This document shows, piece after piece, positions 1 to 64,000 of a stretch of DNA of 64,000 nucleotides. Positions within the stretch are counted from its first letter, which is position 1, and every line of letters starts with the position of its first letter. This DNA comes from Sneathiella sp. HT1-7. GTDB taxonomy: Bacteria; Pseudomonadota; Alphaproteobacteria; Sneathiellales; Sneathiellaceae. The notes beneath the pieces were generated by a model. That model was not told the origin of the DNA, searched no databases, and saw only the letters and a list, made by a program, of their open reading frames with translations. The position numbers and the translations under genes are program-made. The stretch is from contig NZ_JAJFZN010000001.1 in the NCBI RefSeq assembly GCF_020731145.1, positions 930,001 through 994,000 of the forward strand. Reading direction: 5' to 3'.

Positions 1-1
1 A

Positions 2-739
2 CGCGATATTGATGTGCTGGCCCTTTCCAATGACGAGCTTTTCGATTACCGCAACAAGGTCCAGTTTATTTTTCAGGATCCGTTCTCTTCGCTCAATCCC
101 CGGATGACTGTGTTCGACATTATATCCGAACCGCTGATCATTCATAACGTCGGCACATCGGCTGAGCGGGAGGAAACGGTGAAAGAGTTGATGACGCTCG
201 TCGGCCTCGATATCCGCTTCCTGCGCCGCTATCCGCATTCCTTTTCCGGTGGGCAGCGGCAGCGGATAGGTATCGCCCGGGCGTTGGCGCTGAAGCCTGA
301 TCTGCTGATTTGCGATGAACCGGTTTCGGCGCTGGATGTCTCCATTCAGGCGCAAATCCTCAATTTGCTGAAAGACCTTCAGGCTGAACTCGGCCTGACA
401 TATCTCTTCATTTCCCATAACCTGGCGGTGGTTGACTATATTGCGGACAGGATCGCCGTGATGTGCAAGGGTCGGCTTGTTGAAACCGCTCCGAAGGCGG
501 CGTTGTTCAAAAACCCCGTGCATCCCTATACTAAACGCCTTCTCGCGGCAGTGCCGGAACCGGACCCTAATCACCGGCTCAATTTCACAAATCTGGTTGA
601 AGAAAAGGCGTCCAATCCGGAACTCTGGCCCGCACCCTTTACTGCCGATGTGCATACAAAACCTGTTATGATGGATATTGGTGGCGGTCATTTTGTCCGG
701 GTGCATGAGAATACGGATCTGGAGGAATTGCGGCTATGA
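2..739 (+). CDS. Oligopeptide-type ABC transporter ATP-binding protein (3' part)
   Basis: ATPase subunit that powers uptake of peptides or similar solutes; it acts on the cytoplasmic face of the inner membrane with the two permeases that follow. The reading frame is open to the left edge, so the N-terminus and Walker A lie outside the window. Visible are the Q-loop ([12 protein letters not shown], near base 75-110), the ABC signature SFSGGQRQR near 240-260, Walker B LLICDEP followed by the D-loop SALD, the switch histidine in FISHN, and the C-terminal oligo_HPY segment with HPYTKRLL that marks Dpp/Opp ATPases. It may be the second half of a tandem ATPase or a DppF-like single protein. The stop overlaps the next start as ATGA. 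Confidence 0.93.
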
Positions 740-2631
740 GAGAATGGCGCAAATTTTTTGGGGGAGTTGCTGTATCGGCGCTGATATGCGCGATCCCGGC
801 GGGCATCGCTCTTGCGGAAGTCCCATATTTTCAGCATTCGGTTCACTCCAAACTCCTTCCCCCGATGGTAGAACGGCTGCCGAAAAACCCGCTGGTGGTA
901 ACACCCGGTAAAGATCAGGTGGTTGGTAAATATGGCGGTAAACTCAGGACATTGGTCGGCAGTCCTGCCGATGTAAAATTGATGTTCGTCAATGGCTATG
1001 CCCGCCTTGTCGGTTATACGGAAGAGCTGGAGATCGAGCCTGATATCCTCGCCTCCTTCGAGGTAACTGAGGGTCGGACTTTTGTCATGAAGCTCAGGGA
1101 AGGGCATAAATGGTCCGATGGGCATCCCTTCACATCGGAAGATTTCCGCTATTGGTGGGAAGACATTGCGAATAACCCGAAGCTTTTTCCTGCAGGACCC
1201 CCGGCGGAACTGCTAGTTGACGGTGAGCTGCCAAAGGTCGAGTTTCCAGATCCGTTGACTGTTATCTATTCCTGGTCCTCGCCGAACCCTAATTTTCTTG
1301 CCAATCTTGCCGGTGCGGCACCGCTCCTTATCTATCGCCCGTCACATTACTTGAAAACGCATCACATCGAGTATATTGACCGGTCGAAGCTGTCGACAAA
1401 GCAGAAAATCAAGCTCAAGGCCTGGGCGGCAAACCACAACCGTCTCGATAACCTTTATAAATTCGATAACCCGGATCTACCGACATTGCAGCCCTGGCGC
1501 AATACGACACCCGCCCCGGCAAACCGGTTTGTGGGGAGACGAAACCCCTATTTCCATCGGGTCGACCCGGAGGGCCAGCAGCTGCCCTATATCGATGAGC
1601 TGATTTACACAGTGTCAGAGGGTAAGCTGATTCCGGCGAAGGCCGCCTCCGGGGATTCAGATCTACAGGCCCGGGGCTTGCGCCTTCAGGACGCTACCTT
1701 CCTGAAGGAGAATGAAAAGCGCTCTCACTACAAGGTAAGGCTCTGGGAAACGGTCCGCGGTTCCCATTTCACGCTGTATCCCAATCTGAACAGTCAAGAT
1801 CCGATCTGGCGCAAGCTGATGCGAGATGTGCGCTTCCGCCGGGCCTTGTCCCTCGCCATCAATCGGGAGGAAATCAACGATATCCTGTTTTTTGGTCTGG
1901 CGGTGGAGGGGAATAATGCTGTTCAGAAGCAAAGTCCGTTCTATACAGAGGACCTTCGCACCAGGTGGGCAACTTTTGATATCGAGACCGCAAATAGTCT
2001 GCTGGACGATATGGGCCTGACAGAGCGAAATGATGACGGCACGCGGTTGATGCCGAATGGTGAACCTCTGGTGATTGTGATTGAAACGGCGGGAGAGGAG
2101 ACGGAACAGTCGGACATTCTGGAGCTGATCAACGAATCCTGGGAACAGGTCGGGGTTGAACTCTTCACCAAACCGTCCCAGCGGGCAGTGTTCCGAAACC
2201 GCATCTTCTCCGGGGAAACCGTAATGTCTGTCTGGTCCGGATTTGAAAATGGTGTGCCGACCGCGCAGTCCAGCCCGGCCGCCCGTGCACCGACCAGTCA
2301 GACAAGCTATCAATGGCCGAAATGGGGACAGCATTTCGAAACCAAAGGAAAGTCCGGAGAGCCCGCCGATACGCCTGAAGCGCAGCATCTGTTCGAGCTG
2401 TATAAAAGATGGTTGGTCACCACCGATAACGATGAAAAGGCGGAAATCTGGCGGGAAATGCTGCACATTCATGCGGATCAGCAATTTACCATTGGCGTTG
2501 TCGGGGCAATTTTGCAGCCTATTGTTGTCTCCGATAAGCTGCGGAATGTGCCAAAGGAAGGGATCTATAACTGGGATCCCGGCGCGCAATTCGGGATTTA
2601 TCATCCGGACCTGTTCTGGTTTGAAAATTAG
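736..2631 (+). CDS. ABC transporter substrate-binding protein (SBP_bac_5 family)
   Basis: Periplasmic solute receptor, 631 residues, presumed to hand a peptide-like ligand to the permeases at 2791-5000. Residues 1-27 form a Sec signal peptide (basic start, hydrophobic core, cleavage after ALA). The mature part has the family 5 look: [22 protein letters not shown] near residue 120, [14 protein letters not shown] near 370, and a long C-terminal lobe ending LFWFEN. Its start overlaps the ATPase stop by four bases, so translation is probably coupled. The ligand cannot be read from the sequence. The order ATPase, receptor, permease, permease differs from the classical dppABCDF order. A 159-base gap separates it from the first permease. 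Confidence 0.93.
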
Positions 2632-2753
2632 GTAATCGGGGAGGCCGGAACATTGGGGGCGGGGGAATTTAACGCGATCAAGGCATTTTTCAGTGTGCCG
2701 GTTGACGGGGCGGCGCATTTCGGGAAACAATACAGGAATGGCATGGGGGTGGA

Positions 2754-2770
2754 ACCGATGAAAAATCGGT
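2754..2770 (+). other. Short hairpin ahead of the first permease gene
   Basis: ACCGAT at 2754-2759 and ATCGGT at 2765-2770 pair around a GAAAA loop, and flanking bases extend the stem with one mismatch. It lies about 20 bases before the start of the permease gene, in the only sizeable gap of the operon. There is no T tract, so it is not a standard terminator. It could be an mRNA processing or stability element that adjusts permease level relative to the receptor. That role is inference. Confidence 0.35.
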
Positions 2771-2790
2771 GCCTCGCGGGGCAGATTTGA

Positions 2791-3819
2791 ATGTTTACCT
2801 ATTTCGTACACAGAGTGCTGATTATGATCCCCACCCTGCTGGTGATCAGTATTCTGACATTCGTTATTATCCAACTGCCGCCCGGTGATTATCTTTCCAA
2901 TCAGCTTGAAGAACTCCGCTCCCAGGGCGAATCCGCCTCTGCGATGGCAAAAATTGCCTTCTATCGGGAGCAGTATGCGCTTGATAAATCCCCGATTGAA
3001 CAATATGCGCGCTGGATGGGCTTCTGGCCTGGACCTGACGGCTTTTCTGGTCTGATACAGGGAAACTGGGGTCAGTCCTTCACCTATGATCTGCCGGTGA
3101 AAGAGGTTGTGGGTGATCGGCTCGGCCTTTCCTTCCTGATCAATTTCTCGACTATTCTCTTTATCTATATCGTTGCTTTCCCCATCGGTGTTTATTCGGC
3201 GACACGGCAGTATTCCATCGGCGACTATGGCTTTACCCTGATCGGCTATCTTGGCCTCGCGACACCGAACTTCCTGCTCGCCATGGTGTTGCTCTATTAC
3301 GCCAACGTCTATTTCGGTGTTTCCATTGGCGGGCTGATGGATGATAAATATATCAACCAGCCGTGGAGCTTTGACAAAGCAATGTCGGTCTTCGATCACA
3401 TGATTGTGCCGGTGATTGTCATCGGAACGAGCGGGACAGCCTCTATGATCCGACGCCTGCGGGCAAATCTGCTGGATGAGCTACAAAAACAATATGTGAC
3501 AACGGCCAAGGCCAAGGGTGTGCCGCGCCTGAAGGCGTTGATCAAGTATCCAATCCGCATGTCGCTTAACCCCTTTATTGCCGATATCGGCAATCTTTTG
3601 CCTGATGTGATTTCAGGCTCGGTGATTGTAAGTATGGTCTTGAGCTTGCCGACGGTTGGCCCGCTTCTTCTTGAGGCACTACGCAATCAGGATCAGTATA
3701 TGGCGGGCTCTCTTTTGATGTTCCTCGCCCTGTTGACGGTGGTCGGCATGTTTGTTTCCGACGTGTTGCTGGCGGTCCTTGATCCACGCATTCGTTTGAC
3801 CGGGGGGGCGACAAAATGA
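2791..3819 (+). CDS. ABC transporter permease, DppB/OppB type
   Basis: First inner-membrane channel subunit of the peptide-type importer, 342 residues. The N-terminal helix (about residues 8-28) is followed by a periplasmic segment longer than in DppB, then five more hydrophobic helices. The EAA loop that contacts the ATPase is visible around residues 235-260 (TAKAKGVPRLKALIKYP). The C-terminus LLAVLDPRIRLTGG is typical for the family, where DPR(I/V)R is nearly invariant. The stop overlaps the second permease start as ATGA, so the two subunits are probably made in equal amounts. Confidence 0.95.
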   Translation: MFTYFVHRVLIMIPTLLVISILTFVIIQLPPGDYLSNQLEELRSQGESASAMAKIAFYREQYALDKSPIEQYARWMGFWPGPDGFSGLIQGNWGQSFTYDLPVKEVVGDRLGLSFLINFSTILFIYIVAFPIGVYSATRQYSIGDYGFTLIGYLGLATPNFLLAMVLLYYANVYFGVSIGGLMDDKYINQPWSFDKAMSVFDHMIVPVIVIGTSGTASMIRRLRANLLDELQKQYVTTAKAKGVPRLKALIKYPIRMSLNPFIADIGNLLPDVISGSVIVSMVLSLPTVGPLLLEALRNQDQYMAGSLLMFLALLTVVGMFVSDVLLAVLDPRIRLTGGATK

Positions 3820-5000
3820 CGGAGACGACCGGACCGAACAAGGAGCCGCCGCTCGAACATTGGTACTCCCGCGAACCGTTCGATCCTCATTCGGTGGAGA
3901 AGTTCACGCCGGAGCAGGAACGTTTCTATATGGCGTCGCAATGGCAGATGATGTGGTGGAAATTCCGCCGGCATCGGATCGCGGTCATCAGCGGGATTGT
4001 CTTGCTGCTGTTTTACATTTCGATTCTGATATCGGAATTTCTGGCACCCTATGATCTGCAAACGCGGCATACGAAATATATCTTCGCACCGCCGCAGTCG
4101 ATCCATCTTTTTCATGACGGTGAATTCGTTGGCCCCTTCGTGTATGGTTATAAGCAGCGGCTTAACCGGGAAACCCTGAAGCGCGAATATGAGATCAATA
4201 CCAGCAAGCCGTATCCATTGCGGTTTTTCTGCGCCGGGGATGAATATGAATTTTGGGGCCTGTTCGATGCGAACCTGCACCTTGTCTGCCCGGCTGAGAA
4301 AAAGCTGGCCTCTTTCTTCTGGCTCGGCACGGATCGGCTCGGGCGGGATATCCTCTCGCGTATTATTTATGGCGCGCGGATATCGCTTTCGATCGGATTG
4401 ATCGGTATTGCCATTAGCTTCACCCTTGGTATTATTCTAGGCGGCATTTCCGGCTATTATGGCGGCTGGATTGATAATGTTATCCAACGAACGATCGAGC
4501 TCTTGAAATCCTTGCCACAGTTGCCACTTTGGCTGGCACTCTCGGCCGCGCTACCGGTCACCTGGTCGCCAATCCTCGTTTTCTTTGGATTGACGGTAAT
4601 ATTGGGCCTTCTCGACTGGCCGGGACTTGCTCGTGCAGTGAGATCAAAATTCCTTTCCCTCCGGGAGGAGGATTTCTGCACTGCCGCGCAGCTTATGGGC
4701 GCCAAGCCCAAACGGATTATCGGGCGTCATCTGTTGCCGTCGTTTGCGAGCCATTTGATCGCCAGCGCCAGCCTTGCGATCCCGAGCATGATATTGGGCG
4801 AGACGGCACTTTCCTTCCTCGGGCTGGGATTGCGTCCGCCAATTACCTCATGGGGCGTTTTGCTCAATGAGACGACAAACATCAATGCGGTGGCGACGAC
4901 GCCTTGGCTGATCTATCCGGTGTTGCCAGTGATTATTATCGTGCTGGCCTTTAACTTCCTAGGCGATGGCCTGCGCGACGCGGCGGACCCATACAAGTAA
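3816..5000 (+). CDS. ABC transporter permease, DppC/OppC type, with long periplasmic loop
   Basis: Second channel subunit, 394 residues against about 300 for DppC. A cytoplasmic N-terminus of about 50 residues leads into the first helix (about 52-75); roughly 100 residues of periplasmic loop follow before GTDRLGRDILSRIIYGARISL and the remaining helices. The EAA loop is at about 288-305 (AAQLMGAKPKRIIGRHLLPS). The C-terminus GDGLRDAADPYK is the family signature (GDxLRDxLDP). The enlarged first loop resembles the YejE-like subgroup, so the transported solute may be a larger peptide or peptide antibiotic. It is the last gene of the operon. Confidence 0.95.
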   Translation: MTETTGPNKEPPLEHWYSREPFDPHSVEKFTPEQERFYMASQWQMMWWKFRRHRIAVISGIVLLLFYISILISEFLAPYDLQTRHTKYIFAPPQSIHLFHDGEFVGPFVYGYKQRLNRETLKREYEINTSKPYPLRFFCAGDEYEFWGLFDANLHLVCPAEKKLASFFWLGTDRLGRDILSRIIYGARISLSIGLIGIAISFTLGIILGGISGYYGGWIDNVIQRTIELLKSLPQLPLWLALSAALPVTWSPILVFFGLTVILGLLDWPGLARAVRSKFLSLREEDFCTAAQLMGAKPKRIIGRHLLPSFASHLIASASLAIPSMILGETALSFLGLGLRPPITSWGVLLNETTNINAVATTPWLIYPVLPVIIIVLAFNFLGDGLRDAADPYK

Positions 5001-5003
5001 ATT

Positions 5004-6362
5004 TCAGGGGCGGAAGATGGCGAGATCGACGGCCCCTTTAACACCGTCGACTTTGCGCGCCTCTCGAATTTCCAATTTTGCCTGAGGTGCATACCCTTGC
5101 GTCTTGGCAAGGTCCAGTGCCTCCCGCGTGGTAACACCAGTGGCCTGTTCATCCTTGGCATGCTTGTCGAGCTTGGCGGCAAGATTGACCGGTTCCCCGA
5201 TCACTGTGTATTCTAACCGGCTGTTATCGCCGACCGCGCCGAAGACAATTGCCCCGACAGCGGAGACGAAACGAACCGTCATGGGGTCTTGTTTGTCCGC
5301 CGTTCGATCCTTCGACCATGCCGCTGCCTCTTTGTTCAGGTCTTCCATCGCGCGCAGGCAATCGGCCGCGTAGTGCTCCGTTGGGACCGCCGCGCCGAAG
5401 GTGGCGAGAATCCCGTCACCGAGAAACTTGTCGATGGTGCCGCCGTGTTTCTGGATCACAGGCACCATGCGGGACTGATACTCCGTCAGCAATGAAATCA
5501 CCTCGTTCGCCGGCCGTTCCATGGATAGTTTTGTAAAGCCCTGTAAATCGCAATGTAGGATTGCCGCCTGTCGGCTTTCGCCGGTCCCGGGCTCGATCCA
5601 GCTTTCTGAATGGGTAATCTGAGCGGCGATTTCCGGGGAGAAAAAGCGGGAGAGGTCCGCTGCCGCGGTCGCCTGCGCCACCGAATGGATCAACAATCGC
5701 CGCGCCCGGACAATGACGAGAGCAAGAATAAGGGTCACCACGACGATGCTGATGACCTTGTCAAACTCCGCGCCGAGCAGGATTTTATGCGACATGGTGA
5801 ATTCCACATAATCGCGGGTGATCTGTGCCATGCCGTCTTCCAGATGCACGGCATACCCCAACAGGATGAGCCAACCGATTGCCGCCGAGGCGCCCGCGAG
5901 TAGGACATAGCTCGCCTCGAACCGGAGGGCACGAAGGGCGATAAAGATAAAGACATAGAGCAAGGTCGGCGCCTTCAGGTAGAAGGACGGCGGCTGTTCA
6001 TACTGGATATGAAAACTCCAAATCAGGAACATCAACAACGCCATATCAGCGATAACAGAAAGACTGATAAACCACCACGGCATCCTGCCGAAATAGGCGA
6101 GCAGTAGGCGAAGTACTGTAAACACACCGTAAATCATAAGCGCATAAGGCACGGGCGCAAACATAACATCAGCGGCGAATGTCTTCGGCGACAGGGCGTA
6201 TAGGGTGGAGAAGGTGATGACGATAAACACCTGTACCCAGGCGATCAGGATTTCCGACTGGGTCTGTTGGCGCGTGATGGCATCTTGCACCCGCGCCGGC
6301 AACTTCCCGTCGATCTCTTCACCCAGTATGGCTTTTTTAATGCTATTCCACATTCCCGTCAT
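5004..6362 (-). CDS. Membrane-bound class III adenylate/guanylate cyclase
   Basis: Predicted to make a cyclic nucleotide at the inner membrane. I chose the ATG at 6362 (452 residues); a longer frame reaches 6455 but would overlap the upstream methyltransferase gene. Six hydrophobic helices occupy about residues 38-225, then a RFFSPEIAAQI linker and the catalytic domain. The two metal-binding aspartates are present (D272 in HCDLQGF, D316 in FLGDGI). The asparagine N393 that binds the ribose is present, but the transition-state arginine four residues on is lysine (K397, bases 5172-5174), so activity may be low. Nucleotide specificity is not determined. Transcribed convergently to the ABC operon. 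Confidence 0.9.
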   Translation of the reverse strand: MTGMWNSIKKAILGEEIDGKLPARVQDAITRQQTQSEILIAWVQVFIVITFSTLYALSPKTFAADVMFAPVPYALMIYGVFTVLRLLLAYFGRMPWWFISLSVIADMALLMFLIWSFHIQYEQPPSFYLKAPTLLYVFIFIALRALRFEASYVLLAGASAAIGWLILLGYAVHLEDGMAQITRDYVEFTMSHKILLGAEFDKVISIVVVTLILALVIVRARRLLIHSVAQATAAADLSRFFSPEIAAQITHSESWIEPGTGESRQAAILHCDLQGFTKLSMERPANEVISLLTEYQSRMVPVIQKHGGTIDKFLGDGILATFGAAVPTEHYAADCLRAMEDLNKEAAAWSKDRTADKQDPMTVRFVSAVGAIVFGAVGDNSRLEYTVIGEPVNLAAKLDKHAKDEQATGVTTREALDLAKTQGYAPQAKLEIREARKVDGVKGAVDLAIFRP

Positions 6363-6405
6363 ATGCGCTCGCTTTCGATAACATGGAACGCACAACCCTT
6401 CATAA

Positions 6406-7251
6406 TTATGTGATCGCCCGCTTTTGCAGCCAGAGACTGGTCTCCACCGCCCCATCGGGGATCGGCAGACTTCCGGCAGATGATTGTGCCAGCGCGTCTT
6501 TCATGCGGCTCGCGACATAGGCGCTTGAAAATATCAGCTCATAACCTCCCCCGAGAAAAAGCGGGGCGGCAAGTTGCTGTTCGTTATAGCCTCGCCAGTC
6601 CCAGCTTTCGGGATAGTCATCGGGCAGGAAGATATCATGGATGTGGATAAATACGCCCGGTGGGAGAGAGGGCAGGATATCCAGAAACAGGCGATCAACA
6701 TCGCTGCCCGGCATGGCAATGTGGCTGCTGTCGATAAACAGGAAATCACCTGCGGCAAGTTTGGTGAAAGGGTCATTTCCTGCCTCATGCAGCGTCTTGT
6801 GGATCACCTGAATGGGCAGGGTTTCGATTGTAGCGCGGGGGGCGGGATCAATCGCGGTGAATTTCGTGGTGAGATCACCATCTTTGATAGCACGCGCCAT
6901 GAAGCGGGTGGAATGGCCCGATCCGACCTCGACAATATGTGCCGGTTTTTCTTTTCGCACCATGGCGTAGGCGATTGCTGCGTCCAGCCGGGGGAACCAG
7001 TCCTGCTCAAACCGTGGCTCAGGCGGCGGTAAAGTGCCGAAGCTTTCGAATGCGCCCCGATAAGTAGCCAGATCATCCAGGTGTTTCGCAAAATTAGCTT
7101 CGCGCGCTGCCATGTATGTTTCAATAGCGGGGTAAGATCCGCGTCCCGTCGCCTTGGGGAGGCTCGCGGCATAGCGATAAGGAATAAAGAACCCCTCCTT
7201 CTTCAGTCCGAGGACGGTATTGAGGCCCATGCGCAGGCGACGCAGATTCAT
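6406..7251 (-). CDS. Class I SAM-dependent methyltransferase (Methyltransf_24-like)
   Basis: Probable methyltransferase of unknown substrate, 281 residues. The SAM-binding motif I is EVGSGHSTR (residues 108-116), with an acidic residue after the next strand (AIDPAP, 133-138), the FIDSSH segment at 172-177 and HIHDIFLPDDYP at 203-214. This pattern is found in the family that includes cephalosporin hydroxylase-like and glycan-modifying methyltransferases. The C-terminal helix-strand unit fits the fold. Its stop lies 43 bases upstream of the chosen cyclase start on the same strand, so the two may share a transcript. Divergent to the crotonase-fold gene. Confidence 0.82.
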   Translation of the reverse strand: MNLRRLRMGLNTVLGLKKEGFFIPYRYAASLPKATGRGSYPAIETYMAAREANFAKHLDDLATYRGAFESFGTLPPPEPRFEQDWFPRLDAAIAYAMVRKEKPAHIVEVGSGHSTRFMARAIKDGDLTTKFTAIDPAPRATIETLPIQVIHKTLHEAGNDPFTKLAAGDFLFIDSSHIAMPGSDVDRLFLDILPSLPPGVFIHIHDIFLPDDYPESWDWRGYNEQQLAAPLFLGGGYELIFSSAYVASRMKDALAQSSAGSLPIPDGAVETSLWLQKRAIT

Positions 7252-7357
7252 AGTAGGTCTTTCCGAAATTCAGATGTTTGACTATTTTGCATGGCGCGGC
7301 TGCGGCAATCTCTTTATGGTCGGGCTCAACTCAAGAAAAGCAAAAAGGATACTGGCA

Positions 7358-8113
7358 ATGGGCGCATCTTTTCATATCACTGTTGAAAATACCACTCTTA
7401 GAGTGCGCCTAGACAATCCGGCGCAACATAACAAGCTTTCGCCAGCGACCATGAAGGCATTGAGGGAAGGGCTGACAGAGAAATCAGATGATAAATCGCT
7501 CCGCGTCATGGTGTTGACCGGTACGGGGAAAAGTTTTTGTGCGGGTGCTGATCTTGGCGAGCTCGGTCGTTATAATTTCGATGAGAATCCTTTGGAACAG
7601 CTGACTGATGTGGTGGAGCGGCTTCCATTCCCGACGATCTGTGCGTTAAACGGCGGCGTGTATGGCGGTGGGGCCGACCTCGCCCTTTCCTGCGATTTTC
7701 GCATCGGAATCACGTCGATGAGTTCCTTTATTCCGCCTGCACGCATCGGCATTCACTATCCTCCGGCAGGCCTCGCACGTGCTGTCGCGCGGCTCGGGCT
7801 CGGTCCGGCGAAACGCTTTTTTCTCGCTTGCGAGAGGATGCCCGCCGAAGAATTGAAGGCCATCGGGTTCCTCGATTACCTTGTTGAACCAGACGAATTG
7901 GAGGCACGCACGGAAGCCCTCGTTCTGGATATTGCCGGACTTGCGCCGCTGTCCTTGCGCGGCATGAAAGAGACCCTTAATGATATCGCACGCGGGGAAC
8001 TCGATGTGGCGAAGGCTCGCCAGTTCCAGCTTCAATGCCTGCAATCGGAGGATTTTACCGAGGGGAAGCAGGCGTTGGCGGAGAAACGCTCCGCCAACTT
8101 TAAAGGGTCCTGA
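7358..8113 (+). CDS. Enoyl-CoA hydratase/isomerase (crotonase) family protein
   Basis: Crotonase-fold acyl-CoA enzyme, 251 residues from ATG 7358; an AAGGA ribosome site at 7345-7349 favours this over starts further upstream. The two oxyanion-hole segments are visible: CAGADLG at 61-67 and NGGVYGGGADLAL at 98-110. The two glutamates used by true hydratases are not there: the first position is aspartate (D107) and the second, expected in a PE-x-G-L-like segment, reads PPARIGI (no acid). It is therefore more likely an isomerase, thioesterase or other crotonase-fold activity than a standard hydratase. Convergent with hslU, 12 bases apart. Confidence 0.88.
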   Translation: MGASFHITVENTTLRVRLDNPAQHNKLSPATMKALREGLTEKSDDKSLRVMVLTGTGKSFCAGADLGELGRYNFDENPLEQLTDVVERLPFPTICALNGGVYGGGADLALSCDFRIGITSMSSFIPPARIGIHYPPAGLARAVARLGLGPAKRFFLACERMPAEELKAIGFLDYLVEPDELEARTEALVLDIAGLAPLSLRGMKETLNDIARGELDVAKARQFQLQCLQSEDFTEGKQALAEKRSANFKGS

Positions 8114-8125
8114 ACTCGCCTCAGA

Positions 8126-9436
8126 TCAAAGGATGAATTTGGAAAGGTCCATATTCGTCGCAAGCTCGCCGAGATGCTCCTCGACATATTCCTTGTCGAT
8201 ATTGATGACAGTGCCGCCTTTATCGGATGCCTGAAAGCTGATCTCCTCCAGCACACGCTCCAGCACTGTATGCAGCCGCCGCGCACCGATATTCTCAACT
8301 GCGGCATTTACATCGGCGGAAATGGCGGCAATTGCCTCGATCGCGTCATCGGTGAAGTTAAGATGTACTTCCTCCGTCTCCATCAAAGCGACATACTGCT
8401 TGATCAAGCTCGCTTCCGGCTCTGTCAGGATACGTTTGAAGTCATCCTTGGTCAGTGCGCGCAGTTCCACCCGGATCGGCAAACGTCCCTGAAGTTCGGG
8501 CAGCAAATCTGATGGCTTGGCGATATGGAACGCACCGGAGGCAACAAACAGGATATGATCCGTGCGGACCGTGCCGTATTTTGTACTGACAATCGTGCCT
8601 TCGATCAGCGGTAGCAGGTCGCGCTGCACGCCTTCGCGGCTGATATCCGCGCCCTGACGGTCACTTCGGGCACAAATTTTGTCTATCTCATCGAGGAAAA
8701 CGATGCCATTGTTTTCAACAAGCTTGATGGCATCCCGGACGACAGCATCTTCATCGAGTAGTTTGTCGCTTTCCTCGTCTATGAGAACTTTGTAGCTGTC
8801 CTTCACAGGCATCTTGCGGGGTTTTGTACGCGGTCCGCCAAGCTTGCCGAGCATGTCGTTGAGGTTGAGCATTCCCATCTGGGCACCCGGCATTCCCGGA
8901 ATATCGAAAGTTGGCATGCCACCGTTTCCGGTATCAACCAGTTCCAACTCGACCTCCTTGTCGTCCAGTTCGCCCTCGCGCAGCATCTTGCGGAATTTCT
9001 GTCGTGTATCGGGGGAGGCTTTATCACCGACCAGCGCATCAAGCACTCGCTCTTCGGCGGCGAGTTCCGCTTTGGCGATTACCTGCTTGCGTTGGTCCTC
9101 GCGCACCATATTGAGCGCGATTTCCATCAGATCCCGGATGATTTGCTCCACATCGCGACCGACATAACCAACCTCTGTAAACTTGGTAGCCTCGACTTTC
9201 AGGAAGGGCGCATGGGCCAGCTTGGCAAGGCGGCGGGAGATTTCCGTTTTACCGACGCCAGTCGGACCGATCATAAGAATATTTTTCGGCAGCACTTCTT
9301 CGCGCAGGTCTTCGGGTAACTGCTGCCGACGCCAGCGGTTACGCAGGGCAATGGCAACGGATTTCTTGGCGTCCGACTGGCCAATGATGTAGCGGTCCAG
9401 TTCGTAGACGATTTCCCGCGGTGATAAATTAGTCAT
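8126..9436 (-). CDS. hslU: ATP-dependent protease ATPase subunit HslU
   Basis: Unfoldase ring of the HslUV (ClpYQ) protease, which feeds substrates to HslV in the cytoplasm. Start taken at ATG 9436 giving 436 residues, the usual length, with the normal N-terminus [19 protein letters not shown]. Walker A is GPTGVGKTE, the pore motif GYVGRDVE follows, Walker B is IVFLDEIDK, and the C-terminus ends SKFIL, which docks into HslV. The gene starts eight bases inside the end of hslV, so the two are translationally coupled. Confidence 0.98.
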
Positions 9437-9989
9437 TCTTACCGATACTTTCGATGATAACATTTTCGTTGGTGTAGACGCAGATCTGGGCGGCTATCGA
9501 CATGGCTTTCTGGGCGATGTCTTTCGCTTCCATATCCTCGCGATCCATCAGGGCTCGCGCTGCGGACAAAGCGTAGTTGCCGCCTGATCCAATGGCGATG
9601 ATCCCGTCTTCCGGTTCCAGCACGTCGCCCGTTCCGGTGAGGATCAAGGAAACATCCTTGTTGGCAACGGCCATCATGGCTTCCAGCCGACGGAGATATT
9701 TATCCGTCCGCCAGTCTTTCGCGAGCTCGACGCAGGCGCGGGTCAGGTTACCCGGATGCTGCTCCAGCTTGCCTTCCAGCCGCTCAAATAGCGTAAAGGC
9801 GTCAGCCGTCGCACCGGCGAACCCTACGATGACATCATTTTTTGCGCCGATACGGCGGACTTTTCGGGCGTTGGACTTAATTACTGTCTGACCAAGCGAT
9901 ACCTGACCATCACCGGCAACGACCACGGTTCCGTTCTTGCGCACGGACAAGATTGTCGTCCCGTGCCAGCTTTCATTTTTTTCGGACAT
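9429..9989 (-). CDS. hslV: ATP-dependent protease peptidase subunit HslV
   Basis: Threonine peptidase of the HslUV complex, 186 residues. The catalytic threonine is T11, in [11 protein letters not shown], after a short ten-residue propeptide that should be removed on activation. AGDGQVSLG and the [14 protein letters not shown] segment are family hallmarks. It is the first gene of hslVU and is divergent to the small gene at 10164. A CTTG-containing stretch upstream (10047-10050 on the minus strand) is only a poor heat-shock promoter candidate. Confidence 0.98.
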
Positions 9990-10163
9990 AGATACTCTTC
10001 ATTTTTTGAACTTGCCATGACGATGTAACTATTTTGCCGCACGGGTCAAGGTGCAAAGGGCTTTGTCCTTGATGATGCATGTATTTTTGGCCGTGCCTTT
10101 CTTCACAATCACGCAGGTGGAACGTCATTTTCCCGATATGGACGCTGAAAAAAGGAGAGATTG

Positions 10164-10439
10164 ATGGAAACTGTAAGTGATCAAACAGAAACAATTGATG
10201 ATGCTGCCGAACGCGCCTCGAACCTTCGGGCAATATTCGAGATACTAAGTTATATTCATGCCGATGCGCTGAAAGACAACTACAGGGAGCTCGCGGATCG
10301 CATCGAATTTGCCCTCAATCTTGCCGAAGAGGTCATTAAGAATGGTGGAAATGCAACAGCGATATCTGGCCCACACACAAATGTGCAGATTGGAGCGGCA
10401 GCCGTTGCGCCCGTACGCAACGATGACGCAACCCTGTAA
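10164..10439 (+). CDS. Small hypothetical protein
   Basis: Unrecognised protein of 91 residues. A strong ribosome site AAGGAGA at 10152-10158 lies five bases before ATG 10164; a TTG three bases earlier is too close to be used. The sequence is mostly helical: an acidic start, ILSYIHADALKDNYRELADRIEFALNLAEEVIKNGG in the middle, then a small-residue tail. No signal peptide, membrane helix or cysteine. It sits between hslV (divergent) and hisB (same strand, 110 bases downstream). No function can be assigned. Confidence 0.7.
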   Translation: METVSDQTETIDDAAERASNLRAIFEILSYIHADALKDNYRELADRIEFALNLAEEVIKNGGNATAISGPHTNVQIGAAAVAPVRNDDATL

Positions 10440-10473
10440 CTCGATCTTTCGCAATTGTCGTTGTCTCTAAGGC

Positions 10474-10502
10474 TTGGATTTCTGCACCGTTCCTGCTATA
10501 TC
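10474..10502 (+). promoter_or_regulatory. Candidate sigma-70 promoter of the his operon
   Basis: TTGGAT at 10474-10479 and TATATC at 10497-10502 are separated by 17 bases, 48 bases before hisB. The -10 box matches four of six and the -35 three of six consensus positions, which is usual for this group. Immediately downstream GCCAGG (10506-10511) can pair with CCTGGC (10530-10535), placing a small stem just before the GAAAGGA ribosome site. Confidence 0.5.
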
Positions 10503-10549
10503 CTCGCCAGGTATTGACGCGGTAAGCGGCCTGGCTGAAAGGAAAATTC

Positions 10550-11149
10550 ATGCGCGTAGGAACGGTTAAGCGGAAAACGAAGGAAACCAGCATTGAGGTT
10601 GAACTCAATCTTGACGGTACGGGAGTGTATGATGTCAAGACAGGTATCGGTTTTCTCGATCATATGCTGGAACAGCTTTCTCGCCACAGCCTGATGGACC
10701 TAAAAGTGCGCGCGGATGGCGATTTGCATATCGATTTTCACCATACAACGGAGGATAGCGGCATTGCCATCGGGGAGGCCTTTGCGGCAGCTCTCGGTGA
10801 TTTAAAAGGCATTCGCCGCTATGCCGAAGCACATATCCCGATGGATGAGACATTGACGCGGGTGGCGCTTGACATTTCCAACCGACCTTATCTGATCTGG
10901 AAGGTGGAATTCAGCCGTGACAAGCTTGGAGAGATGGATACGGAACTTTTCAAGGAATGGTTTCAGGCGTTTGCGCAGGCTGCCGGGATCACGCTGCATG
11001 TTGAAAATCTCTATGGCACCAATAATCATCATATCGTGGAAAGCTGCTTTAAGGCGTTGGCGCGGTCCTTGCGTGATGCCATAGAAATTGATCCGCGTTG
11101 CGCCGATGCTGTCCCCTCCACCAAGGGAGTACTGGGCGGCAGCCTCTAG
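10550..11149 (+). CDS. hisB: Imidazoleglycerol-phosphate dehydratase HisB
   Basis: Catalyses dehydration of imidazole glycerol phosphate to imidazole acetol phosphate, step six of histidine synthesis. 199 residues, the monofunctional length. The manganese-binding motifs are visible: [21 protein letters not shown] and the second HH pair in [16 protein letters not shown]. It lacks the histidinol-phosphatase domain found in enteric HisB, so that activity must be encoded elsewhere. GAAAGGA lies seven bases before the ATG. First gene of the his run. Confidence 0.98.
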
Positions 11150-11190
11150 CTTCGAACCACCGCGCACGCGCGGGAGAAATTGTACCGGAT

Positions 11191-11832
11191 ATGGAAACAG
11201 TAATCATTGATTATGGCTCGGGGAACCTGCGCTCGGCTGCGAAGGCATTTGAGCGTGCCTGCCGTGAAAGCAATCTATCCATAAAGATCAATGTCACGAG
11301 TGATGCGAATGAAGTTGCTGCCGCCGACCGGATTGTCTTGCCTGGTGTAGGGGCTTTTCGCGCTTGCAAGAACGGCCTCCTTGCCCTTGATGGCATGGCG
11401 GACGCTTTGCAGGAGGCTGTCATTGAAAAGGGACGCCCGTTTTTCGGTATCTGCGTGGGGATGCAGCTGATGGCGAGCCAGGGAATAGAGCATGGCACGA
11501 CGGAGGGGCTTGGCTGGATCGGCGGGGATGTCGTAAATCTAGCGCCCGATGATCCGGGCCTGAAAATTCCGCATATGGGCTGGAACGAGCTACAGGTTCA
11601 GGCAGCCCATCCGCTCTTTGACGGGATTGCAAGTGGTCAGCATGTCTATTTCGTACATAGCTATCACCTCGCAGCACATGACCCGGACCATATTCTGGCA
11701 ACCGTCGATTATGGGGGGCCGGTCACGGCGATTGTCGGCCGGGATAATATGATTGGCACACAGTTTCATCCTGAGAAAAGCCAGGAGACGGGCCTTCGGC
11801 TCATTGCAAATTTTTTACGGTGGAACCCTTAA
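11191..11832 (+). CDS. hisH: Imidazole glycerol phosphate synthase glutaminase subunit HisH
   Basis: Releases ammonia from glutamine and channels it to HisF. Start set at ATG 11191 (213 residues), where the protein begins [13 protein letters not shown]; a longer frame from 11098 would run into hisB. The triad is present: C88 in GICVGMQ, H193 and E195 in QFHPEKSQ. The oxyanion segment PGVGAF is at 51-56. Two bases separate its stop region from the GNAT gene start. Confidence 0.97.
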
Positions 11833-11833
11833 C

Positions 11834-12406
11834 ATGGTGGATAGGACCAGGCATATCCAGCAGCCAGTGATCGAAGCGATCAAGGAACTCGATCAGGCTG
11901 ATATGGACGATCTTTGCGAAGCGGCGGAGGAGGCTATTCTTGACGGAAACGGGTTTGGCTGGCTGACGCCGCCGCGCCGCGCCGTGCAGGAGAATTTCTG
12001 GAAAGGCGTGTTGATGGTACCGGTACGGGAGCTTTACTGCGCCCGTTTTGAAGGACGCATCGTCGGTTCCGGCCAGCTTTTGAAGCCCTTTTCCAATAAC
12101 GAGGCGGGCGCCCATATCGGACAGGTGGCCACCTTCTTCATCGCGCCCTATGCGCGCGGCTATGGGCTTGCCATCGGCCTTCTCGCTGTAATTGAAAACA
12201 GTGCAAAGGAGCAGGGCATCAAGATCCTGGAAGTGGATGTGCGCGAAACCCAGACGGCGGCCATTGCCCTCCTTGAGGCGAATGGCTATGAGAAATGGGC
12301 ATCCAAGACAAACTATGCCTGGAATGGGGAGCGGTATGTCGATGGATTTTACTATAAAAAAGAACTGGCGGAGCTAAAGCGTGATGAACCTCTATCCGGC
12401 AATTGA
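11834..12406 (+). CDS. GNAT family N-acetyltransferase inside the his operon
   Basis: Predicted acetyl-CoA-dependent N-acyltransferase of 190 residues with unknown acceptor. Start at ATG 11834, one base after the hisH stop; longer frames overlap hisH. The GNAT core is visible: the strand [20 protein letters not shown] (about residues 96-115) carries the CoA-binding R/Q-x-x-G-x-G/A turn in the form YARGYG, followed by [25 protein letters not shown]. Its end overlaps hisA by 23 bases, so it is fully embedded in the operon. It could modify a histidine-pathway metabolite or a protein; neither is shown. Confidence 0.9.
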
Positions 12407-13118
12407 CCTGAAGGATGGCAACTGCGTCCGCCTACTTCGCGGCGAAATGGACGCGGCGACGGTCTTCAATACCGACCCGGCGGATCAAGCGCTCGCGTTC
12501 AAGAAAGCGGGCTTCGAACGCCTGCATCTTGTTGATCTGAATGGGGCATTTGAGGGTAAGCCGGTCAATGCGGCGGCTGTTGAGAAAATTCTAGCTGTTA
12601 CCGATGTGCCAGCGCAGTTGGGTGGCGGCATTCGTGATCTTGCGACTATTGAGATGTGGCTTGGCAAAGGATTGAGCCGGGTAATTCTCGGCACTGTCGC
12701 GCTGCGGGATCCGGGGCTGGTGAAGGCAGCCTGCAAGGAATTTCCGGGTCATATCGCTGTCGGGATTGATGCGCGGGGAGGCATGGTCGCCGTGGAAGGT
12801 TGGGCGGAGACAAGCGAAACCTCCGCCCTTGATCTCGCCTGCAAATTTGAGGATGTAGGCGTTGAGGCTATTATCTATACCGACATTGATCGCGATGGCG
12901 CGCTTCAGGGTGTGAATGTTGAGGCAACGCGCGATCTTGCCGCGGCGATTTCCATTCCGGTAATTGCGTCCGGCGGTGTGGCCTCCATCGTCGATATTGA
13001 GAAACTTCTCGCCGTGAAAGAAAGTGGGATCGAAGGAGTTATCATCGGCCGAGCGCTTTATGACGGACGGATTGACCCTGCCGCGGCGCTGGAGCTTGTG
13101 AGGCGTGAAAATGCTTAA
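12384..13118 (+). CDS. hisA: ProFAR isomerase HisA
   Basis: Cytoplasmic (beta/alpha)8 isomerase converting ProFAR to PRFAR. 244 residues from ATG 12384; a GTG directly before it is an alternative. The catalytic aspartates are in [14 protein letters not shown] (residue 8) and [12 protein letters not shown], and the phosphate-binding segments LGGGIRD and ASGGVASI are intact. It overlaps the GNAT gene by 23 bases and hisF by 8, indicating coupled translation. Confidence 0.97.
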
Positions 13119-13884
13119 AGCTCGCGTCATACCCTGCCTTGATGTGAAGGATGGCCGTGTCGTCAAGGGCGTGAATTTTGTCGATCTGATTGACGCAGGT
13201 GATCCCGTTGAGCAGGCGCAGGTTTATGACGCACAAGGAGCGGATGAGCTTTGTTTCCTCGACATCACCGCCACATCGGACAACCGTGAAACGATTTATG
13301 ATGTGGTGCGGCGGACGGCGGAGCATTGCTTTATGCCGCTCACTGTCGGCGGTGGCGTGCGGCAAGTAGAGGATGTGCGCAAACTCCTGTTGGCGGGAGC
13401 GGACAAGGTGTCGATCAATAGTGCGGCGGTCAAGCGCCCTGAATTTGTGCGCGAGGCGGCGGAGCAGTTCGGCAGCCAATGCATCGTTGTCGCCATTGAC
13501 GCCAAGCAGACCGGACCCGACAAGTTTGAGATTTTTACTCATGGCGGACGGGAGCCGACGGGTATTGATGCTGTGGCATGGGCCAAACAGATGACGGACT
13601 ATGGCGCGGGTGAAATTCTGCTCACCTCCATGGATCGTGATGGCACGCGCTCGGGCTTTAATATTCCGCTCACGCGTGCAGTAGCCGATGCCATACCCAT
13701 ACCCGTCATTGCATCAGGTGGTGTGGGTACTCTCGATCATCTGGCGGAAGGTATTCGTGATGGCCATGCGACGGCAGTTCTTGCGGCGTCGATTTTTCAT
13801 TTTGGTGAATTCACGATCAGAGAGGCGAAAGAGGCGATGCGGGATGCCGGCATCGCGGTTCGCCTGGAAGAGGACGCGGCATGA
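13111..13884 (+). CDS. hisF: Imidazole glycerol phosphate synthase cyclase subunit HisF
   Basis: Cyclase partner of HisH that makes imidazole glycerol phosphate and AICAR. 257 residues from ATG 13111, the normal start [20 protein letters not shown]. The catalytic aspartates are D11 in CLDVKDG and the one in [14 protein letters not shown]. Phosphate-binding loops VGGGVRQ and ASGGVGTL are present. Overlaps hisA by eight bases and hisE by four. Confidence 0.98.
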
Positions 13885-14234
13885 GTAATGAAGAACTATC
13901 CGGCCTGGACAGACTGTATGCAACTGTGGCGGCGCGCAAAGGAAGTGATCCGACAAGCTCTTATACTGCCAAGCTCTACACGAAGGGCAGCGCTAAGATC
14001 GCCCAGAAGGTGGGGGAAGAGGCCGTTGAGCTTGCCATCGCGGCGGCACTTGAGGATCGTGATGAAATTATTTCTGAGAGCGCGGATCTCCTCTATCATT
14101 TATCCGTTCTTTGGGCGAATGCGGATGTTGACCCGGCCGATATCTATGCCAAATTAGAGGCGCGTGAAGGCCAGTCCGGCCTGGCAGAGAAGGCGGCGCG
14201 AAAAACCGACGGAGAGAAGAAAAATGGCGTATGA
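13881..14234 (+). CDS. hisE: Phosphoribosyl-ATP pyrophosphatase HisE
   Basis: MazG-fold pyrophosphohydrolase for step two of histidine synthesis, 117 residues. The metal-binding helix motif [13 protein letters not shown] and the E-S-A-D-L-L-Y-H-L segment are the family core. The tail after residue 100 is lysine- and glutamate-rich and variable. ATGA overlap with hisF. HisI is not fused here and must be elsewhere. Confidence 0.96.
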
Positions 14235-14601
14235 TAACGACAATATATTTGCCAAAATACTGAGAGGCGAACTTCCCAATACCACTGTTTATGAGGATGA
14301 AAGCATTCTCGCGTTCAACGATATCGCGCCCAGAACGCCAATCCATGTTCTGGTGATCCCGAAGCGCCCTTATATCGATATGGATGATTTCGTGATCAAT
14401 GGCTCACCGGAGGAGGTCAGCAATTTCTTTGCCAAGGTTGTCGAGATTACGCATCAGCTTGGCCTGCGTGAGGATGGCTATCGATTGGTCGCCAATACGG
14501 GCAAGAATTCCGGCCAGCTGGTACCGCATTTCCATATTCATATCATGTCTGGCAAGCCACTGGGTGAGGCTGGCATGACTGAAGGAATGTCGGGCGACTG
14601 A
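14224..14601 (+). CDS. HIT family purine nucleotide phosphoramidase-like protein
   Basis: HinT-like hydrolase of nucleoside phosphoramidates, 125 residues. Start ATG 14224 chosen because GGAGA lies just before it and the protein then begins as HinT proteins do ([17 protein letters not shown]). The histidine triad is PHFHIHI near residue 103-109 with the invariant distal asparagine region NTGKNSGQ just before it. The gene overlaps hisE by 11 bases; attachment of a HIT gene to the his operon is common in Alphaproteobacteria and could remove phosphoramidate side products. Confidence 0.93.
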   Translation: MAYDNDNIFAKILRGELPNTTVYEDESILAFNDIAPRTPIHVLVIPKRPYIDMDDFVINGSPEEVSNFFAKVVEITHQLGLREDGYRLVANTGKNSGQLVPHFHIHIMSGKPLGEAGMTEGMSGD

Positions 14602-16320
14602 TCAGACCGTGAAGTAGGGAAGGCGCTGGGCGTCTTCAACAATATAGATGCCGAGTGGTTCAACCCGCCCGCGGATTTCAGTGCTTTCATGGGCTAGCTC
14701 CGAGAAATCCTCCGCCACGAGATTTGCCACCTTGTCCGAAAAAATAAGCTGGCTGGAATATTCCTTTGTCAATGATTCGAGACGGCTTGCCGTATTGACC
14801 GGATCGCCGATGGCGGTGATAGAGGTAGCAATGCCATACCCCATCTGACCGACGATTACTTGCCCGACATGGATTCCGATGCCGATTCTAAGCGGTACCG
14901 GTAGATCTGATTTGAGATTCTCGTTCATTATTTCAAGCTCTTTAGACATTGACCGGGCGGCGTTCAAGGCCATGCGGCTGGCGGTTTTGCTATTTTCGTT
15001 CAAGCCAAACAGCGCCATGACGCCATCCCCAATGAATTTATCGAGATGACCGCCATTTGCCTCGATCGCCTCACCCATATGCCGAAAATACTGGTTGATC
15101 ACGAACACCACGTCATAGGGTAGTTTTTGCTCGGAAAATTTGGTGAAGGCACGTAAATCTGCGAACAGGATTGCGATTTCCTTCTCCTGCCCTTGCAGAT
15201 AGGCAGGTTGATTAAAGGCCTGACGCACGGTGGCAGTCGCCGGTAGAAGCGGAATGACCGACACGTCTCCAGAGGGAATACTCTGACAGGCGAGGCGAGT
15301 CCCCAGCGGGGCGCCGACGCGACGTAGAACGGCTGTTTCCTTGTCACTCGGCGGGTTCAATTTATCCCATCCCTTCAAAATTCGGACGCGGCAGGTGGAG
15401 CAGCGGCCCCGACCGCCGCAAACCGAGGCATGGGGAATACTGCCAAGTTGGCTTGCCTCTAGAATAGACAGGCCTGGCGTTGCGAGAACTGTCTTCTCAT
15501 CCGGATAGCTAATGGCGTTTACCTTGCGTCGACGGTAGCGGATTGTCCAGTAGATCCGGCTTAGGATGAGCAGGCCAAGCGCCGCGAACATAACCTGAAA
15601 ACCGATATCCCGGGTCGAATAAGCCCAGCCGATAAGGTCTGGCGGTAAATCGAGGCGCGCGAAAAAGGTTTCCCGCCAGACGGCATCAGCATTCAGTCTT
15701 TCCAATTCATTCGCGCCATTAATAAACCCGCTCAAAGAGACAATCGGCAAGATCAGAGCAAGGCTATAGAGGAGGGGAAATGTCTTGTCGTACCATGGCT
15801 TGAGCCGAAGCCAGAAATGAATGCCCATACAGCCATGCAGCCAGGCAATCACGAGCCCAAGACTTTGCAGCAGCGCCTGAATCGGAGTCGCGACCCACAA
15901 GCTGAACAGCACATAGCTATAGCTATCGTCGACGCCGTAAACCTCATGGGCGACGCGGGTGCCGATGATATGCAGAAGAACAAGTGGCGGAATTAAAAGT
16001 CCGAGGATGATTTGTAAGACATCCTTGCCCGCAAGGCGGCGGTAGGAGCGATGACGAAGTAGCTTGTAAAACACCAGTGCGATATGAAGGATTATGGCGC
16101 CCAACAACAGGATTGTACCGGGTATGCTCCGCCAGAAGCTAAGAAAAATGTCCCGGCCCATCTCCATCGCGTTCAGGGAAATGAGGCCCAGCGCGTGATT
16201 AATAAGATGACCTGCCAGAAAGATCATTAGCACAAGGCCGCTTACCAGCCTGAGCCGGTCCGGCCGAAGGGCCATCCTTAACGTTGCTGTTTGTCGTTTC
16301 AGGCCCTTTGGCAATGTCAT
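14602..16320 (-). CDS. Membrane cyclase with di-haem-type anchor and [2Fe-2S] ferredoxin domain
   Basis: Predicted redox-responsive nucleotide cyclase of 572 residues. Residues about 25-260 contain six hydrophobic helices with histidines inside or next to them (H38, H42, H79, H117, H125, H162, H168), a pattern like the haem b-binding anchor of succinate:quinone reductase. Residues 270-360 are a plant-type ferredoxin domain with C301, C307, C310 and C345. Residues 378-565 are a class III cyclase with metal aspartates D388 and D432 and an intact N-T-A-S-R catalytic segment. From memory, Sinorhizobium meliloti CyaC is described as a cyclase with a quinone-responsive di-haem anchor and may be a homologue. 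Convergent with the his operon with no gap. Confidence 0.88.
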   Translation of the reverse strand: MTLPKGLKRQTATLRMALRPDRLRLVSGLVLMIFLAGHLINHALGLISLNAMEMGRDIFLSFWRSIPGTILLLGAIILHIALVFYKLLRHRSYRRLAGKDVLQIILGLLIPPLVLLHIIGTRVAHEVYGVDDSYSYVLFSLWVATPIQALLQSLGLVIAWLHGCMGIHFWLRLKPWYDKTFPLLYSLALILPIVSLSGFINGANELERLNADAVWRETFFARLDLPPDLIGWAYSTRDIGFQVMFAALGLLILSRIYWTIRYRRRKVNAISYPDEKTVLATPGLSILEASQLGSIPHASVCGGRGRCSTCRVRILKGWDKLNPPSDKETAVLRRVGAPLGTRLACQSIPSGDVSVIPLLPATATVRQAFNQPAYLQGQEKEIAILFADLRAFTKFSEQKLPYDVVFVINQYFRHMGEAIEANGGHLDKFIGDGVMALFGLNENSKTASRMALNAARSMSKELEIMNENLKSDLPVPLRIGIGIHVGQVIVGQMGYGIATSITAIGDPVNTASRLESLTKEYSSQLIFSDKVANLVAEDFSELAHESTEIRGRVEPLGIYIVEDAQRLPYFTV

Positions 16321-16337
16321 CCGCTATGCCCTTGCAT

Positions 16338-17336
16338 TTATGCGGCCGCGAGTTTTTTCTGAAGCAATTCCTTCAAATCCGCTGTCGGACGGGCGCCGTA
16401 ATGGCTAATGATCTCCGCTGCCGCCATTGAGCCGATCCGCCCGCTTGTGGCGAGATCATGTCCATTGGTGTAGCCGTAAAGAAAACCGGCGGCGAACAGA
16501 TCACCTGCGCCCGTGGTATCAACAACTTCAATGTCCTTGTCGGCGGGAATTGTATGAACCTCCGACCCTTTGACGATGATTGAGCCTTTTTCACTCCGTG
16601 TCAGACAGGCGATTTCCACCTGTTCGCGCACGGCGCCCAGCGCGGCATCGAAATCATCCGTCTCATAAAGGGATTTTATTTCATCTTCATTTGCAAAGAG
16701 AATATCGACGCCGCCTTCGATAAATTCCTGAAACTCCGCGCGGTAGCGATCAACGCAGAAGCTGTCGGACAGAGTGAGGGAGACTTGCTGGCCCGCCGCG
16801 TGAGCAATTTCAGCTGCTTTACGAAAAGCCTGTTTGCCATTTTCCGGATCCCACAGATACCCTTCCATATAGGTCACTTTCGAGGCGGCGATAATCTCCG
16901 GGTCGATATCGTTCGGCCCAAGCTCGATACAGGCGCCGAGATAAGTGTTCATCGTTCGGTGCGCATCCGGCGTTACTAGGATGAGGCTGCGTGCGGTTGC
17001 TGCGCCATTTGACGATTGTTCGGTTTCGAACGTGACGCCGGCGGCGTGGATATCATGGGTGAAAATATCACCGAGCTGATCATTACGGACCTTCCCGACA
17101 TAGGCACATGCACCGCCAAGTGAGGCAATGCCCGCTGCTGTATTTCCTGCCGATCCACCGGACATCTCGATTGCCGATTTCATCTTCGCATAGAGTTCCT
17201 CTGCGCGGACCATATCGATAAGGTTCATCGAATTTTTTACAAGATTTTCCGCCTCCAGAAAGGCGTCATCGGTTTTACTGATAACATCGACAATGGCATT
17301 GCCAATACAGGTTGTGTCAAACATCCGCTTCGTCAT
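16338..17336 (-). CDS. PfkB family carbohydrate/nucleoside kinase (adenosine kinase-like)
   Basis: Cytoplasmic kinase that phosphorylates a sugar or nucleoside hydroxyl, 332 residues from ATG 17336. Two PfkB signatures are present: GGSAGNTAAGIASLGG (about 53-68) and DTTGAGDLFAAGFLYGY with the catalytic aspartate in GAGD. The N-terminus DTTCIGNAIVDVISKTDD is typical of proteins annotated as adenosine kinase in Alphaproteobacteria. The true substrate is not shown by sequence. Divergent to the amidase gene, about 100 bases away. Confidence 0.88.
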   Translation of the reverse strand: MTKRMFDTTCIGNAIVDVISKTDDAFLEAENLVKNSMNLIDMVRAEELYAKMKSAIEMSGGSAGNTAAGIASLGGACAYVGKVRNDQLGDIFTHDIHAAGVTFETEQSSNGAATARSLILVTPDAHRTMNTYLGACIELGPNDIDPEIIAASKVTYMEGYLWDPENGKQAFRKAAEIAHAAGQQVSLTLSDSFCVDRYRAEFQEFIEGGVDILFANEDEIKSLYETDDFDAALGAVREQVEIACLTRSEKGSIIVKGSEVHTIPADKDIEVVDTTGAGDLFAAGFLYGYTNGHDLATSGRIGSMAAAEIISHYGARPTADLKELLQKKLAAA

Positions 17337-17434
17337 AATATTCCCGCTCGTTACTCTGGCATCGGGGGAGTATAGTCGCTCGAACCAAAGGGGCAAGAAC
17401 GCTTTGCGTCGCATTGCGATTTAGGAGGAAACAG

Positions 17435-18856
17435 ATGACGGATTTGGTAAAAATGACGGCAACGGAGGTTGTTGGCCTCCTGAAAGACGGAAAAGTCTCG
17501 CCGCGGGAACTTCTTGATACGTCCGAGGCACGGATCAAGGAAACCGATGATGCCGTCAACGCCATGCCGACGCTCTGTTTTGATCGCGCACGTGCGCATG
17601 CGGCCAGGCTGGAAAAGGAAAACCCGTCTGAGCGGCCTGATCTACATTTGCACGGGCTTCCCATCGCAATCAAAGACCTGACTCCGGTTAAAGATGTTCG
17701 TTTCACCTCCGGCTCACCCATTTTCGCGGACAGGGTTGCTGATTTTTCTGATGTCATGGTGGAGCGTCTGGAGGAAAGAGGTGGTATCGTTGTCGGCAAG
17801 TCGAACACGCCGGAATTTGGCGCGGGCGGTCAGACCTTTAATGAGGTATTTGGCACCACAACCAACCCCTGGAACACGGAACGGACGCCGGGGGGATCCT
17901 CTGGCGGTGCCGCGTCGGCACTCGCGGCCGGGCAGGTCTGGCTTGCGCAAGGGAGTGATTTGGGCGGTAGCCTTCGGACACCGGCGAGTTTCACCGGTAT
18001 TGTGGGGTTGCGTCCGTCGCCAAAGCGGATCGCCCATGGCCCGTTGGGTTTGCCGTTCTCGACCTATCCGGTGGAGGGGCCGATGGCCCGCAATGTGCCA
18101 GACGCGGCGCTGTTCCTCGATGTGATGGCGGGCTCGCATATTCTTGATCCGAGCAGTTTGCCTGCGCCAGAGACGACTTACGTGGATAGCCTGAAGGATA
18201 TCCCGAAGTTTGGCCGTATTGCTTATAGTCCAGATCTGGGCCAATGCCCCGTCGATCCAGAAGTTGCCGATATCTGTGCCAGAGCAGCGGAGGATTTTGC
18301 GCGCTATTGCCGCGGGGTGGAAGAAGCCTGTCCCGACCTGCACGATGCGGAGGAGATTTTCCAGACCCTGCGGGCTCAAATCTTTATCGCCAACCACGCG
18401 CCCCTCCTTTCGGAGCATCGCGAGAAGCTGAAGCCTGAGGTTATCTGGAATATCGAGAAGGGCGCAAAGCTAAATGCTGACGACATTGGTGCGGCGCAGC
18501 GGGCGCAGGGCAATCTTTATCAGCGGGTTGTTGCCTTTTTCTCTGAGTATGACTTCCTGCTTACACCAACGTCTATCGTCCCGGCTTTTCCCCATAAGCT
18601 GCGCTATATTGAGGAAGTGAACGGGGTCAAATTCGACAATTATATGTCGTGGCTGGCGCTCCCGTCCATGTTGACAGTGACCAACTGCCCGGTCATATCA
18701 ATCCCCTGCGGATATACGAAAAGTGGCCTTCCTGTGGGCCTTCAAATCATGGGACCGAATGCACGCGAGGACCGTGTCCTGCAGGCGGCCTATGTGTTTG
18801 AGCGGGATCACGATTATGCGTCGCGGGTGCCGATCAATCCAATTACACCGGCGTAG
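17435..18856 (+). CDS. Amidase (amidase signature family)
   Basis: Amide hydrolase of 473 residues. A strong ribosome site AGGAGGAA at 17423-17430 fixes ATG 17435 as the start. The Ser-cisSer-Lys triad is recognisable: lysine in LPIAIKDLTPV, the glycine-serine-rich stretch GGSSGGAASALAAGQ, and the nucleophile in QGSDLGGSLRTPAS. The C-terminus with CPVISIPCGYTKSGLPVGLQIMGP is standard. Not GatA, since gatB and gatC are absent and the sequence is of the broad-substrate type. Confidence 0.93.
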   Translation: MTDLVKMTATEVVGLLKDGKVSPRELLDTSEARIKETDDAVNAMPTLCFDRARAHAARLEKENPSERPDLHLHGLPIAIKDLTPVKDVRFTSGSPIFADRVADFSDVMVERLEERGGIVVGKSNTPEFGAGGQTFNEVFGTTTNPWNTERTPGGSSGGAASALAAGQVWLAQGSDLGGSLRTPASFTGIVGLRPSPKRIAHGPLGLPFSTYPVEGPMARNVPDAALFLDVMAGSHILDPSSLPAPETTYVDSLKDIPKFGRIAYSPDLGQCPVDPEVADICARAAEDFARYCRGVEEACPDLHDAEEIFQTLRAQIFIANHAPLLSEHREKLKPEVIWNIEKGAKLNADDIGAAQRAQGNLYQRVVAFFSEYDFLLTPTSIVPAFPHKLRYIEEVNGVKFDNYMSWLALPSMLTVTNCPVISIPCGYTKSGLPVGLQIMGPNAREDRVLQAAYVFERDHDYASRVPINPITPA

Positions 18857-18935
18857 GGCGTTAAAATCTTGCACATGGGCCGGGAAATACATACATAATC
18901 CGGGACTTGGTTCGTTAGACTGAAAAGGGCGTATT

Positions 18936-19622
18936 TTGTTTTCTGCAATCAGTAAGGCCATCGCGCAGCTCGACGATAAGGCATTCCGGTCAGTTCTTTT
19001 GAGGGCGCTGGCACTGACCGCCGGTATTTTCATTCTTGTCGGCTTTGGAGCAACGGAGGCTTTCTCCCTTGTTCCCGAATTTGAATATGGCTGGATCAAC
19101 ACGGCGATCAGTTTTCTTGCGGGCCTCGGATTTCTGCTCGGTGGATTTTTTCTGTTTCCGCTGGTGATCAGTGCCCTGATCGGCCTGTTTCTCGACGACA
19201 TCTCCGACGCGGTGGAGAAGAAGCACTATCCCGATGATGAGCCCGCCCATGATGTCCCGGTCCTTTCGAGCATCTGGGATGCGGTTAAATTTCTGGCATT
19301 GGTCATTGTCTGTAATATTATTGTATTGCCGCTTTATTTCATCCCGGTCATCAACCTATTCGTTTATTACCTGCTGAATGGCTACCTGATCTCTCGCGAA
19401 TATTTCCAGATGGTAGCGATCCGTCATCACGACGTGGAGGAAGTAACTCGCCTGCGCAAGACCAACGCATCGGAGCTTTATTTAATGGGAATTGTCATCG
19501 CTTTCTCACTGACCATTCCGATTCTCAATCTGATCGCACCGATCATTGCGACGGCGGCCATGGTCCATCTCTATAAGAAGCGGGCGGGAAGCGTGCCTAA
19601 AAGCCGCGAGCTTGTTACCTGA
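18936..19622 (+). CDS. EI24/CysZ-like inner membrane protein
   Basis: Integral membrane protein of 228 residues with the EI24 domain, also seen in the sulphate transporter CysZ. The start is a TTG at 18936 with AAAAGGG seven bases upstream; no in-frame ATG fits. Four hydrophobic regions are visible (about 27-45, 55-90, 120-150, 185-215), and PVINLFVYYLLNGYLISREYF is the conserved re-entrant part of the family. Sulphate transport is possible but not supported by neighbours. Overlaps the next lipoprotein gene as TGATG. Confidence 0.85.
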   Translation: MFSAISKAIAQLDDKAFRSVLLRALALTAGIFILVGFGATEAFSLVPEFEYGWINTAISFLAGLGFLLGGFFLFPLVISALIGLFLDDISDAVEKKHYPDDEPAHDVPVLSSIWDAVKFLALVIVCNIIVLPLYFIPVINLFVYYLLNGYLISREYFQMVAIRHHDVEEVTRLRKTNASELYLMGIVIAFSLTIPILNLIAPIIATAAMVHLYKKRAGSVPKSRELVT

Positions 19623-20122
19623 TGAAAAGGTTCACGGCGATTTGTGCGGTGCTTTTGTTTGGCCTGTCAGCTTGTGCACAAAGCCCGACGGCCTCTCAGC
19701 CTGAGACTGAGAAGCCAAAGAAAGCCGCGGCAATATTCGCGCCGCAAAAATCCACGTCGAAATCCGTCGTTCCTAAGCCGGCCCTCAAACCGCCGGTCGT
19801 TGCCGCGATTAAGCCCCGCATATTGCTGGAGCCAGCCGTTGTAATCGGCAAAACGTCAACGGAGATAAAAAATGCGTTCGGCGATCCCAACCTGCTGAGG
19901 CAAGATAGTCCGGCGGAAGTCTGGCAGTATCTTGCGCAGGGTTGTGCACTGCATTTATTTTTCTATCCGGGAACCTCCGGGGAGGCGCTTGTCGTCCGGC
20001 ATATTGCCATCAATGGGCGCAGCATTGAAAATTTTTCTGACCTGGATCGTAAGCAATGCTTCAACGATCACCTCAAGGCCGTTGGTGCGGAAGAGACCTT
20101 TGTTGCGAAAAAGGCGTCCTGA
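19622..20122 (+). CDS. Hypothetical lipoprotein
   Basis: Predicted outer- or inner-membrane lipoprotein of 166 residues. Lipobox LSAC puts the lipidated cysteine at residue 18. A proline-, alanine- and lysine-rich linker (about 20-65) precedes a small domain with KTSTEIKNAFGDPNLLRQDSPAEVWQYLAQGCALHLFFYP. That pattern resembles SmpA/BamE-like domains that test a G-x-P turn followed by W-Y, so it may be a distant member; this is inference. It is translationally coupled to the EI24 gene. Confidence 0.82.
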   Translation: MKRFTAICAVLLFGLSACAQSPTASQPETEKPKKAAAIFAPQKSTSKSVVPKPALKPPVVAAIKPRILLEPAVVIGKTSTEIKNAFGDPNLLRQDSPAEVWQYLAQGCALHLFFYPGTSGEALVVRHIAINGRSIENFSDLDRKQCFNDHLKAVGAEETFVAKKAS

Positions 20123-20146
20123 CGGCACATTGGGCCGGCCGAGGCT

Positions 20147-20782
20147 TTACGCGACTGTTTTTCCCTTGTACGCGCAAAGATCAGCGACGATGCAACGATA
20201 GCATTCGGGTTTGCGCGCCTTGCAGATATATCGTCCATGCAGGATCAGCCAGTGATGCGCATGGCGGAGATATTCTTTCGGGATTGCTTTTTCGAGTTTT
20301 TTCTCGACTTCCAGCGGAGTTTTGCCGGGCGCAAGACCTGTGCGATTGCCAAGCCGGAAAAGATGGGTATCTACGGCGATTGTCGGCTGTCCAAAGGCAA
20401 TATTGAGTACGACATTCGCCGTTTTCCGGCCAACGCCTGCCAGTTTTTCAAGTTCTTCACGAGTCTGGGGTACTTCGCTGTTGTGATCGCGTATCAAAGC
20501 CTCACAGAGCTTGATGACGTTCTTCGCCTTGGTTTTATAAAGCCCGATGGTCTTGATATAATCGCGCAGCGTATCCTCGCCGAGGTCAAGAATTTTCTCT
20601 GGCGTGTCGGCAATGGCAAACAGTGGCCCTGTCGCCTTGTTCACCCCGACATCCGTCGCCTGCGCCGAGAGGACCACCGCGACAAGCAATGTGAAGGAGT
20701 TGACATAATTCAACTCCCCTTCCGGTTCGGGATTATTTTCTTCAAGGCGGCGAAAAAATTCGCGGATATCGGCTTTTTTCAT
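20147..20782 (-). CDS. nth: Endonuclease III
   Basis: DNA glycosylase/AP lyase for oxidised pyrimidines, 211 residues. The helix-hairpin-helix carries the catalytic lysine K120 in LAGVGRKTANVV, and the catalytic aspartate is D138 in AVDTHLFRLGNR. The [4Fe-4S] cluster cysteines are C187, C194, C197 and C203 with the canonical 6-2-5 spacing. The start codon directly follows an inverted repeat (20783-20801), which may affect its translation. Divergent to the DUF2244 gene. Confidence 0.98.
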   Translation of the reverse strand: MKKADIREFFRRLEENNPEPEGELNYVNSFTLLVAVVLSAQATDVGVNKATGPLFAIADTPEKILDLGEDTLRDYIKTIGLYKTKAKNVIKLCEALIRDHNSEVPQTREELEKLAGVGRKTANVVLNIAFGQPTIAVDTHLFRLGNRTGLAPGKTPLEVEKKLEKAIPKEYLRHAHHWLILHGRYICKARKPECYRCIVADLCAYKGKTVA

Positions 20783-20801
20783 CCTATGTTATTGGCATAG
20801 G
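20783..20801. repeat. Inverted repeat at the nth start
   Basis: CCTATG at 20783-20788 and CATAGG at 20796-20801 form a perfect six-base inverted repeat with a seven-base spacer. It abuts the nth start codon (20780-20782 on the minus strand), so the only purine-rich bases available as an nth ribosome site are inside the stem. It also lies in the promoter region shared with the divergent DUF2244 gene. It could be an operator or an mRNA hairpin limiting nth translation. Confidence 0.45.
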
Positions 20802-20840
20802 TGGAATTTATGCGCAATAATCAATCTGGAGGATTGAGCG

Positions 20841-21377
20841 ATGCCGACAGTAGATGACAGAATGGAAGAAGATGACGCGCAGACTGGCGCGGAAGGGTCT
20901 TTCTTTATGTCGCTTCATCCGAACCGCAGTCTGTCGCAATCTGGCTTTGTTATCCTGATGAGTAGTGTCGCCCTTATCAGCTTCGTTTCCGGGCTGTTGT
21001 TCCTATCAATGGGCGCTTGGCCGGTTTTTGGTTTTTTTGGACTAGACGCGCTATTGATCTATTACGCTTTCCGGCTCAATTTTCGTGCGGCCCGGCGCTA
21101 TGAGACGATAAAAATTCACAAGGACCTGTTCACTATTACGCGCATTGCGCCCGATGGTGCAGAGAAAATAGAGGCGTTCGATGCCTATTGGTCGCGGACG
21201 ATGATCGAGCGGGGGCAGCTATGTGTGACGAACCGGGGCAAATCCTACGAGATTGGCAATTTCCTCGGTGAGGATGAGAAGATCGAAGTTCAGGGGCTGA
21301 TCGCGACAGCTCTTGATACGTACCGCAAGGGCGGCGTTCTTCAGTCGCCGAGCCCGAGCACGTCCATCATATCGTAA
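20841..21377 (+). CDS. DUF2244 family membrane protein
   Basis: Uncharacterised two-helix membrane protein of 178 residues. A CTGGAGG site precedes ATG 20841. After an acidic N-terminus come LHPNRSLSQSGF, two hydrophobic helices (about 38-58 and 62-78) and a soluble C-terminal domain with RRYETIKIHKDLFTI. These are the DUF2244 hallmarks; DUF2244 genes often lie near nth in Alphaproteobacteria. The last 37 bases overlap the 3' end of dapB on the other strand. Confidence 0.88.
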   Translation: MPTVDDRMEEDDAQTGAEGSFFMSLHPNRSLSQSGFVILMSSVALISFVSGLLFLSMGAWPVFGFFGLDALLIYYAFRLNFRAARRYETIKIHKDLFTITRIAPDGAEKIEAFDAYWSRTMIERGQLCVTNRGKSYEIGNFLGEDEKIEVQGLIATALDTYRKGGVLQSPSPSTSIIS

Positions 21378-22153
21378 TTTCCAGCTGGTTTGTCTTTCGC
21401 CCAGAGCGCCGCACGCACGGCACCACGGGCAAATATGGAACGATCTCCTGCTTTGTGGGTCAACTCGATCCGTTCATTCTCGGCGGCGAAGATCACCGTA
21501 TGATCGCCCACGACATTTCCACCGCGCAACACCGCATAACCGATGTCGCCGCGCTTGCGAGCGCCGGTGATACCGTCCCGGCCGCGATCAGCTACATTGT
21601 TATGCTGGACGCCGCGTCCGGCGGCGGCGGCCTTTCCGAGCAGCAAGGCTGTTCCCGACGGAGCGTCGACTTTGTGATGATGGTGCATCTCAAGGATCTC
21701 GACGTCAAACTCATCATCCAATATGGTGGCGACTTTCCGCGTGAGCTGGGCGAGTAGATTGACACCGAGGCTCATATTCGCACCCTGAACAATCACGGCA
21801 CTGTCACCACAAGCGGTAATTTCCGCCTGCTGTTCATTGCTGAGGCCTGTTGTTCCGATGACAAGGATTTTACCGCTCTTTGCGGCGAGTTTCGCATGCG
21901 CGACAGAGGCGGCGGGCGCAGTAAAATCAATCACCGCATCGGCTTCACCAAAAAGATTTTCTGTGTTCTCAGCAATCAGAATGCCGGAGGGTTCCAACCC
22001 GGCGAGAGCATGGACATCCTTGCCAATGTCTGGGGAACCTGCAGGTTCTGTCCCGCCGCAAATCTCGCAACCTGCGGTTTCGCTCACCTGTTTCACCAGC
22101 ATCCGGCCCATACGGCCTGCCGCGCCAACAATACCAATTTTCAAATCGCTCAT
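21341..22153 (-). CDS. dapB: 4-hydroxy-tetrahydrodipicolinate reductase
   Basis: Reduces hydroxytetrahydrodipicolinate in the diaminopimelate/lysine pathway. 270 residues. N-terminal Rossmann motif GIVGAAGRMGRML binds NAD(P)H; the substrate-binding signature EMHHHHKVDAPSGTALLLG is complete with its catalytic lysine. Its product ultimately supplies LysA, encoded at 41756. The 3' end overlaps the DUF2244 gene by 37 bases. Confidence 0.98.
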   Translation of the reverse strand: MSDLKIGIVGAAGRMGRMLVKQVSETAGCEICGGTEPAGSPDIGKDVHALAGLEPSGILIAENTENLFGEADAVIDFTAPAASVAHAKLAAKSGKILVIGTTGLSNEQQAEITACGDSAVIVQGANMSLGVNLLAQLTRKVATILDDEFDVEILEMHHHHKVDAPSGTALLLGKAAAAGRGVQHNNVADRGRDGITGARKRGDIGYAVLRGGNVVGDHTVIFAAENERIELTHKAGDRSIFARGAVRAALWAKDKPAGNYDMMDVLGLGD

Positions 22154-22234
22154 GTCACAATACCCTTTTTATCGCGCCACAGGATGTAGCACAGTCGGAC
22201 GATTGTGGCGAGATGGTATTGAAGTAGAGGTTCG

Positions 22235-23359
22235 CTAGTCTTTCAGGTCGGCAAGGAAATCCTTAACGCGGGAAAAGAAGCCTTCGGATTCAGGGCTATG
22301 GGCACCCTTGCCCTCTGCCTCGAATTCCTTCAACAACTCCTTTTGGCGTTTGCTTAGATTGACCGGCGTTTCCACGATCGTGTGGATATACATATCGCCA
22401 TGGCTATGGGAATTCATGATCGGCATGCCCTTGCTGCGCAGCCGGAACTTGCGCCCTGACTGGGTGCCTGCGGTAATGCTGACCTTTGCGCGCGCGCCCT
22501 CCAGAGTTGGGACCTCAATATCGCCACCCAGCGCCGCGGTTGTGAGTGGAATGGGAACACGGCAATGTATGTTCTGACCATCGCGCTGGAAAATCCGATG
22601 ATCCGCGACAGTCAGAAAAATATAAAGATCGCCGGGCGGTCCGCCACGCATGCCCGCCTCGCCCTCGCCGGAGAGGCGAATGCGGTTGCCGTCATCGACG
22701 CCGGCCGGAATATTGACTGAAAGGGTTTTTTCCTTGTTCACTCGGCCCTGTCCATGGCAAGTTTTACAAGGGTTCTTGATAACCTGCCCTTGCCCCTGAC
22801 AGGTTGGGCAGGTCCGCTCTATGGTGAAGAAGCCTTGCTGCGCACGGATTTTGCCCATTCCCTGACAGGTATCGCAGGCTGCCGGTTCTGATCCAGCTTC
22901 CGCGCCCGACCCGTCACAGCTTTCACAAGGTGCGGTTGTCGGGATTTTCAGTTCCATTTTTTTGCCGTGATAGGCATCTTCAAGGGAGATTTCGAGGTTA
23001 TAGCGCAGGTCAGATCCACGTGGGGCGCGGCTGCGGCCACTTTGCTGGCCGCCCATAAAATCGCCGAACAGGTCTTCGAAAATATCGCTGAACCCGCCGC
23101 CAAAGCCCTGAGCGCCACCGGGGCCGCCACCATTTTCAAAGGCGGCATGACCATATTGGTCGTAGGCACTGCGCTTTTGCGGATCTTTTAAAATTTCGTA
23201 GGCTTCATTGACTTCCTTGAAGGCGGCTTCTGCACTGCTATCACCGGGGTTGCGGTCCGGATGATATTGCATCGCCTTCTTGCGATAGGCGGATTTTATC
23301 ACAGTGGCGTCAGCATTGCTTTCCACCTCAAGTATTTCGTAATAATCGCGTTTGGCCAT
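22235..23359 (-). CDS. dnaJ: Chaperone protein DnaJ
   Basis: Hsp40 co-chaperone that stimulates DnaK ATPase. 374 residues from ATG 23359; a TTG three codons upstream is an alternative. J domain at 1-70 with HPD in QYHPDRNPG; a glycine/phenylalanine-rich stretch [22 protein letters not shown] follows; then the zinc-binding region with four CxxCxGxG repeats ([32 protein letters not shown]), and the C-terminal peptide-binding domains. Downstream of dnaK, with a hairpin in the gap. Confidence 0.99.
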
Positions 23360-23382
23360 TAGTATCAATCACTTAACGAATG

Positions 23383-23415
23383 CCGCCTCGATCCGGATTT
23401 TTGGGACCGAGGCGG
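23383..23415 (-). other. dnaK-dnaJ intergenic mRNA hairpin
   Basis: On the minus strand, CCGCCTCGGTCC pairs with GGATCGAGGCGG around a nine-base loop, giving a 12-pair stem whose only imperfect position is a G-U wobble. On the plus strand the same position is an A-C mismatch, so full pairing occurs only in the dnaKJ transcript. No T tract follows and the dnaJ start is about 25 bases downstream. It probably causes processing, 3' protection of the dnaK mRNA or partial attenuation, lowering DnaJ relative to DnaK. Confidence 0.65.
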
Positions 23416-23460
23416 TATGTTTGGAAGACAGGATTTTAGCGGTTTTCCTCTAATAAATCC

Positions 23461-25380
23461 TTATTTGTCTTTTTTATCTTCGTCGACCTCTTCGAAGTCA
23501 GCGTCGACGACATCATCATCGGAGGCTTCGCCTTGTTCCTGGCCTTCGGCACTCGCTTCGCCCGTCTCTCCACCCTCTTGCGATTGAGCATAGAGTGCTT
23601 CACCGAGCTTCATCGACGCTGCCTGTAACGCTTCCATCTTGGCCTTGATGGCCTCGACGTCGTCGGCTTCCTTGGCTTCTTTCAGCTCTTCGAGTGCAGT
23701 TTGGATCGGCGCCTTGACGTCGTCGCCTACTTTATCACCGGCCTCTTCAAGGGTTTTCTCCGTCGCGTGAACAAGGCTATCGGCCTGGTTCAAGACTTCG
23801 ACTTTTTCCTTGCGGGCCTTGTCTTCGGCGGCATGCTCTTCGGCGTCCTTGACCATTTGGTCGATATCAGATTCGCTCAAACCACTGGAGGCTTGAATCT
23901 GGATCTTCTGTTCCCGACCCGTGCCCTTGTCTTTCGCCGAAACATTGACGATACCGTTCGCATCAATATCGAAGGTCACCTCGATCTGAGGCACACCACG
24001 CGGTGCCGACGGGATCTCGGTCAGGTCGAAGTTGCCAAGCAACTTGTTGTCGGCCGCCATCTCGCGCTCACCCTGGAACACCCGGATGGTCACGGCCTGC
24101 TGGTTGTCTTCGGCAGTTGAGAAAGTCTGGCTCTTCTTCGTCGGGATCGTTGTATTCCGGTCGATGAGACGGGTAAAGACACCTCCCAGCGTTTCGATAC
24201 CGAGGGAAAGCGGTGTCACGTCGAGCAGCAGAACGTCTTTCACGTCACCCTGTAGAACGCCTGCCTGAATGGCGGCACCAATAGCGACCACTTCGTCTGG
24301 GTTCACGCCCTTGTGGGGTTCGCGACCAAAGAAGTTTTTAACGGTTTCGATAACCTGCGGCATACGGCTCATGCCGCCAACGAGAATGACTTCGTCGATT
24401 TCGCCTTTTTGCATTCCAGCGTCTTTCAGCGCTTTCTCACAGGGAGCGAGCGTGCGCTTGACCAGATCTTCGACTAGACGTTCGAACTGTGACCGGGTCA
24501 GTTTGAGCTGCATATGCTTCGGGCCGGAGGCATCCGCCGTGATAAAGGGCAGGTTAATTTCCGTTGACTGGGAGGATGACAGCTCAATCTTCGCTTTTTC
24601 GGCGGCTTCCTTCAGGCGCTGCAATGCCATCTTGTCAGAGCGCAGGTCAATGCCCTGCTCCTTCTTGAACTCATCGGCGAGATAGTCGACCAGTTTCAGG
24701 TCGAAGTCTTCACCACCGAGGAAAGTATCTCCATTTGTGGAGCGCACTTCAAAGACGCCATCACCGATCTCAAGGATGGATACGTCAAACGTACCACCAC
24801 CCAGGTCATAAACCGCAACGGTCTGGTTCGCTTTGTCCATGCCGTATGCAAGGGCCGCGGCTGTTGGCTCGTTGATAATACGCAGGACTTCAAGGCCGGC
24901 GATCTTGCCTGCATCCTTGGTTGCCTGACGCTGCGCGTCGTTGAAATAGGCAGGAACCGTAATTACGGCCTGACTAACGGTTTCACCAAGATAGCTTTCT
25001 GCTGTTTCCTTCATTTTCTGAAGAATGAAGGCTGAAATCTGGCTTGGGGAGTATTTCTCGCCGCGGGATTCGACCCAGGCGTCGCCATTGTCGGCCTTGA
25101 CGATCTCGTAAGGGACCATCGCTTTATCTTTTTGAGTAGTTTTATCGTCGAACCGGCGACCGATAAGCCGCTTGATCGCGAAGAAGGTATCTTGCGGGTT
25201 TGTCACCGCCTGACGCTTGGCGGATTGTCCGACGAGCTTTTCGCCGTCTTCCGTAAAGGCGACCATTGATGGAGTCGTCCGCGCGCCTTCTGAATTCTCA
25301 ATGACCTTTGCATTCTTGCCATCCATAACGGCGATGCAGGAGTTGGTCGTTCCCAAGTCAATTCCGATTACTTTAGCCAT
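23461..25380 (-). CDS. dnaK: Chaperone protein DnaK (Hsp70)
   Basis: Main Hsp70 chaperone. 639 residues from the second of two adjacent ATGs; AGAGGA sits four bases before it and only one base before the first. The nucleotide-binding domain begins [14 protein letters not shown] and contains the phosphate-binding [13 protein letters not shown] and GGMSRMPQV. The linker [19 protein letters not shown] leads into the substrate-binding domain, and the C-terminus ends acidic-lysine ([10 protein letters not shown]), as expected for co-chaperone contact. Confidence 0.99.
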
Positions 25381-25468
25381 CATATCCTCTTTAATATTGG
25401 CAGATCAAAATAGCCAACTTATGCACCATAGTGATCCCCAGGATTTAAAACGTGTAAGTCTGTTGCCG

Positions 25469-25500
25469 TGTATATAAGTTCGAAACAAATTCAGTGCAAG
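25469..25500 (-). promoter_or_regulatory. Heat-shock (RpoH) promoter of dnaK
   Basis: On the minus strand CTTG (25500-25497) is followed after 18 bases by CTTATATACA (25478-25469). This fits the alphaproteobacterial heat-shock consensus CTTG-N17/18-CYTATNTNNG in every specified position except the last. Transcription would begin about 80 bases before the dnaK ATG. No CIRCE element is visible here, so dnaK is probably under RpoH and not direct HrcA control. Confidence 0.72.
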
Positions 25501-25661
25501 GGCCGGAGTGGCCGTGCATGGACATAAAGTTAAATTTGCGAAAAGTCGAAGCGGCCCAAAATGGCGGTATGTCTGCCATGCTTAATCCTCACTTTACCTT
25601 GTCACCGGGCTCTGATACGAGCAATAGAAGATATAATCAAAGATCATAACAGGGAATCCGT

Positions 25662-26621
25662 GTGACGTCCGAACCACCCAGCCGCGGCAATCGCGCTGCC
25701 TCCAGCTTATTTTCGCCGGATGAAACCCGCGGACTATTGAGTGCGTTTGGCGCCTTCCTCGTCTGGGGCTGGTCGCCGGTGTATTTTAAATGGCTCTCGC
25801 ATGTTTCGCCGATAGAGATTATTTCCCATCGTATCATCTGGTCTTCGGTGCTGGTTCTGTTGCTAATTGCATCAACCCGCAAAATCGGCCAGCTTTTGGA
25901 AATCTACCGGGATCCGCGCCGGCTTTACGTCTTTGTGCTGACCACAGTGCTTATTGGAGGTAACTGGTTGACTTTCGTCTGGGCTATATCCAACGATCGC
26001 ATTTTGGAAGGAAGTCTCGGTTATTATATTAATCCTCTGGTTAATATCGTGCTTGGCATGATTTTTCTGGGTGAGCGGGTCAATAAATGGCAGACGGTGT
26101 CTATTTTATGTGCTGTCGCGGCGGTAACCATCCTGACGATACAGGTTGGCTATCTGCCTTGGATTGCCCTTGTTCTCGCATTTTCCTTCGGGTTTTATGC
26201 CCTGCTTCGCAAGAAGGCCGGTGCGGACAGCGCCGTTGGACTGGTTGTCGAAACAACCTTGTTGTTTCCAGTGGCGCTCGGGTTTCTGCTTTATTTGACG
26301 TTTACTGCGGATCCCGCGACCTCAACGGAAACGCCAACAGGGTTTCTGTTTGATACGAACACTTTACTGTTGCTGATCGGGACAGGCGTGGTGACGGCAA
26401 CACCGCTTATTCTTTTCACGACTGCGGCAAAATACCTGAAATTCACAACGATCGGCATATTGCAGTATCTCTCGCCGACCATGCATGTTTTTATCGCGAT
26501 ATATCTTTACAATGAACCGTTCGATCAGTCGCGGCTGTTTGCCTTTGCACTGATCTGGCTTGGATTGATTATTTACAGTGTGGATGGCTACCGGGGGCGG
26601 CGTCGCCCCGCGGCACAATAA
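25662..26621 (+). CDS. rarD: RarD family EamA transporter
   Basis: Inner-membrane drug/metabolite exporter of 319 residues with about ten hydrophobic helices. The start is GTG 25662 with CAGGGAA about six bases upstream. The RarD-specific opening GAFLVWGWSPVYFKWL, then EIISHRIIWS, WLTFVWAISNDRILEGSLGYYINPL and the PLILFTTAAKYLKFTTIGILQYLSP segment are all present. Substrate unknown. It lies between dnaK and grpE but faces the other way and is not part of the chaperone operon. Confidence 0.93.
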   Translation: MTSEPPSRGNRAASSLFSPDETRGLLSAFGAFLVWGWSPVYFKWLSHVSPIEIISHRIIWSSVLVLLLIASTRKIGQLLEIYRDPRRLYVFVLTTVLIGGNWLTFVWAISNDRILEGSLGYYINPLVNIVLGMIFLGERVNKWQTVSILCAVAAVTILTIQVGYLPWIALVLAFSFGFYALLRKKAGADSAVGLVVETTLLFPVALGFLLYLTFTADPATSTETPTGFLFDTNTLLLLIGTGVVTATPLILFTTAAKYLKFTTIGILQYLSPTMHVFIAIYLYNEPFDQSRLFAFALIWLGLIIYSVDGYRGRRRPAAQ

Positions 26622-26645
26622 GGTGTAACTTCTCGGCTACACCTT
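26620..26645. terminator. Weak hairpin between convergent rarD and grpE
   Basis: AAGGTGTA at 26620-26627 pairs with TACACCTT at 26638-26645 around a ten-base loop, spanning the rarD stop and the grpE stop. Neither side has a good T tract, so at most it is an inefficient bidirectional terminator or a 3' stabilising stem. Confidence 0.35.
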
Positions 26646-27284
26646 CTCATCGACATGGGCGTCGGTGCGTTTCTGGCCGCCCTTTGACACCCCGACCATG
26701 GCCGGACGCAGGAGTCGGTCAGCAATTACGAAGCCAGCCTGTGTCACCTGAAGGATGGTTCCCGATGGCACGGAAGGGTCTTCAATCTCATACATTGCCT
26801 GGTGCAGGTTCGGATCGAATTTTTCGCCTTTGGGATCGATTCTCCGGATTTGGTGTTTTTCCAGCGTGTTGAGAAGCTCTGATTCTGTCATTTCAATGCC
26901 GGGCAATACATTCTTCACATCCGGATTCTCGCGAGCGCTATCAGGAATGCTTTCAATTGCGCGCCGGAGGTTATCGGCAACCCCCAGAATATCACGGGCG
27001 AATTTTGTTACCGCATATGTGTGGGCATCCTGTTTTTCACGCTCTGCTCGGCGGCGCATATTCTCGACATCCGCCATTGCCCGGAGCAATTTGTCTTTTA
27101 AATCGGCTATTTCAGCATCTTTCTCGGCGATGATATCAACTTCGCCTGCTTCTTCGTGCATACCGGTTTCGGGGCTTGCGTCTTCCGCGCCCTGTGCCGA
27201 GGCGTCTGCCGCTGCTTGTGCTTCGTTTTTCATCTTTTCACTCTCCTCCTGATCGTTCAGGGGGGGCTGCTTCTGTTCGTTCAT
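26637..27284 (-). CDS. grpE: Nucleotide exchange factor GrpE
   Basis: Exchanges ADP for ATP on DnaK. 215 residues. An acidic, alanine-rich N-terminus (1-45) is followed by the long coiled-coil helix AEIADLKDKLLRAMADVENMRRRAEREKQDAH and the C-terminal beta domain with HQAMYEIEDPSVPSGTILQVTQAGFVIADRLLRPAMVGVS. TAGGAAG precedes the start by about nine bases. Thirteen bases after hrcA, clearly co-transcribed. Confidence 0.97.
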   Translation of the reverse strand: MNEQKQPPLNDQEESEKMKNEAQAAADASAQGAEDASPETGMHEEAGEVDIIAEKDAEIADLKDKLLRAMADVENMRRRAEREKQDAHTYAVTKFARDILGVADNLRRAIESIPDSARENPDVKNVLPGIEMTESELLNTLEKHQIRRIDPKGEKFDPNLHQAMYEIEDPSVPSGTILQVTQAGFVIADRLLRPAMVGVSKGGQKRTDAHVDEKV

Positions 27285-27296
27285 TCTGTCTGCTTC

Positions 27297-28325
27297 CTAA
27301 TCCAGCAATTTACCGATTACCTTTGCGGTATAATCTACCATCGGAACGATACGCGCATAGTTTAAACGCGAGGGACCAATGACTCCAATGGCGCCAACGA
27401 TCTGTTCCTGACTGTTCTGGTAAGGAGAAATAATCATTGATGTGCCTGAAAGCGAGAAAAGATTATTCTCCGACCCAATAAAAATTTTCACGCCGCTTCC
27501 CTGCTCAGCCAGTTCCAGCAGCTTTATCCGCTCTTTCTTGACTTCCAGTGTATCGAACAGGTCCTTGATTTTTTCAAGATCTTCAAGGGCCTGCACATTC
27601 TGAAGTAGGTTGGCGTGACCCCGAACAATGAGCGTCTCCCCACCTCCCCAGCTCGCAATATCATGGGCGATCAAATCCTGTGTTAATTCATCAAGTTGCG
27701 CCTGATGATTGTCGAGTTCACGCTGAATTTCCTGTTTGGTTGCCTGCAAGCTTCGACCGGAAAGTTTTGCATTGAGGTAATTGGCCGCCTCTCGCAGCCC
27801 TGAATCGGTAAGACCCGGCGGCAGTTCAATGGTCCGGTTCTCGACCATGCCATTTGCAGTCACAATAATCACGAGTGCCCGGTCAACTCCAAGCCGCACA
27901 AACTCTATCTGTTTGATTGAGCTATCACTTTTAGGGGCAATCACCAGCGATGCGCAGTTGGACAGGCCAGACAGCATAGAGGAGGCTTCGGTGAGCATTT
28001 CCTCCATGTTTCGTCCATCAACCGCACAGCGGGCCTTGATATCAGACCGTTCTGCCTCGGTCAGGTTGCCAATCTCCAGAATGCCATCGACGAAAAGCCT
28101 GAGGCCTTGTTGTGTCGGCAGGCGCCCAGCCGAGGTATGAGGGGAATAAAGAAGGCCCGCATCGGCGAGATCCGCCATCACGTTGCGGATCGAGGCCGGG
28201 GAGAGGTCCAGCTCGCTGATCCGTGACAGTGTGCGTGAGCCGACGGGCTCCCCGGTTTGCATATAAGTTTCCACTATATGCCGGAAGACATCTCGGCTAC
28301 GGTCGTTAAGTTCCTGTATTGTCAT
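27297..28325 (-). CDS. hrcA: Heat-inducible transcription repressor HrcA
   Basis: DNA-binding repressor of CIRCE-controlled heat-shock genes, 342 residues. Winged-helix N-terminus: YMQTGEPVGSRTLSRISELDLSPASIRNVMADLADAGLLYSPHTSAGRLPT. The GAF-like middle and C-terminal YARIVPMVDYTAKVIGKLLD complete the protein. No CIRCE element occurs upstream of hrcA or dnaK in this window; its targets, typically groESL, must lie elsewhere. First gene of hrcA-grpE. Confidence 0.97.
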   Translation of the reverse strand: MTIQELNDRSRDVFRHIVETYMQTGEPVGSRTLSRISELDLSPASIRNVMADLADAGLLYSPHTSAGRLPTQQGLRLFVDGILEIGNLTEAERSDIKARCAVDGRNMEEMLTEASSMLSGLSNCASLVIAPKSDSSIKQIEFVRLGVDRALVIIVTANGMVENRTIELPPGLTDSGLREAANYLNAKLSGRSLQATKQEIQRELDNHQAQLDELTQDLIAHDIASWGGGETLIVRGHANLLQNVQALEDLEKIKDLFDTLEVKKERIKLLELAEQGSGVKIFIGSENNLFSLSGTSMIISPYQNSQEQIVGAIGVIGPSRLNYARIVPMVDYTAKVIGKLLD

Positions 28326-28366
28326 GTCGATTTCGTCATGAAACGTCTAATCCCTTGTTGGTCTAG

Positions 28367-28395
28367 AATGTAGTGACGCGGGAGGCTTGCGTCAA
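28367..28395 (-). promoter_or_regulatory. Sigma-70-type promoter of hrcA-grpE
   Basis: Minus strand TTGACG (28395-28390) and TACATT (28372-28367) are exactly 17 bases apart and lie about 40 bases before hrcA. A weaker promoter-like pair on the plus strand, TTGCGT (28387-28392) and TACAAC (28410-28415), also 17 bases apart, faces it and would serve rph. The two would overlap at the -35 boxes. Confidence 0.6.
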
Positions 28396-28452
28396 TCTGG
28401 CACAGCGGTTACAACAAGCGCCAATCTTATTTCATCGATTAAAGGAAGTCTT

Positions 28453-29169
28453 ATGCGCCCTTCTGGCAGAGCCCCCGATCAATTGCGCGACATTGTTATG
28501 GAACCCGGTTATGCCAAGAATGCGGAAGGGTCTTGCTTCATCAAATGCGGCGATACCCATGTACTCTGTACCGCAAGTATTGAGGAGCGAGTGCCGCCTT
28601 TCCTGCGTAACACGGGAAAAGGCTGGGTGACGGCGGAATATGGTATGTTGCCCCGTTCCACCGGATCGCGCATGGGTCGGGAGGCAGCGCGTGGCAAGCA
28701 ACAGGGCCGCACCGTTGAAATTCAGCGTCTGATTGGCCGCTCTTTACGGGCGCTGGTCAATTTCGAAGGCTTTGGTGAACGTCAGATCACGGTCGACTGC
28801 GATGTGATTCAGGCCGATGGTGGGACACGCACGGCGTCTATTACTGGCGCCTATGTTGCGCTCTATCAGGCCTTTGACAAGCTTGTCGAGCAGGGGAAAA
28901 TTCTTGAAATCCCAATGAAAGGGCAGGTGGCGGCTGTTTCCTGCGGTATTTACAAAGGTACGCCCGTTCTCGATCTTGATTATCCCGAAGACAGCAATGC
29001 GCAGGCCGATGCGAACTTCGTCCTGACGTCTGGGGGGCAGATCATCGAAATTCAGGGTACGGCCGAGGAAGATCCCTTTTCCGAAGCCGAATTTGGATCT
29101 CTTTTCTCACTCGCCAAGAAGGGTGTGACGGAGCTATGTGCCCTGCAGCGTCAGGCCCTCGGCATTTGA
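28453..29169 (+). CDS. rph: Ribonuclease PH
   Basis: Phosphorolytic 3'-5' exoribonuclease that trims tRNA 3' ends. 238 residues from ATG 28453, preceded by AAAGGAAG at 28441-28448. Features: [12 protein letters not shown] start, [44 protein letters not shown] with the conserved arginines, and [23 protein letters not shown]. First gene of rph-rdgB-hemW. Confidence 0.98.
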
Positions 29170-29789
29170 GTGGCCACCGAAAATTTGAGGGCGGAAAACT
29201 GGTCGTTGCCAGCCATAATCCGGGCAAGGTGCGCGAAATCGGTGAACTGCTATCCGCCTTCGACGTGGAGCCGATCTCAGCGGGCGCATTAGGTCTGCCC
29301 GAACCTGTCGAGGATGGCGACACTTTTATCGCCAATGCCGAGATCAAGGCGCTTGCTGCGGCAAAGAGTGCGAATATGGTGGCGCTCAGCGATGATTCCG
29401 GTTTTGCGCTGGATGCACTTGATGGTGCGCCGGGCATTTTTTCCGCGCGCTGGGCTGGTCCAACGAAGGATTTTTCCGTTGCCATGCAAAAGGTTGAGGA
29501 CGAACTCAAGAAACGTGGCGCCATGACGCCTGAGAGGCGCAAGGCCCAATTCATCTGCGCACTCTCGCTCGCCTGGCCGGATGGTCATGTGGAGAGTTTC
29601 GAGGGCCGGGTCGTCGGCACCGCTGTCTGGCCACCTCGCGGAGACCAGGGATTTGGCTATGATCCTATTTTCCTGCCCGATGGCTATCAGGTTACCTTCG
29701 CGGAAATGGAGCCGGAAGAAAAGCATGCCATGAGCCATAGGGCTGATGCCTTCCGACAACTGATAAATGCCTGCTTTAGCCGAGAATAG
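29166..29789 (+). CDS. rdgB: dITP/XTP pyrophosphatase RdgB
   Basis: House-cleaning enzyme that removes deaminated purine triphosphates. 207 residues when begun at TTG 29166, which overlaps the rph stop as TTGA and gives the normal N-terminus ahead of [17 protein letters not shown] 29136 with CGGAG upstream is the alternative. Motifs [39 protein letters not shown] and [11 protein letters not shown] are complete. Overlaps hemW by 23 bases. Confidence 0.96.
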
Positions 29790-30948
29790 CACCCCCGATC
29801 CCGGATTTGGCCTTTATTTTCATTGGCCCTTTTGCCGGAAGAAATGCCCTTATTGCGATTTCAACAGCCATGTGCGCGAAGCAGTGGATCAGCACCGCTG
29901 GACGGCGGCACTTTTGCGGGAATTGGATTATTTCGCGGATCAAACGACGCAAAAATCGCTGACCAGTATCTTTTTTGGCGGCGGGACCCCTTCGCTTATG
30001 ACGCCGGAGACAGTTGCGGCACTAATTGAGGGCGCGCGGTCGCGATTTACTTTTGCCGATGACATCGAGATCTCGCTAGAGGCTAATCCGACGTCCGTTG
30101 AGGCGTCTTCGTTCGCGGGATATGGTGATGCCGGTGTGACGCGCCTATCCCTCGGAGTGCAGTCGATGCGTGACGAGGCGCTAAAATTCCTCGGGCGGGA
30201 ACATACCGCGGGGGAAGCTTTACAGGCGATCGAATTGGCGCGAAAGAGTTTTGCCAATATTTCCTTCGATTTAATATACGCACTGCCGGGACAGAGTGTT
30301 GCGGATTGGCGATCCGATCTTGAGCGGGCACTTATCCTTGCCGGGGACCATCTCTCGCTCTATCAGTTAACAATTGAGCCGAATACCGGCTTTGCCGGGG
30401 CGGTCAGGCGCGGTGAATTTGCTATACCGGTTGAAGAAAATGCCGAGGAACTGTTTGAGGTAACGCAAAACATTTGCGCTGATGCCGGACGACCTGCCTA
30501 TGAAATATCAAACCATGCCCGACCCGGATATGAGTGCCGCCACAATCTCACTTATTGGCGATATGGTGAATATATCGGTGTCGGCCCCGGTGCGCATGGA
30601 CGGGCGATGCGAGAGGGCGTGCGGACCGCATTTCAGCAGAAAAAACGTCCGGAAAGTTGGCTCGAAGCCGTAGAGACGGCAGGCCACGGCACCGATATAA
30701 CCGAACCGCTCATTCACCGTCTCGAATGCGCGGAGGAAATGTTGCTGATGGGTCTGCGCCTTGACGAAGGAGTCTGGTTCGAAAATTTCAGCGCCGCTAT
30801 CGGCGCGCCCATGCAAGAATTTCTACGACACGACAGACTGGCTTCCCTCGTCGAAGCAGGGTTGATGGAGATGGATGATCAGAAGCTCCGCGCCACAGAG
30901 CGCGGCCGCCTTGTCCTCAATAGCTTATTGCCGGAAATACTAGTTTAA
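29767..30948 (+). CDS. hemW: Radical SAM protein HemW (haem chaperone)
   Basis: 393-residue radical SAM protein now regarded as a haem chaperone related to coproporphyrinogen dehydrogenase. The cluster cysteines are C23, C27 and C30 in [11 protein letters not shown]; the residue two after the last cysteine is phenylalanine (F32), not the fourth cysteine of true HemN, which favours Hem[11 protein letters not shown] and [10 protein letters not shown] motifs follow, and a HemN_C domain ends the protein. Its last nine bases overlap the convergent LpoA-like gene. Confidence 0.96.
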
Positions 30949-32373
30949 CGCAGGAGCGAAGCTTTCCGGTTCCGGCTCGAGAACCAGCTGCTTTTTCGGC
31001 CCGACTTCCAGAACGGCAAGGCCACGTTCCGCAATGCCATTCTCGGGAAAGCGGAAGATGCCGTCATATCCGGTAAAACCGCTCGGGTTTTCGATGGCAT
31101 CCCGTGAAAAGCGAATATCGGCAGGATCAAGTGCCATTACCCCCGCCAGCGCCATGGCGTCATAGGCAAGGCTGGCAATGCGTGATGGTTGATAGCCATA
31201 GAGTTCAGTAAATCTTTTCTGAAAAGCGGCCGCTTTTTCAGGTGCTGGCGCGGAGAACCAGCCGCCGACCAGTGCCGGTTCTGCCGATAGGGACGGGTCT
31301 TCCCAAAGCCCGGTGCCGATGAACTGCACGACTTCCGGGTCGACGTCGTAATAAGAAACCAAGGACGCCAACTCTTTTAGCCGAGCGCCTCCTTCAGGGA
31401 TGATTAAGGCATCGAATGTCACCTCGCCAAAGGTATCCAGTTTCTCTAGACGTTTGACATAGGCTTTTGATTCGGCATCTTCCTTGGCTGCGTATAGTTC
31501 GATTTCCTTTTCCAGCTGCTTTTGCCGTAGCCCGTAATCGCCCAGTATTTTAGCGATTTCATGCAGATCCTGTGATCCGGCGGGAACATCAGTCGGATAG
31601 CGCACCGTACGATCGAGGGAGAGGCCAAGTGCTGTACTTGTCTCGGTTACATTCTTGACCACCGCATCACCATAAGGAGAATTCGGGGCCAGAACCGCAA
31701 AATTAAACAGGCCTTGCCGATAGGCGAATTCCATCGCCCGTTTAATTTGCTGCCCGACCGTCAGGCCCATGACATAAACGCCATCCCCGGCCACCGTTGT
31801 GTCCGTGGAAAAGGTGATAACATTGACGCCGCGTTCGCGCGCGAGGGGGCGCACCGTCGCGACGGAGGAAGAAAAGAGGGGGCCCAGGATAAGCTCCGCA
31901 CCTGACACCAGCGCTTCCGCCGCCGCGCTTTCCGCGCCGCGTGGCGTGCCTTTCGTATCGAGGGGGAGCAGTTCAAGCTGGCCATTTCCAAGATCGAAAA
32001 GGGCGATATTCGCCGCGCGCAACAAATCATTACCAACGGCGGCGGTCGGGCCAGAGAGCGGCAGCAGAATGGCAATCTTTATTTTCTCTTCCGTCAACGC
32101 CTCCGGAGCGCGCAGACCAATAACGGCGGGCGCAGGCTCAATCAGGCGGACAAGTGGGTCAACTGTCGGGGTGTCTGAAAGATCTTCGGTTGACGGTGTG
32201 CGTTCCGGCGGGAGCAGATCCTTCAGATCTTGGGTGGCGGTTGTATTTGTGTTATCTTTTGGCTCGATCTCGGCGATTTTTGCAGGCTGACATGCTGTTA
32301 GGATAAAAGCCAACAGGCTGACAAGGCCAACATAAGTCAGTGAGTTCCGGTTTCGTTTAAGACATGACGTCAT
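30940..32373 (-). CDS. Penicillin-binding protein activator, LpoA-like lipoprotein
   Basis: Periplasmic lipoprotein of 477 residues expected to stimulate peptidoglycan synthases. Start ATG 32373 preferred over an upstream TTG because it gives a compact signal sequence; lipobox LTAC puts the lipidated cysteine at residue 28. A disordered acidic/threonine-rich linker to about residue 85 precedes a type 1 periplasmic-binding fold beginning IKIAILLPLSGPTAAVGNDLLRAANIAL. The N-terminal TPR domain of enteric LpoA is missing, which is normal for Alphaproteobacteria. Divergent to the yraN gene, as in the LpoA-YraN neighbourhood of other bacteria. Confidence 0.88.
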   Translation of the reverse strand: MTSCLKRNRNSLTYVGLVSLLAFILTACQPAKIAEIEPKDNTNTTATQDLKDLLPPERTPSTEDLSDTPTVDPLVRLIEPAPAVIGLRAPEALTEEKIKIAILLPLSGPTAAVGNDLLRAANIALFDLGNGQLELLPLDTKGTPRGAESAAAEALVSGAELILGPLFSSSVATVRPLARERGVNVITFSTDTTVAGDGVYVMGLTVGQQIKRAMEFAYRQGLFNFAVLAPNSPYGDAVVKNVTETSTALGLSLDRTVRYPTDVPAGSQDLHEIAKILGDYGLRQKQLEKEIELYAAKEDAESKAYVKRLEKLDTFGEVTFDALIIPEGGARLKELASLVSYYDVDPEVVQFIGTGLWEDPSLSAEPALVGGWFSAPAPEKAAAFQKRFTELYGYQPSRIASLAYDAMALAGVMALDPADIRFSRDAIENPSGFTGYDGIFRFPENGIAERGLAVLEVGPKKQLVLEPEPESFAPALN

Positions 32374-32512
32374 GGCAGATTTCGCGGGAAACAATTTTTC
32401 ACTCCGTATGTCTTTTTGTGAAATTCCTAGCCCAAAAGACTAGGTAACCCCTGTATGGGGAGCAAGCAAATTGTTGATTACGGCATTATAAACAGGATGA
32501 TGAGGCGACATT

Positions 32513-32896
32513 TTGGCACATCTAACAAAAGAAGCGCTGAAACATAAACGCCGCCGTGCCTATTTCAGGGGCCGCACTGCCGAATATCTGGCGGCAACGG
32601 CGCTTCGGATGAAGGGATACCATATTGTCGCCCGAGGTTATAGAAAACCGTTCGGTGAAATAGATATCATCGCCCGGCGCAACAACCTTCTTGTCGCCGT
32701 TGAGGTCAAAGCCCGGCCGCGATTCGCGGAGGCAGCAGAAGCCATCAGTGCAAAACAGAAACGCCGTATTTCACGTGCGCTAGAGGCCTTTGTCATGGAA
32801 CGGCCAAAATTCGATGGCTTTAATGTCCGCTTCGATGTGCTGCTTGTCACCTCCTTGTGGAAATGGCCGAGCCATATTGAAGGGGCGTGGGAATAG
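32513..32896 (+). CDS. YraN/UPF0102 family putative endonuclease-fold protein
   Basis: Small protein of 127 residues with the Holliday-junction-resolvase-like fold. Start is TTG 32513; no ATG is available in frame. The family core is GEIDIIARRNNLLVAVEVKAR, where E, D, E and K match the PD-(D/E)XK metal site. A basic N-terminus (KHKRRRAYFRGRTAEYLAATAL) precedes it. Function is still unknown in any species. The methyltransferase gene rsmI that usually lies next to it is absent here. Confidence 0.92.
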   Translation: MAHLTKEALKHKRRRAYFRGRTAEYLAATALRMKGYHIVARGYRKPFGEIDIIARRNNLLVAVEVKARPRFAEAAEAISAKQKRRISRALEAFVMERPKFDGFNVRFDVLLVTSLWKWPSHIEGAWE

Positions 32897-32972
32897 GGGT
32901 TGAAGAGACCCTTTAAACGGAAACGAATTGGATTTATAGTGCCGTGACAATCATAGTTAAAGGCGTATCGGA

Positions 32973-33566
32973 ATGAAATTTGTTGCTTATGCTCTTCTTG
33001 TCTTATCGTCCTTAATAGCGCTGAGCGGTTGCACCCCAACGGTGATCCTGGGTGGGGCGGCAATCGGAGGCGTTGCGGTCGCGGAGGAACGCTCCGTTGG
33101 GACGGTGATTGATGATGCAACCATCAAAACGCAGGTCATGAACGCCATCTTCCAGAAAAGCGAACCGATGTTTACGTCGACTTCGACGACTGTCATTGAT
33201 GGCGTCGTTCTGATCACGGGGGAGGTGCCGACGCCAGAGGATCGGGTGACACTGACGCGTCTGATATGGGGCGTTAAGGGTGTGAAGGAAGTGCATAATG
33301 AGGTCAAGGTTGCGGATAGTGAGACGGTTGGCAGCTTTGCCTCTGACAGCCTGATCACGACAAAACTGAAACTGCAGCTCTTGCGCGATCCGGAGATTTT
33401 GAACATCAATTATTCGGTCGAAACGGTGGATGGAACAGTCTACCTGATGGGGATTGCTCAAAACGAGGCAGAACTGCAGCGGGTGAAAAATCATGCGAAA
33501 GAAATTTCCGGTGTCCGCCGCATCGTCAGCTATGTCAAAATGAAATCAGAGCTGAACTCAGCTTGA
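32973..33566 (+). CDS. Dual BON-domain lipoprotein, DolP/YraP-like
   Basis: Outer-membrane lipoprotein of 197 residues. Lipobox LSGC with cysteine at residue 20. Two BON domains follow: the first from about IDDATIKTQVMNAIF, the second from SLITTKLKLQLLRDPEI, each ending in a G-V-x-x-V segment (KGVKEVHNEVKV and SGVRRIVSYVKM). This is the arrangement of DolP, which preserves envelope integrity and influences PBP and BamA function. Neighbourhood with LpoA-like and YraN genes supports the assignment. Confidence 0.9.
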   Translation: MKFVAYALLVLSSLIALSGCTPTVILGGAAIGGVAVAEERSVGTVIDDATIKTQVMNAIFQKSEPMFTSTSTTVIDGVVLITGEVPTPEDRVTLTRLIWGVKGVKEVHNEVKVADSETVGSFASDSLITTKLKLQLLRDPEILNINYSVETVDGTVYLMGIAQNEAELQRVKNHAKEISGVRRIVSYVKMKSELNSA

Positions 33567-33643
33567 ACTGATTGTCCGGGCGGGATAGGGTCCCTCTCAA
33601 CAAACCAAGCGGCGCATCACTTTATAAATAAAGGTCGGGAATA

Positions 33644-34600
33644 ATGAGTCTTGCCGTAGCCATTCAGATGGATCCCATCGAGAACGTAGATATCAACGGG
33701 GACAGCAGTTTTGTCCTCGGCTTGGAAGCGCAAGCGCGCGGCCATGGCCTCTATCATTATGGCCCGCAGGATATGTCCTTTTCGCAAGGACGTATTATTG
33801 CAAATGCCCGCCCGGTCCAGTTACGGCGTGAAGCGGGAAACCATTTCACCGCGGGAGAGGCGGAGCGAATCGACCTTGCCACTGTAGATGTGGTGCTGAT
33901 GCGGCAGGATCCGCCGTTTGACATGTCCTATATTACGGCGACCCATTTGCTGGAGCATATCCACCCGAAAACCTTGGTGGTGAATGATCCGGTGAGCGTC
34001 CGCAACGCGCCGGAGAAGCTTTTCGTCACCCATTTCGACGGTATCATGCCGCCAACGCTTATCTCCTCCAACCTTGAGGAAATAAAGGGATTCCGCGCCG
34101 AATTTAAAGACATCATCATCAAGCCGCTCTATGGTAATGGCGGCGCGGGTGTATTCCATCTCAAACCGGAGGATGAAAATCTGACGGCTCTGTGTGAGAT
34201 GTTCACACAATTTTATCGTGAGCCGATGATCGTACAGAAATACCTTCCCGAAGTACGTGAAGGCGACAAGCGGATCATTCTTGTCGACGGCGAACCGGTC
34301 GGCGCCATCAACCGTGTGCCGCAAAAAGGTGAGGTTCGCTCCAACATGCATGTCGGCGGGCAGGCCGTCAAATCCGCTCTCACCAAGCGGGAAGAAGAAA
34401 TCTGTAAAGCTATTGGCCCTGCGCTGAAGGAACAGGGCCTAATCTTTGTCGGGATTGACGTAATCGGGGACTACCTCACGGAAATCAACGTGACATCACC
34501 GACGGGACTGCAGGAGATCAATCGCTTCGACGGTGTGAAGTTGGAGGCAACCATTTGGGATTGCTTAGAAGAAAAGGTCAGCAATTCCGCTTCTTGCTAG
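33644..34600 (+). CDS. gshB: Glutathione synthetase
   Basis: ATP-grasp ligase joining gamma-glutamylcysteine and glycine. 318 residues with GGTCGGGA before the ATG. Motifs: [19 protein letters not shown], the ATP-grasp glycine loop [40 protein letters not shown] and the metal-binding [19 protein letters not shown]. It provides glutathione used by the glyoxalase II encoded at 56718. Confidence 0.98.
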
Positions 34601-34688
34601 TTTTCACAAGCCTAAATTTTAACCATGAAGATTCTTTCGGCACATGCTATCGTTGTGCGCATAATGATATGTTGAACCGAAAGTTGAC

Positions 34689-36212
34689 ATGCAGGCGAAG
34701 ATAAAGACCGTGGCCTTTCAAGGGCTGGAGGTGCGCGAAGTGGATGTGCAGGTGATGATGGCCTCTGGCCTGCCTGCCTTCACCGTTGTTGGCCTCGCGG
34801 ATAAATCCGTTGCGGAAAGCAGGGAGCGGGTGCGCGCCGCGCTCACTTCCCTTGGTATTGGTCTGCCGCCCAAACGCATCACTGTCAATCTCGCGCCGGC
34901 TGACCTCCCAAAAGAGGGCGCGCATTATGATTTGCCGATTGCACTTGGCATCCTCGCCGCGATGGGCGTTCTCCCCGCTGAGGAACTTGATGATTATTAT
35001 GTCTTGGGCGAACTCTCACTCGATGGCAGCTGTAATCCGGTAACTGGTATTTTGCCTGCTGCCGTCGCTGCGGTGGGAGAGGATAAGAATATCATCTGCC
35101 CGGAAGCCTCGGGACCTGAGGCAGCCTGGGCCGGTGATCTGAATGTGTTGGCGCCCGCAAACCTTCTCGCGCTCATCAATCATTTCAAGGGCACGCAGGT
35201 GCTTACCCCGCCTGCCCACGGTGATATTATTGATGAAGCACTGTCACTGAGACTTGAAGATATCAAGGGGCAGGAAACGGCGAAGCGCGCCCTCGAAGTA
35301 GCGGCGGCAGGTGGGCATAACTTGTTAATGACGGGGCCGCCGGGCTCCGGCAAGTCGATGCTGGCGGCGCGACTTCCTGGTCTGCTCCCACCGCTCGACG
35401 CGGCGGAGGCGTTGGAGGTTAATATGATCTCCAGTATCGCTGGTGAAATGAAGGAGGGTCGGCTTTCTCGCCGGCGTCCCTTTCGCGACCCCCATCATTC
35501 CGCGTCGGTTGCCGCCATGGTTGGCGGCGGGCGCGGAGCGAAACCGGGGGAGGTTTCGCTCGCCCATCTGGGCGTTCTGTTCCTCGATGAATTACCGGAG
35601 TTTAACCGGCAGGTTCTGGAATCCTTGCGTCAGCCGGTGGAAATCGGCCGGGCGGTGGTGGCGCGGGCCAATCTGCATGTCACTTACCCTGCGAGTATGC
35701 AGTTGATCGCGGCGATGAATCCTTGCCGCTGCGGTCATCTTGACGATGCGTCACAGGCCTGCGCCCGGGCGCCAAAATGCGCTGTTGAGTATCGTTCCCG
35801 CATTTCCGGCCCAATGCTCGACCGGATTGATATTCACGTGGATGTGCCCGCTGTATCTGCTGCTGATCTGACATTACCACCTCCGACCGAGACAACCGAG
35901 ATTGTTGCCGCTCGCGTGGGCCGGGCCCGCGAAATTCAACGCGATCGCTATCAGGGTATCGATCATGCGACGCCGATCCGCACAAACTCGGATGCGGAAG
36001 GTGAGGTGTTGGAACGTTTTGTCCAGCCGGATAAATCGGCGACCGCGCTTTTGCAGGATGCTATCGGCAAGCTAAAACTTTCTGCGCGCGGTTACCACCG
36101 GGTTTTGAAAGTCGCGCGTACCTTGGCCGACCTTGCCGAGAGCGAGCCCGTCACCCGATCCCATATCGCCGAGGCGCTGGAATACCGCCGCCGCCTCGCG
36201 ATGAACGGCTAG
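34689..36212 (+). CDS. comM: YifB/ComM family Mg chelatase-like AAA ATPase
   Basis: 507-residue AAA+ protein; ComM is a helicase for branch migration during natural transformation in other bacteria, but the gene is also found in non-competent species. N-terminal LonC-like domain opens KTVAFQGLEVREVDVQVMMASGLPAFTVVGL. Walker A is GPPGSGKSMLAARLPG, followed by FRDPHHSAS, Walker B LGVLFLDELPEF and CRCGH zinc-like segment. The C-terminal GYHRVLKVARTLADL is the Mg-chelatase subunit D-like end. No competence genes are next to it. Confidence 0.95.
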   Translation: MQAKIKTVAFQGLEVREVDVQVMMASGLPAFTVVGLADKSVAESRERVRAALTSLGIGLPPKRITVNLAPADLPKEGAHYDLPIALGILAAMGVLPAEELDDYYVLGELSLDGSCNPVTGILPAAVAAVGEDKNIICPEASGPEAAWAGDLNVLAPANLLALINHFKGTQVLTPPAHGDIIDEALSLRLEDIKGQETAKRALEVAAAGGHNLLMTGPPGSGKSMLAARLPGLLPPLDAAEALEVNMISSIAGEMKEGRLSRRRPFRDPHHSASVAAMVGGGRGAKPGEVSLAHLGVLFLDELPEFNRQVLESLRQPVEIGRAVVARANLHVTYPASMQLIAAMNPCRCGHLDDASQACARAPKCAVEYRSRISGPMLDRIDIHVDVPAVSAADLTLPPPTETTEIVAARVGRAREIQRDRYQGIDHATPIRTNSDAEGEVLERFVQPDKSATALLQDAIGKLKLSARGYHRVLKVARTLADLAESEPVTRSHIAEALEYRRRLAMNG

Positions 36213-36214
36213 CG

Positions 36215-36997
36215 CTATTTATCCTTATTGACGTCGAGGGTTTCCAGATGGCGGCGGGCTTCGTCGCCTGCGGGGGTGTTGGTCGCAATTTCCAGAACTC
36301 GCAGCCAATCTTTGCGCGCCAAATCCCGTTTTTCCGCCGCCTCATAGAGGATGCCACGTTCGATCAGGGCGTCCAGCTGATCAGGCTCCAGCGACAGGGC
36401 GAGTTCCACGTCCTCTAACGCACGGGCATTATCGCCCAGATGCCGCCGGGCGGCAGCTCGAAAAGTAAGTGCATCGGGGCGCGCTGGGTCAAGTTTGAGG
36501 GCAAGGTCAAGGTCATCGAACGCACGTTTGTAGTCGCCGACCTTCGCCATGATACGGCTTCGGTCGACAAGGAGGTTGATGTTTTCGGGTTCAATCTCCA
36601 GTCCCGTCGTGGCGACGGCGAGTGCGCGCTCATACTCTTCCGCCAGCAACCAGACATTGGTCGCCTGAGTTAGTACGGGAACGAGTAGAGGGGAGCCGGC
36701 CCCCTGCATATCCTCCGCCAGTTCCTCCAGTGTCAGGGCCGCATGGTCATATTTCTTCATCGCGACAAGCGCGAGCGCAACACAATGACGGGCCGGAAAA
36801 CCACCGCCTGCATCGCGCCAGGCAAGGGCAGATTCAAAAGCTTTTTCCGGTTCTCGCCGGGTCAGGGTCAGGCAGGCTTCATACTCGCTTTCCTGCGTCC
36901 GCACACCATCAGGTGCCCCCGCTGCCGAAGTGAGAAGTGGCCGGGCGGCCAGGGATATGGTAAGTGCCATAAAAAGGGTTAAAAATCGCGCGAACAT
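36215..36997 (-). CDS. Periplasmic TPR-repeat protein
   Basis: Hypothetical exported protein of 260 residues. Hydrophobic N-terminus (about 1-25) with an A-A-G cleavage site is a Sec signal. At least four tetratricopeptide repeats fill residues 105-245 (EEYERALAVATTGLEIEPENI, GDYKRAFDDLDLALKLDPARP, GDNARALEDVELALSLEPDQL and one more near the end). It is probably a scaffold for protein contacts; no partner can be named. Convergent with comM, two bases apart. Confidence 0.88.
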   Translation of the reverse strand: MFARFLTLFMALTISLAARPLLTSAAGAPDGVRTQESEYEACLTLTRREPEKAFESALAWRDAGGGFPARHCVALALVAMKKYDHAALTLEELAEDMQGAGSPLLVPVLTQATNVWLLAEEYERALAVATTGLEIEPENINLLVDRSRIMAKVGDYKRAFDDLDLALKLDPARPDALTFRAAARRHLGDNARALEDVELALSLEPDQLDALIERGILYEAAEKRDLARKDWLRVLEIATNTPAGDEARRHLETLDVNKDK

Positions 36998-37069
36998 GAA
37001 ATGCCTTAAATTGGTCTTGATTCGACCCTACATGCCGAATACAGGATTGATTACATTGGGAGTTCTACC

Positions 37070-37798
37070 ATGAACAGACTGGTTGTTGCCACTATCGCTT
37101 TTCTAAGTTTCGTCCCCCTTGCGGCGGCGGAAATGCCTCATCGTTCCCATATGATGCAGGATCAAGTTGTTCTAAATTTGACGACGGAAGGGTGGGTCAA
37201 GACCGATACCGCCAGAGTGTCGGTCTATGTTGAACTTGTTCAGCAGGAAGAATCGGCAGATGCGCTAAAAAACCGTATTGATGGATCGCTGCAATCCCTC
37301 GCCAAGGATGTGGACTGGCGCATTACGTCCTCCCGTCAACAGCTTGATCAGACCGGGCTTAATCGCTGGTATGTAAGCGCGGAGGCGCGTATCCCCGAGG
37401 CGGCGCTGGCCGGTCTTCAGGATCGCGCAAAAAAAGCGAGTAGCCCGGGATATAAGGTGACGATCTCTAACGTGGATTTTACACCGTCATTGGCAGAGTT
37501 TGAGCAGTTGCGCGGGGACTTGCGAGCGCAGATCTATCTGCAGGCCCTTGATGAAGTGGCGCGACTGAACAAGGTAATGTCCGGCGGGGAGTATCATGTC
37601 CGCAAGGTCGATTTCGTCCAGACCTATCCAACACAAAGCATGGATGCGTCCCCGCGGACAATGATGATGAAGTCCAATGCCGCGACAGAATCTTCCGGGT
37701 CGCAGGGTGGCGCGGAGCTTTTGGTCTCCGTCAAGCAATCGGTGTCGGCGCTGATCGTCCTTGGCCGGATTGACATGCCCAACCCGAAACAGGAGTAG
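37070..37798 (+). CDS. SIMPL (DUF541) domain periplasmic protein
   Basis: Exported protein of 242 residues with a clear signal peptide cut after AAA at about residue 20. GGGAG precedes the start by seven bases. The body matches SIMPL proteins: VVLNLTTEGWVKTDTARVSVYVEL at the start, a repeated beta-alpha layout, and LLVSVKQSVSALIVLGRI at the end. SIMPL proteins have been linked to stress responses, but the function here is unknown. One base separates it from the epimerase gene. Confidence 0.8.
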   Translation: MNRLVVATIAFLSFVPLAAAEMPHRSHMMQDQVVLNLTTEGWVKTDTARVSVYVELVQQEESADALKNRIDGSLQSLAKDVDWRITSSRQQLDQTGLNRWYVSAEARIPEAALAGLQDRAKKASSPGYKVTISNVDFTPSLAEFEQLRGDLRAQIYLQALDEVARLNKVMSGGEYHVRKVDFVQTYPTQSMDASPRTMMMKSNAATESSGSQGGAELLVSVKQSVSALIVLGRIDMPNPKQE

Positions 37799-37799
37799 C

Positions 37800-38666
37800 A
37801 TGGACAAAAGGTTATTCTGCTTTGGCTTCGGCTTTACGGCCCGCCAGATCGCGACAGACTTTCCAAATTGGCGGGTGATGGGAACGGGCCGGTCCCCCGC
37901 TGATGACGCGACGCAGAGGGGCATTCCCCTCTACCCCTTCCGCCGGGATCAGCGGATAGAGAATTTCAATGATATTGCGGCAGATGTGACTCATATCCTC
38001 CTTTCCATCCCGCCCGACGAGATGGGAGACCCGGTCTATGATGTGATGGCGTCGGAACTCCTACGCCTTAAGAATTTGCAGTGGGTTGGATATTTGTCGA
38101 CGACTGGAGTGTATGGCAACTTCAATGGTGGCTGGGTCGATGAAGAAAGTCCCTATAATCCTTCCGGGGAGAGAGGGGGGAGGCGAATGCGGGCGGAGCA
38201 GGCTTGGCTCAGCCTATATGAGGCAAACGACTTGCCGGTTCATATTTTCCGCCTGCCTGGAATTTATGGCCCGGGGAGAAACCAGCTGGTGTCGTTGAAA
38301 AAAGGGAAGGCCCGGAGAATCGCCAAGCCGGGTCAGATATTCTCACGTATCCATGTGGCTGATCTGGCGGCGATTCTTATGACCTCAATGGAAAAGCCAA
38401 ATCCCGGCGCAATCTACAATATTGCCGATGATGAACCGGCACCGCCGCAGGATGTTGTTGCCTATGCAGCTGAACTTTTGGGGATCGCTCCCCCACCTTT
38501 GATTGACTTCGAGGATGCTGACCTTAGCCCTATGGCGCGTAGTTTCTATTTGGACAGTAAGCAGGTCAGTAACGCAAAAATTAAATCAGAGCTTGGGATT
38601 TCGCTCAAATTTCCTACCTATAGGGAGGGTTTGGCGGCTTTGCTTGATGGTGAAATCGGTATATAA
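37800..38666 (+). CDS. NAD(P)-dependent epimerase/reductase-like protein (YeeZ type)
   Basis: Rossmann-fold extended SDR-like protein of 288 residues. ATG 37800 is fixed by AGGAG at 37791-37795. The cofactor loop is FGFGFTARQIA near residue 8, the active-site segment is YLSTTGVYGNFNGGWVDE with the S-T-x-x-Y arrangement, and FRLPGIYGPGRN follows. This matches the YeeZ/atypical SDR group often annotated NAD-dependent epimerase. Substrate unknown. Confidence 0.85.
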   Translation: MDKRLFCFGFGFTARQIATDFPNWRVMGTGRSPADDATQRGIPLYPFRRDQRIENFNDIAADVTHILLSIPPDEMGDPVYDVMASELLRLKNLQWVGYLSTTGVYGNFNGGWVDEESPYNPSGERGGRRMRAEQAWLSLYEANDLPVHIFRLPGIYGPGRNQLVSLKKGKARRIAKPGQIFSRIHVADLAAILMTSMEKPNPGAIYNIADDEPAPPQDVVAYAAELLGIAPPPLIDFEDADLSPMARSFYLDSKQVSNAKIKSELGISLKFPTYREGLAALLDGEIGI

Positions 38667-38708
38667 CCATTCTCTAGACTGTTTTTTGACAGCCGTATGG
38701 ATCGGTAA

Positions 38709-39293
38709 ATGGCACGAACGAAATGCTTTAATCGCGACGAGGCGCTGGAAAAGGCCATGCAGGCTTTCTGGGCCAAGGGCTATGAAGCGACCTCCGTTCA
38801 GGACTTGGTTGACTGTATGGGCATCAACCGGGGCAGCCTTTATGATACTTTCGGTGATAAGCATCAGTTGTTTCTGGAGGCGCTGGATCAGTATGGCACA
38901 GGCGCGCTCTTAAGGACGGACGTCCTGCGTCAGGATGGCGATGCCCGCGAAATTCTGTCCAGGTTCATGTATGTCTTTATGCAAAAGCAAGTTATGGACC
39001 CGAAGCGCCGGGGCTGTTTCATGACCAACGCAGCGGTTGAGCTTTGCTCCCGCGATGATGAGTGCGCTGAACGTGTGCGTGTCTTTTTTGAGGACATGGA
39101 AGACGCCTTAAAAGAGCTGATCAGCCGCGGCCAGCGCGACGGAACTTTCAAGACAAAGCGCGACGCGGCCAGCCTTGCCGCCTTTTTTGTAGGTGTGATG
39201 CAGGGAATGCGGGTTGTTGGTAAAGTAAACCCGAACGAGAAAGTTCTCGGTCCCATGGTAGATGTTGCGCTGACGGTTCTGGATGGCGAATGA
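38709..39293 (+). CDS. TetR/AcrR family transcriptional regulator
   Basis: One-component DNA-binding regulator of 194 residues. The N-terminal helix-turn-helix is at about residues 10-55 (ALEKAMQAFWAKGYEATSVQDLVDCMGINRGSLYDTFGDKHQLF), typical of the subfamily with the YDTFGDK motif. The C-terminal ligand domain resembles TetR_C_16/AcrR-like GRGCFMTNAAVEL proteins that respond to electrophiles or aldehydes. It overlaps a small membrane gene as ATGA, so that protein is its likely operon partner. Confidence 0.92.
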   Translation: MARTKCFNRDEALEKAMQAFWAKGYEATSVQDLVDCMGINRGSLYDTFGDKHQLFLEALDQYGTGALLRTDVLRQDGDAREILSRFMYVFMQKQVMDPKRRGCFMTNAAVELCSRDDECAERVRVFFEDMEDALKELISRGQRDGTFKTKRDAASLAAFFVGVMQGMRVVGKVNPNEKVLGPMVDVALTVLDGE

Positions 39294-39604
39294 CTGAATT
39301 CGGCATTAACCTGTGGGGCGCGACATTCCAGGCGATCTCGTTCCTCTGCCTCATGGCAATTCCTTGGACGGATGGTAAAATCCGGCTGATTGTGGCGTTG
39401 GTTGCGGCGGCAGGACTTCTCTCGATACTTGCTTTCCAGTTTTATATCGGTGTTGTAAAGCGTGATTATGGCTTGGGCATGGACCTGATGCTGGTCACCA
39501 TTCTCAATGCCCTCCTGTATTTTGCAATCAGCTGGGGGCTGGAGCGTGTGTTCCGCCTTTATCTTCTCAAACGAAAGAAAGACCGGCAACCGCCCGTATC
39601 ATGA
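39290..39604 (+). CDS. Small hypothetical membrane protein
   Basis: Unrecognised integral membrane protein of 104 residues with three hydrophobic helices (about 8-25, 31-52, 66-90) and a basic tail KRKKDRQPPVS. Its ATG overlaps the TetR stop by four bases, so the two are co-translated. Ends six bases inside the convergent tlpA gene. No family recognised; the TetR partner suggests it is controlled by or linked to the same signal. Confidence 0.72.
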   Translation: MTEFGINLWGATFQAISFLCLMAIPWTDGKIRLIVALVAAAGLLSILAFQFYIGVVKRDYGLGMDLMLVTILNALLYFAISWGLERVFRLYLLKRKKDRQPPVS

Positions 39605-40168
39605 TCTGTTCATAATATGGGCTATTAGGGCCTTGGCTTCCGGGCTGTCCCATTCCGCCGGGCCGATAAGGCGGCCGACTTCTTCCCCTTCGGCATTAAG
39701 CAGTATGCTTGCCGGCAGGCCGAAAACCCCGGCATTGCGGCCGGACTTGACTGTTTTGTCGTTTAGCGCAGCCAGGTTTCTGATCTTGCGCTTTTCAAAA
39801 AAACTCTTCACTTTTTCCATGCCTTGCAGGTCCTGACCGATCGCGAGCACTTCAAAATCCTCACCACCAAGTTCACCCTGCAGCCGATCGAGGCTTGGCA
39901 TTTCCTTCTTGCATGGCCCACACCAAGTCGCCCAAAAATTGACAAGAAGAACCTTTCCCTGATACTCGGAAATCTTTTCTTCTTTTCCCGCTGCATTCAG
40001 GAAGGTGAAATCCTTAAATGGACGCGGCGTCTCGTTCGGGGCGAAATTCTGCATCTCCCCGGTCAGCAAAGCGCTCAGATTTTCCGAGAAAGCTGTTGAT
40101 GTTCCCGCCACAAGCCCTGTAAATGTAAGCAAGAACAGCAGGCCGGTGAATTTCATGGGTTTTGTCAT
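39599..40168 (-). CDS. TlpA/ResA family thiol-disulphide oxidoreductase
   Basis: Exported or membrane-anchored thioredoxin-fold reductase of about 189 residues. The first of the paired ATGs at 40171/40168 lies too close to an AAGAA, so 40168 is preferred. Residues 1-28 form a signal or anchor. The active site is NFWATWCGPCKKEMPSLD (CxxC with W before) and the cis-proline segment is GLPASILLNAEG. Such proteins reduce cytochrome c or other periplasmic disulphides; the target is unknown. Divergent to argH across about 40 bases. Confidence 0.92.
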   Translation of the reverse strand: MTKPMKFTGLLFLLTFTGLVAGTSTAFSENLSALLTGEMQNFAPNETPRPFKDFTFLNAAGKEEKISEYQGKVLLVNFWATWCGPCKKEMPSLDRLQGELGGEDFEVLAIGQDLQGMEKVKSFFEKRKIRNLAALNDKTVKSGRNAGVFGLPASILLNAEGEEVGRLIGPAEWDSPEAKALIAHIMNRS

Positions 40169-40210
40169 CATATTTCTTAAACGTCCAATTGTTACAAAGC
40201 GAGCCCGAAA

Positions 40211-41611
40211 ATGAGCGCAAATGAGCTTTGGGGTGGCAGATTTGCCAAAGGCCCCGCCGAAATTATGGAACGGATCAATGCCTCCATTGACTTTGACCGT
40301 CGGCTCTATGCCCAAGATATAATGGGTTCGATGGCGCATTCCAGTATGTTAATGGCCTGCAATATCATTTCCGAGGAAGATGGTAAAAAAATTCAGGACG
40401 GATTGCAGACAATTCTTCGTGAGATCGAGGCGGGGAATTTCAAGACCGACCCGGCGCTGGAAGATATCCACATGCATGTGGAGGCGCGTCTGCGCGAGCT
40501 GATTGGTGATGCAGCGGGACGGCTTCATACGGGGCGGTCGCGCAATGATCAGGTGGCGACGGATTTCCGGCTCTGGGTGCGTGATACCATGGATCATCTG
40601 GACCGAGAGCTGGTGGATCTAGTGGACGCCCTTCTTGAGCAGGCCGAGGCCGAAGCCGATACCGTCATGCCGGGCTTCACCCATTTGCAGGCGGCACAGC
40701 CGGTCACTTTCGGTCATCATATGCTCGCCTATGTGGAGATGTTCGCGCGTGATCGCAGTCGGCTTAAAGATGCACGGGTGCGCCTGAATGAGAGCCCGCT
40801 TGGCTCGGCGGCGCTGGCCGGGACATCTTTTCCCATCGACCGGGAGATGACGGCCAAGGCACTTGGCTTTGATCGACCAACTGCCAATTCGCTGGACGGC
40901 GTGTCGGACCGGGATTTCGCGCTGGAGTTTCTGAGTTTTGCCTCTATCTGCTCGATGCATTTGTCGCGGTTGGCTGAGGAAATCGTTATTTGGTCGAGTG
41001 CGCAGTTCCGCTTTGTTGAATGTTCTGACAGCTTCTCGACCGGCTCCTCCATCATGCCGCAGAAGAAGAACCCGGACGCGGCGGAGCTGATCCGCGGTAA
41101 AGCCGGGCGGAGCGCCGGCGCTTTTACTTCTCTTCTGATGATGATGAAGGGTCTGCCTATGACCTATGGCAAGGACATGCAGGAAGATAAGGAGCCGGTT
41201 TTCGATGCCGCCGACAATCTTCAGCTCTGCCTCGCCGCCATGAGCGGGATGATCCGTGATATCAAGGTCAATGGCGATGTGATGACCGCGGCGTCTGGAG
41301 CGGGCTTTACCACGGCCACCGATCTAGCCGACTGGCTGGTGCAGAAACTGGATATGCCCTTCCGTCAGGCGCATCATGTGACAGGTGCCCTTGTAAAGCT
41401 CGCCGAAGAGAACACATGTGGGCTTGAAGATTTGTCCCTTTCGCAGATGCAGTCGGTGGAGAGCGGCATTACGGACGATATTTATAAGGTACTCGGTGTT
41501 CAGAATTCAGTTGCCAGCCGCGTAAGCTATGGCGGCACTGCACCATCCCGTGTACGGGAACAAATCACGCGCTGGCGTGAAAAACAGGGCCAGGAAGGGA
41601 GCAAGAAATGA
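40211..41611 (+). CDS. argH: Argininosuccinate lyase
   Basis: Last enzyme of arginine synthesis, splitting argininosuccinate to arginine and fumarate. 466 residues. N-terminus [26 protein letters not shown] is typical; [17 protein letters not shown] and the superfamily signature [11 protein letters not shown] (about 279-289, containing the catalytic serine loop) are complete. Starts about 40 bases from the divergent tlpA gene. Its stop overlaps the lptM start. Confidence 0.98.
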
Positions 41612-41733
41612 AACGTTCATTTATGATGATGCTTGTCGTCTTGCTGACCACCTTGTCGATTTCAGCCTGTGGTGTGAAAAGCGCCCCCAAGTACTCACCG
41701 GATACGCAAAAATCCGAACAGAAGAAAAGCTAA
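41608..41733 (+). CDS. lptM: LptM-like small lipoprotein
   Basis: Very short lipoprotein of 41 residues: positively charged start, hydrophobic core, lipobox ISAC with cysteine at residue 21, then GVKSAP and a polar tail. The ACGxK(G/S)xP motif and position between argH and lysA are those of LptM (YifL), which helps LptD mature in Escherichia coli. GGAAGGGAGC lies just upstream and its ATG overlaps the argH stop as ATGA. Missed by length-limited ORF callers. Confidence 0.85.
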
Positions 41734-41755
41734 GTTCAGAAAAGATTGCCGACAA

Positions 41756-43021
41756 ATGGATCATTTCACCTATAAGAATGGCGAGCTTTATGCCGAAGAT
41801 GTTGCCCTTAGCGCCATCGCTGAGACGGTGGGCACACCGTTTTATTGCTATTCCACAGCAACGCTCGAGAGGCATTACAAAGTATTCTCCGGTGCGTTTG
41901 ATGGGGCGAATGCGCTCGTCTGCTATGCGCTGAAAGCTAATTCCAACCTAGCCGTGATCCGTACCCTTGCGAATCTGGGGTCGGGTGCTGATGTCGTATC
42001 CGAAGGGGAGCTTCGCCGTGCGCTGGAAGCCGGTATTCCGCCCGAGAAAATTGTGTTTTCCGGTGTCGGCAAGAAGCCGGAAGAGATGCGTTATGCGCTT
42101 GAGGTGGGTATTCATCAGTTCAATGTGGAATCAGAGCCTGAAGTTCGTATCCTGAGTGAGGTAGCGAGCAGCATGGGCGTTAAGGCGCCCATCACCTTCC
42201 GCGTCAATCCGGATGTGGATGCAAAAACCCATGCCAAAATCTCCACTGGCAAGGCCGAGAACAAGTTCGGAGTGCCATGGCAGGATGTCTCTCGTATTTA
42301 TGCCGAAGCGGCAGCGTTGCCCGGGATCGATATCAAGGGAGTGGATGTCCATATCGGATCGCAACTCACCGATCTTGAACCCTACAAGAATGCGTTCAAT
42401 CGCGTACGGGAACTTGTGCAGCAGCTCAGAGCCGAAGGGCATGACATCTCCCGCGTCGATCTTGGCGGCGGGCTTGGCATCCCCTATGACAGTACTATTC
42501 CGCCGGCCCCGACGGCCTATGCCGCTGTTGCACTGGAGGCAATTGGTAATCTTGGCTGCCAGATAATCTTTGAGCCGGGCCGCCTTATTGTCGGGAATGC
42601 TGGTGTGCTGGTATCCGAGGTGATTTACATGAAGCAGGCGACGAAGCGCAAATTTGTCATTCTGGACGCCGCAATGAATGACCTTATCCGGCCGGCAATG
42701 TATGACGGCTTTCACCAGATCGACCCGATCCGGGAGGATCAGAAGCTTGGGGAATACTCCCTTGCCGATGTGGTGGGTCCGGTCTGTGAAACGGGTGATA
42801 CATTCGCGCGGGAACGCGATATGCCGGATCTCGCGCGCGGTGATCTTGTTGCCTTTCGAAGTGCCGGGGCCTATGGCGCGGTCATGGCCTCTACCTATAA
42901 TACGCGGCCTCTTGTGCCCGAAGTTCTGGTGAAAGGCGATCAATATGCGGTGATCAGAGCGCGGCCAAGCTTGGATGACTTGCTGAAACTTGATATACTA
43001 CCGACATGGCTCGAGGGGTGA
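41756..43021 (+). CDS. lysA: Diaminopimelate decarboxylase
   Basis: PLP enzyme converting meso-diaminopimelate to lysine. 421 residues. The PLP lysine is K60 in CYALKANSN; the glycine loop GGGLGIPY and EPGRLIVGNAG bind phosphate; CETGDTFARERDMP near residue 344 supplies the catalytic cysteine from the partner subunit. Completes the pathway that includes dapB at 21341. Confidence 0.98.
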   Translation: MDHFTYKNGELYAEDVALSAIAETVGTPFYCYSTATLERHYKVFSGAFDGANALVCYALKANSNLAVIRTLANLGSGADVVSEGELRRALEAGIPPEKIVFSGVGKKPEEMRYALEVGIHQFNVESEPEVRILSEVASSMGVKAPITFRVNPDVDAKTHAKISTGKAENKFGVPWQDVSRIYAEAAALPGIDIKGVDVHIGSQLTDLEPYKNAFNRVRELVQQLRAEGHDISRVDLGGGLGIPYDSTIPPAPTAYAAVALEAIGNLGCQIIFEPGRLIVGNAGVLVSEVIYMKQATKRKFVILDAAMNDLIRPAMYDGFHQIDPIREDQKLGEYSLADVVGPVCETGDTFARERDMPDLARGDLVAFRSAGAYGAVMASTYNTRPLVPEVLVKGDQYAVIRARPSLDDLLKLDILPTWLEG

Positions 43022-43032
43022 ATCGAGGATGA

Positions 43033-45492
43033 ATGCAGCGTCGCAGCGACACAAGTGATAGAGGGTATGGATTAGGGTTCGAAATCCGTATCCTGCTTGC
43101 GAAGGTCAACCTTGTTCTTGAAGGAATTTGGCGGCATGGACGGCTGTTTTTTTGTCTCGTTGGGTTATTTCTCGGCCTGTCTCTCCTTGATATATGGTCC
43201 TTTAGCGCAGGGTGGTTGCACCTTCTCGCATTGATTCTTTTCTGTGTTGCGACCCTTTACAGCCTTTATAAGCTCGCGCGAAATCTGGAAGCGCCGACAA
43301 GAAGCCGTGCCCTTCAGTATCTGGAGCGCCGCAATCGGTTGGGCCACAGGCCGCTTCAATCTCTTGGCGCGCATTCCGAGGCGGAAAAATTCAACAATAC
43401 CGAATCCAGTGCCATGTGGCGGGTTTATCAGAAGTCCTTACGCCAGTATTTGCGCGGATTGAAGGTTGGGCCGCCGCGCCTTGATATGGGAATAGAGGAT
43501 ACTTACGGCTTCCGGGCAATTGTGATCCTTCTTTTGGTGGCAGCCTTTGTGATTGCCGGACCAAATTCGACGGACCGACTTGTTGCGGCTGTCACGCCAT
43601 CCATCGGCACGCCGTCGGTCCCGGTTGAGGTGACTGCCTGGATCACTCCGCCCGCCTATACTGGCCAGGCTCCGATATTGCTGACTAACTCGACAAGTGA
43701 AGAGGCAACTGCGCAAACATTTATTGTGCCGGCGCAAAGCAGTTTTATCGCCAATGTATTCGGCGGCGGGCGCGGTACACCGGCCCTGTTGGTCGGGGAA
43801 GAGCGAGAGGAATTCGGCGCCTCGGATGTGCGGAATTTCCAGATCGAGACCCGCTTTGATAAATCGACAAGCCTGAAAATCGAGAAGGATGGTGATGTCA
43901 TTGCCAGTTGGCAGTTGACTGTTATTGCAGATGAGATACCGACGGCGGCGTTCCTCAATAATCCGGAAGTCACCGAAAGAGCCGCTTTCAAGATGCAGTA
44001 TCAGGCACAGGATGATTATGGTGTGGAAAGAATTGGCGGCGAAATCACCCGTGATAGCAGTGACAAAAAGATCGAACTTGTGCTGCCGACACCGGGGCGA
44101 GGCTCGAAGAAAGTAATCAGCAAAAGTTATCATGATCTGACGGCGCATCCCTGGGCCGGACTTCCGGTTAAGCTGACACTATTCGCGGAGGATCAGATCG
44201 GGCAACGCGGATATTCAGATGCCATGTCCTTCACTCTTCCGGAGCGAAACTTCTTCCATCCGGTTGCTAAAGCGCTCATAGAACAACGTAAAAATCTGGT
44301 CAGCGATCCTGAGGGAAACAAGGAGAATGTCGCGCTTGTATTGGAGACCCTCACCCTCCTGCCGGATAGTGTTAATAATGATGTGACCGTCATGTTATCT
44401 CTCTCTACAGCTCAATCAATTCTGGTGATAGGGAAGGACCAGAGCGACATTGACGATGTAGTGGATATGCTCTGGGATACTGCGCTTCGCCTTGAAAACG
44501 GCGATTTGTCGCTTGCCGAAGCGGCTTTGCGGGAAGCGCAGGAAGCCCTGATGGAAGCGTTGAACAACAATGCCAGCGATGCAGAGATTAAGCGCCTTGT
44601 CGAGGAACTGCGTGCCGCCATGGAGAATTTCCTTCAAGCTCTTGCGCAGCAGGCGCAGCCCATGGATGAGCAAGCGGCCGGCGATCCAAATAGCCAGGAT
44701 CGGTTTATCGAGTCGCAGGATTTGCAGAAATTGCTCGATCAGATTGATCAGTTTGCCCGCGGTGGGGCCCGTGATGCCGCGCGGCAATTGCTGAGCGAAC
44801 TTCAGGATATCATGGAAAACCTGAAGACAGCTGAAGCGCGGCAACCGTCCGCCAGTCAGCAGGCAGCGCAACAAATGCTCAATGAGCTTGGCAAATTGAT
44901 GCAGAAGCAGCAAGAGCTGTTGGATGAGACTTTTCGGAAATCCCAAGGTAGTCAATCACAGCAGGAAAACAGAAACAGCCAACAGGGCCAATCTGGCCAA
45001 CGTGGCAATCTGCAGGATTTAGCCGAAGTTCAGGAGGCGCTGCGCCAGATGCTGGGTGACTTGATGGGTCGGCTTGGCGAAGAAGGGGAGATACCGGGGG
45101 CACTTGGTCAGGCGGAACGATCCATGAACGATGCGCGGGATGCTCTGGGCCAAGGGCAGGGACAATCCGCCCTGCAATCCGAGAATAATGCGCTTGAAAG
45201 CCTACGCCAGGGGGCAGAATCGCTGGCGCAACAAATGATGCAGAACGGTCAGGGAGAGGGTACTCAGTCCGCCGGGCCCGGACAACCGGGTCAGGGCCGG
45301 GATCCGCTTGGCCGTTCGATGACGGAAGAGGATGGTCAAGGTCGGGACGCCGGTAATGCGCTGATGCGCGGCGAGGCGAATGGTTTGAGCAAAAGCCGCT
45401 CCATCCGTGATGAGCTACAGCGCCGGCTTTCCGATCCGGCGCGCAGCTATATTGAACGCGATTATCTGCAACGCCTGCTCGATATTTTCTAG
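43033..45492 (+). CDS. TIGR02302/DUF4175 family membrane protein
   Basis: Large alphaproteobacterial protein of 819 residues and unknown role. Three membrane helices lie in the first 185 residues (about 35-55, 60-80, 155-175). A long periplasmic beta-rich region (VPVEVTAWITPPAYTGQAPI onward) continues to about 440. The last 370 residues are helical and very rich in glutamine, asparagine and glutamate, with coiled-coil repeats and a low-complexity GQGQGQSA stretch. The ending SDPARSYIERDYLQRLLDIF is conserved in the family. Short spacing (11 bases) after lysA suggests co-transcription. Confidence 0.93.
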   Translation: MQRRSDTSDRGYGLGFEIRILLAKVNLVLEGIWRHGRLFFCLVGLFLGLSLLDIWSFSAGWLHLLALILFCVATLYSLYKLARNLEAPTRSRALQYLERRNRLGHRPLQSLGAHSEAEKFNNTESSAMWRVYQKSLRQYLRGLKVGPPRLDMGIEDTYGFRAIVILLLVAAFVIAGPNSTDRLVAAVTPSIGTPSVPVEVTAWITPPAYTGQAPILLTNSTSEEATAQTFIVPAQSSFIANVFGGGRGTPALLVGEEREEFGASDVRNFQIETRFDKSTSLKIEKDGDVIASWQLTVIADEIPTAAFLNNPEVTERAAFKMQYQAQDDYGVERIGGEITRDSSDKKIELVLPTPGRGSKKVISKSYHDLTAHPWAGLPVKLTLFAEDQIGQRGYSDAMSFTLPERNFFHPVAKALIEQRKNLVSDPEGNKENVALVLETLTLLPDSVNNDVTVMLSLSTAQSILVIGKDQSDIDDVVDMLWDTALRLENGDLSLAEAALREAQEALMEALNNNASDAEIKRLVEELRAAMENFLQALAQQAQPMDEQAAGDPNSQDRFIESQDLQKLLDQIDQFARGGARDAARQLLSELQDIMENLKTAEARQPSASQQAAQQMLNELGKLMQKQQELLDETFRKSQGSQSQQENRNSQQGQSGQRGNLQDLAEVQEALRQMLGDLMGRLGEEGEIPGALGQAERSMNDARDALGQGQGQSALQSENNALESLRQGAESLAQQMMQNGQGEGTQSAGPGQPGQGRDPLGRSMTEEDGQGRDAGNALMRGEANGLSKSRSIRDELQRRLSDPARSYIERDYLQRLLDIF

Positions 45493-45525
45493 GGCGCCTT
45501 GCAAATTCTGGTATAAATTCTCGCC

Positions 45526-46524
45526 ATGACCCAAGATCATCCGTTTGCGCAATATGTCCGCATTCTCGGCAAAGGTCCGAAGATGTGGCGGGATATGACT
45601 TTTGACGAAGCGAGAGCCGCCATGAATATGGTGCTCTCCGGCGAGGTCGAGCCATTACAGCTTGGCGCGTTCCTGCTATTGCTGCGCCGCAAGGGTGAAA
45701 CGGGCGCAGAACTCGCCGGTATGGTGGCCGCTGCACGCGATCATTTTCTGGAGCGGGATGTTGCGGCAAAAGTGGATTTTGACTGGCCATCTTACGCGGA
45801 TCGTCATCGGCAGCAGCCCTGGTTTATCCTTTCCGCCATCCTTCTTGCTGATCAGGGGTACAAGGTATTGATGCATGGCATCGAAGGCTATACCGATGGT
45901 TATGCGCCGACACGACCGGGCCTCGCCGTATTTGGTGTGCCAGAGGCTGCTTCTCTTTCCGACGCGGCAGCATGTCTTAGTGATAACAACCTCGTGTATA
46001 TTGGGTTGGAGAAATTCTGCCCCTCAGTACAGGCGCTTTTCGAGTTGCGCCCCCTGCTTGGTGTGCGGACGGCGGTGAATACATTCGGGCGGGATATCAA
46101 TCCCTTCAGTGCGCCTTATCAGCTTCAGGGAGTATTCCATCCGCCTTACAAGGCCTTGCATCTTGGAACAGTAGAGACGCTTGACCAACCCAACAGCTTG
46201 ATATTCAAGGGCGGCGGCGGCGAAGTACAGCGCAATCCGATGAAGCCTGTTCTCGCCGATGCGCTGGTGGGCGGCGAGGCGACGGTGCAGGAATGGCCGG
46301 CAATGACAGAAGAGAATGTCTATAAATGGCGGGAAGAAGATCTGTCGCCAGAGCGGCTCCTCCATCTCTGGCAAGGGAGTCTTGATTTGCCGGTGCCTAT
46401 CCTTGCGGTCATCGGCACCCTTGCCTTTGCCTTGAAGCTTGCGGAGCCAGCCCTTAAAATCTGCGAGGCTGAGGCACATGCCCGGGAAATTTGGGAAAAC
46501 CGCGATAAGAAACGGTTCGGCTAA
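45526..46524 (+). CDS. TrpD2-like glycosyl transferase family protein
   Basis: Homologue of anthranilate phosphoribosyltransferase of unassigned substrate, 332 residues. N-terminal helical domain LGKGPKMWRDMTFDEARAAMNMVLSGEVEPLQLGAFLLLLRRKGET fits glycosyl_trans_3 N domain. The PRPP site of true TrpD (GTGGD) is missing, and the central part reads MHGIEGYTDGYAPTRPG. YbiB/TrpD2 proteins of this kind bind nucleic acid in some species. It is 33 bases after the DUF4175 gene and may share its transcript. Confidence 0.85.
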   Translation: MTQDHPFAQYVRILGKGPKMWRDMTFDEARAAMNMVLSGEVEPLQLGAFLLLLRRKGETGAELAGMVAAARDHFLERDVAAKVDFDWPSYADRHRQQPWFILSAILLADQGYKVLMHGIEGYTDGYAPTRPGLAVFGVPEAASLSDAAACLSDNNLVYIGLEKFCPSVQALFELRPLLGVRTAVNTFGRDINPFSAPYQLQGVFHPPYKALHLGTVETLDQPNSLIFKGGGGEVQRNPMKPVLADALVGGEATVQEWPAMTEENVYKWREEDLSPERLLHLWQGSLDLPVPILAVIGTLAFALKLAEPALKICEAEAHAREIWENRDKKRFG

Positions 46525-46526
46525 GT

Positions 46527-48317
46527 CTAACTGTCCTTCTCATACCACCATAAATCGGCACTGGTTCCCCAGTAGGAGGGGACGGCCGGTAGTTTGATTT
46601 CCGGCCAATGCGCTAGCCATTTTTCATCCGTATAATAGAGCGGGATGACATAATGTCCGTTGAGCAATACGCGATCAAGGGCGCGCGCCGCATTAACCAG
46701 CGTCGCCCGATCCTGTGCGGTGGCAATCTGTTCGATCATGGCGTCAACGGCGGCGAGGCGGATGGCCGGATAATTCCGCGTGCCGGGCGTTTCAGCAGCG
46801 TTCCGGCTCCAGTAGAAAGCCTGTTCATTCCCGGGTGAGAGTGACTGGCCCCAGCTATTGATGATTATGTCGAACTCATACTCGGTCAGGCGGTTCTGAT
46901 AACTTGCCGTATCGATCTGGCGGATATTACTCTGGATGCCAAGAAGTTCAAGATTCCGCTGAAACGGGGAGATCATCTTGACGTAGTCGGTATTATTGAT
47001 CAGAAATTCGATCTCGAAGGGGCGACCAGTTTCCTGATGGGTTAGAATGCCATCTTTAATCTTGTAACCTGCAGACAGGAGTAATTGCCGCGCTATTTTG
47101 AGATTAACGCGCGCCCGGCCCGAACCATCCGTTTTGGGAAGGCTAAAAGCGTCGTTAAATACGGCCTCAGGCAGCTCATCCGCGAAGGGGGAGAGCACGT
47201 CCCGCTCGGCATCCTTGATTATGCCCTTTGCGGCAAGTGGGGAGTTTTCGAAAAAACTGTGCGTGCGCTTATAAAGACTATGCAGGATATTGGCGTTTAC
47301 CCATTCGAAGTCAAAGGCGTGGGTCAGGGCCTTGCGGACACGCAGATCAGCAAATTTCTTATGCCGTGTGTTAAAGACAAAGGCGAGCATTGGTGCGGGT
47401 ATGCTGAGCTTCGGGGTTGATCTCTTGTACTCAGCACCTGACTGCCAGCCATAGCTCGCGGTCCATTTGGCTGCATTACTTTCGAAGCGGGCATCAATAT
47501 TGTGGGATTTGAAGGCCTCTAGCGCGACGTCGTCATCGCGGAAATAGTCATAAATTATCCGCCCGAAGTTATGTCGGCCTTTGTTTTGCGGCAGATGCCA
47601 GCCCCAGAAATTTTCGTTTCGGCGATAGATAATGCGCCGACCGGGTTCGATTTTCTCAACCAGATAGGGGCCTGACCCGATCAGGGGGGTGAGGGAGGTT
47701 TTATCAAAACTGGTCTCTAAAAGCTCCGATTTTGGCAATACGCTCATCAGCCCCATAATAAGTGGCATCTCGAAACGTCCTTCCTCCTCGAACGCAAATC
47801 GAACGGAGAGGGGGGAAAGAATATCGGCCTTTGTCACCTTACGGTAATAGAGTTGAACATTCGGTCGCCCCTGTTCGCGAAGGGTTTCGTATGAACTCAG
47901 CACATCCTCCGCCGTGATGGGGGTGCCGTTCGAGAAGCGCGCTTTGGGGTTGATGTGAAAGGCAATCCAGCTGCGGTCCGGCGCGACTTCAATGGCTTCG
48001 GCAATATTTGCGTACAGGGTGAAGGGTTCATCGCGGGACCGTTCCAGTAAAGTCTGATAGACATCGCTGAGCCCGCGCGGGGTGACTCCTTTCAAAAGAA
48101 AGGGGTTAAGGCTATCAAAGCTGCCAATGTCGCTAAGGCGCAGTGTCCCGCCAATTGGAGATCCTGGATTGACATAGTCGAAATGCAAGAATCCGGCAGG
48201 ATATTTCGGTTCTCCATGCATGGCGATGGCATGGTGTTTTTCAGCAGCTTGTGCCGGACCCGCACAACCGAAAAAAAGGGCTATCAGGAAGAGGAGGAGT
48301 GAAGAATGTTTTTTCAT
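46527..48317 (-). CDS. Extracellular solute-binding protein, YejA-like
   Basis: Periplasmic receptor of the SBP_bac_5 family, 596 residues. ATG 48317 chosen because a good signal peptide follows (hydrophobic core, cleavage at PAQA, about residue 26). The early segment AMHGEPKYPAGFLHFDYVNPGSPIGGTLRLSDIGSFDSLNPF is that of YejA proteins, which take up microcin C-like peptides with YejBEF. No permease or ATPase genes are adjacent, so it is an orphan receptor here. It begins eight bases after the MocR gene. Confidence 0.9.
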   Translation of the reverse strand: MKKHSSLLLFLIALFFGCAGPAQAAEKHHAIAMHGEPKYPAGFLHFDYVNPGSPIGGTLRLSDIGSFDSLNPFLLKGVTPRGLSDVYQTLLERSRDEPFTLYANIAEAIEVAPDRSWIAFHINPKARFSNGTPITAEDVLSSYETLREQGRPNVQLYYRKVTKADILSPLSVRFAFEEEGRFEMPLIMGLMSVLPKSELLETSFDKTSLTPLIGSGPYLVEKIEPGRRIIYRRNENFWGWHLPQNKGRHNFGRIIYDYFRDDDVALEAFKSHNIDARFESNAAKWTASYGWQSGAEYKRSTPKLSIPAPMLAFVFNTRHKKFADLRVRKALTHAFDFEWVNANILHSLYKRTHSFFENSPLAAKGIIKDAERDVLSPFADELPEAVFNDAFSLPKTDGSGRARVNLKIARQLLLSAGYKIKDGILTHQETGRPFEIEFLINNTDYVKMISPFQRNLELLGIQSNIRQIDTASYQNRLTEYEFDIIINSWGQSLSPGNEQAFYWSRNAAETPGTRNYPAIRLAAVDAMIEQIATAQDRATLVNAARALDRVLLNGHYVIPLYYTDEKWLAHWPEIKLPAVPSYWGTSADLWWYEKDS

Positions 48318-48324
48318 ATGCAAA

Positions 48325-49818
48325 CTACGTCGCCTTGCTGCGAATGATTTTGGCAAGCCTATCGATCAATTGTGGCATTTCTTTTTCCGCTGTGCCGGCA
48401 AAGCCAAGAATAAGACCGGTCTGGTCTGTCGGCAAATTGTAAAATCCGGAAAGGGCCCGTACAAGCATGCCCGCCTTGGCGGCGTCGCGCTCCACATCCT
48501 TATCATTGATGCCGGGCGGCAGATAGGTGACAAGATGCATGCCCGATTCCTGTGGTGCCACCATAATGATATCACCTAGTCTTTCATGTAGCAGCGAGAG
48601 TAGATGTTTCTGCCGTGCTTCATACAAAAGCCGGGTACGCCGGACATGGGCGGCGAGATAGCCCTCATTGATGAAGTCCGCAAGCGCTGCTTCGGGTACT
48701 GCAGGGGAGTGGCTGTCAATATTCTGGCGAAGACCGAGGAACACATCCACCAGATCCTCCGGTACCACCATATAGCCTACCCTTAGGCCGGAAAACATAA
48801 CTTTGCTCATGGTGCCGACATAGAGCACCCGATTGTCATCATCGAGGCCTTGAAGTGAAGAGAGGGGTCGCCCCGCGTAACGATATTCGCTGTCGTAATC
48901 ATCTTCCAGGATAAATCGCCCCTCCTCTTTCGCCCATTTCAGAATATCCAGCCGCCGGGCGAGCGACATTGTCTGGCCCAGCGGATATTGGTGGGAGGGG
49001 GAAATACAGGCAAGGCGGGCTGCGGGCGATCTTTCGCGCGCGCGCGTGAGGGAAAATCCCTCCTCATCAACGGGAACGGAGATTGGAACAGCCCCGGCGG
49101 AAAGGATGGCATCGCGAATGCCGGGATAGCCCGGCTCCTCCATCCAGACAGCCTCGCCCGGTTCGGCAAAGGCACGCACCACCAAATGGATAGCCTGCTG
49201 CGATCCGGAAAGAATGACTACCTGATCGGGATGGCAACGAACGGCGCGGGTCTGTCCAAGGTATGAAGCAAGGGCCTCGCGTAGAATTTTAGCGCCGCCA
49301 ACGGGATTATCGACCAGATATTCGCGTCCTGGTCGCCGCCAGTGGCGAGAGAGAAGGCGTGCCCAGTCCTCAAACGGGAAGGTTTCAAGTGCGGGTAGCC
49401 CCGGGGAGAAAGGCAGGCCCCTTTTCTCTGAGGAACGTGTCTTGCCCAGGAAAGGCGCGGCCATTTTCGAAAGATAGATTTCCCGTGTCTGAACGCCCGG
49501 CGCTTGACCTTTCGTCTTGCGCTGCAGCAAATCGTCGGGAAGTTGATCCGACACGTAGGAGCCGGCTCCGATGCGGCTGATAAGATATCCTTCCGCCATC
49601 AGCTGATCATAGGCGCTCAGCACTGTATTGCGCGAAACATCGAGATCGGCGGCAAGAGACCGACTGGAAGGTAAGCGCGTGTCAGGCCTCAGCCGACCGT
49701 CAAGAATTGCCTGACGCAGCGCCAAAAAAAGCTGTTGATGCAGGGAAACGGCGCTCTTTGGGTCGAGGGTTAACGTCTGCAGCTGTGCATTCTTGAGGCG
49801 ACGGGGCATGGGAACCAT
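48325..49818 (-). CDS. MocR family transcriptional regulator with aminotransferase domain
   Basis: 497-residue fusion of a GntR-type winged helix and a PLP-dependent type I aminotransferase. The DNA-binding part is about 20-85 (LHQQLFLALRQAILDGRLRPDTRLPSSRSLAADLDVSRNTVLSAYDQL). The PLP part has SGSQQAIHLV, SPSHQYPLGQTMS, DDYDSEYRY and GTMSKVMFSGLRVGYMV with the Schiff-base lysine. PdxR and GabR belong to this group; the controlled gene here may be its own transcript or the following receptor. Divergent to msrA. Confidence 0.93.
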   Translation of the reverse strand: MVPMPRRLKNAQLQTLTLDPKSAVSLHQQLFLALRQAILDGRLRPDTRLPSSRSLAADLDVSRNTVLSAYDQLMAEGYLISRIGAGSYVSDQLPDDLLQRKTKGQAPGVQTREIYLSKMAAPFLGKTRSSEKRGLPFSPGLPALETFPFEDWARLLSRHWRRPGREYLVDNPVGGAKILREALASYLGQTRAVRCHPDQVVILSGSQQAIHLVVRAFAEPGEAVWMEEPGYPGIRDAILSAGAVPISVPVDEEGFSLTRARERSPAARLACISPSHQYPLGQTMSLARRLDILKWAKEEGRFILEDDYDSEYRYAGRPLSSLQGLDDDNRVLYVGTMSKVMFSGLRVGYMVVPEDLVDVFLGLRQNIDSHSPAVPEAALADFINEGYLAAHVRRTRLLYEARQKHLLSLLHERLGDIIMVAPQESGMHLVTYLPPGINDKDVERDAAKAGMLVRALSGFYNLPTDQTGLILGFAGTAEKEMPQLIDRLAKIIRSKAT

Positions 49819-49985
49819 TTAAATTGGTTTGTAATTCATGGAAATTTTACAAAAATATCAGACCAATACCAAGTTATATTTCGGCGACGGCTTCTTTCTG
49901 ATCAAGTTTTCTTGTCCGCGGTTGCATTCTTCAAAAAATGCGCGAAATAATAAACAGCGCCGATCTTGTGTATGAGGAGATGAAA

Positions 49986-50468
49986 ATGACGGAAACAACA
50001 GAAATTGCTTATTTTGGCGCCGGTTGCTTTTGGGGTGTCGAGGCGGCATTTCGACAAGTATCGGGCGTGAAGGAAACCGTTGTTGGATATCAAGGCGGCA
50101 ACACGGCAAATCCCACCTATGAAGATGTTTGCACTGGGCGCACACAGCATGCGGAAGTGGTTCAAGTAAGGTTCGATCCGGCCGTGGTGAGTTTTGAGGA
50201 CCTCCTCAATGTTTTTTGGCAGAGCCATGATCCGACGACATTGAACCGGCAGGGGCCGGATATCGGCACGCAGTACCGCAGCGCGATTTTCTATCGAAAT
50301 GACGACCAGAAGGCAATTGCCGAAGCCTCAAAAGAGGCGCAAGGAAGACACGGGCTGTTGCGTCGACCGGTCGTTACGGAAATTTCACCGGCGCTCGATT
50401 TTTATCCGGCGGAAGATTATCATCAACAATATCTGGAAAAGCGCGGGCTAGCGACCTGTCGTATCTAG
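49986..50468 (+). CDS. msrA: Peptide methionine sulphoxide reductase A
   Basis: Repairs methionine-S-sulphoxide in proteins. 160 residues from ATG 49986, six bases after GAGGAG; a longer frame starts at 49938 but has no ribosome site. Catalytic GCFWGVEAAF with the active cysteine, YQGGNTANPTYEDVCTGRTQHAEVVQV and NRQGPDIGTQYRSAIFY are complete. The short C-terminus ends near the resolving-cysteine position (LATCRI). Confidence 0.97.
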   Translation: MTETTEIAYFGAGCFWGVEAAFRQVSGVKETVVGYQGGNTANPTYEDVCTGRTQHAEVVQVRFDPAVVSFEDLLNVFWQSHDPTTLNRQGPDIGTQYRSAIFYRNDDQKAIAEASKEAQGRHGLLRRPVVTEISPALDFYPAEDYHQQYLEKRGLATCRI

Positions 50469-50481
50469 GGGCTAAAGGCGT

Positions 50482-50913
50482 TTAGGCAATCCGTTCCGAA
50501 TGACCCTCAAACCCGATTACTGTCGCGGTCAGGTTGAGACTGTTATCGTAGGCGGAGATGGCTTGGCGGTGGACACGTGCAGAATCACCCTCGATCGTTG
50601 CGTCATCCTGCTGGGCTAGCTGCTGTGCAAGAAATGGTGCTGAATATGGAGTGTGGGCAACAGCACCGGGGGCGCGGGATGATGTAAAGGTGCTGTGAAT
50701 TTCCCGAAGCCTGACGGGGACCTGCGCCATGCCTTTTTCGGATCTAATCTCATCGCGGGCGTGACGCTGCTGTGCATTAACGGACGGTACTTCTTCAACG
50801 CGCACGTCATCTTGGTCCGCCGGAGTGCTTTTCCGGGCAAACTGCAGAGCGCCGCCATCATTACGTTTCGCTGGCGGTGGAAGAATATTTGAAATGGTCC
50901 GCGTAACGTCCAT
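50482..50913 (-). CDS. Hypothetical protein
   Basis: Predicted protein of 143 residues without recognised domain. Polar, low-complexity first half, then TPYSAPFLAQQLAQQDD and RQAISAYDNSLNLTATVIGFEG near the end. The APFLAQxLAQ plus A-Y pattern recurs, from memory, in short uncharacterised alphaproteobacterial proteins. No signal peptide or membrane helix. Convergent with msrA, 13 bases apart; about 200 bases of AT-rich DNA lie between it and the phaR end, in which I see no gene. Confidence 0.58.
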   Translation of the reverse strand: MDVTRTISNILPPPAKRNDGGALQFARKSTPADQDDVRVEEVPSVNAQQRHARDEIRSEKGMAQVPVRLREIHSTFTSSRAPGAVAHTPYSAPFLAQQLAQQDDATIEGDSARVHRQAISAYDNSLNLTATVIGFEGHSERIA

Positions 50914-51114
50914 CAATATCCGGTCCCGGACAAGTTTAAAATTCAGAAGTAATCGGTCTTCATTCTGAAGCCAATGACAATGGGGGCGACTGATTCTCCG
51001 TCAGCCCAAACTAAGGCCGATTATTTTGAGGGTAAATCCGCAAAATAATCTTAACAAAACCTATAGTTATAAAAATAATTTAACATAAAACCGGCGAAAA
51101 CACAACTCCCGGCG

Positions 51115-51729
51115 CTATTTCTTGTCGCCCATTTCATCAATGCGCTTTTGCATGGACTTCAACTGATCCTTGAGTTCCTGCATCATCTCGGCGGTTTGAT
51201 CAGGTTTCTTTTGTGCAGAATCTGTTGGTTTCTCAGTTTCTGCGGTCCCCTCCGTACCGCCAAATAAAGTAGGGGGAGAGAACATACGCACCGCCTGGCT
51301 GAACATTTCCATATTCTTGCGCCCCATTTCCTCAAACTGCTGGAACATGGGATTGGCTGTCAGGTTCCCGGGCAGGACTTCCCGCATCTTGTCCTGATTG
51401 TCGGAGAAAGACCGCATGGACATTTCGAGATAGTCCGGGACCACGGTTTGCAGGCTGTCGCCATAATAGCTAATCAGTTGGCGAAGGAAGTTGATGGGAA
51501 GAAGATTCTGACCCTTGGCTTCTTCCTCGAAGATTATCTGGGTCAGGACTGACCGCGTAATATCATCATTCGTCTTCGCGTCAAATACAACGAATTCAGT
51601 CCCTTCCTTGACCATACGGCTCAAATGATCCAGCGTGACGTATGATGACGTGGCAGTATTGTATAACCTGCGGTTTGCATATTTTTTAATGACAATTGGC
51701 TTTTTGTCATCAGTCTTTTTTTCAACCAC
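51115..51729 (-). CDS. phaR: Polyhydroxyalkanoate synthesis repressor PhaR
   Basis: DNA- and PHA-binding repressor of PHA genes. The start is GTG 51729 (204 residues): AGGAG lies five bases upstream and the protein then begins VEKKTDDKKPIVIKKYANRRLYNT; an ATG at 51798 has no ribosome site. The PHB_acc_N domain is residues 10-70 (KKYANRRLYNTATSSYVTLDHLSRMVKEG), then PHB accumulation domain with TQIIFEEEAKGQNLLPINFLRQLISYYGDSLQ, and an acidic coiled-coil tail. Divergent to phaC. Confidence 0.94.
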   Translation of the reverse strand: MVEKKTDDKKPIVIKKYANRRLYNTATSSYVTLDHLSRMVKEGTEFVVFDAKTNDDITRSVLTQIIFEEEAKGQNLLPINFLRQLISYYGDSLQTVVPDYLEMSMRSFSDNQDKMREVLPGNLTANPMFQQFEEMGRKNMEMFSQAVRMFSPPTLFGGTEGTAETEKPTDSAQKKPDQTAEMMQELKDQLKSMQKRIDEMGDKK

Positions 51730-51782
51730 GGCGTCTCCTAACTTATGCTGGAAGATATTAATGCGCGTATTTTCACCTGTAT

Positions 51783-51811
51783 TTGCTGCGCTGCGCAAGT
51801 TTATTGTGCAA
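51783..51811. promoter_or_regulatory. Candidate PhaR operator between phaR and phaC
   Basis: The divergent phaR-phaC gap holds TTGCTGCGCTGCGCAA (51783-51798), containing the perfect palindrome TGCGC-T-GCGCA at 51787-51797, followed by TTGTGCAA at 51804-51811. PhaR proteins of Paracoccus and Rhodobacter bind TGC-rich or CTGC/GCAG sites, so this is the best candidate for autoregulation and phaC control. No binding is shown. Confidence 0.4.
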
Positions 51812-51968
51812 CGCCGTTGGTAAATAATGCATTATAAAGTCGAAATAAAGCATATCGCCAAGTGGCAACCCGACCGCGCTGGCATATATAAAGTAATATG
51901 ATATGCAGCGGTGACGGCAGGAATGAGATCCCAGACTGTAACTATATTGCTGGAACAGGTGTTGGCGA

Positions 51969-53216
51969 ATGAGTATTAACGCCCAGAATAATAACAGTTC
52001 GATAGCCTCGCGGACTGGTCCGCGCCCGTTGGCGCTCCATCTGGGGTTGGCGACCACATCTGTTGCAAGCTCTCTGGCGCTTCTTCCGCTTCGCCAGAAG
52101 GATACCATCTTTCCGACACCCGCATCGTCCGCCGCGCGGGGTAGTTCGCTCGACTTCGGATCTATCGAATATGGACCTGAGATGCTCAAACAGCTTGCTG
52201 ATCAGGGCAGTGAACAAGTGAAGGAAATGATCAAAGGCATTCGCCTATATCACGATCATCCCTACCATCGGGAACCACGCAATCGGCCAGTTATCTGGCA
52301 GTGCGGCACGACCCAACTGCTGGATGGCGCGCCTGATGCCCCAGATACTGCGCCTGTTGTGCTATTGGTCCCGTCCCTGGTCAACCGGGCCTACATTCTA
52401 GATCTCATGCCGGATCGGAGCCTTGTCGATTATCTCGCGGCGCGGGGGATGCATCCGCTTCTGCTCGACTGGAATGCACCCGGTGAGAGGGAGCGTGGAT
52501 TCGATACCGCCGATTATGTAACTGAGCGTATTTGCCCCGCGATAGACTTTGTGTCTGCAGCCTATTCGAAAGGCTCTCTCCATCTTGTGGGTTACTGCAT
52601 GGGGGGGACTCTGTCGGTCGCGGCGGCGCAACGTCGGCAGGACAAACTTCAGAGTTTCATAGCCATTGCGGCGCCTTGGGATTTTCATGCGGAGTTTGGC
52701 GGTCAGGCAAAGACGCTTTTCGATCAGCGGGAAATGTGGGCCAATATTCTTGCAGGGTTCGGGGAATTACCGGTGGATCTGTTGCAAACGCTTTTTGCCA
52801 GTCTAGATCCAAACCTTGGGCTTCGAAAGTTTAGCAAATTTGTGAGTATGGACATGACGTCCGATCAGGCACAGGAATTTGTTGCCATTGAAGATTGGCT
52901 GAACGACGGTTATCCGCTCGTCCGACATGTGGCTGCGGATGTTTTTGATAAATGGTATGGTCGGAACGAGCCGAATTTGTTGAAATGGGCGGTTGACGGG
53001 AAAATTGTTCAGCCGCAGGATATTACCATAGCATCTCTTATCGCTGTTCCAAAAACCGACAAGATCGTTCCTCGACCCTCTGCGCTCGCGCTGGCGTCCG
53101 TTTTGCCATCCGCGACAGTTATCACCCCGCCGTCGGGGCATGTTGGTATGATGGCGAGCGGGAAGGCGCAGGATGGTTTATGGCGGCAATTAGGCGATTG
53201 GATCATGGCAAATTGA
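51969..53216 (+). CDS. phaC: Short PHA synthase-like alpha/beta hydrolase PhaC
   Basis: Polymerises 3-hydroxyacyl-CoA to PHA. 415 residues, shorter than the roughly 560-600 of class I synthases. The lipase-like box is GYCMGGT with nucleophile C210; the other triad residues are D364 (PKTDKIV) and H391 (SGHVGMM). PSLVNRAYILDL and LLDWN segments are conserved. The long N-terminal domain of class I is missing and no phaE gene is nearby, so it may be a class III-like or stand-alone short synthase. Confidence 0.88.
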   Translation: MSINAQNNNSSIASRTGPRPLALHLGLATTSVASSLALLPLRQKDTIFPTPASSAARGSSLDFGSIEYGPEMLKQLADQGSEQVKEMIKGIRLYHDHPYHREPRNRPVIWQCGTTQLLDGAPDAPDTAPVVLLVPSLVNRAYILDLMPDRSLVDYLAARGMHPLLLDWNAPGERERGFDTADYVTERICPAIDFVSAAYSKGSLHLVGYCMGGTLSVAAAQRRQDKLQSFIAIAAPWDFHAEFGGQAKTLFDQREMWANILAGFGELPVDLLQTLFASLDPNLGLRKFSKFVSMDMTSDQAQEFVAIEDWLNDGYPLVRHVAADVFDKWYGRNEPNLLKWAVDGKIVQPQDITIASLIAVPKTDKIVPRPSALALASVLPSATVITPPSGHVGMMASGKAQDGLWRQLGDWIMAN

Positions 53217-53270
53217 GTTTTTGAGCGATGAAATAAGAAAAGGGTTGCGGTTCCGAAAAACTAACGTTAT

Positions 53271-53313
53271 TTCGTATGAGCAGGGTAAATGATTGGAAAA
53301 TTTCTCATACGAA
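53271..53313. repeat. Inverted repeat in the phaC-phaA gap
   Basis: TTCGTATGAG at 53271-53280 and CTCATACGAA at 53304-53313 are perfect ten-base inverted arms around a 23-base AT-rich spacer. The element lies about 50 bases before phaA. A short T run (GATTTTTG) follows, so it might end some phaC transcripts, but the long spacer favours an operator or an mRNA stem separating phaC from phaAB expression. Confidence 0.5.
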
Positions 53314-53360
53314 GTGATTTTTGAATTAAAATTACACATTCGAAGCAGGAGAAATAAATT

Positions 53361-54530
53361 ATGGACGTTGTCATTACTAGTGCGGTCCGCACCGCCGTTG
53401 GTTCTTTCAATGGCGCACTGGCGCCTTTGTCTGCGCATAAACTTGGCGAGATTGTTATTAAGGAATCGCTTTCCCGCTCTAAGACGGACGCGAGCGAAGT
53501 TTCCGAAGTTATCCTGGGCCAGGTGCTGAGTGCAGGTGAGGGCCAGAATCCGGCGCGGCAGGCCTCTGTCAACGCCGGTGTCCCGTTTGAAGTTCCCGCT
53601 TGGGGCGTGAACCAGCTTTGCGGTTCGGGCCTACGTGCTGTCGCTCTTGGTTATCAGGCCATCCTCAATGGTGATTCGCAGGTCGTCGTTGCCGGTGGTC
53701 AGGAGAGCATGAGCCGGGCGCCTCACTGCGCGCATTTGCGCAATGGGCAGAAAATGGGCCCGCTCGAATTTACGGACACCATGCTGAAAGATGGCCTTAT
53801 TGACGCATTCCATGGTTATCACATGGGCAACACGGCGGAGAATGTTGCCGCCAAATGGCAGATTACCCGGGAAGCGCAGGATGAATTCGCCGCGGAATCG
53901 CAGCGTAAAGCCTCCGAGGCACAGGCCGCGGGCCGTTTCAAGGACGAGATCGTTCCAGTCACCATTTCCACGCGCAAAGGCGAGATTGTTGTGGATCAGG
54001 ATGAATATATCCGCGGCGGAACTACGGCTGAGAAGTTGGGCGGACTGCGACCTGCTTTCGCGAAAGACGGCTCCGTTACGGCGGGCAATGCTTCCGGCAT
54101 TAATGATGGTGCAGCTGCCGTTGTACTGATGACGGCGGAGGCCGCTGAAGCAAAAGGGCTGAAGCCCCTCGCGCGGATTGTTTCCTGGGCACAAAGCGGT
54201 GTTGATCCCGCGATCATGGGCACAGGTCCTATTCCTGCGAGCCGCGCCGCGCTTGAAAAAGCGGGCTGGACGACCGACGATCTAGACCTTGTTGAGGCGA
54301 ACGAAGCTTTTGCCGCGCAGGCTTGCGCGGTGAATAAGGATCTTGGCTGGGATACCAGCAAGGTCAATGTGAACGGTGGTGCCATAGCCATCGGACATCC
54401 GATTGGTGCATCGGGTGCTCGCGTGTTGGTCACGTTGCTGCATGAAATGCAGAAGCGTGATGCGCATAAAGGACTGGCAACACTTTGTATCGGTGGCGGT
54501 ATGGGTATCGCCATGTGTGTTGAACGATAG
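53361..54530 (+). CDS. phaA: Acetyl-CoA C-acetyltransferase (beta-ketothiolase)
   Basis: Condenses two acetyl-CoA to acetoacetyl-CoA. 389 residues. Acyl-binding cysteine C87 in [30 protein letters not shown] with the catalytic histidine; and the second cysteine in [29 protein letters not shown] precedes the ATG. First step of PHB synthesis, followed by phaB 28 bases later. Confidence 0.97.
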
Positions 54531-54557
54531 CTAACTAGGGACAAAAGGGGGCAGAAA

Positions 54558-55280
54558 ATGTCGAGAGTAGCAATTGTAACGGGCGGTACTCGTGGAATTG
54601 GCGAGGCCATTTCCATCATGCTGCATGAGAAGGGTTACAAAGTTGCCGCGAACTATGGAGGGAATGACGAGCGGGCGAAGGAGTTTTCGGACCGCACAGG
54701 CATTTCTTCCTATAAATGGGATGTATCAGATTTTGACGCCTGTACCGAAGGGGTGGCCAAAGTGAAGGCAGATCTCGGTCCGGTAGAGATAGTTGTCAAT
54801 AATGCAGGCATTACCCGAGATGGAACACTGCATCGGATGACTCAGGAAAACTGGCAAAAGGTGATCGATACCAATCTTGGCTCCTGCTTCAATATGTGCC
54901 GGGTAACAATCGACGATATGCGTGCGGCAAAGTTTGGCCGTGTAATAAATATTGGGTCGATCAATGGTCAGGCCGGCCAGTATGGGCAGGTTAACTACGC
55001 GGCGGCAAAATCCGGTATTCATGGCTTTACCAAGGCCATGGCTCAGGAAGGTGCGGGGCAGGGCATCACAGTGAATGCCATTGCGCCGGGTTATATCGAT
55101 ACCGACATGGTGGCGGCGGTGCCGGAAAATGTGCTGGCTAAAATCGTTGCCGGTATTCCGGTCGGGAGGCTTGGCAAGGCATCTGAAATCGCTCGTGGGG
55201 TTTGCTTCCTCGCTGCGGACGACGCCGGCTTCATTACCGGCTCGACACTCTCGATCAACGGTGGTCAGCATATGTATTGA
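54558..55280 (+). CDS. phaB: Acetoacetyl-CoA reductase
   Basis: NADPH-dependent SDR that makes (R)-3-hydroxybutyryl-CoA for PhaC. 240 residues. Cofactor loop VTGGTRGIGEAIS, NNAGITRDGTLHRMT, the Ser-Tyr-Lys active site in NIGSINGQAGQYGQVNYAAAKSG, and GQGITVNAIAPGYIDTDMV match PhaB closely and separate it from FabG. Ends just before a strong terminator. Confidence 0.96.
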   Translation: MSRVAIVTGGTRGIGEAISIMLHEKGYKVAANYGGNDERAKEFSDRTGISSYKWDVSDFDACTEGVAKVKADLGPVEIVVNNAGITRDGTLHRMTQENWQKVIDTNLGSCFNMCRVTIDDMRAAKFGRVINIGSINGQAGQYGQVNYAAAKSGIHGFTKAMAQEGAGQGITVNAIAPGYIDTDMVAAVPENVLAKIVAGIPVGRLGKASEIARGVCFLAADDAGFITGSTLSINGGQHMY

Positions 55281-55310
55281 TCCCTGATCTGTACGGTTGT
55301 AATTGAAAGT

Positions 55311-55351
55311 GGCATGGCGCCGGGAGACCGGAGCCATGCCATTTTCTTTTT
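55311..55351 (+). terminator. Rho-independent terminator after phaAB
   Basis: GGCATGGC (55311-55318) pairs with GCCATGCC (55333-55340) and CCGG (55320-55323) with CCGG (55328-55331), with a single 1x1 internal mismatch and a GAGA tetraloop. It is followed by ATTTTCTTTTTT-like T tract at 55341-55351. It lies 31 bases after the phaB stop, ending the PHA operon. Confidence 0.93.
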
Positions 55352-55386
55352 CGGACAATTCGGACTAATTCAGGGGCGGTTATACG

Positions 55387-56283
55387 ATGAGAGGACGAAC
55401 GATAGCGAGCCTTTGCGGCCTTGGCGCAATCCTGCTGTGGGCACTTCTGGCCCTGTTTACGGCAGGTACAGCTCAGGTGCCGCCATTCCAGCTCACGGCG
55501 ATGACGTTCGGAATAGCTTTTGTTAGTGTGTCCCTGAAATGGTTGTTCTATCGTCAGGATATCCGGCCATTGTTCAAGATACCGGCTGGCCTTTGGGTGC
55601 TTGGGGTTGCGGGCTTGTTCGGCTATCACTTTTTCTATTTTCTGGCACTTAAAAACGCTCCGGCGGCAGAAGCAGGCTTGATCGCTTATCTCTGGCCGCT
55701 GCTGATCGTCCTGTTCTCGACGCTGCTGCCGGGAGAGCGGTTTTACTGGTTCCACCTGGTTGGCGGGTTGATCAGCCTGGTGGGCGCAGGCTTGCTGATC
55801 ACCAAGGGCGCCACATTGGAGATCAGGCCGGAATACAGCACGGGCTATCTCGCTGCCATTCTCTGTGCTTTTATCTGGTCAAGCTATTCGGTCTTGAGCC
55901 GGAGATATTCGGCGGTCTCTTCCGACGTTATCGGTCTTTTCTGCGGAATAACGGCGCTCTTATCGCTTGGCTGCCATGTCCTGTTTGAGGTGACGCTCTG
56001 GCCCGAGGGTGCTCTACAATGGTTGGCAGTTCTGGGCCTGGGTATTGGTCCCGTCGGCGGAGCTTTTTTCCTCTGGGATCGCGGGATGAAGCACGGAGAT
56101 ATCCAGACGCTAGGCGTACTGTCCTATCTCTCGCCCCTGCTCTCCACCCTGATCCTGTTGGCCGTCGGCGTGGCCAGCTTTTCCTGGTCCCTGATTTTTG
56201 GGTGCCTTCTTATTACTGTTGGCGCACTCGTCGGTTCGCTGAAAATACTGCGGGCGTTATGGACGCCGGCAAAACCTGACTAA
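55387..56283 (+). CDS. EamA family exporter, YddG-like
   Basis: Inner-membrane drug/metabolite transporter of 298 residues with about ten hydrophobic helices in two EamA repeats. GRTIASLCGLGAILLWALLALFTAG, FFYFLALKNAPAAEAGLIAYLWPLLIVLFS and GVLSYLSPLLSTLILL fit the aromatic amino acid exporter YddG group. Overlaps the end of the convergent cupin gene by four bases. Substrate remains inference. Confidence 0.88.
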   Translation: MRGRTIASLCGLGAILLWALLALFTAGTAQVPPFQLTAMTFGIAFVSVSLKWLFYRQDIRPLFKIPAGLWVLGVAGLFGYHFFYFLALKNAPAAEAGLIAYLWPLLIVLFSTLLPGERFYWFHLVGGLISLVGAGLLITKGATLEIRPEYSTGYLAAILCAFIWSSYSVLSRRYSAVSSDVIGLFCGITALLSLGCHVLFEVTLWPEGALQWLAVLGLGIGPVGGAFFLWDRGMKHGDIQTLGVLSYLSPLLSTLILLAVGVASFSWSLIFGCLLITVGALVGSLKILRALWTPAKPD

Positions 56284-56714
56284 ATCGTAGGGGCCCAGTC
56301 TTTCGGCGCCATCTCGAACCCGTCAAACTCGAAACCCGGCGCAACTGTGCATCCGACAAGCGTCCAGTCCCCGTTTGAGTGGGCAGCCTGCCAGTAGCCT
56401 CGTGGAATGGTGATCTGTGGTCGCTGCTCATTGAAAAGGTCCGGGCCCAAAATCCAGTCCTCCGCCGGGGCGTCCTCCGCAGCCATGGAGAGTGTGAGCG
56501 ATGCGCCCGCGTAATAATGCCAGATTTCCACGGCATCGACACGGTGCCAATGGGACCGATCTCCCTTTTCAAGCAGATAATAGATCGCCGTTGAAAGCGC
56601 GCGTTTGCTATCCGGCAGAGTCAGGTCATCACGGAAGGTTTCGACGAAATGCCCGCCCTCCGGATGGGGCTGCATATTAAGACGCTGGATGATATCGGCG
56701 GCGGTCAGGGTCAT
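56280..56714 (-). CDS. DUF985 cupin domain protein
   Basis: Small cupin of 144 residues, family once called YML079-like/DUF985. N-terminus IIQRLNMQPHPEGGHFVETFRD and the double-stranded beta-helix segments SHWHRVDAVEIWHYYAGASL and TIPRGYWQAAHSNGDWTLVGCTVAPGFEFDGFEMAP are diagnostic. Biochemical role unknown. Starts four bases after the gloB stop and is likely co-transcribed with it. Confidence 0.92.
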   Translation of the reverse strand: MTLTAADIIQRLNMQPHPEGGHFVETFRDDLTLPDSKRALSTAIYYLLEKGDRSHWHRVDAVEIWHYYAGASLTLSMAAEDAPAEDWILGPDLFNEQRPQITIPRGYWQAAHSNGDWTLVGCTVAPGFEFDGFEMAPKDWAPTI

Positions 56715-56717
56715 GAT

Positions 56718-57488
56718 TTAGAAACTGTCCTTGCGACGGCGGGTTTCGGCGAATACCTCCACTGGATCGGCACCGCTTAGCTCTAGTTCTGACGCCAGAA
56801 CCGGGTCATCCGCGCGCATAAAGGGGTTGGTTTCCTTCTCCTCTCCAAGGGTGGAAGGGACTGTCGGAATATTCTTCTTTCGCATCTCGACAATCTTGGC
56901 AAAGCGTTCTTGCAGTGCTTCGTTCCTGGGGTTCACCGACACAGCAAAACGGCCGTTTGCTTCGGTATATTCATGGGCGCAATAGACTTTGGTTTCATCG
57001 GGAAGGTTGCGGAATTTGCTGATGCTCTGCCACATCTGCGCAGGTGTCCCTTCAAACAGCCGTCCACAACCGAGAGCAAACAGCGTATCCCCGCAGAAGA
57101 GCGCGTCTGACTCCTCAAACCAGTAGGCAATATGGCCGACCGTATGACCCGGCACCTCAAATACATGCGCCTTTTGGCTGCCGAATTCGAAAGTATCGCC
57201 TTCTTCCACTTTGATATCGATCCCCGGAATGCGCGCCGCATCATTCTTTGCGCCAACAATCGTGCAGCCCGTCTTCTCCTTAAGTTCCAGATTGGCACCT
57301 GTATGATCCGGATGATGATGGGTATTGATGATATGGGTTAGCGTCCAGCCAAGTTCTTTCAGCTTACCCAAGACCGGATCAGCGACAGCGGGGTCGACAA
57401 CGCCAACCAAACCGCTTTCGGGGTCCCGAAATAAATAGACATAATTGTCACTTAGGACAGGAATTTGGTGAATTTCCAGTTTGCTCAT
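56718..57488 (-). CDS. gloB: Hydroxyacylglutathione hydrolase (glyoxalase II)
   Basis: Hydrolyses S-lactoylglutathione to lactate and glutathione in methylglyoxal detoxification. 256 residues. The metallo-beta-lactamase metal site is THHHPDH (residues 56-62), with VPGHTVGHIAYW and CGDTLFALGCGRLFEGTPAQM further on. The C-terminal domain ending RRRKDSF supplies glutathione contacts. Glutathione is made with the help of GshB at 33644. Divergent to the methyltransferase gene. Confidence 0.97.
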   Translation of the reverse strand: MSKLEIHQIPVLSDNYVYLFRDPESGLVGVVDPAVADPVLGKLKELGWTLTHIINTHHHPDHTGANLELKEKTGCTIVGAKNDAARIPGIDIKVEEGDTFEFGSQKAHVFEVPGHTVGHIAYWFEESDALFCGDTLFALGCGRLFEGTPAQMWQSISKFRNLPDETKVYCAHEYTEANGRFAVSVNPRNEALQERFAKIVEMRKKNIPTVPSTLGEEKETNPFMRADDPVLASELELSGADPVEVFAETRRRKDSF

Positions 57489-57557
57489 CAGTTGTTCTTT
57501 CGAAATTGCGCTTTTTTGTTAAGTTTCCATTTCTATATTTTATGGCAGTATAACACC

Positions 57558-58313
57558 ATGCTCAGACCCGATGTTATTGATTTGCGGAATTTTTACCACA
57601 GCTCTCTTGGGCAGATGGTCCGCCGCACGATTGGCCGCAAAATCCGGCTGATGTGGCCGGATCTGAAAAATTTCCGGGTTCTCGGCATTGGTTATGCTAC
57701 GCCTTTTCTAAATCCGTTTCGCGCGGAGGCAGAACGGGTTATCTCCTTCATGCCGCTAGAGCAGGGGGTCATTCAATGGCCGCGTGAGGGCAAAAGCCTC
57801 GTCAGCCTTGTGGATGAGCACACTTTGCCACTCCCTGATTCTTCTATCGATCGTATCATCTGGGTGCATGGACTTGAAAATGCGACCGATGTTGATTTGA
57901 TAATGCAGGAGCTTTGGAGAGTCCTCACTTCGACGGGAAAACTGATGGTCGTGGTGCCAAGTCGGCGCGGTCTTTGGTCGCGGACGGAAAACACACCCTT
58001 CGGCTATGGTCGCCCCTATAGTGACAAGCAGCTTAACCGTCTTCTGCGGGATAACAGCTTTACACCGGGTGAGCGGCAGGGCGCCCTCTATATGCCGCCT
58101 AGCAAATGGCGGCTTAATCTGCGCCTATCGAAAGCATGGGAGAATGTCGGTGAAAAATGGTGGGGGCATTTCTGCGGTGTCCGGATTATGGAAGCGGAGA
58201 AACAGATATACGCGCTGACAGAATTACCCGAACGTAAAACACGTCGGCGACCGGTTATCTTGCCGGCGGCCCGTCCTGTAATTGCCAGAAGGCAGTCCCG
58301 GCAGGCGAAATAA
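57558..58313 (+). CDS. Class I SAM-dependent methyltransferase (Methyltransf_11-like)
   Basis: Putative methyltransferase of 251 residues from ATG 57558. The glycine motif is atypical, LGIGYATPFLNPF near residue 38, followed by VLGIGY-like strand and the later LPLPDSSIDRIIWVHGLENATDVDLIMQELWRVLTSTGKLMVVVPSRRGLW, which is a clear methyltransferase core. C-terminal basic tail RRRPVILPAARPVIARRQSRQ. Often found next to gloB in Alphaproteobacteria. Substrate unknown. Convergent with metW. Confidence 0.85.
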   Translation: MLRPDVIDLRNFYHSSLGQMVRRTIGRKIRLMWPDLKNFRVLGIGYATPFLNPFRAEAERVISFMPLEQGVIQWPREGKSLVSLVDEHTLPLPDSSIDRIIWVHGLENATDVDLIMQELWRVLTSTGKLMVVVPSRRGLWSRTENTPFGYGRPYSDKQLNRLLRDNSFTPGERQGALYMPPSKWRLNLRLSKAWENVGEKWWGHFCGVRIMEAEKQIYALTELPERKTRRRPVILPAARPVIARRQSRQAK

Positions 58314-58318
58314 AAGAT

Positions 58319-58957
58319 CTAGGAATTTTTTGAGAGCATAAAAATGCAGTCCGCGCCGAAGAAATTAGCGAAGCTGCCATAGGTCGAGCGGGTCATCACA
58401 TCGCCCGATGCCTTGACGATGACCGATTGTTCGATTTTGACATCCATTTTTTCGCAAAGTGCGGTGAAATCCGTGAGCGTGCAGAAATGGATATTCGGCG
58501 TTTCGTACCACGGAATATCCAATGAATTCGTCATCGGCATCCGTCCCTTGACTGCGAGATAGGCCCGACAACGCCAGTAGGCGAAATTCGGGAAAGAGAC
58601 AATGGCGCGCCGCCCGATGCGAAGAAGCTGTTCCAGTACAACATGCGGCTGATGCGTAGTCTGCAAGGTCTTGCTCAAAATCGCATAGTCGAAACTGTCG
58701 TCGGGATAATAAACAAGATCCGTATCGGCATTCCCCTGCACCACGGAAAGCCCGTTCGCGACACAGATGTTCACACCCTGCTGGCTAAGCTCAAGACCGC
58801 GACCTTCGACTTCCTTCGTTTCGGCGAGATGGGCAAGAAGCTGCCCGTCATCGCAGCCGACATCCAGAACCCGGCTGCCTGGCTCGACCATTTCCGCAAT
58901 CAATTGCCAATCAACGCGGATGTCCCGCTTGGGCACAAATTTGATGGGATCATTCAT
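58319..58957 (-). CDS. metW: Methionine biosynthesis protein MetW
   Basis: Methyltransferase-like protein that works with MetX in homoserine acetylation. 212 residues with [18 protein letters not shown] (29-46), the central [27 protein letters not shown] and the family ending [12 protein letters not shown]. It overlaps metX as ATGA, the usual metXW arrangement. Confidence 0.95.
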
Positions 58958-60099
58958 GAGACCAAGCCTCGGCTTTTTGCACTCGACTGCAGGAATCCAT
59001 CAATTGTTTTGAACATTTCCGGTGTATCGAGCAGGAAGGCGTCATGGCCCTTGTCTGTCTCAACCTCTACAAAGCTGACATTCGCTGCTGCCGCGATCAG
59101 CGCATGGACAATATCCCTGTTTTCGGATGTCGGAAATAGCCAGTCACTCGTAAAAGAGACACTGCAGAAGCGGGTTTTCGTTCCCTCAAACGCATTGGCG
59201 AGCGCACCACCATTATCCTCCACCAGATCAAAATAATCCATGGCCCGGGTGATATAGAGATAGGAGTTCGCATCGAACCGGTCGACGAAATTGATTCCCT
59301 GATACCGCAGATAGCTTTCAACCTGGAAGTCCGCGTCGAACCCGTAAGTGAGATTATCTCGATCCTGCAAGTTACGTCCAAATTTCCGGTGGAGCGCTGC
59401 CTCTGAAAGATAAGTCACATGCGCGGCCATGCGCGCAACTGCCAAGCCGGCTGTCGGTTTCGTATCACTTGCGTAATAATCACCGCTCTGCCAGTTGGGG
59501 TCGGCCATCACTGCCTGACGACCAACCTCATGGAAGGCAATATTCTGTGCACTGTGGCGTGCGGCACAGGCGATGGGAATCGCGCTGAATACCCGGTCTG
59601 GATAGGCGCTGGCCCATTGCAGGGTTTGCATACCGCCCATGGAACCGCCGATTACACTAAACCAGCTTCCGATTTCGAGATAATCCTGAAGCAGTGCCTG
59701 GGCGCGGACCATATCTCCGATGGTAATGATTGGGAAATTCAGGCCAAATGGTTTGCCTGTCTTCGGGTCGATATCGGACGGGCCTGTCGTGCCCATGCAT
59801 CCACCAAGGACATTGCTGCAGACAATAAAGTATTTATCTGTATCGAGAACCTTGCCCGGGCCAATCATTATTTCCCACCAACCGTTCTTGCCGGTAACGG
59901 GTTGGCGACTGGCGGCAAATTGATCGCCGGTCAGGGCATGACAGACCAGAATCGCATTTGATTTCTCCGCATTCAGCTTTCCATAAGTGCAATAGGCCAT
60001 ATTGATGGCCTCCAGCGTCACGCCGCAGTCCAGCTTGAGCGGGGTCTCCTTTCCAAGGATAATAGTCTGATTATCCGACTGTGGAGGATTTATAGACAC
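58954..60099 (-). CDS. metX: Homoserine O-acetyltransferase
   Basis: Activates homoserine with acetyl-CoA for methionine synthesis. 381 residues, alpha/beta hydrolase fold. Catalytic serine S153 in [24 protein letters not shown] and [20 protein letters not shown] are conserved; the aspartate is in TSDWLFPT and the histidine in GHDAFL. First gene of metXW. No SAM-II riboswitch was recognised upstream. Divergent to the chorismate mutase gene. Confidence 0.97.
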
Positions 60100-60262
60100 T
60101 TATGCTACTCTTTTCCCGCAAATGGATTAGAAAAATCTTTGTTTTGAATGACTTTGCTGTTAGCTAGTGCGGCGGGGTAAGGTATGTCAATATATTCTTT
60201 GCCAAATCCGGGGCTTTGTGGTCCAATTTTGACAAAACAGTCTGTAAGTTCAGGTAACGATA

Positions 60263-61117
60263 GTGACAATAAAAAATACAAAACTGGAAGCGCTGAGGGC
60301 TGAGATTGACCGGCTGGATGCGGAACTTTTGTCGGTTCTGGAAAAGCGGATCGCAATTGTCGAGGATATCGCCGCGGCGAAAAAAGGAGATGGCAAGGCT
60401 ATTGCCTTTCGCCCGGGTAGAGAGGCATCCATTCTCCGTAATATATTGAAGGCGCATTCCAGCAAGCTGCCTGACACGGTTATTGCGGCGATTTGGCGAG
60501 AATTAATTGCAGCAGTTGGCTGGATGCAGCAGCCATACTCGGTTTCCATAACCGCGCCTGATAAATCCGTTGGCTACTGGGATTTGGCGCGGTTTCATTT
60601 TGGCTCAGCGACGCCAATGAAGTTGCATCAGCTGCCAACGGTTGTCCTGCGGGAGGTTTATGAAAACCCGTCGACTCTGGGCGTGCTTCCTTGGCTGACG
60701 CGGGAGCGCGATACCTGGTGGACACAGCTTGCGCAAGGCGGGGAAAATGTGCCCAAGATTCTGGCGGCGCTACCTTTCCTTGATAATCCGTCCGGCGGAT
60801 TTGAGGATTTGAACTCCCTTGTCATCGGTCAGGCGGAACCGGAGCCCTCTGGCGATGATGTGACCTTGATGGCTCTGGCCACCAGTGAAGAGGTGAGCCG
60901 CGCGCGGCTCACAGAAAATCTTACGAAGGCGGGTCTCAGCGGTTATTGTGCGGATTCCCGCACGCCCGATGCGGGGGAAGGTGACTGGCTCCATCTTATC
61001 GAAATGCCCGAATTTGTTGCGAAAACAGATCCACGCCTGGTTACACTAGGGGAGATCGGTGGCGAAAGCTTTATTAAAGCCGTTATTCTTGGCGCATACG
61101 CCGTTCCCATCAAATAA
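60263..61117 (+). CDS. Chorismate mutase with long C-terminal domain
   Basis: Converts chorismate to prephenate. 284 residues from GTG 60263 with AGGT about seven bases upstream. Residues 7-90 are an AroQ-type (CM_2) helical mutase: LEALRAEIDRLDAELLSVLEKRIAIVEDIAAAK followed by GRE and the second helix pair. The remaining 195 residues look like a reduced prephenate dehydratase-type body but lack its TRF catalytic motif, so dehydratase activity is unlikely; they could be a regulatory remnant. Followed by hisC and tyrC. Confidence 0.85.
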   Translation: MTIKNTKLEALRAEIDRLDAELLSVLEKRIAIVEDIAAAKKGDGKAIAFRPGREASILRNILKAHSSKLPDTVIAAIWRELIAAVGWMQQPYSVSITAPDKSVGYWDLARFHFGSATPMKLHQLPTVVLREVYENPSTLGVLPWLTRERDTWWTQLAQGGENVPKILAALPFLDNPSGGFEDLNSLVIGQAEPEPSGDDVTLMALATSEEVSRARLTENLTKAGLSGYCADSRTPDAGEGDWLHLIEMPEFVAKTDPRLVTLGEIGGESFIKAVILGAYAVPIK

Positions 61118-61149
61118 AGAAATCCACTACCCGAGTTGAAAGAAGTTCA

Positions 61150-62238
61150 ATGACGACACCGGTTCCACAGCCAGGTATTATGACTATCTCCCCCTATGTT
61201 GGCGGCAAATCCAAGGCGGGTGAAAATCAGAATGTTGCCAAGCTCTCTTCCAATGAATCGCCGCTCGGCCCGAGCCCGAAGGCGGTCGCTGCGATTGAGG
61301 CGGTTGTTGCAAATGCTCATCGATACCCCGATGGTGGCTCGCTCCTCATAACGGACGCGATTGCCGAAGTGCATAATCTGGATGCCGCCCGCATTGTCTG
61401 CGGAAACGGATCGGATGAACTTATTTCCCTGTTGAATACGGCCTATGTCGGACCCGGGGATGAAGTGCTGTTTCCGGAGCATGGTTTCCTGATGTATGCC
61501 ATTTCTGCGGCCGCGGCGGGGGCAACACCGGTGAAGGCTCCGGAAATTGATCGCACTGCGGATGTGAACAATCTGCTTGCGGCGGTGACAGAGAAGACAA
61601 AAATTGTCTTTCTCGCTAATCCGAATAACCCGACAGGCACTTATCTGCCACATTCAGAAGTGGTGCGCCTGCGTGAAAGTCTGCGCGATGACATTCTTCT
61701 CGTGCTAGATGCGGCCTATGCGGAATATGTTAGCCGTGATGATTATCGTGCAGGGGTCGAGTTGGTCGATACCAACGACAATGTGGTTGTGACCCGGACT
61801 TTTTCAAAGATCTACGGCCTTGCCGGGCTGCGCCTCGGTTGGGCCTATTGCCCCCCTGCGATCATTGATGTGCTGCACCGCGTGCGCGGGCCGTTCAATG
61901 TTAATGCCCTTGCCCAGGCGGGCGGGGTTGAGGCCGTTCGTGATCAGGCGCATATCGAAAAGGCGCGACAGCACAATGATAAATGGCTACCAATCCTGAC
62001 ACAAAGCTTTCGTGGAATGGGATTGGGTATTACCCCAAGCGTCGGTAATTTCCTGCTCATCGATTTTGAGGAGAGTGGAAAATCCGCTGCCGATGCCGAA
62101 GCGTATCTTGCGAAAAAGGGTCTGCTGCTTCGCGCGGTGGCAGGATATGGCCTGCCGACCTGCCTGCGGATGACAATCGGGCAGGATGATGAAAACCACG
62201 CAGTGATAGAGGCGCTGAGCGAATTTCTCGGCAATTAG
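61150..62238 (+). CDS. hisC: Histidinol-phosphate/aromatic aminotransferase
   Basis: PLP aminotransferase of 362 residues. LSSNESPLGPSPKAVAAI, GNGSDELI, NPNNPTGTYLP and RTFSKIYGLAGLRLGWAY (Schiff-base lysine near residue 220) identify the HisC family. Position between chorismate mutase and tyrC, away from the his operon, suggests it serves tyrosine/phenylalanine formation as well as or instead of histidine. Confidence 0.95.
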   Translation: MTTPVPQPGIMTISPYVGGKSKAGENQNVAKLSSNESPLGPSPKAVAAIEAVVANAHRYPDGGSLLITDAIAEVHNLDAARIVCGNGSDELISLLNTAYVGPGDEVLFPEHGFLMYAISAAAAGATPVKAPEIDRTADVNNLLAAVTEKTKIVFLANPNNPTGTYLPHSEVVRLRESLRDDILLVLDAAYAEYVSRDDYRAGVELVDTNDNVVVTRTFSKIYGLAGLRLGWAYCPPAIIDVLHRVRGPFNVNALAQAGGVEAVRDQAHIEKARQHNDKWLPILTQSFRGMGLGITPSVGNFLLIDFEESGKSAADAEAYLAKKGLLLRAVAGYGLPTCLRMTIGQDDENHAVIEALSEFLGN

Positions 62239-62241
62239 AGT

Positions 62242-63186
62242 ATGACGGAAGTAAAATTCAAACGGCTGGCTTTGATCGGTATTGGCTTAATCGGATCTTC
62301 GATAGCTCGCTCTGTGCGTCAGCATAACCTTGCAGATGAAATTGTCTGTGCGGCGCGCACGGCGGACAGTCGCCGAGTTGCGAAGGAACTCGGCATCGTC
62401 GATGCGGCCTATGAGAGCCCCAAGGAGGCCGTTAAAGGTGCGGATCTTGTTATCCTCTGCACTCCTATCGGCACCTATGAGGCACTAGCAAAAGAGATTG
62501 CGCCGATGCTCGAAAAGGGTGCGATTGTCACTGATGTGGGCTCTGTTAAGGGGGCCGTGGTAAAGGCTATCGGCCCTAATTTACCGAGCCATGCCGAATT
62601 TATCCCGGGCCATCCGGTTGCCGGAACAGAAAAGTCAGGCCCTGCAGCAGGTTTCGCCGAACTTTTTATCAATCGCTGGCTCATCCTGACGCCATGCGGG
62701 CAGGCAAGCGATGCGGCGGTCGCGAAACTGTCGGACTTCTGGGCAGCAATGGGCAGCAAGGTTGAGATTATGGACCCGGATCATCATGATTTGGTCCTCG
62801 CCATCACGTCCCATATTCCACATCTGATCGCCTATAATATTGTCGGGACGGCAGATGATCTGGAAGACGTCACTCAGTCTGAAGTGATTAAGTATTCAGC
62901 CGGTGGTTTCCGCGACTTTACCCGTATCGCCGCTTCCGATCCGACTATGTGGCGCGATGTATTCCTGCATAACAAGGAGGCTGTGCTGGAAATGCTCGGT
63001 CGCTTTACTGAGGATTTGACCGCGTTGCAGCGGGCAATTCGGCGCGATGACGGGGACACATTGTTCAATATCTTCTCGCGGACGAGGGCGATCCGGCGGC
63101 AGATTATTGACGCCGGACAGGAAACGCCGGAACCGGATTTCGGTCGTGTTCACACTTCCGCGGACACGCCAAAGAAATCCGAATAG
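62242..63186 (+). CDS. tyrC: Prephenate/arogenate dehydrogenase
   Basis: NAD(P)-dependent dehydrogenase of the tyrosine branch, 314 residues. Rossmann loop ALIGIGLIGSSIARS (10-24), then CTPIGTYEAL, TDVGSVKGAVV, FIPGHPVAGTEKSGP and a C-terminal helical dimer domain with ITSHIPHLIAYNIVGTA. Starts three bases after hisC stop. Whether it prefers prephenate or arogenate cannot be told. Called TyrC by its aminotransferase neighbour. Confidence 0.93.
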   Translation: MTEVKFKRLALIGIGLIGSSIARSVRQHNLADEIVCAARTADSRRVAKELGIVDAAYESPKEAVKGADLVILCTPIGTYEALAKEIAPMLEKGAIVTDVGSVKGAVVKAIGPNLPSHAEFIPGHPVAGTEKSGPAAGFAELFINRWLILTPCGQASDAAVAKLSDFWAAMGSKVEIMDPDHHDLVLAITSHIPHLIAYNIVGTADDLEDVTQSEVIKYSAGGFRDFTRIAASDPTMWRDVFLHNKEAVLEMLGRFTEDLTALQRAIRRDDGDTLFNIFSRTRAIRRQIIDAGQETPEPDFGRVHTSADTPKKSE

Positions 63187-63189
63187 CGT

Positions 63190-64000
63190 CTATTTGCTCC
63201 CGATGACGGCGCCGAGCCGCATCAAATAGACGGGTCCGAGATAAACGCCACCATCCCGCGCCGATAAAGGGAGCGAGATATAGCGTTTGCCGTCGTCCTC
63301 TTCTCTTGCCAGTAACCCTAAGCCAAAACCGATAGTGCGGGCGGCGTTTGCATCTATCTGCCGTGTTTCCGTCAGTGCCGCGAGAATCTTCTCATACCCC
63401 GAAATTCGGGTCTTAAGCTCCCCCAGAGGGCGCATCCGGTCATCCAAGGTGAGCGCACCATTTCCGGTGATGGCGCCATGGCCCCAATCGATATTGAGCG
63501 TCTCTATGTCGACAAACCCGCCCTCATCGCGCCATTTGGTGAGGGTATCGGCGGCTGGAAGTCTCTGTACCTTGCCATAAAGAATGGAGGAAAGAGAGAA
63601 ATCCGTTATTCGCTTTCCGAGCGGGAAATCATCCATCCCCTCTATCACCATGTTATCGGCGCGGACAGCAATCTGCTGGCCTTCCATTCTTTCGGTGCTG
63701 GCTTTTTCGTCTGAACTTTCAGGTCGTTTTGGGCGACCATGAAGCTGCAGTCGCTCTGCCGTGACCGGTGGCCGCCAGGACGGTGCTGCCTCAAGCTCCT
63801 TGATATCAATGGCGACGGTGCGCATTCGACCATCGATATTGAAAGTTGCACTGCCGAGTGCGGAAGCAGCCGTGAAATCAAGTCTTCTTTGCAGGCCTTT
63901 TTCCAGCCAATCGGCTCGGCCCGTGCCCTCTACACCGAAAATCACATGATTTATGCGCCATGGCTCTACCACGGCCCAGAAGGTTGGAACATTTATGCTT
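63190..64000 (-). CDS. DUF2125 family protein (C-terminal part)
   Basis: Uncharacterised alphaproteobacterial envelope protein, cut by the right window edge; about 269 codons are visible and the frame is open at 64000. The readable N-terminal end includes AVVEPWRINHVIFGVEGTGRADWL, and the body is beta-strand rich with FNIDGRMRTVAIDIKELEA and GNGALTLDDRMRPLGELKTRISGYEKILAAL, as in DUF2125/AsmA-like lipid-contact proteins. The tail is YLGPVYLMRLGAVIGSK. Convergent with tyrC, a neighbourhood conserved in this class. Confidence 0.88.
   Translation of the reverse strand, partial: SINVPTFWAVVEPWRINHVIFGVEGTGRADWLEKGLQRRLDFTAASALGSATFNIDGRMRTVAIDIKELEAAPSWRPPVTAERLQLHGRPKRPESSDEKASTERMEGQQIAVRADNMVIEGMDDFPLGKRITDFSLSSILYGKVQRLPAADTLTKWRDEGGFVDIETLNIDWGHGAITGNGALTLDDRMRPLGELKTRISGYEKILAALTETRQIDANAARTIGFGLGLLAREEDDGKRYISLPLSARDGGVYLGPVYLMRLGAVIGSK

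Follow-up and report, generated by a model that had tools for sequence, protein, structure and literature searches.

The gene on the minus strand of this locus raises the question of what is sensed, and what is made, by a protein that carries a class III cyclase domain behind a membrane anchor and a ferredoxin domain. It lies in a stretch of 64,000 nucleotides, which we call the window. We read the encoded protein, with a probability of roughly 0.88, as a CyaC-type adenylate cyclase with a quinone-fed di-haem anchor, a probable cluster relay and a dimeric catalytic domain. The gene product is a membrane enzyme that very probably reports the redox state of the respiratory quinones by making the messenger cyclic AMP. 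In the mechanism that we propose, ubiquinone and ubiquinol would exchange electrons with two b haems in the membrane anchor, which are predicted to be held by H38/H117 and H79/H162. The haem redox state would probably be relayed via the cytoplasmic [2Fe-2S] domain, directly before the catalytic domain, and the relayed state would set the activity with which the dimeric catalytic domain converts ATP to cAMP. By analogy with Sinorhizobium meliloti CyaC, oxidised quinone would raise this activity.

Domain architecture of the cyclase

The chain begins with a six-helix N-terminal anchor, carries Fer2 in between and ends with the catalytic domain (Table 1). Pfam identified the Fer2 domain (E 4.9e-8) and the Guanylate_cyc domain (E 2.1e-19), both over the cut-off, and membrane helices were predicted at residues 20-46, 66-89, 98-128, 146-171, 177-210 and 229-261. 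AlphaFold modelled the whole chain with a mean pLDDT of 88.4 and a pTM of 0.59, and the anchor alone (residues 1-262) with a pLDDT of 96.2, a pTM of 0.90 and six membrane helices. A sequence-only reading of this DNA had described six hydrophobic helices with seven histidines (H38, H42, H79, H117, H125, H162 and H168), a ferredoxin motif with C301, C307, C310 and C345, and a cyclase core with D388, D432 and N509-T-A-S-R513. All of these residues are in place, six membrane helices are indeed predicted, and both Pfam assignments agree.

Table 1. Coordinates of the cyclase gene, its domains and its immediate neighbours in the window.
Feature	Position	Strand	Details
CyaC-type cyclase ORF	14602..16320	minus	572 aa, ATG start, internal stops = 0; Pfam Fer2 and Guanylate_cyc; 102 full-length homologues
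Membrane anchor, six helices, predicted di-haem-b site	15538..16263	minus	Residues 20-261; model, PDB matches and four fixed His
[2Fe-2S] ferredoxin domain	15274..15498	minus	Residues 275-349; ligands C301, C307, C310, C345; PF00111
Class III cyclase catalytic domain	14659..15186	minus	Residues 379-554; D388, D432, K428/T502, N509, R513
PfkB-family kinase gene	16338..17414	minus	Pfam PfkB E 2.2e-44; 17 bp upstream of cyclase, same strand
HIT-family gene	14164..14601	plus	Pfam HIT E 1.5e-23; tail to tail with cyclase

Four histidines and four cysteines are invariant

We collected loci from alphaproteobacterial matches (29 besides the window, plus 40, plus 6), which are part of all matches. From a starting set of 108 loci we obtained 102 full-length homologues, or 103 rows with the window, and removal of rows at 90% identity or above left 91 non-redundant rows, window included. 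Left out before the count were L028, whose frame is broken, L119, L120 and L121, which have a partial architecture, and L123 and L124, which are split. An initial count over 30 rows had taken in L028, which explains its single misses. The CyaC-type genes of L123, L124 and L028 each lie in two frames, owing to breakage or assembly error in these three records. The same gene occurs twice among the loci in three cases (L012/L050, L025/L054 and L036/L088). Because anchors average only 38% identity (500 sampled pairs), invariance of a residue is informative.

Within the first 262 positions, G28, H38, H79, H117, W160, H162 and G166 are invariant over the 91 rows, and the spacing between the fixed histidines is 41, 37-38 and 42-46. 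Four of these seven residues are histidines in a stretch that holds eight, for which p is about 1e-5 by a simple hypergeometric calculation; judged from the alignment, the histidine pattern exceeds chance. The other histidines vary: H42 is present in 86/91 rows, H168 in 69/91 (with Tyr in 13) and H125 in 46/91. The likely set of haem ligands is therefore four, and a set of seven haem-binding histidines was rejected on this limited invariance.

The cysteines C301, C307, C310 and C345 are each found in 91/91 rows with a constant C-x5-C-x2-C spacing, and all eight residues predicted to bind cofactors are the same in 103/103 full-length aligned sequences. In the catalytic domain, the 91 rows retain D388 in 90, D432 in 91, N509 in 85, R513 in 90, T502 in 85 and K428 in 73, and the window cyclase retains all six. 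We take D388 and D432 to be the two metal-binding aspartates, K428/T502 the Lys/Thr substrate pair and N509/R513 the catalytic Asn and Arg. A Lys/Thr rule for the substrate pair applies to class IIIb cyclases.

The anchor resembles those of di-haem quinone reductases

The fold search with the whole protein was swamped by the cyclase domain, and the anchor was therefore folded on its own. In this model H38 and H117 lie in the periplasmic half of the membrane and H79 and H162 in the cytoplasmic half, judged by their depth in the helices. The placement of four helix histidines as two pairs had been proposed beforehand as a structural check, and the predicted model puts two in each half. VIA-align returned haem anchors of QFR and SDH as the best PDB matches, and was alone in setting these apart from other matches; Foldseek, queried with the anchor, found nothing at E 0.001. 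A phmmer search with the anchor of a second homologue gave no PDB match at E 10, and a search of five genomes or records for di-haem SdhC sequences found none. Viral contigs yielded no relative, and a search of viral models with the anchor fold gave no match at E 0.001. The likeness to a di-haem succinate:quinone reductase anchor suggested by the sequence-only reading is thus reflected in the anchor-alone fold, whose best PDB matches are QFR/SDH anchors.

The window anchor shares its fold and haem-ligand layout with di-haem QFR anchors such as Wolinella succinogenes FrdC and Desulfovibrio gigas subunit C, but is fused to Fer2 and a cyclase, and has six membrane helices compared with five in the D. 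gigas enzyme. Two residues before the last ligand, QFR carries a glutamate (Glu-C180, or Glu-C164 in D. gigas) that has been implicated in proton transfer, whereas the window family has W160 at this position in 91/91 rows. Excerpts of PMC10308238 indicate that the SQR of B. licheniformis reportedly does not use this Glu proton pathway either, so the tryptophan in the aligned family is suggestive only.

The protein belongs to a described cyclase type

Excerpts of PMC10463352 describe S. meliloti CyaC (SMc01818) as a dimer with two b haems whose activity is affected by quinones and rises upon oxidation, and passages of PMC9552081 and PMC13259868 give the same account of its haems and redox control. 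The statement in the sequence-only reading that such an enzyme exists in Sinorhizobium was correct, and CyaC is reported to be redox-controlled (PMC10463352, in part). As far as the excerpts go, it resembles the window protein in combining, within a single chain, a six-helix di-haem-b anchor, a [2Fe-2S] domain and a class III adenylate cyclase. From this published homologue we infer that the window protein would bind both haems and a cluster, dimerise and respond to quinone in the same direction. A di-haem, quinone-responsive cyclase, as first proposed from the sequence, thus appears well supported by the QFR/SDH fold, the four invariant histidines and the precedent of CyaC.

In our literature search for class III adenylate cyclases with a ferredoxin domain, PMC4821796 (2016) was the sole match. 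Parts of that paper group 30 class IIIb cyclases from alpha- and betaproteobacteria into a cluster in which a ferredoxin domain separates the membrane part from the catalytic domain. This cluster 1, exemplified by Q132R4 of R. palustris, has four spaced intramembrane histidines, two predicted haems and an anchor like cytochrome b of fumarate reductase/succinate dehydrogenase. The window protein shares its domain order, histidines and cytochrome b-like anchor, and we saw no differences, as judged from the partial description of the cluster rather than from the Q132R4 sequence. The iron-sulphur domain, which had been regarded as added, is no addition, being already present in CyaC (PMC10463352, in part) and in cluster 1 (PMC4821796, in part); the idea that Fer2 is an innovation of this protein was rejected on the same sources. 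The window protein is a well-preserved example of a kind of cyclase known from earlier work on Sinorhizobium.

Excerpts of PMC10463352 tie the redox sensitivity of CyaC to its haems, and the legend to Fig. 6 of the same paper marks the [2Fe-2S] cluster beside them. The haems could then be the sole sensor, with the ferredoxin domain as a structural spacer that passes on movement of the anchor and takes no electrons. Passages of PMC4821796 agree with such a role, in that another cluster of class III cyclases has a HAMP domain at the position of the ferredoxin. The cluster cysteines, however, are as fixed as the haem ligands, and we consider a mere spacer rather unlikely. What we infer instead is a relay through the cluster, and the conservation of Fer2, equal to that of the haem site, speaks for it.

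Anchor, ferredoxin and cyclase occur apart

Separate occurrence of the parts also favors the cluster relay, with the ligands kept in each case. L119:920-2077 (+) (= L161 6920-8077) encodes 386 aa with anchor and Fer2, all four histidines and all four cysteines, and no cyclase domain. This protein lends some color to the idea that the window protein is primarily an electron-transfer enzyme (quinol:acceptor reductase) with a degenerate cyclase domain. The window protein keeps D388, D432, K428, T502, N509 and R513, which are mostly conserved in the family, and we regard this idea as highly improbable.

Conversely, L120:996-2006 (+) encodes Fer2 and cyclase in about 333 aa without a membrane anchor, and keeps the ligands and catalytic residues. 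L121:1208-2719 (+), the same gene as L129 and L162:8211-9719, has a counterpart of 87% identity in L157:1501-3009. The chain of L121/L157 (about 503 aa) contains two CDGSH domains, Fer2, a class III cyclase and a C-terminal Rieske domain, giving four predicted [2Fe-2S] sites and no CyaC-type anchor. The L121 protein keeps the Fer2 cluster ligands and, in its cyclase domain, both metal Asp, Asn and Arg, with Asn at the K428 position. In both genomes guaB immediately precedes the L121/L157 gene; in L162 the gene lies upstream of guaA, the downstream side being viewed in this genome alone. It was matched over its length in 2/10 genomes of its family and in 1/385 of the alphaproteobacterial sample, and in ten of the 17 papers that mention CDGSH together with adenylate cyclase no such fusion was apparent from titles and abstract openings.

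These anchor-free proteins indicate that Fer2 can serve a cyclase without haems, which argues against the spacer. They also allow the iron-sulphur domain to be a second, independent sensor of oxygen, NO, iron or a soluble reductase that is integrated with the quinone signal; such a signal would have to be cytoplasmic. This reading is improbable in our view, since the fused domain order favors a single path and the neighboring genes identified by Pfam, listed below, include no reductase or ferredoxin.

Besides the cluster relay, we tentatively consider a stronger version, in which anchor and ferredoxin form a portable electron wire freed from proton coupling and the cluster, not the haems, switches the cyclase. 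Electrons would pass from quinone to the distal haem, the proximal haem and [2Fe-2S]. The loss of proton coupling is suggested by the invariant Trp at the position of Glu-C180 of QFR, and portability by the separate parts in L119, L120 and L121/L157.

Gene neighborhood

Beyond the HIT gene lie two His_biosynth genes and a PRA-PH gene, with an Amidase gene on the opposite side. The full set of neighbors identified by Pfam is His_biosynth (two), PRA-PH, HIT, PfkB, Amidase, EI24, an HhH-GPD DNA repair protein, DUF2244, IGPD and a GNAT acetyltransferase, with no reductase or ferredoxin among them. Respiratory complex II places a separate cytochrome beside flavoprotein and iron-sulphur subunits; here the anchor is fused and the adjacent genes are PRA-PH, HIT, PfkB and Amidase, so the locus does not have this layout.

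PfkB was found near the cyclase in 35/62 loci (33/60 without two repeated loci), mostly directly upstream where linked, and the linkage extends beyond Sneathiella. It was present in 18/18 of the closest loci (L009-L025 and L028), in 17/29 of L050-L078, which carry at most 1.5 kb per side so that a more distant PfkB would be missed, and in 0/15 others. PfkB is thus a conserved neighbor and a putative partner only, for which a role in nucleotide recycling would be a guess. As far as shown, the HIT gene is a neighbor outside the system.

Distribution among alphaproteobacteria

Matches at E 1e-50, a tally that includes partial matches and the genome of the window itself, were found in 111/385 sampled alphaproteobacterial genomes and 75/276 genera. 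Sneathiella genomes contain several of the nearest relatives, at 74-90% identity, which makes Sneathiella the almost certain host genus. Two contigs with homologues are labelled Rokuibacteriota, and full-length or nearly full-length homologues also occur in records of plasmids from the genera Rhizobium, Phyllobacterium, Azospirillum and Cupriavidus.

In S. meliloti, CyaC belongs to a CyaC-CycR-Clr signalling complex, and the gene for CycR, a TetR regulator, precedes cyaC (excerpts of PMC10463352). The window gene, by contrast, has no adjoining TetR gene. The homologue of Sinorhizobium sp. C101 shares 41% overall identity with the window protein (37% in the anchor, 53% in Fer2 and 45% in the cyclase). 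Its gene lies on a 3.5-Mb replicon, filed as a plasmid, and converges on a neighboring TetR gene. We regard this homologue as a likely rather than a proven CyaC orthologue, because CycR precedes cyaC in the account of PMC10463352, seen in excerpt, and the orientation may differ. The best match to the C101 TetR neighbor in the window's own genome is 28% identical and lies on another contig. The same genome has 11 HTH_Crp_2 matches, 5 of them over the cut-off, as family-level candidates for a counterpart of Clr, a CRP-like cAMP receptor. It also has 15 class III cyclase matches; the window itself encodes one more class III cyclase (5004-6455, minus strand, 483 aa), which has a hydrophobic N-terminal part and gave no Fer2 match.

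Significance

In the literature that we found, S. meliloti CyaC is the single studied protein behind a direct link between the respiratory quinone pool and cAMP. The invariant tryptophan and the loose parts, anchor-Fer2 and Fer2-cyclase, offer simple routes to test control by the cluster against control by the haems. Because more than a hundred of the sampled genomes carry a match and the eight ligands are unchanged in every full-length sequence, quinone-to-cAMP signalling may be common among alphaproteobacteria rather than peculiar to rhizobia.
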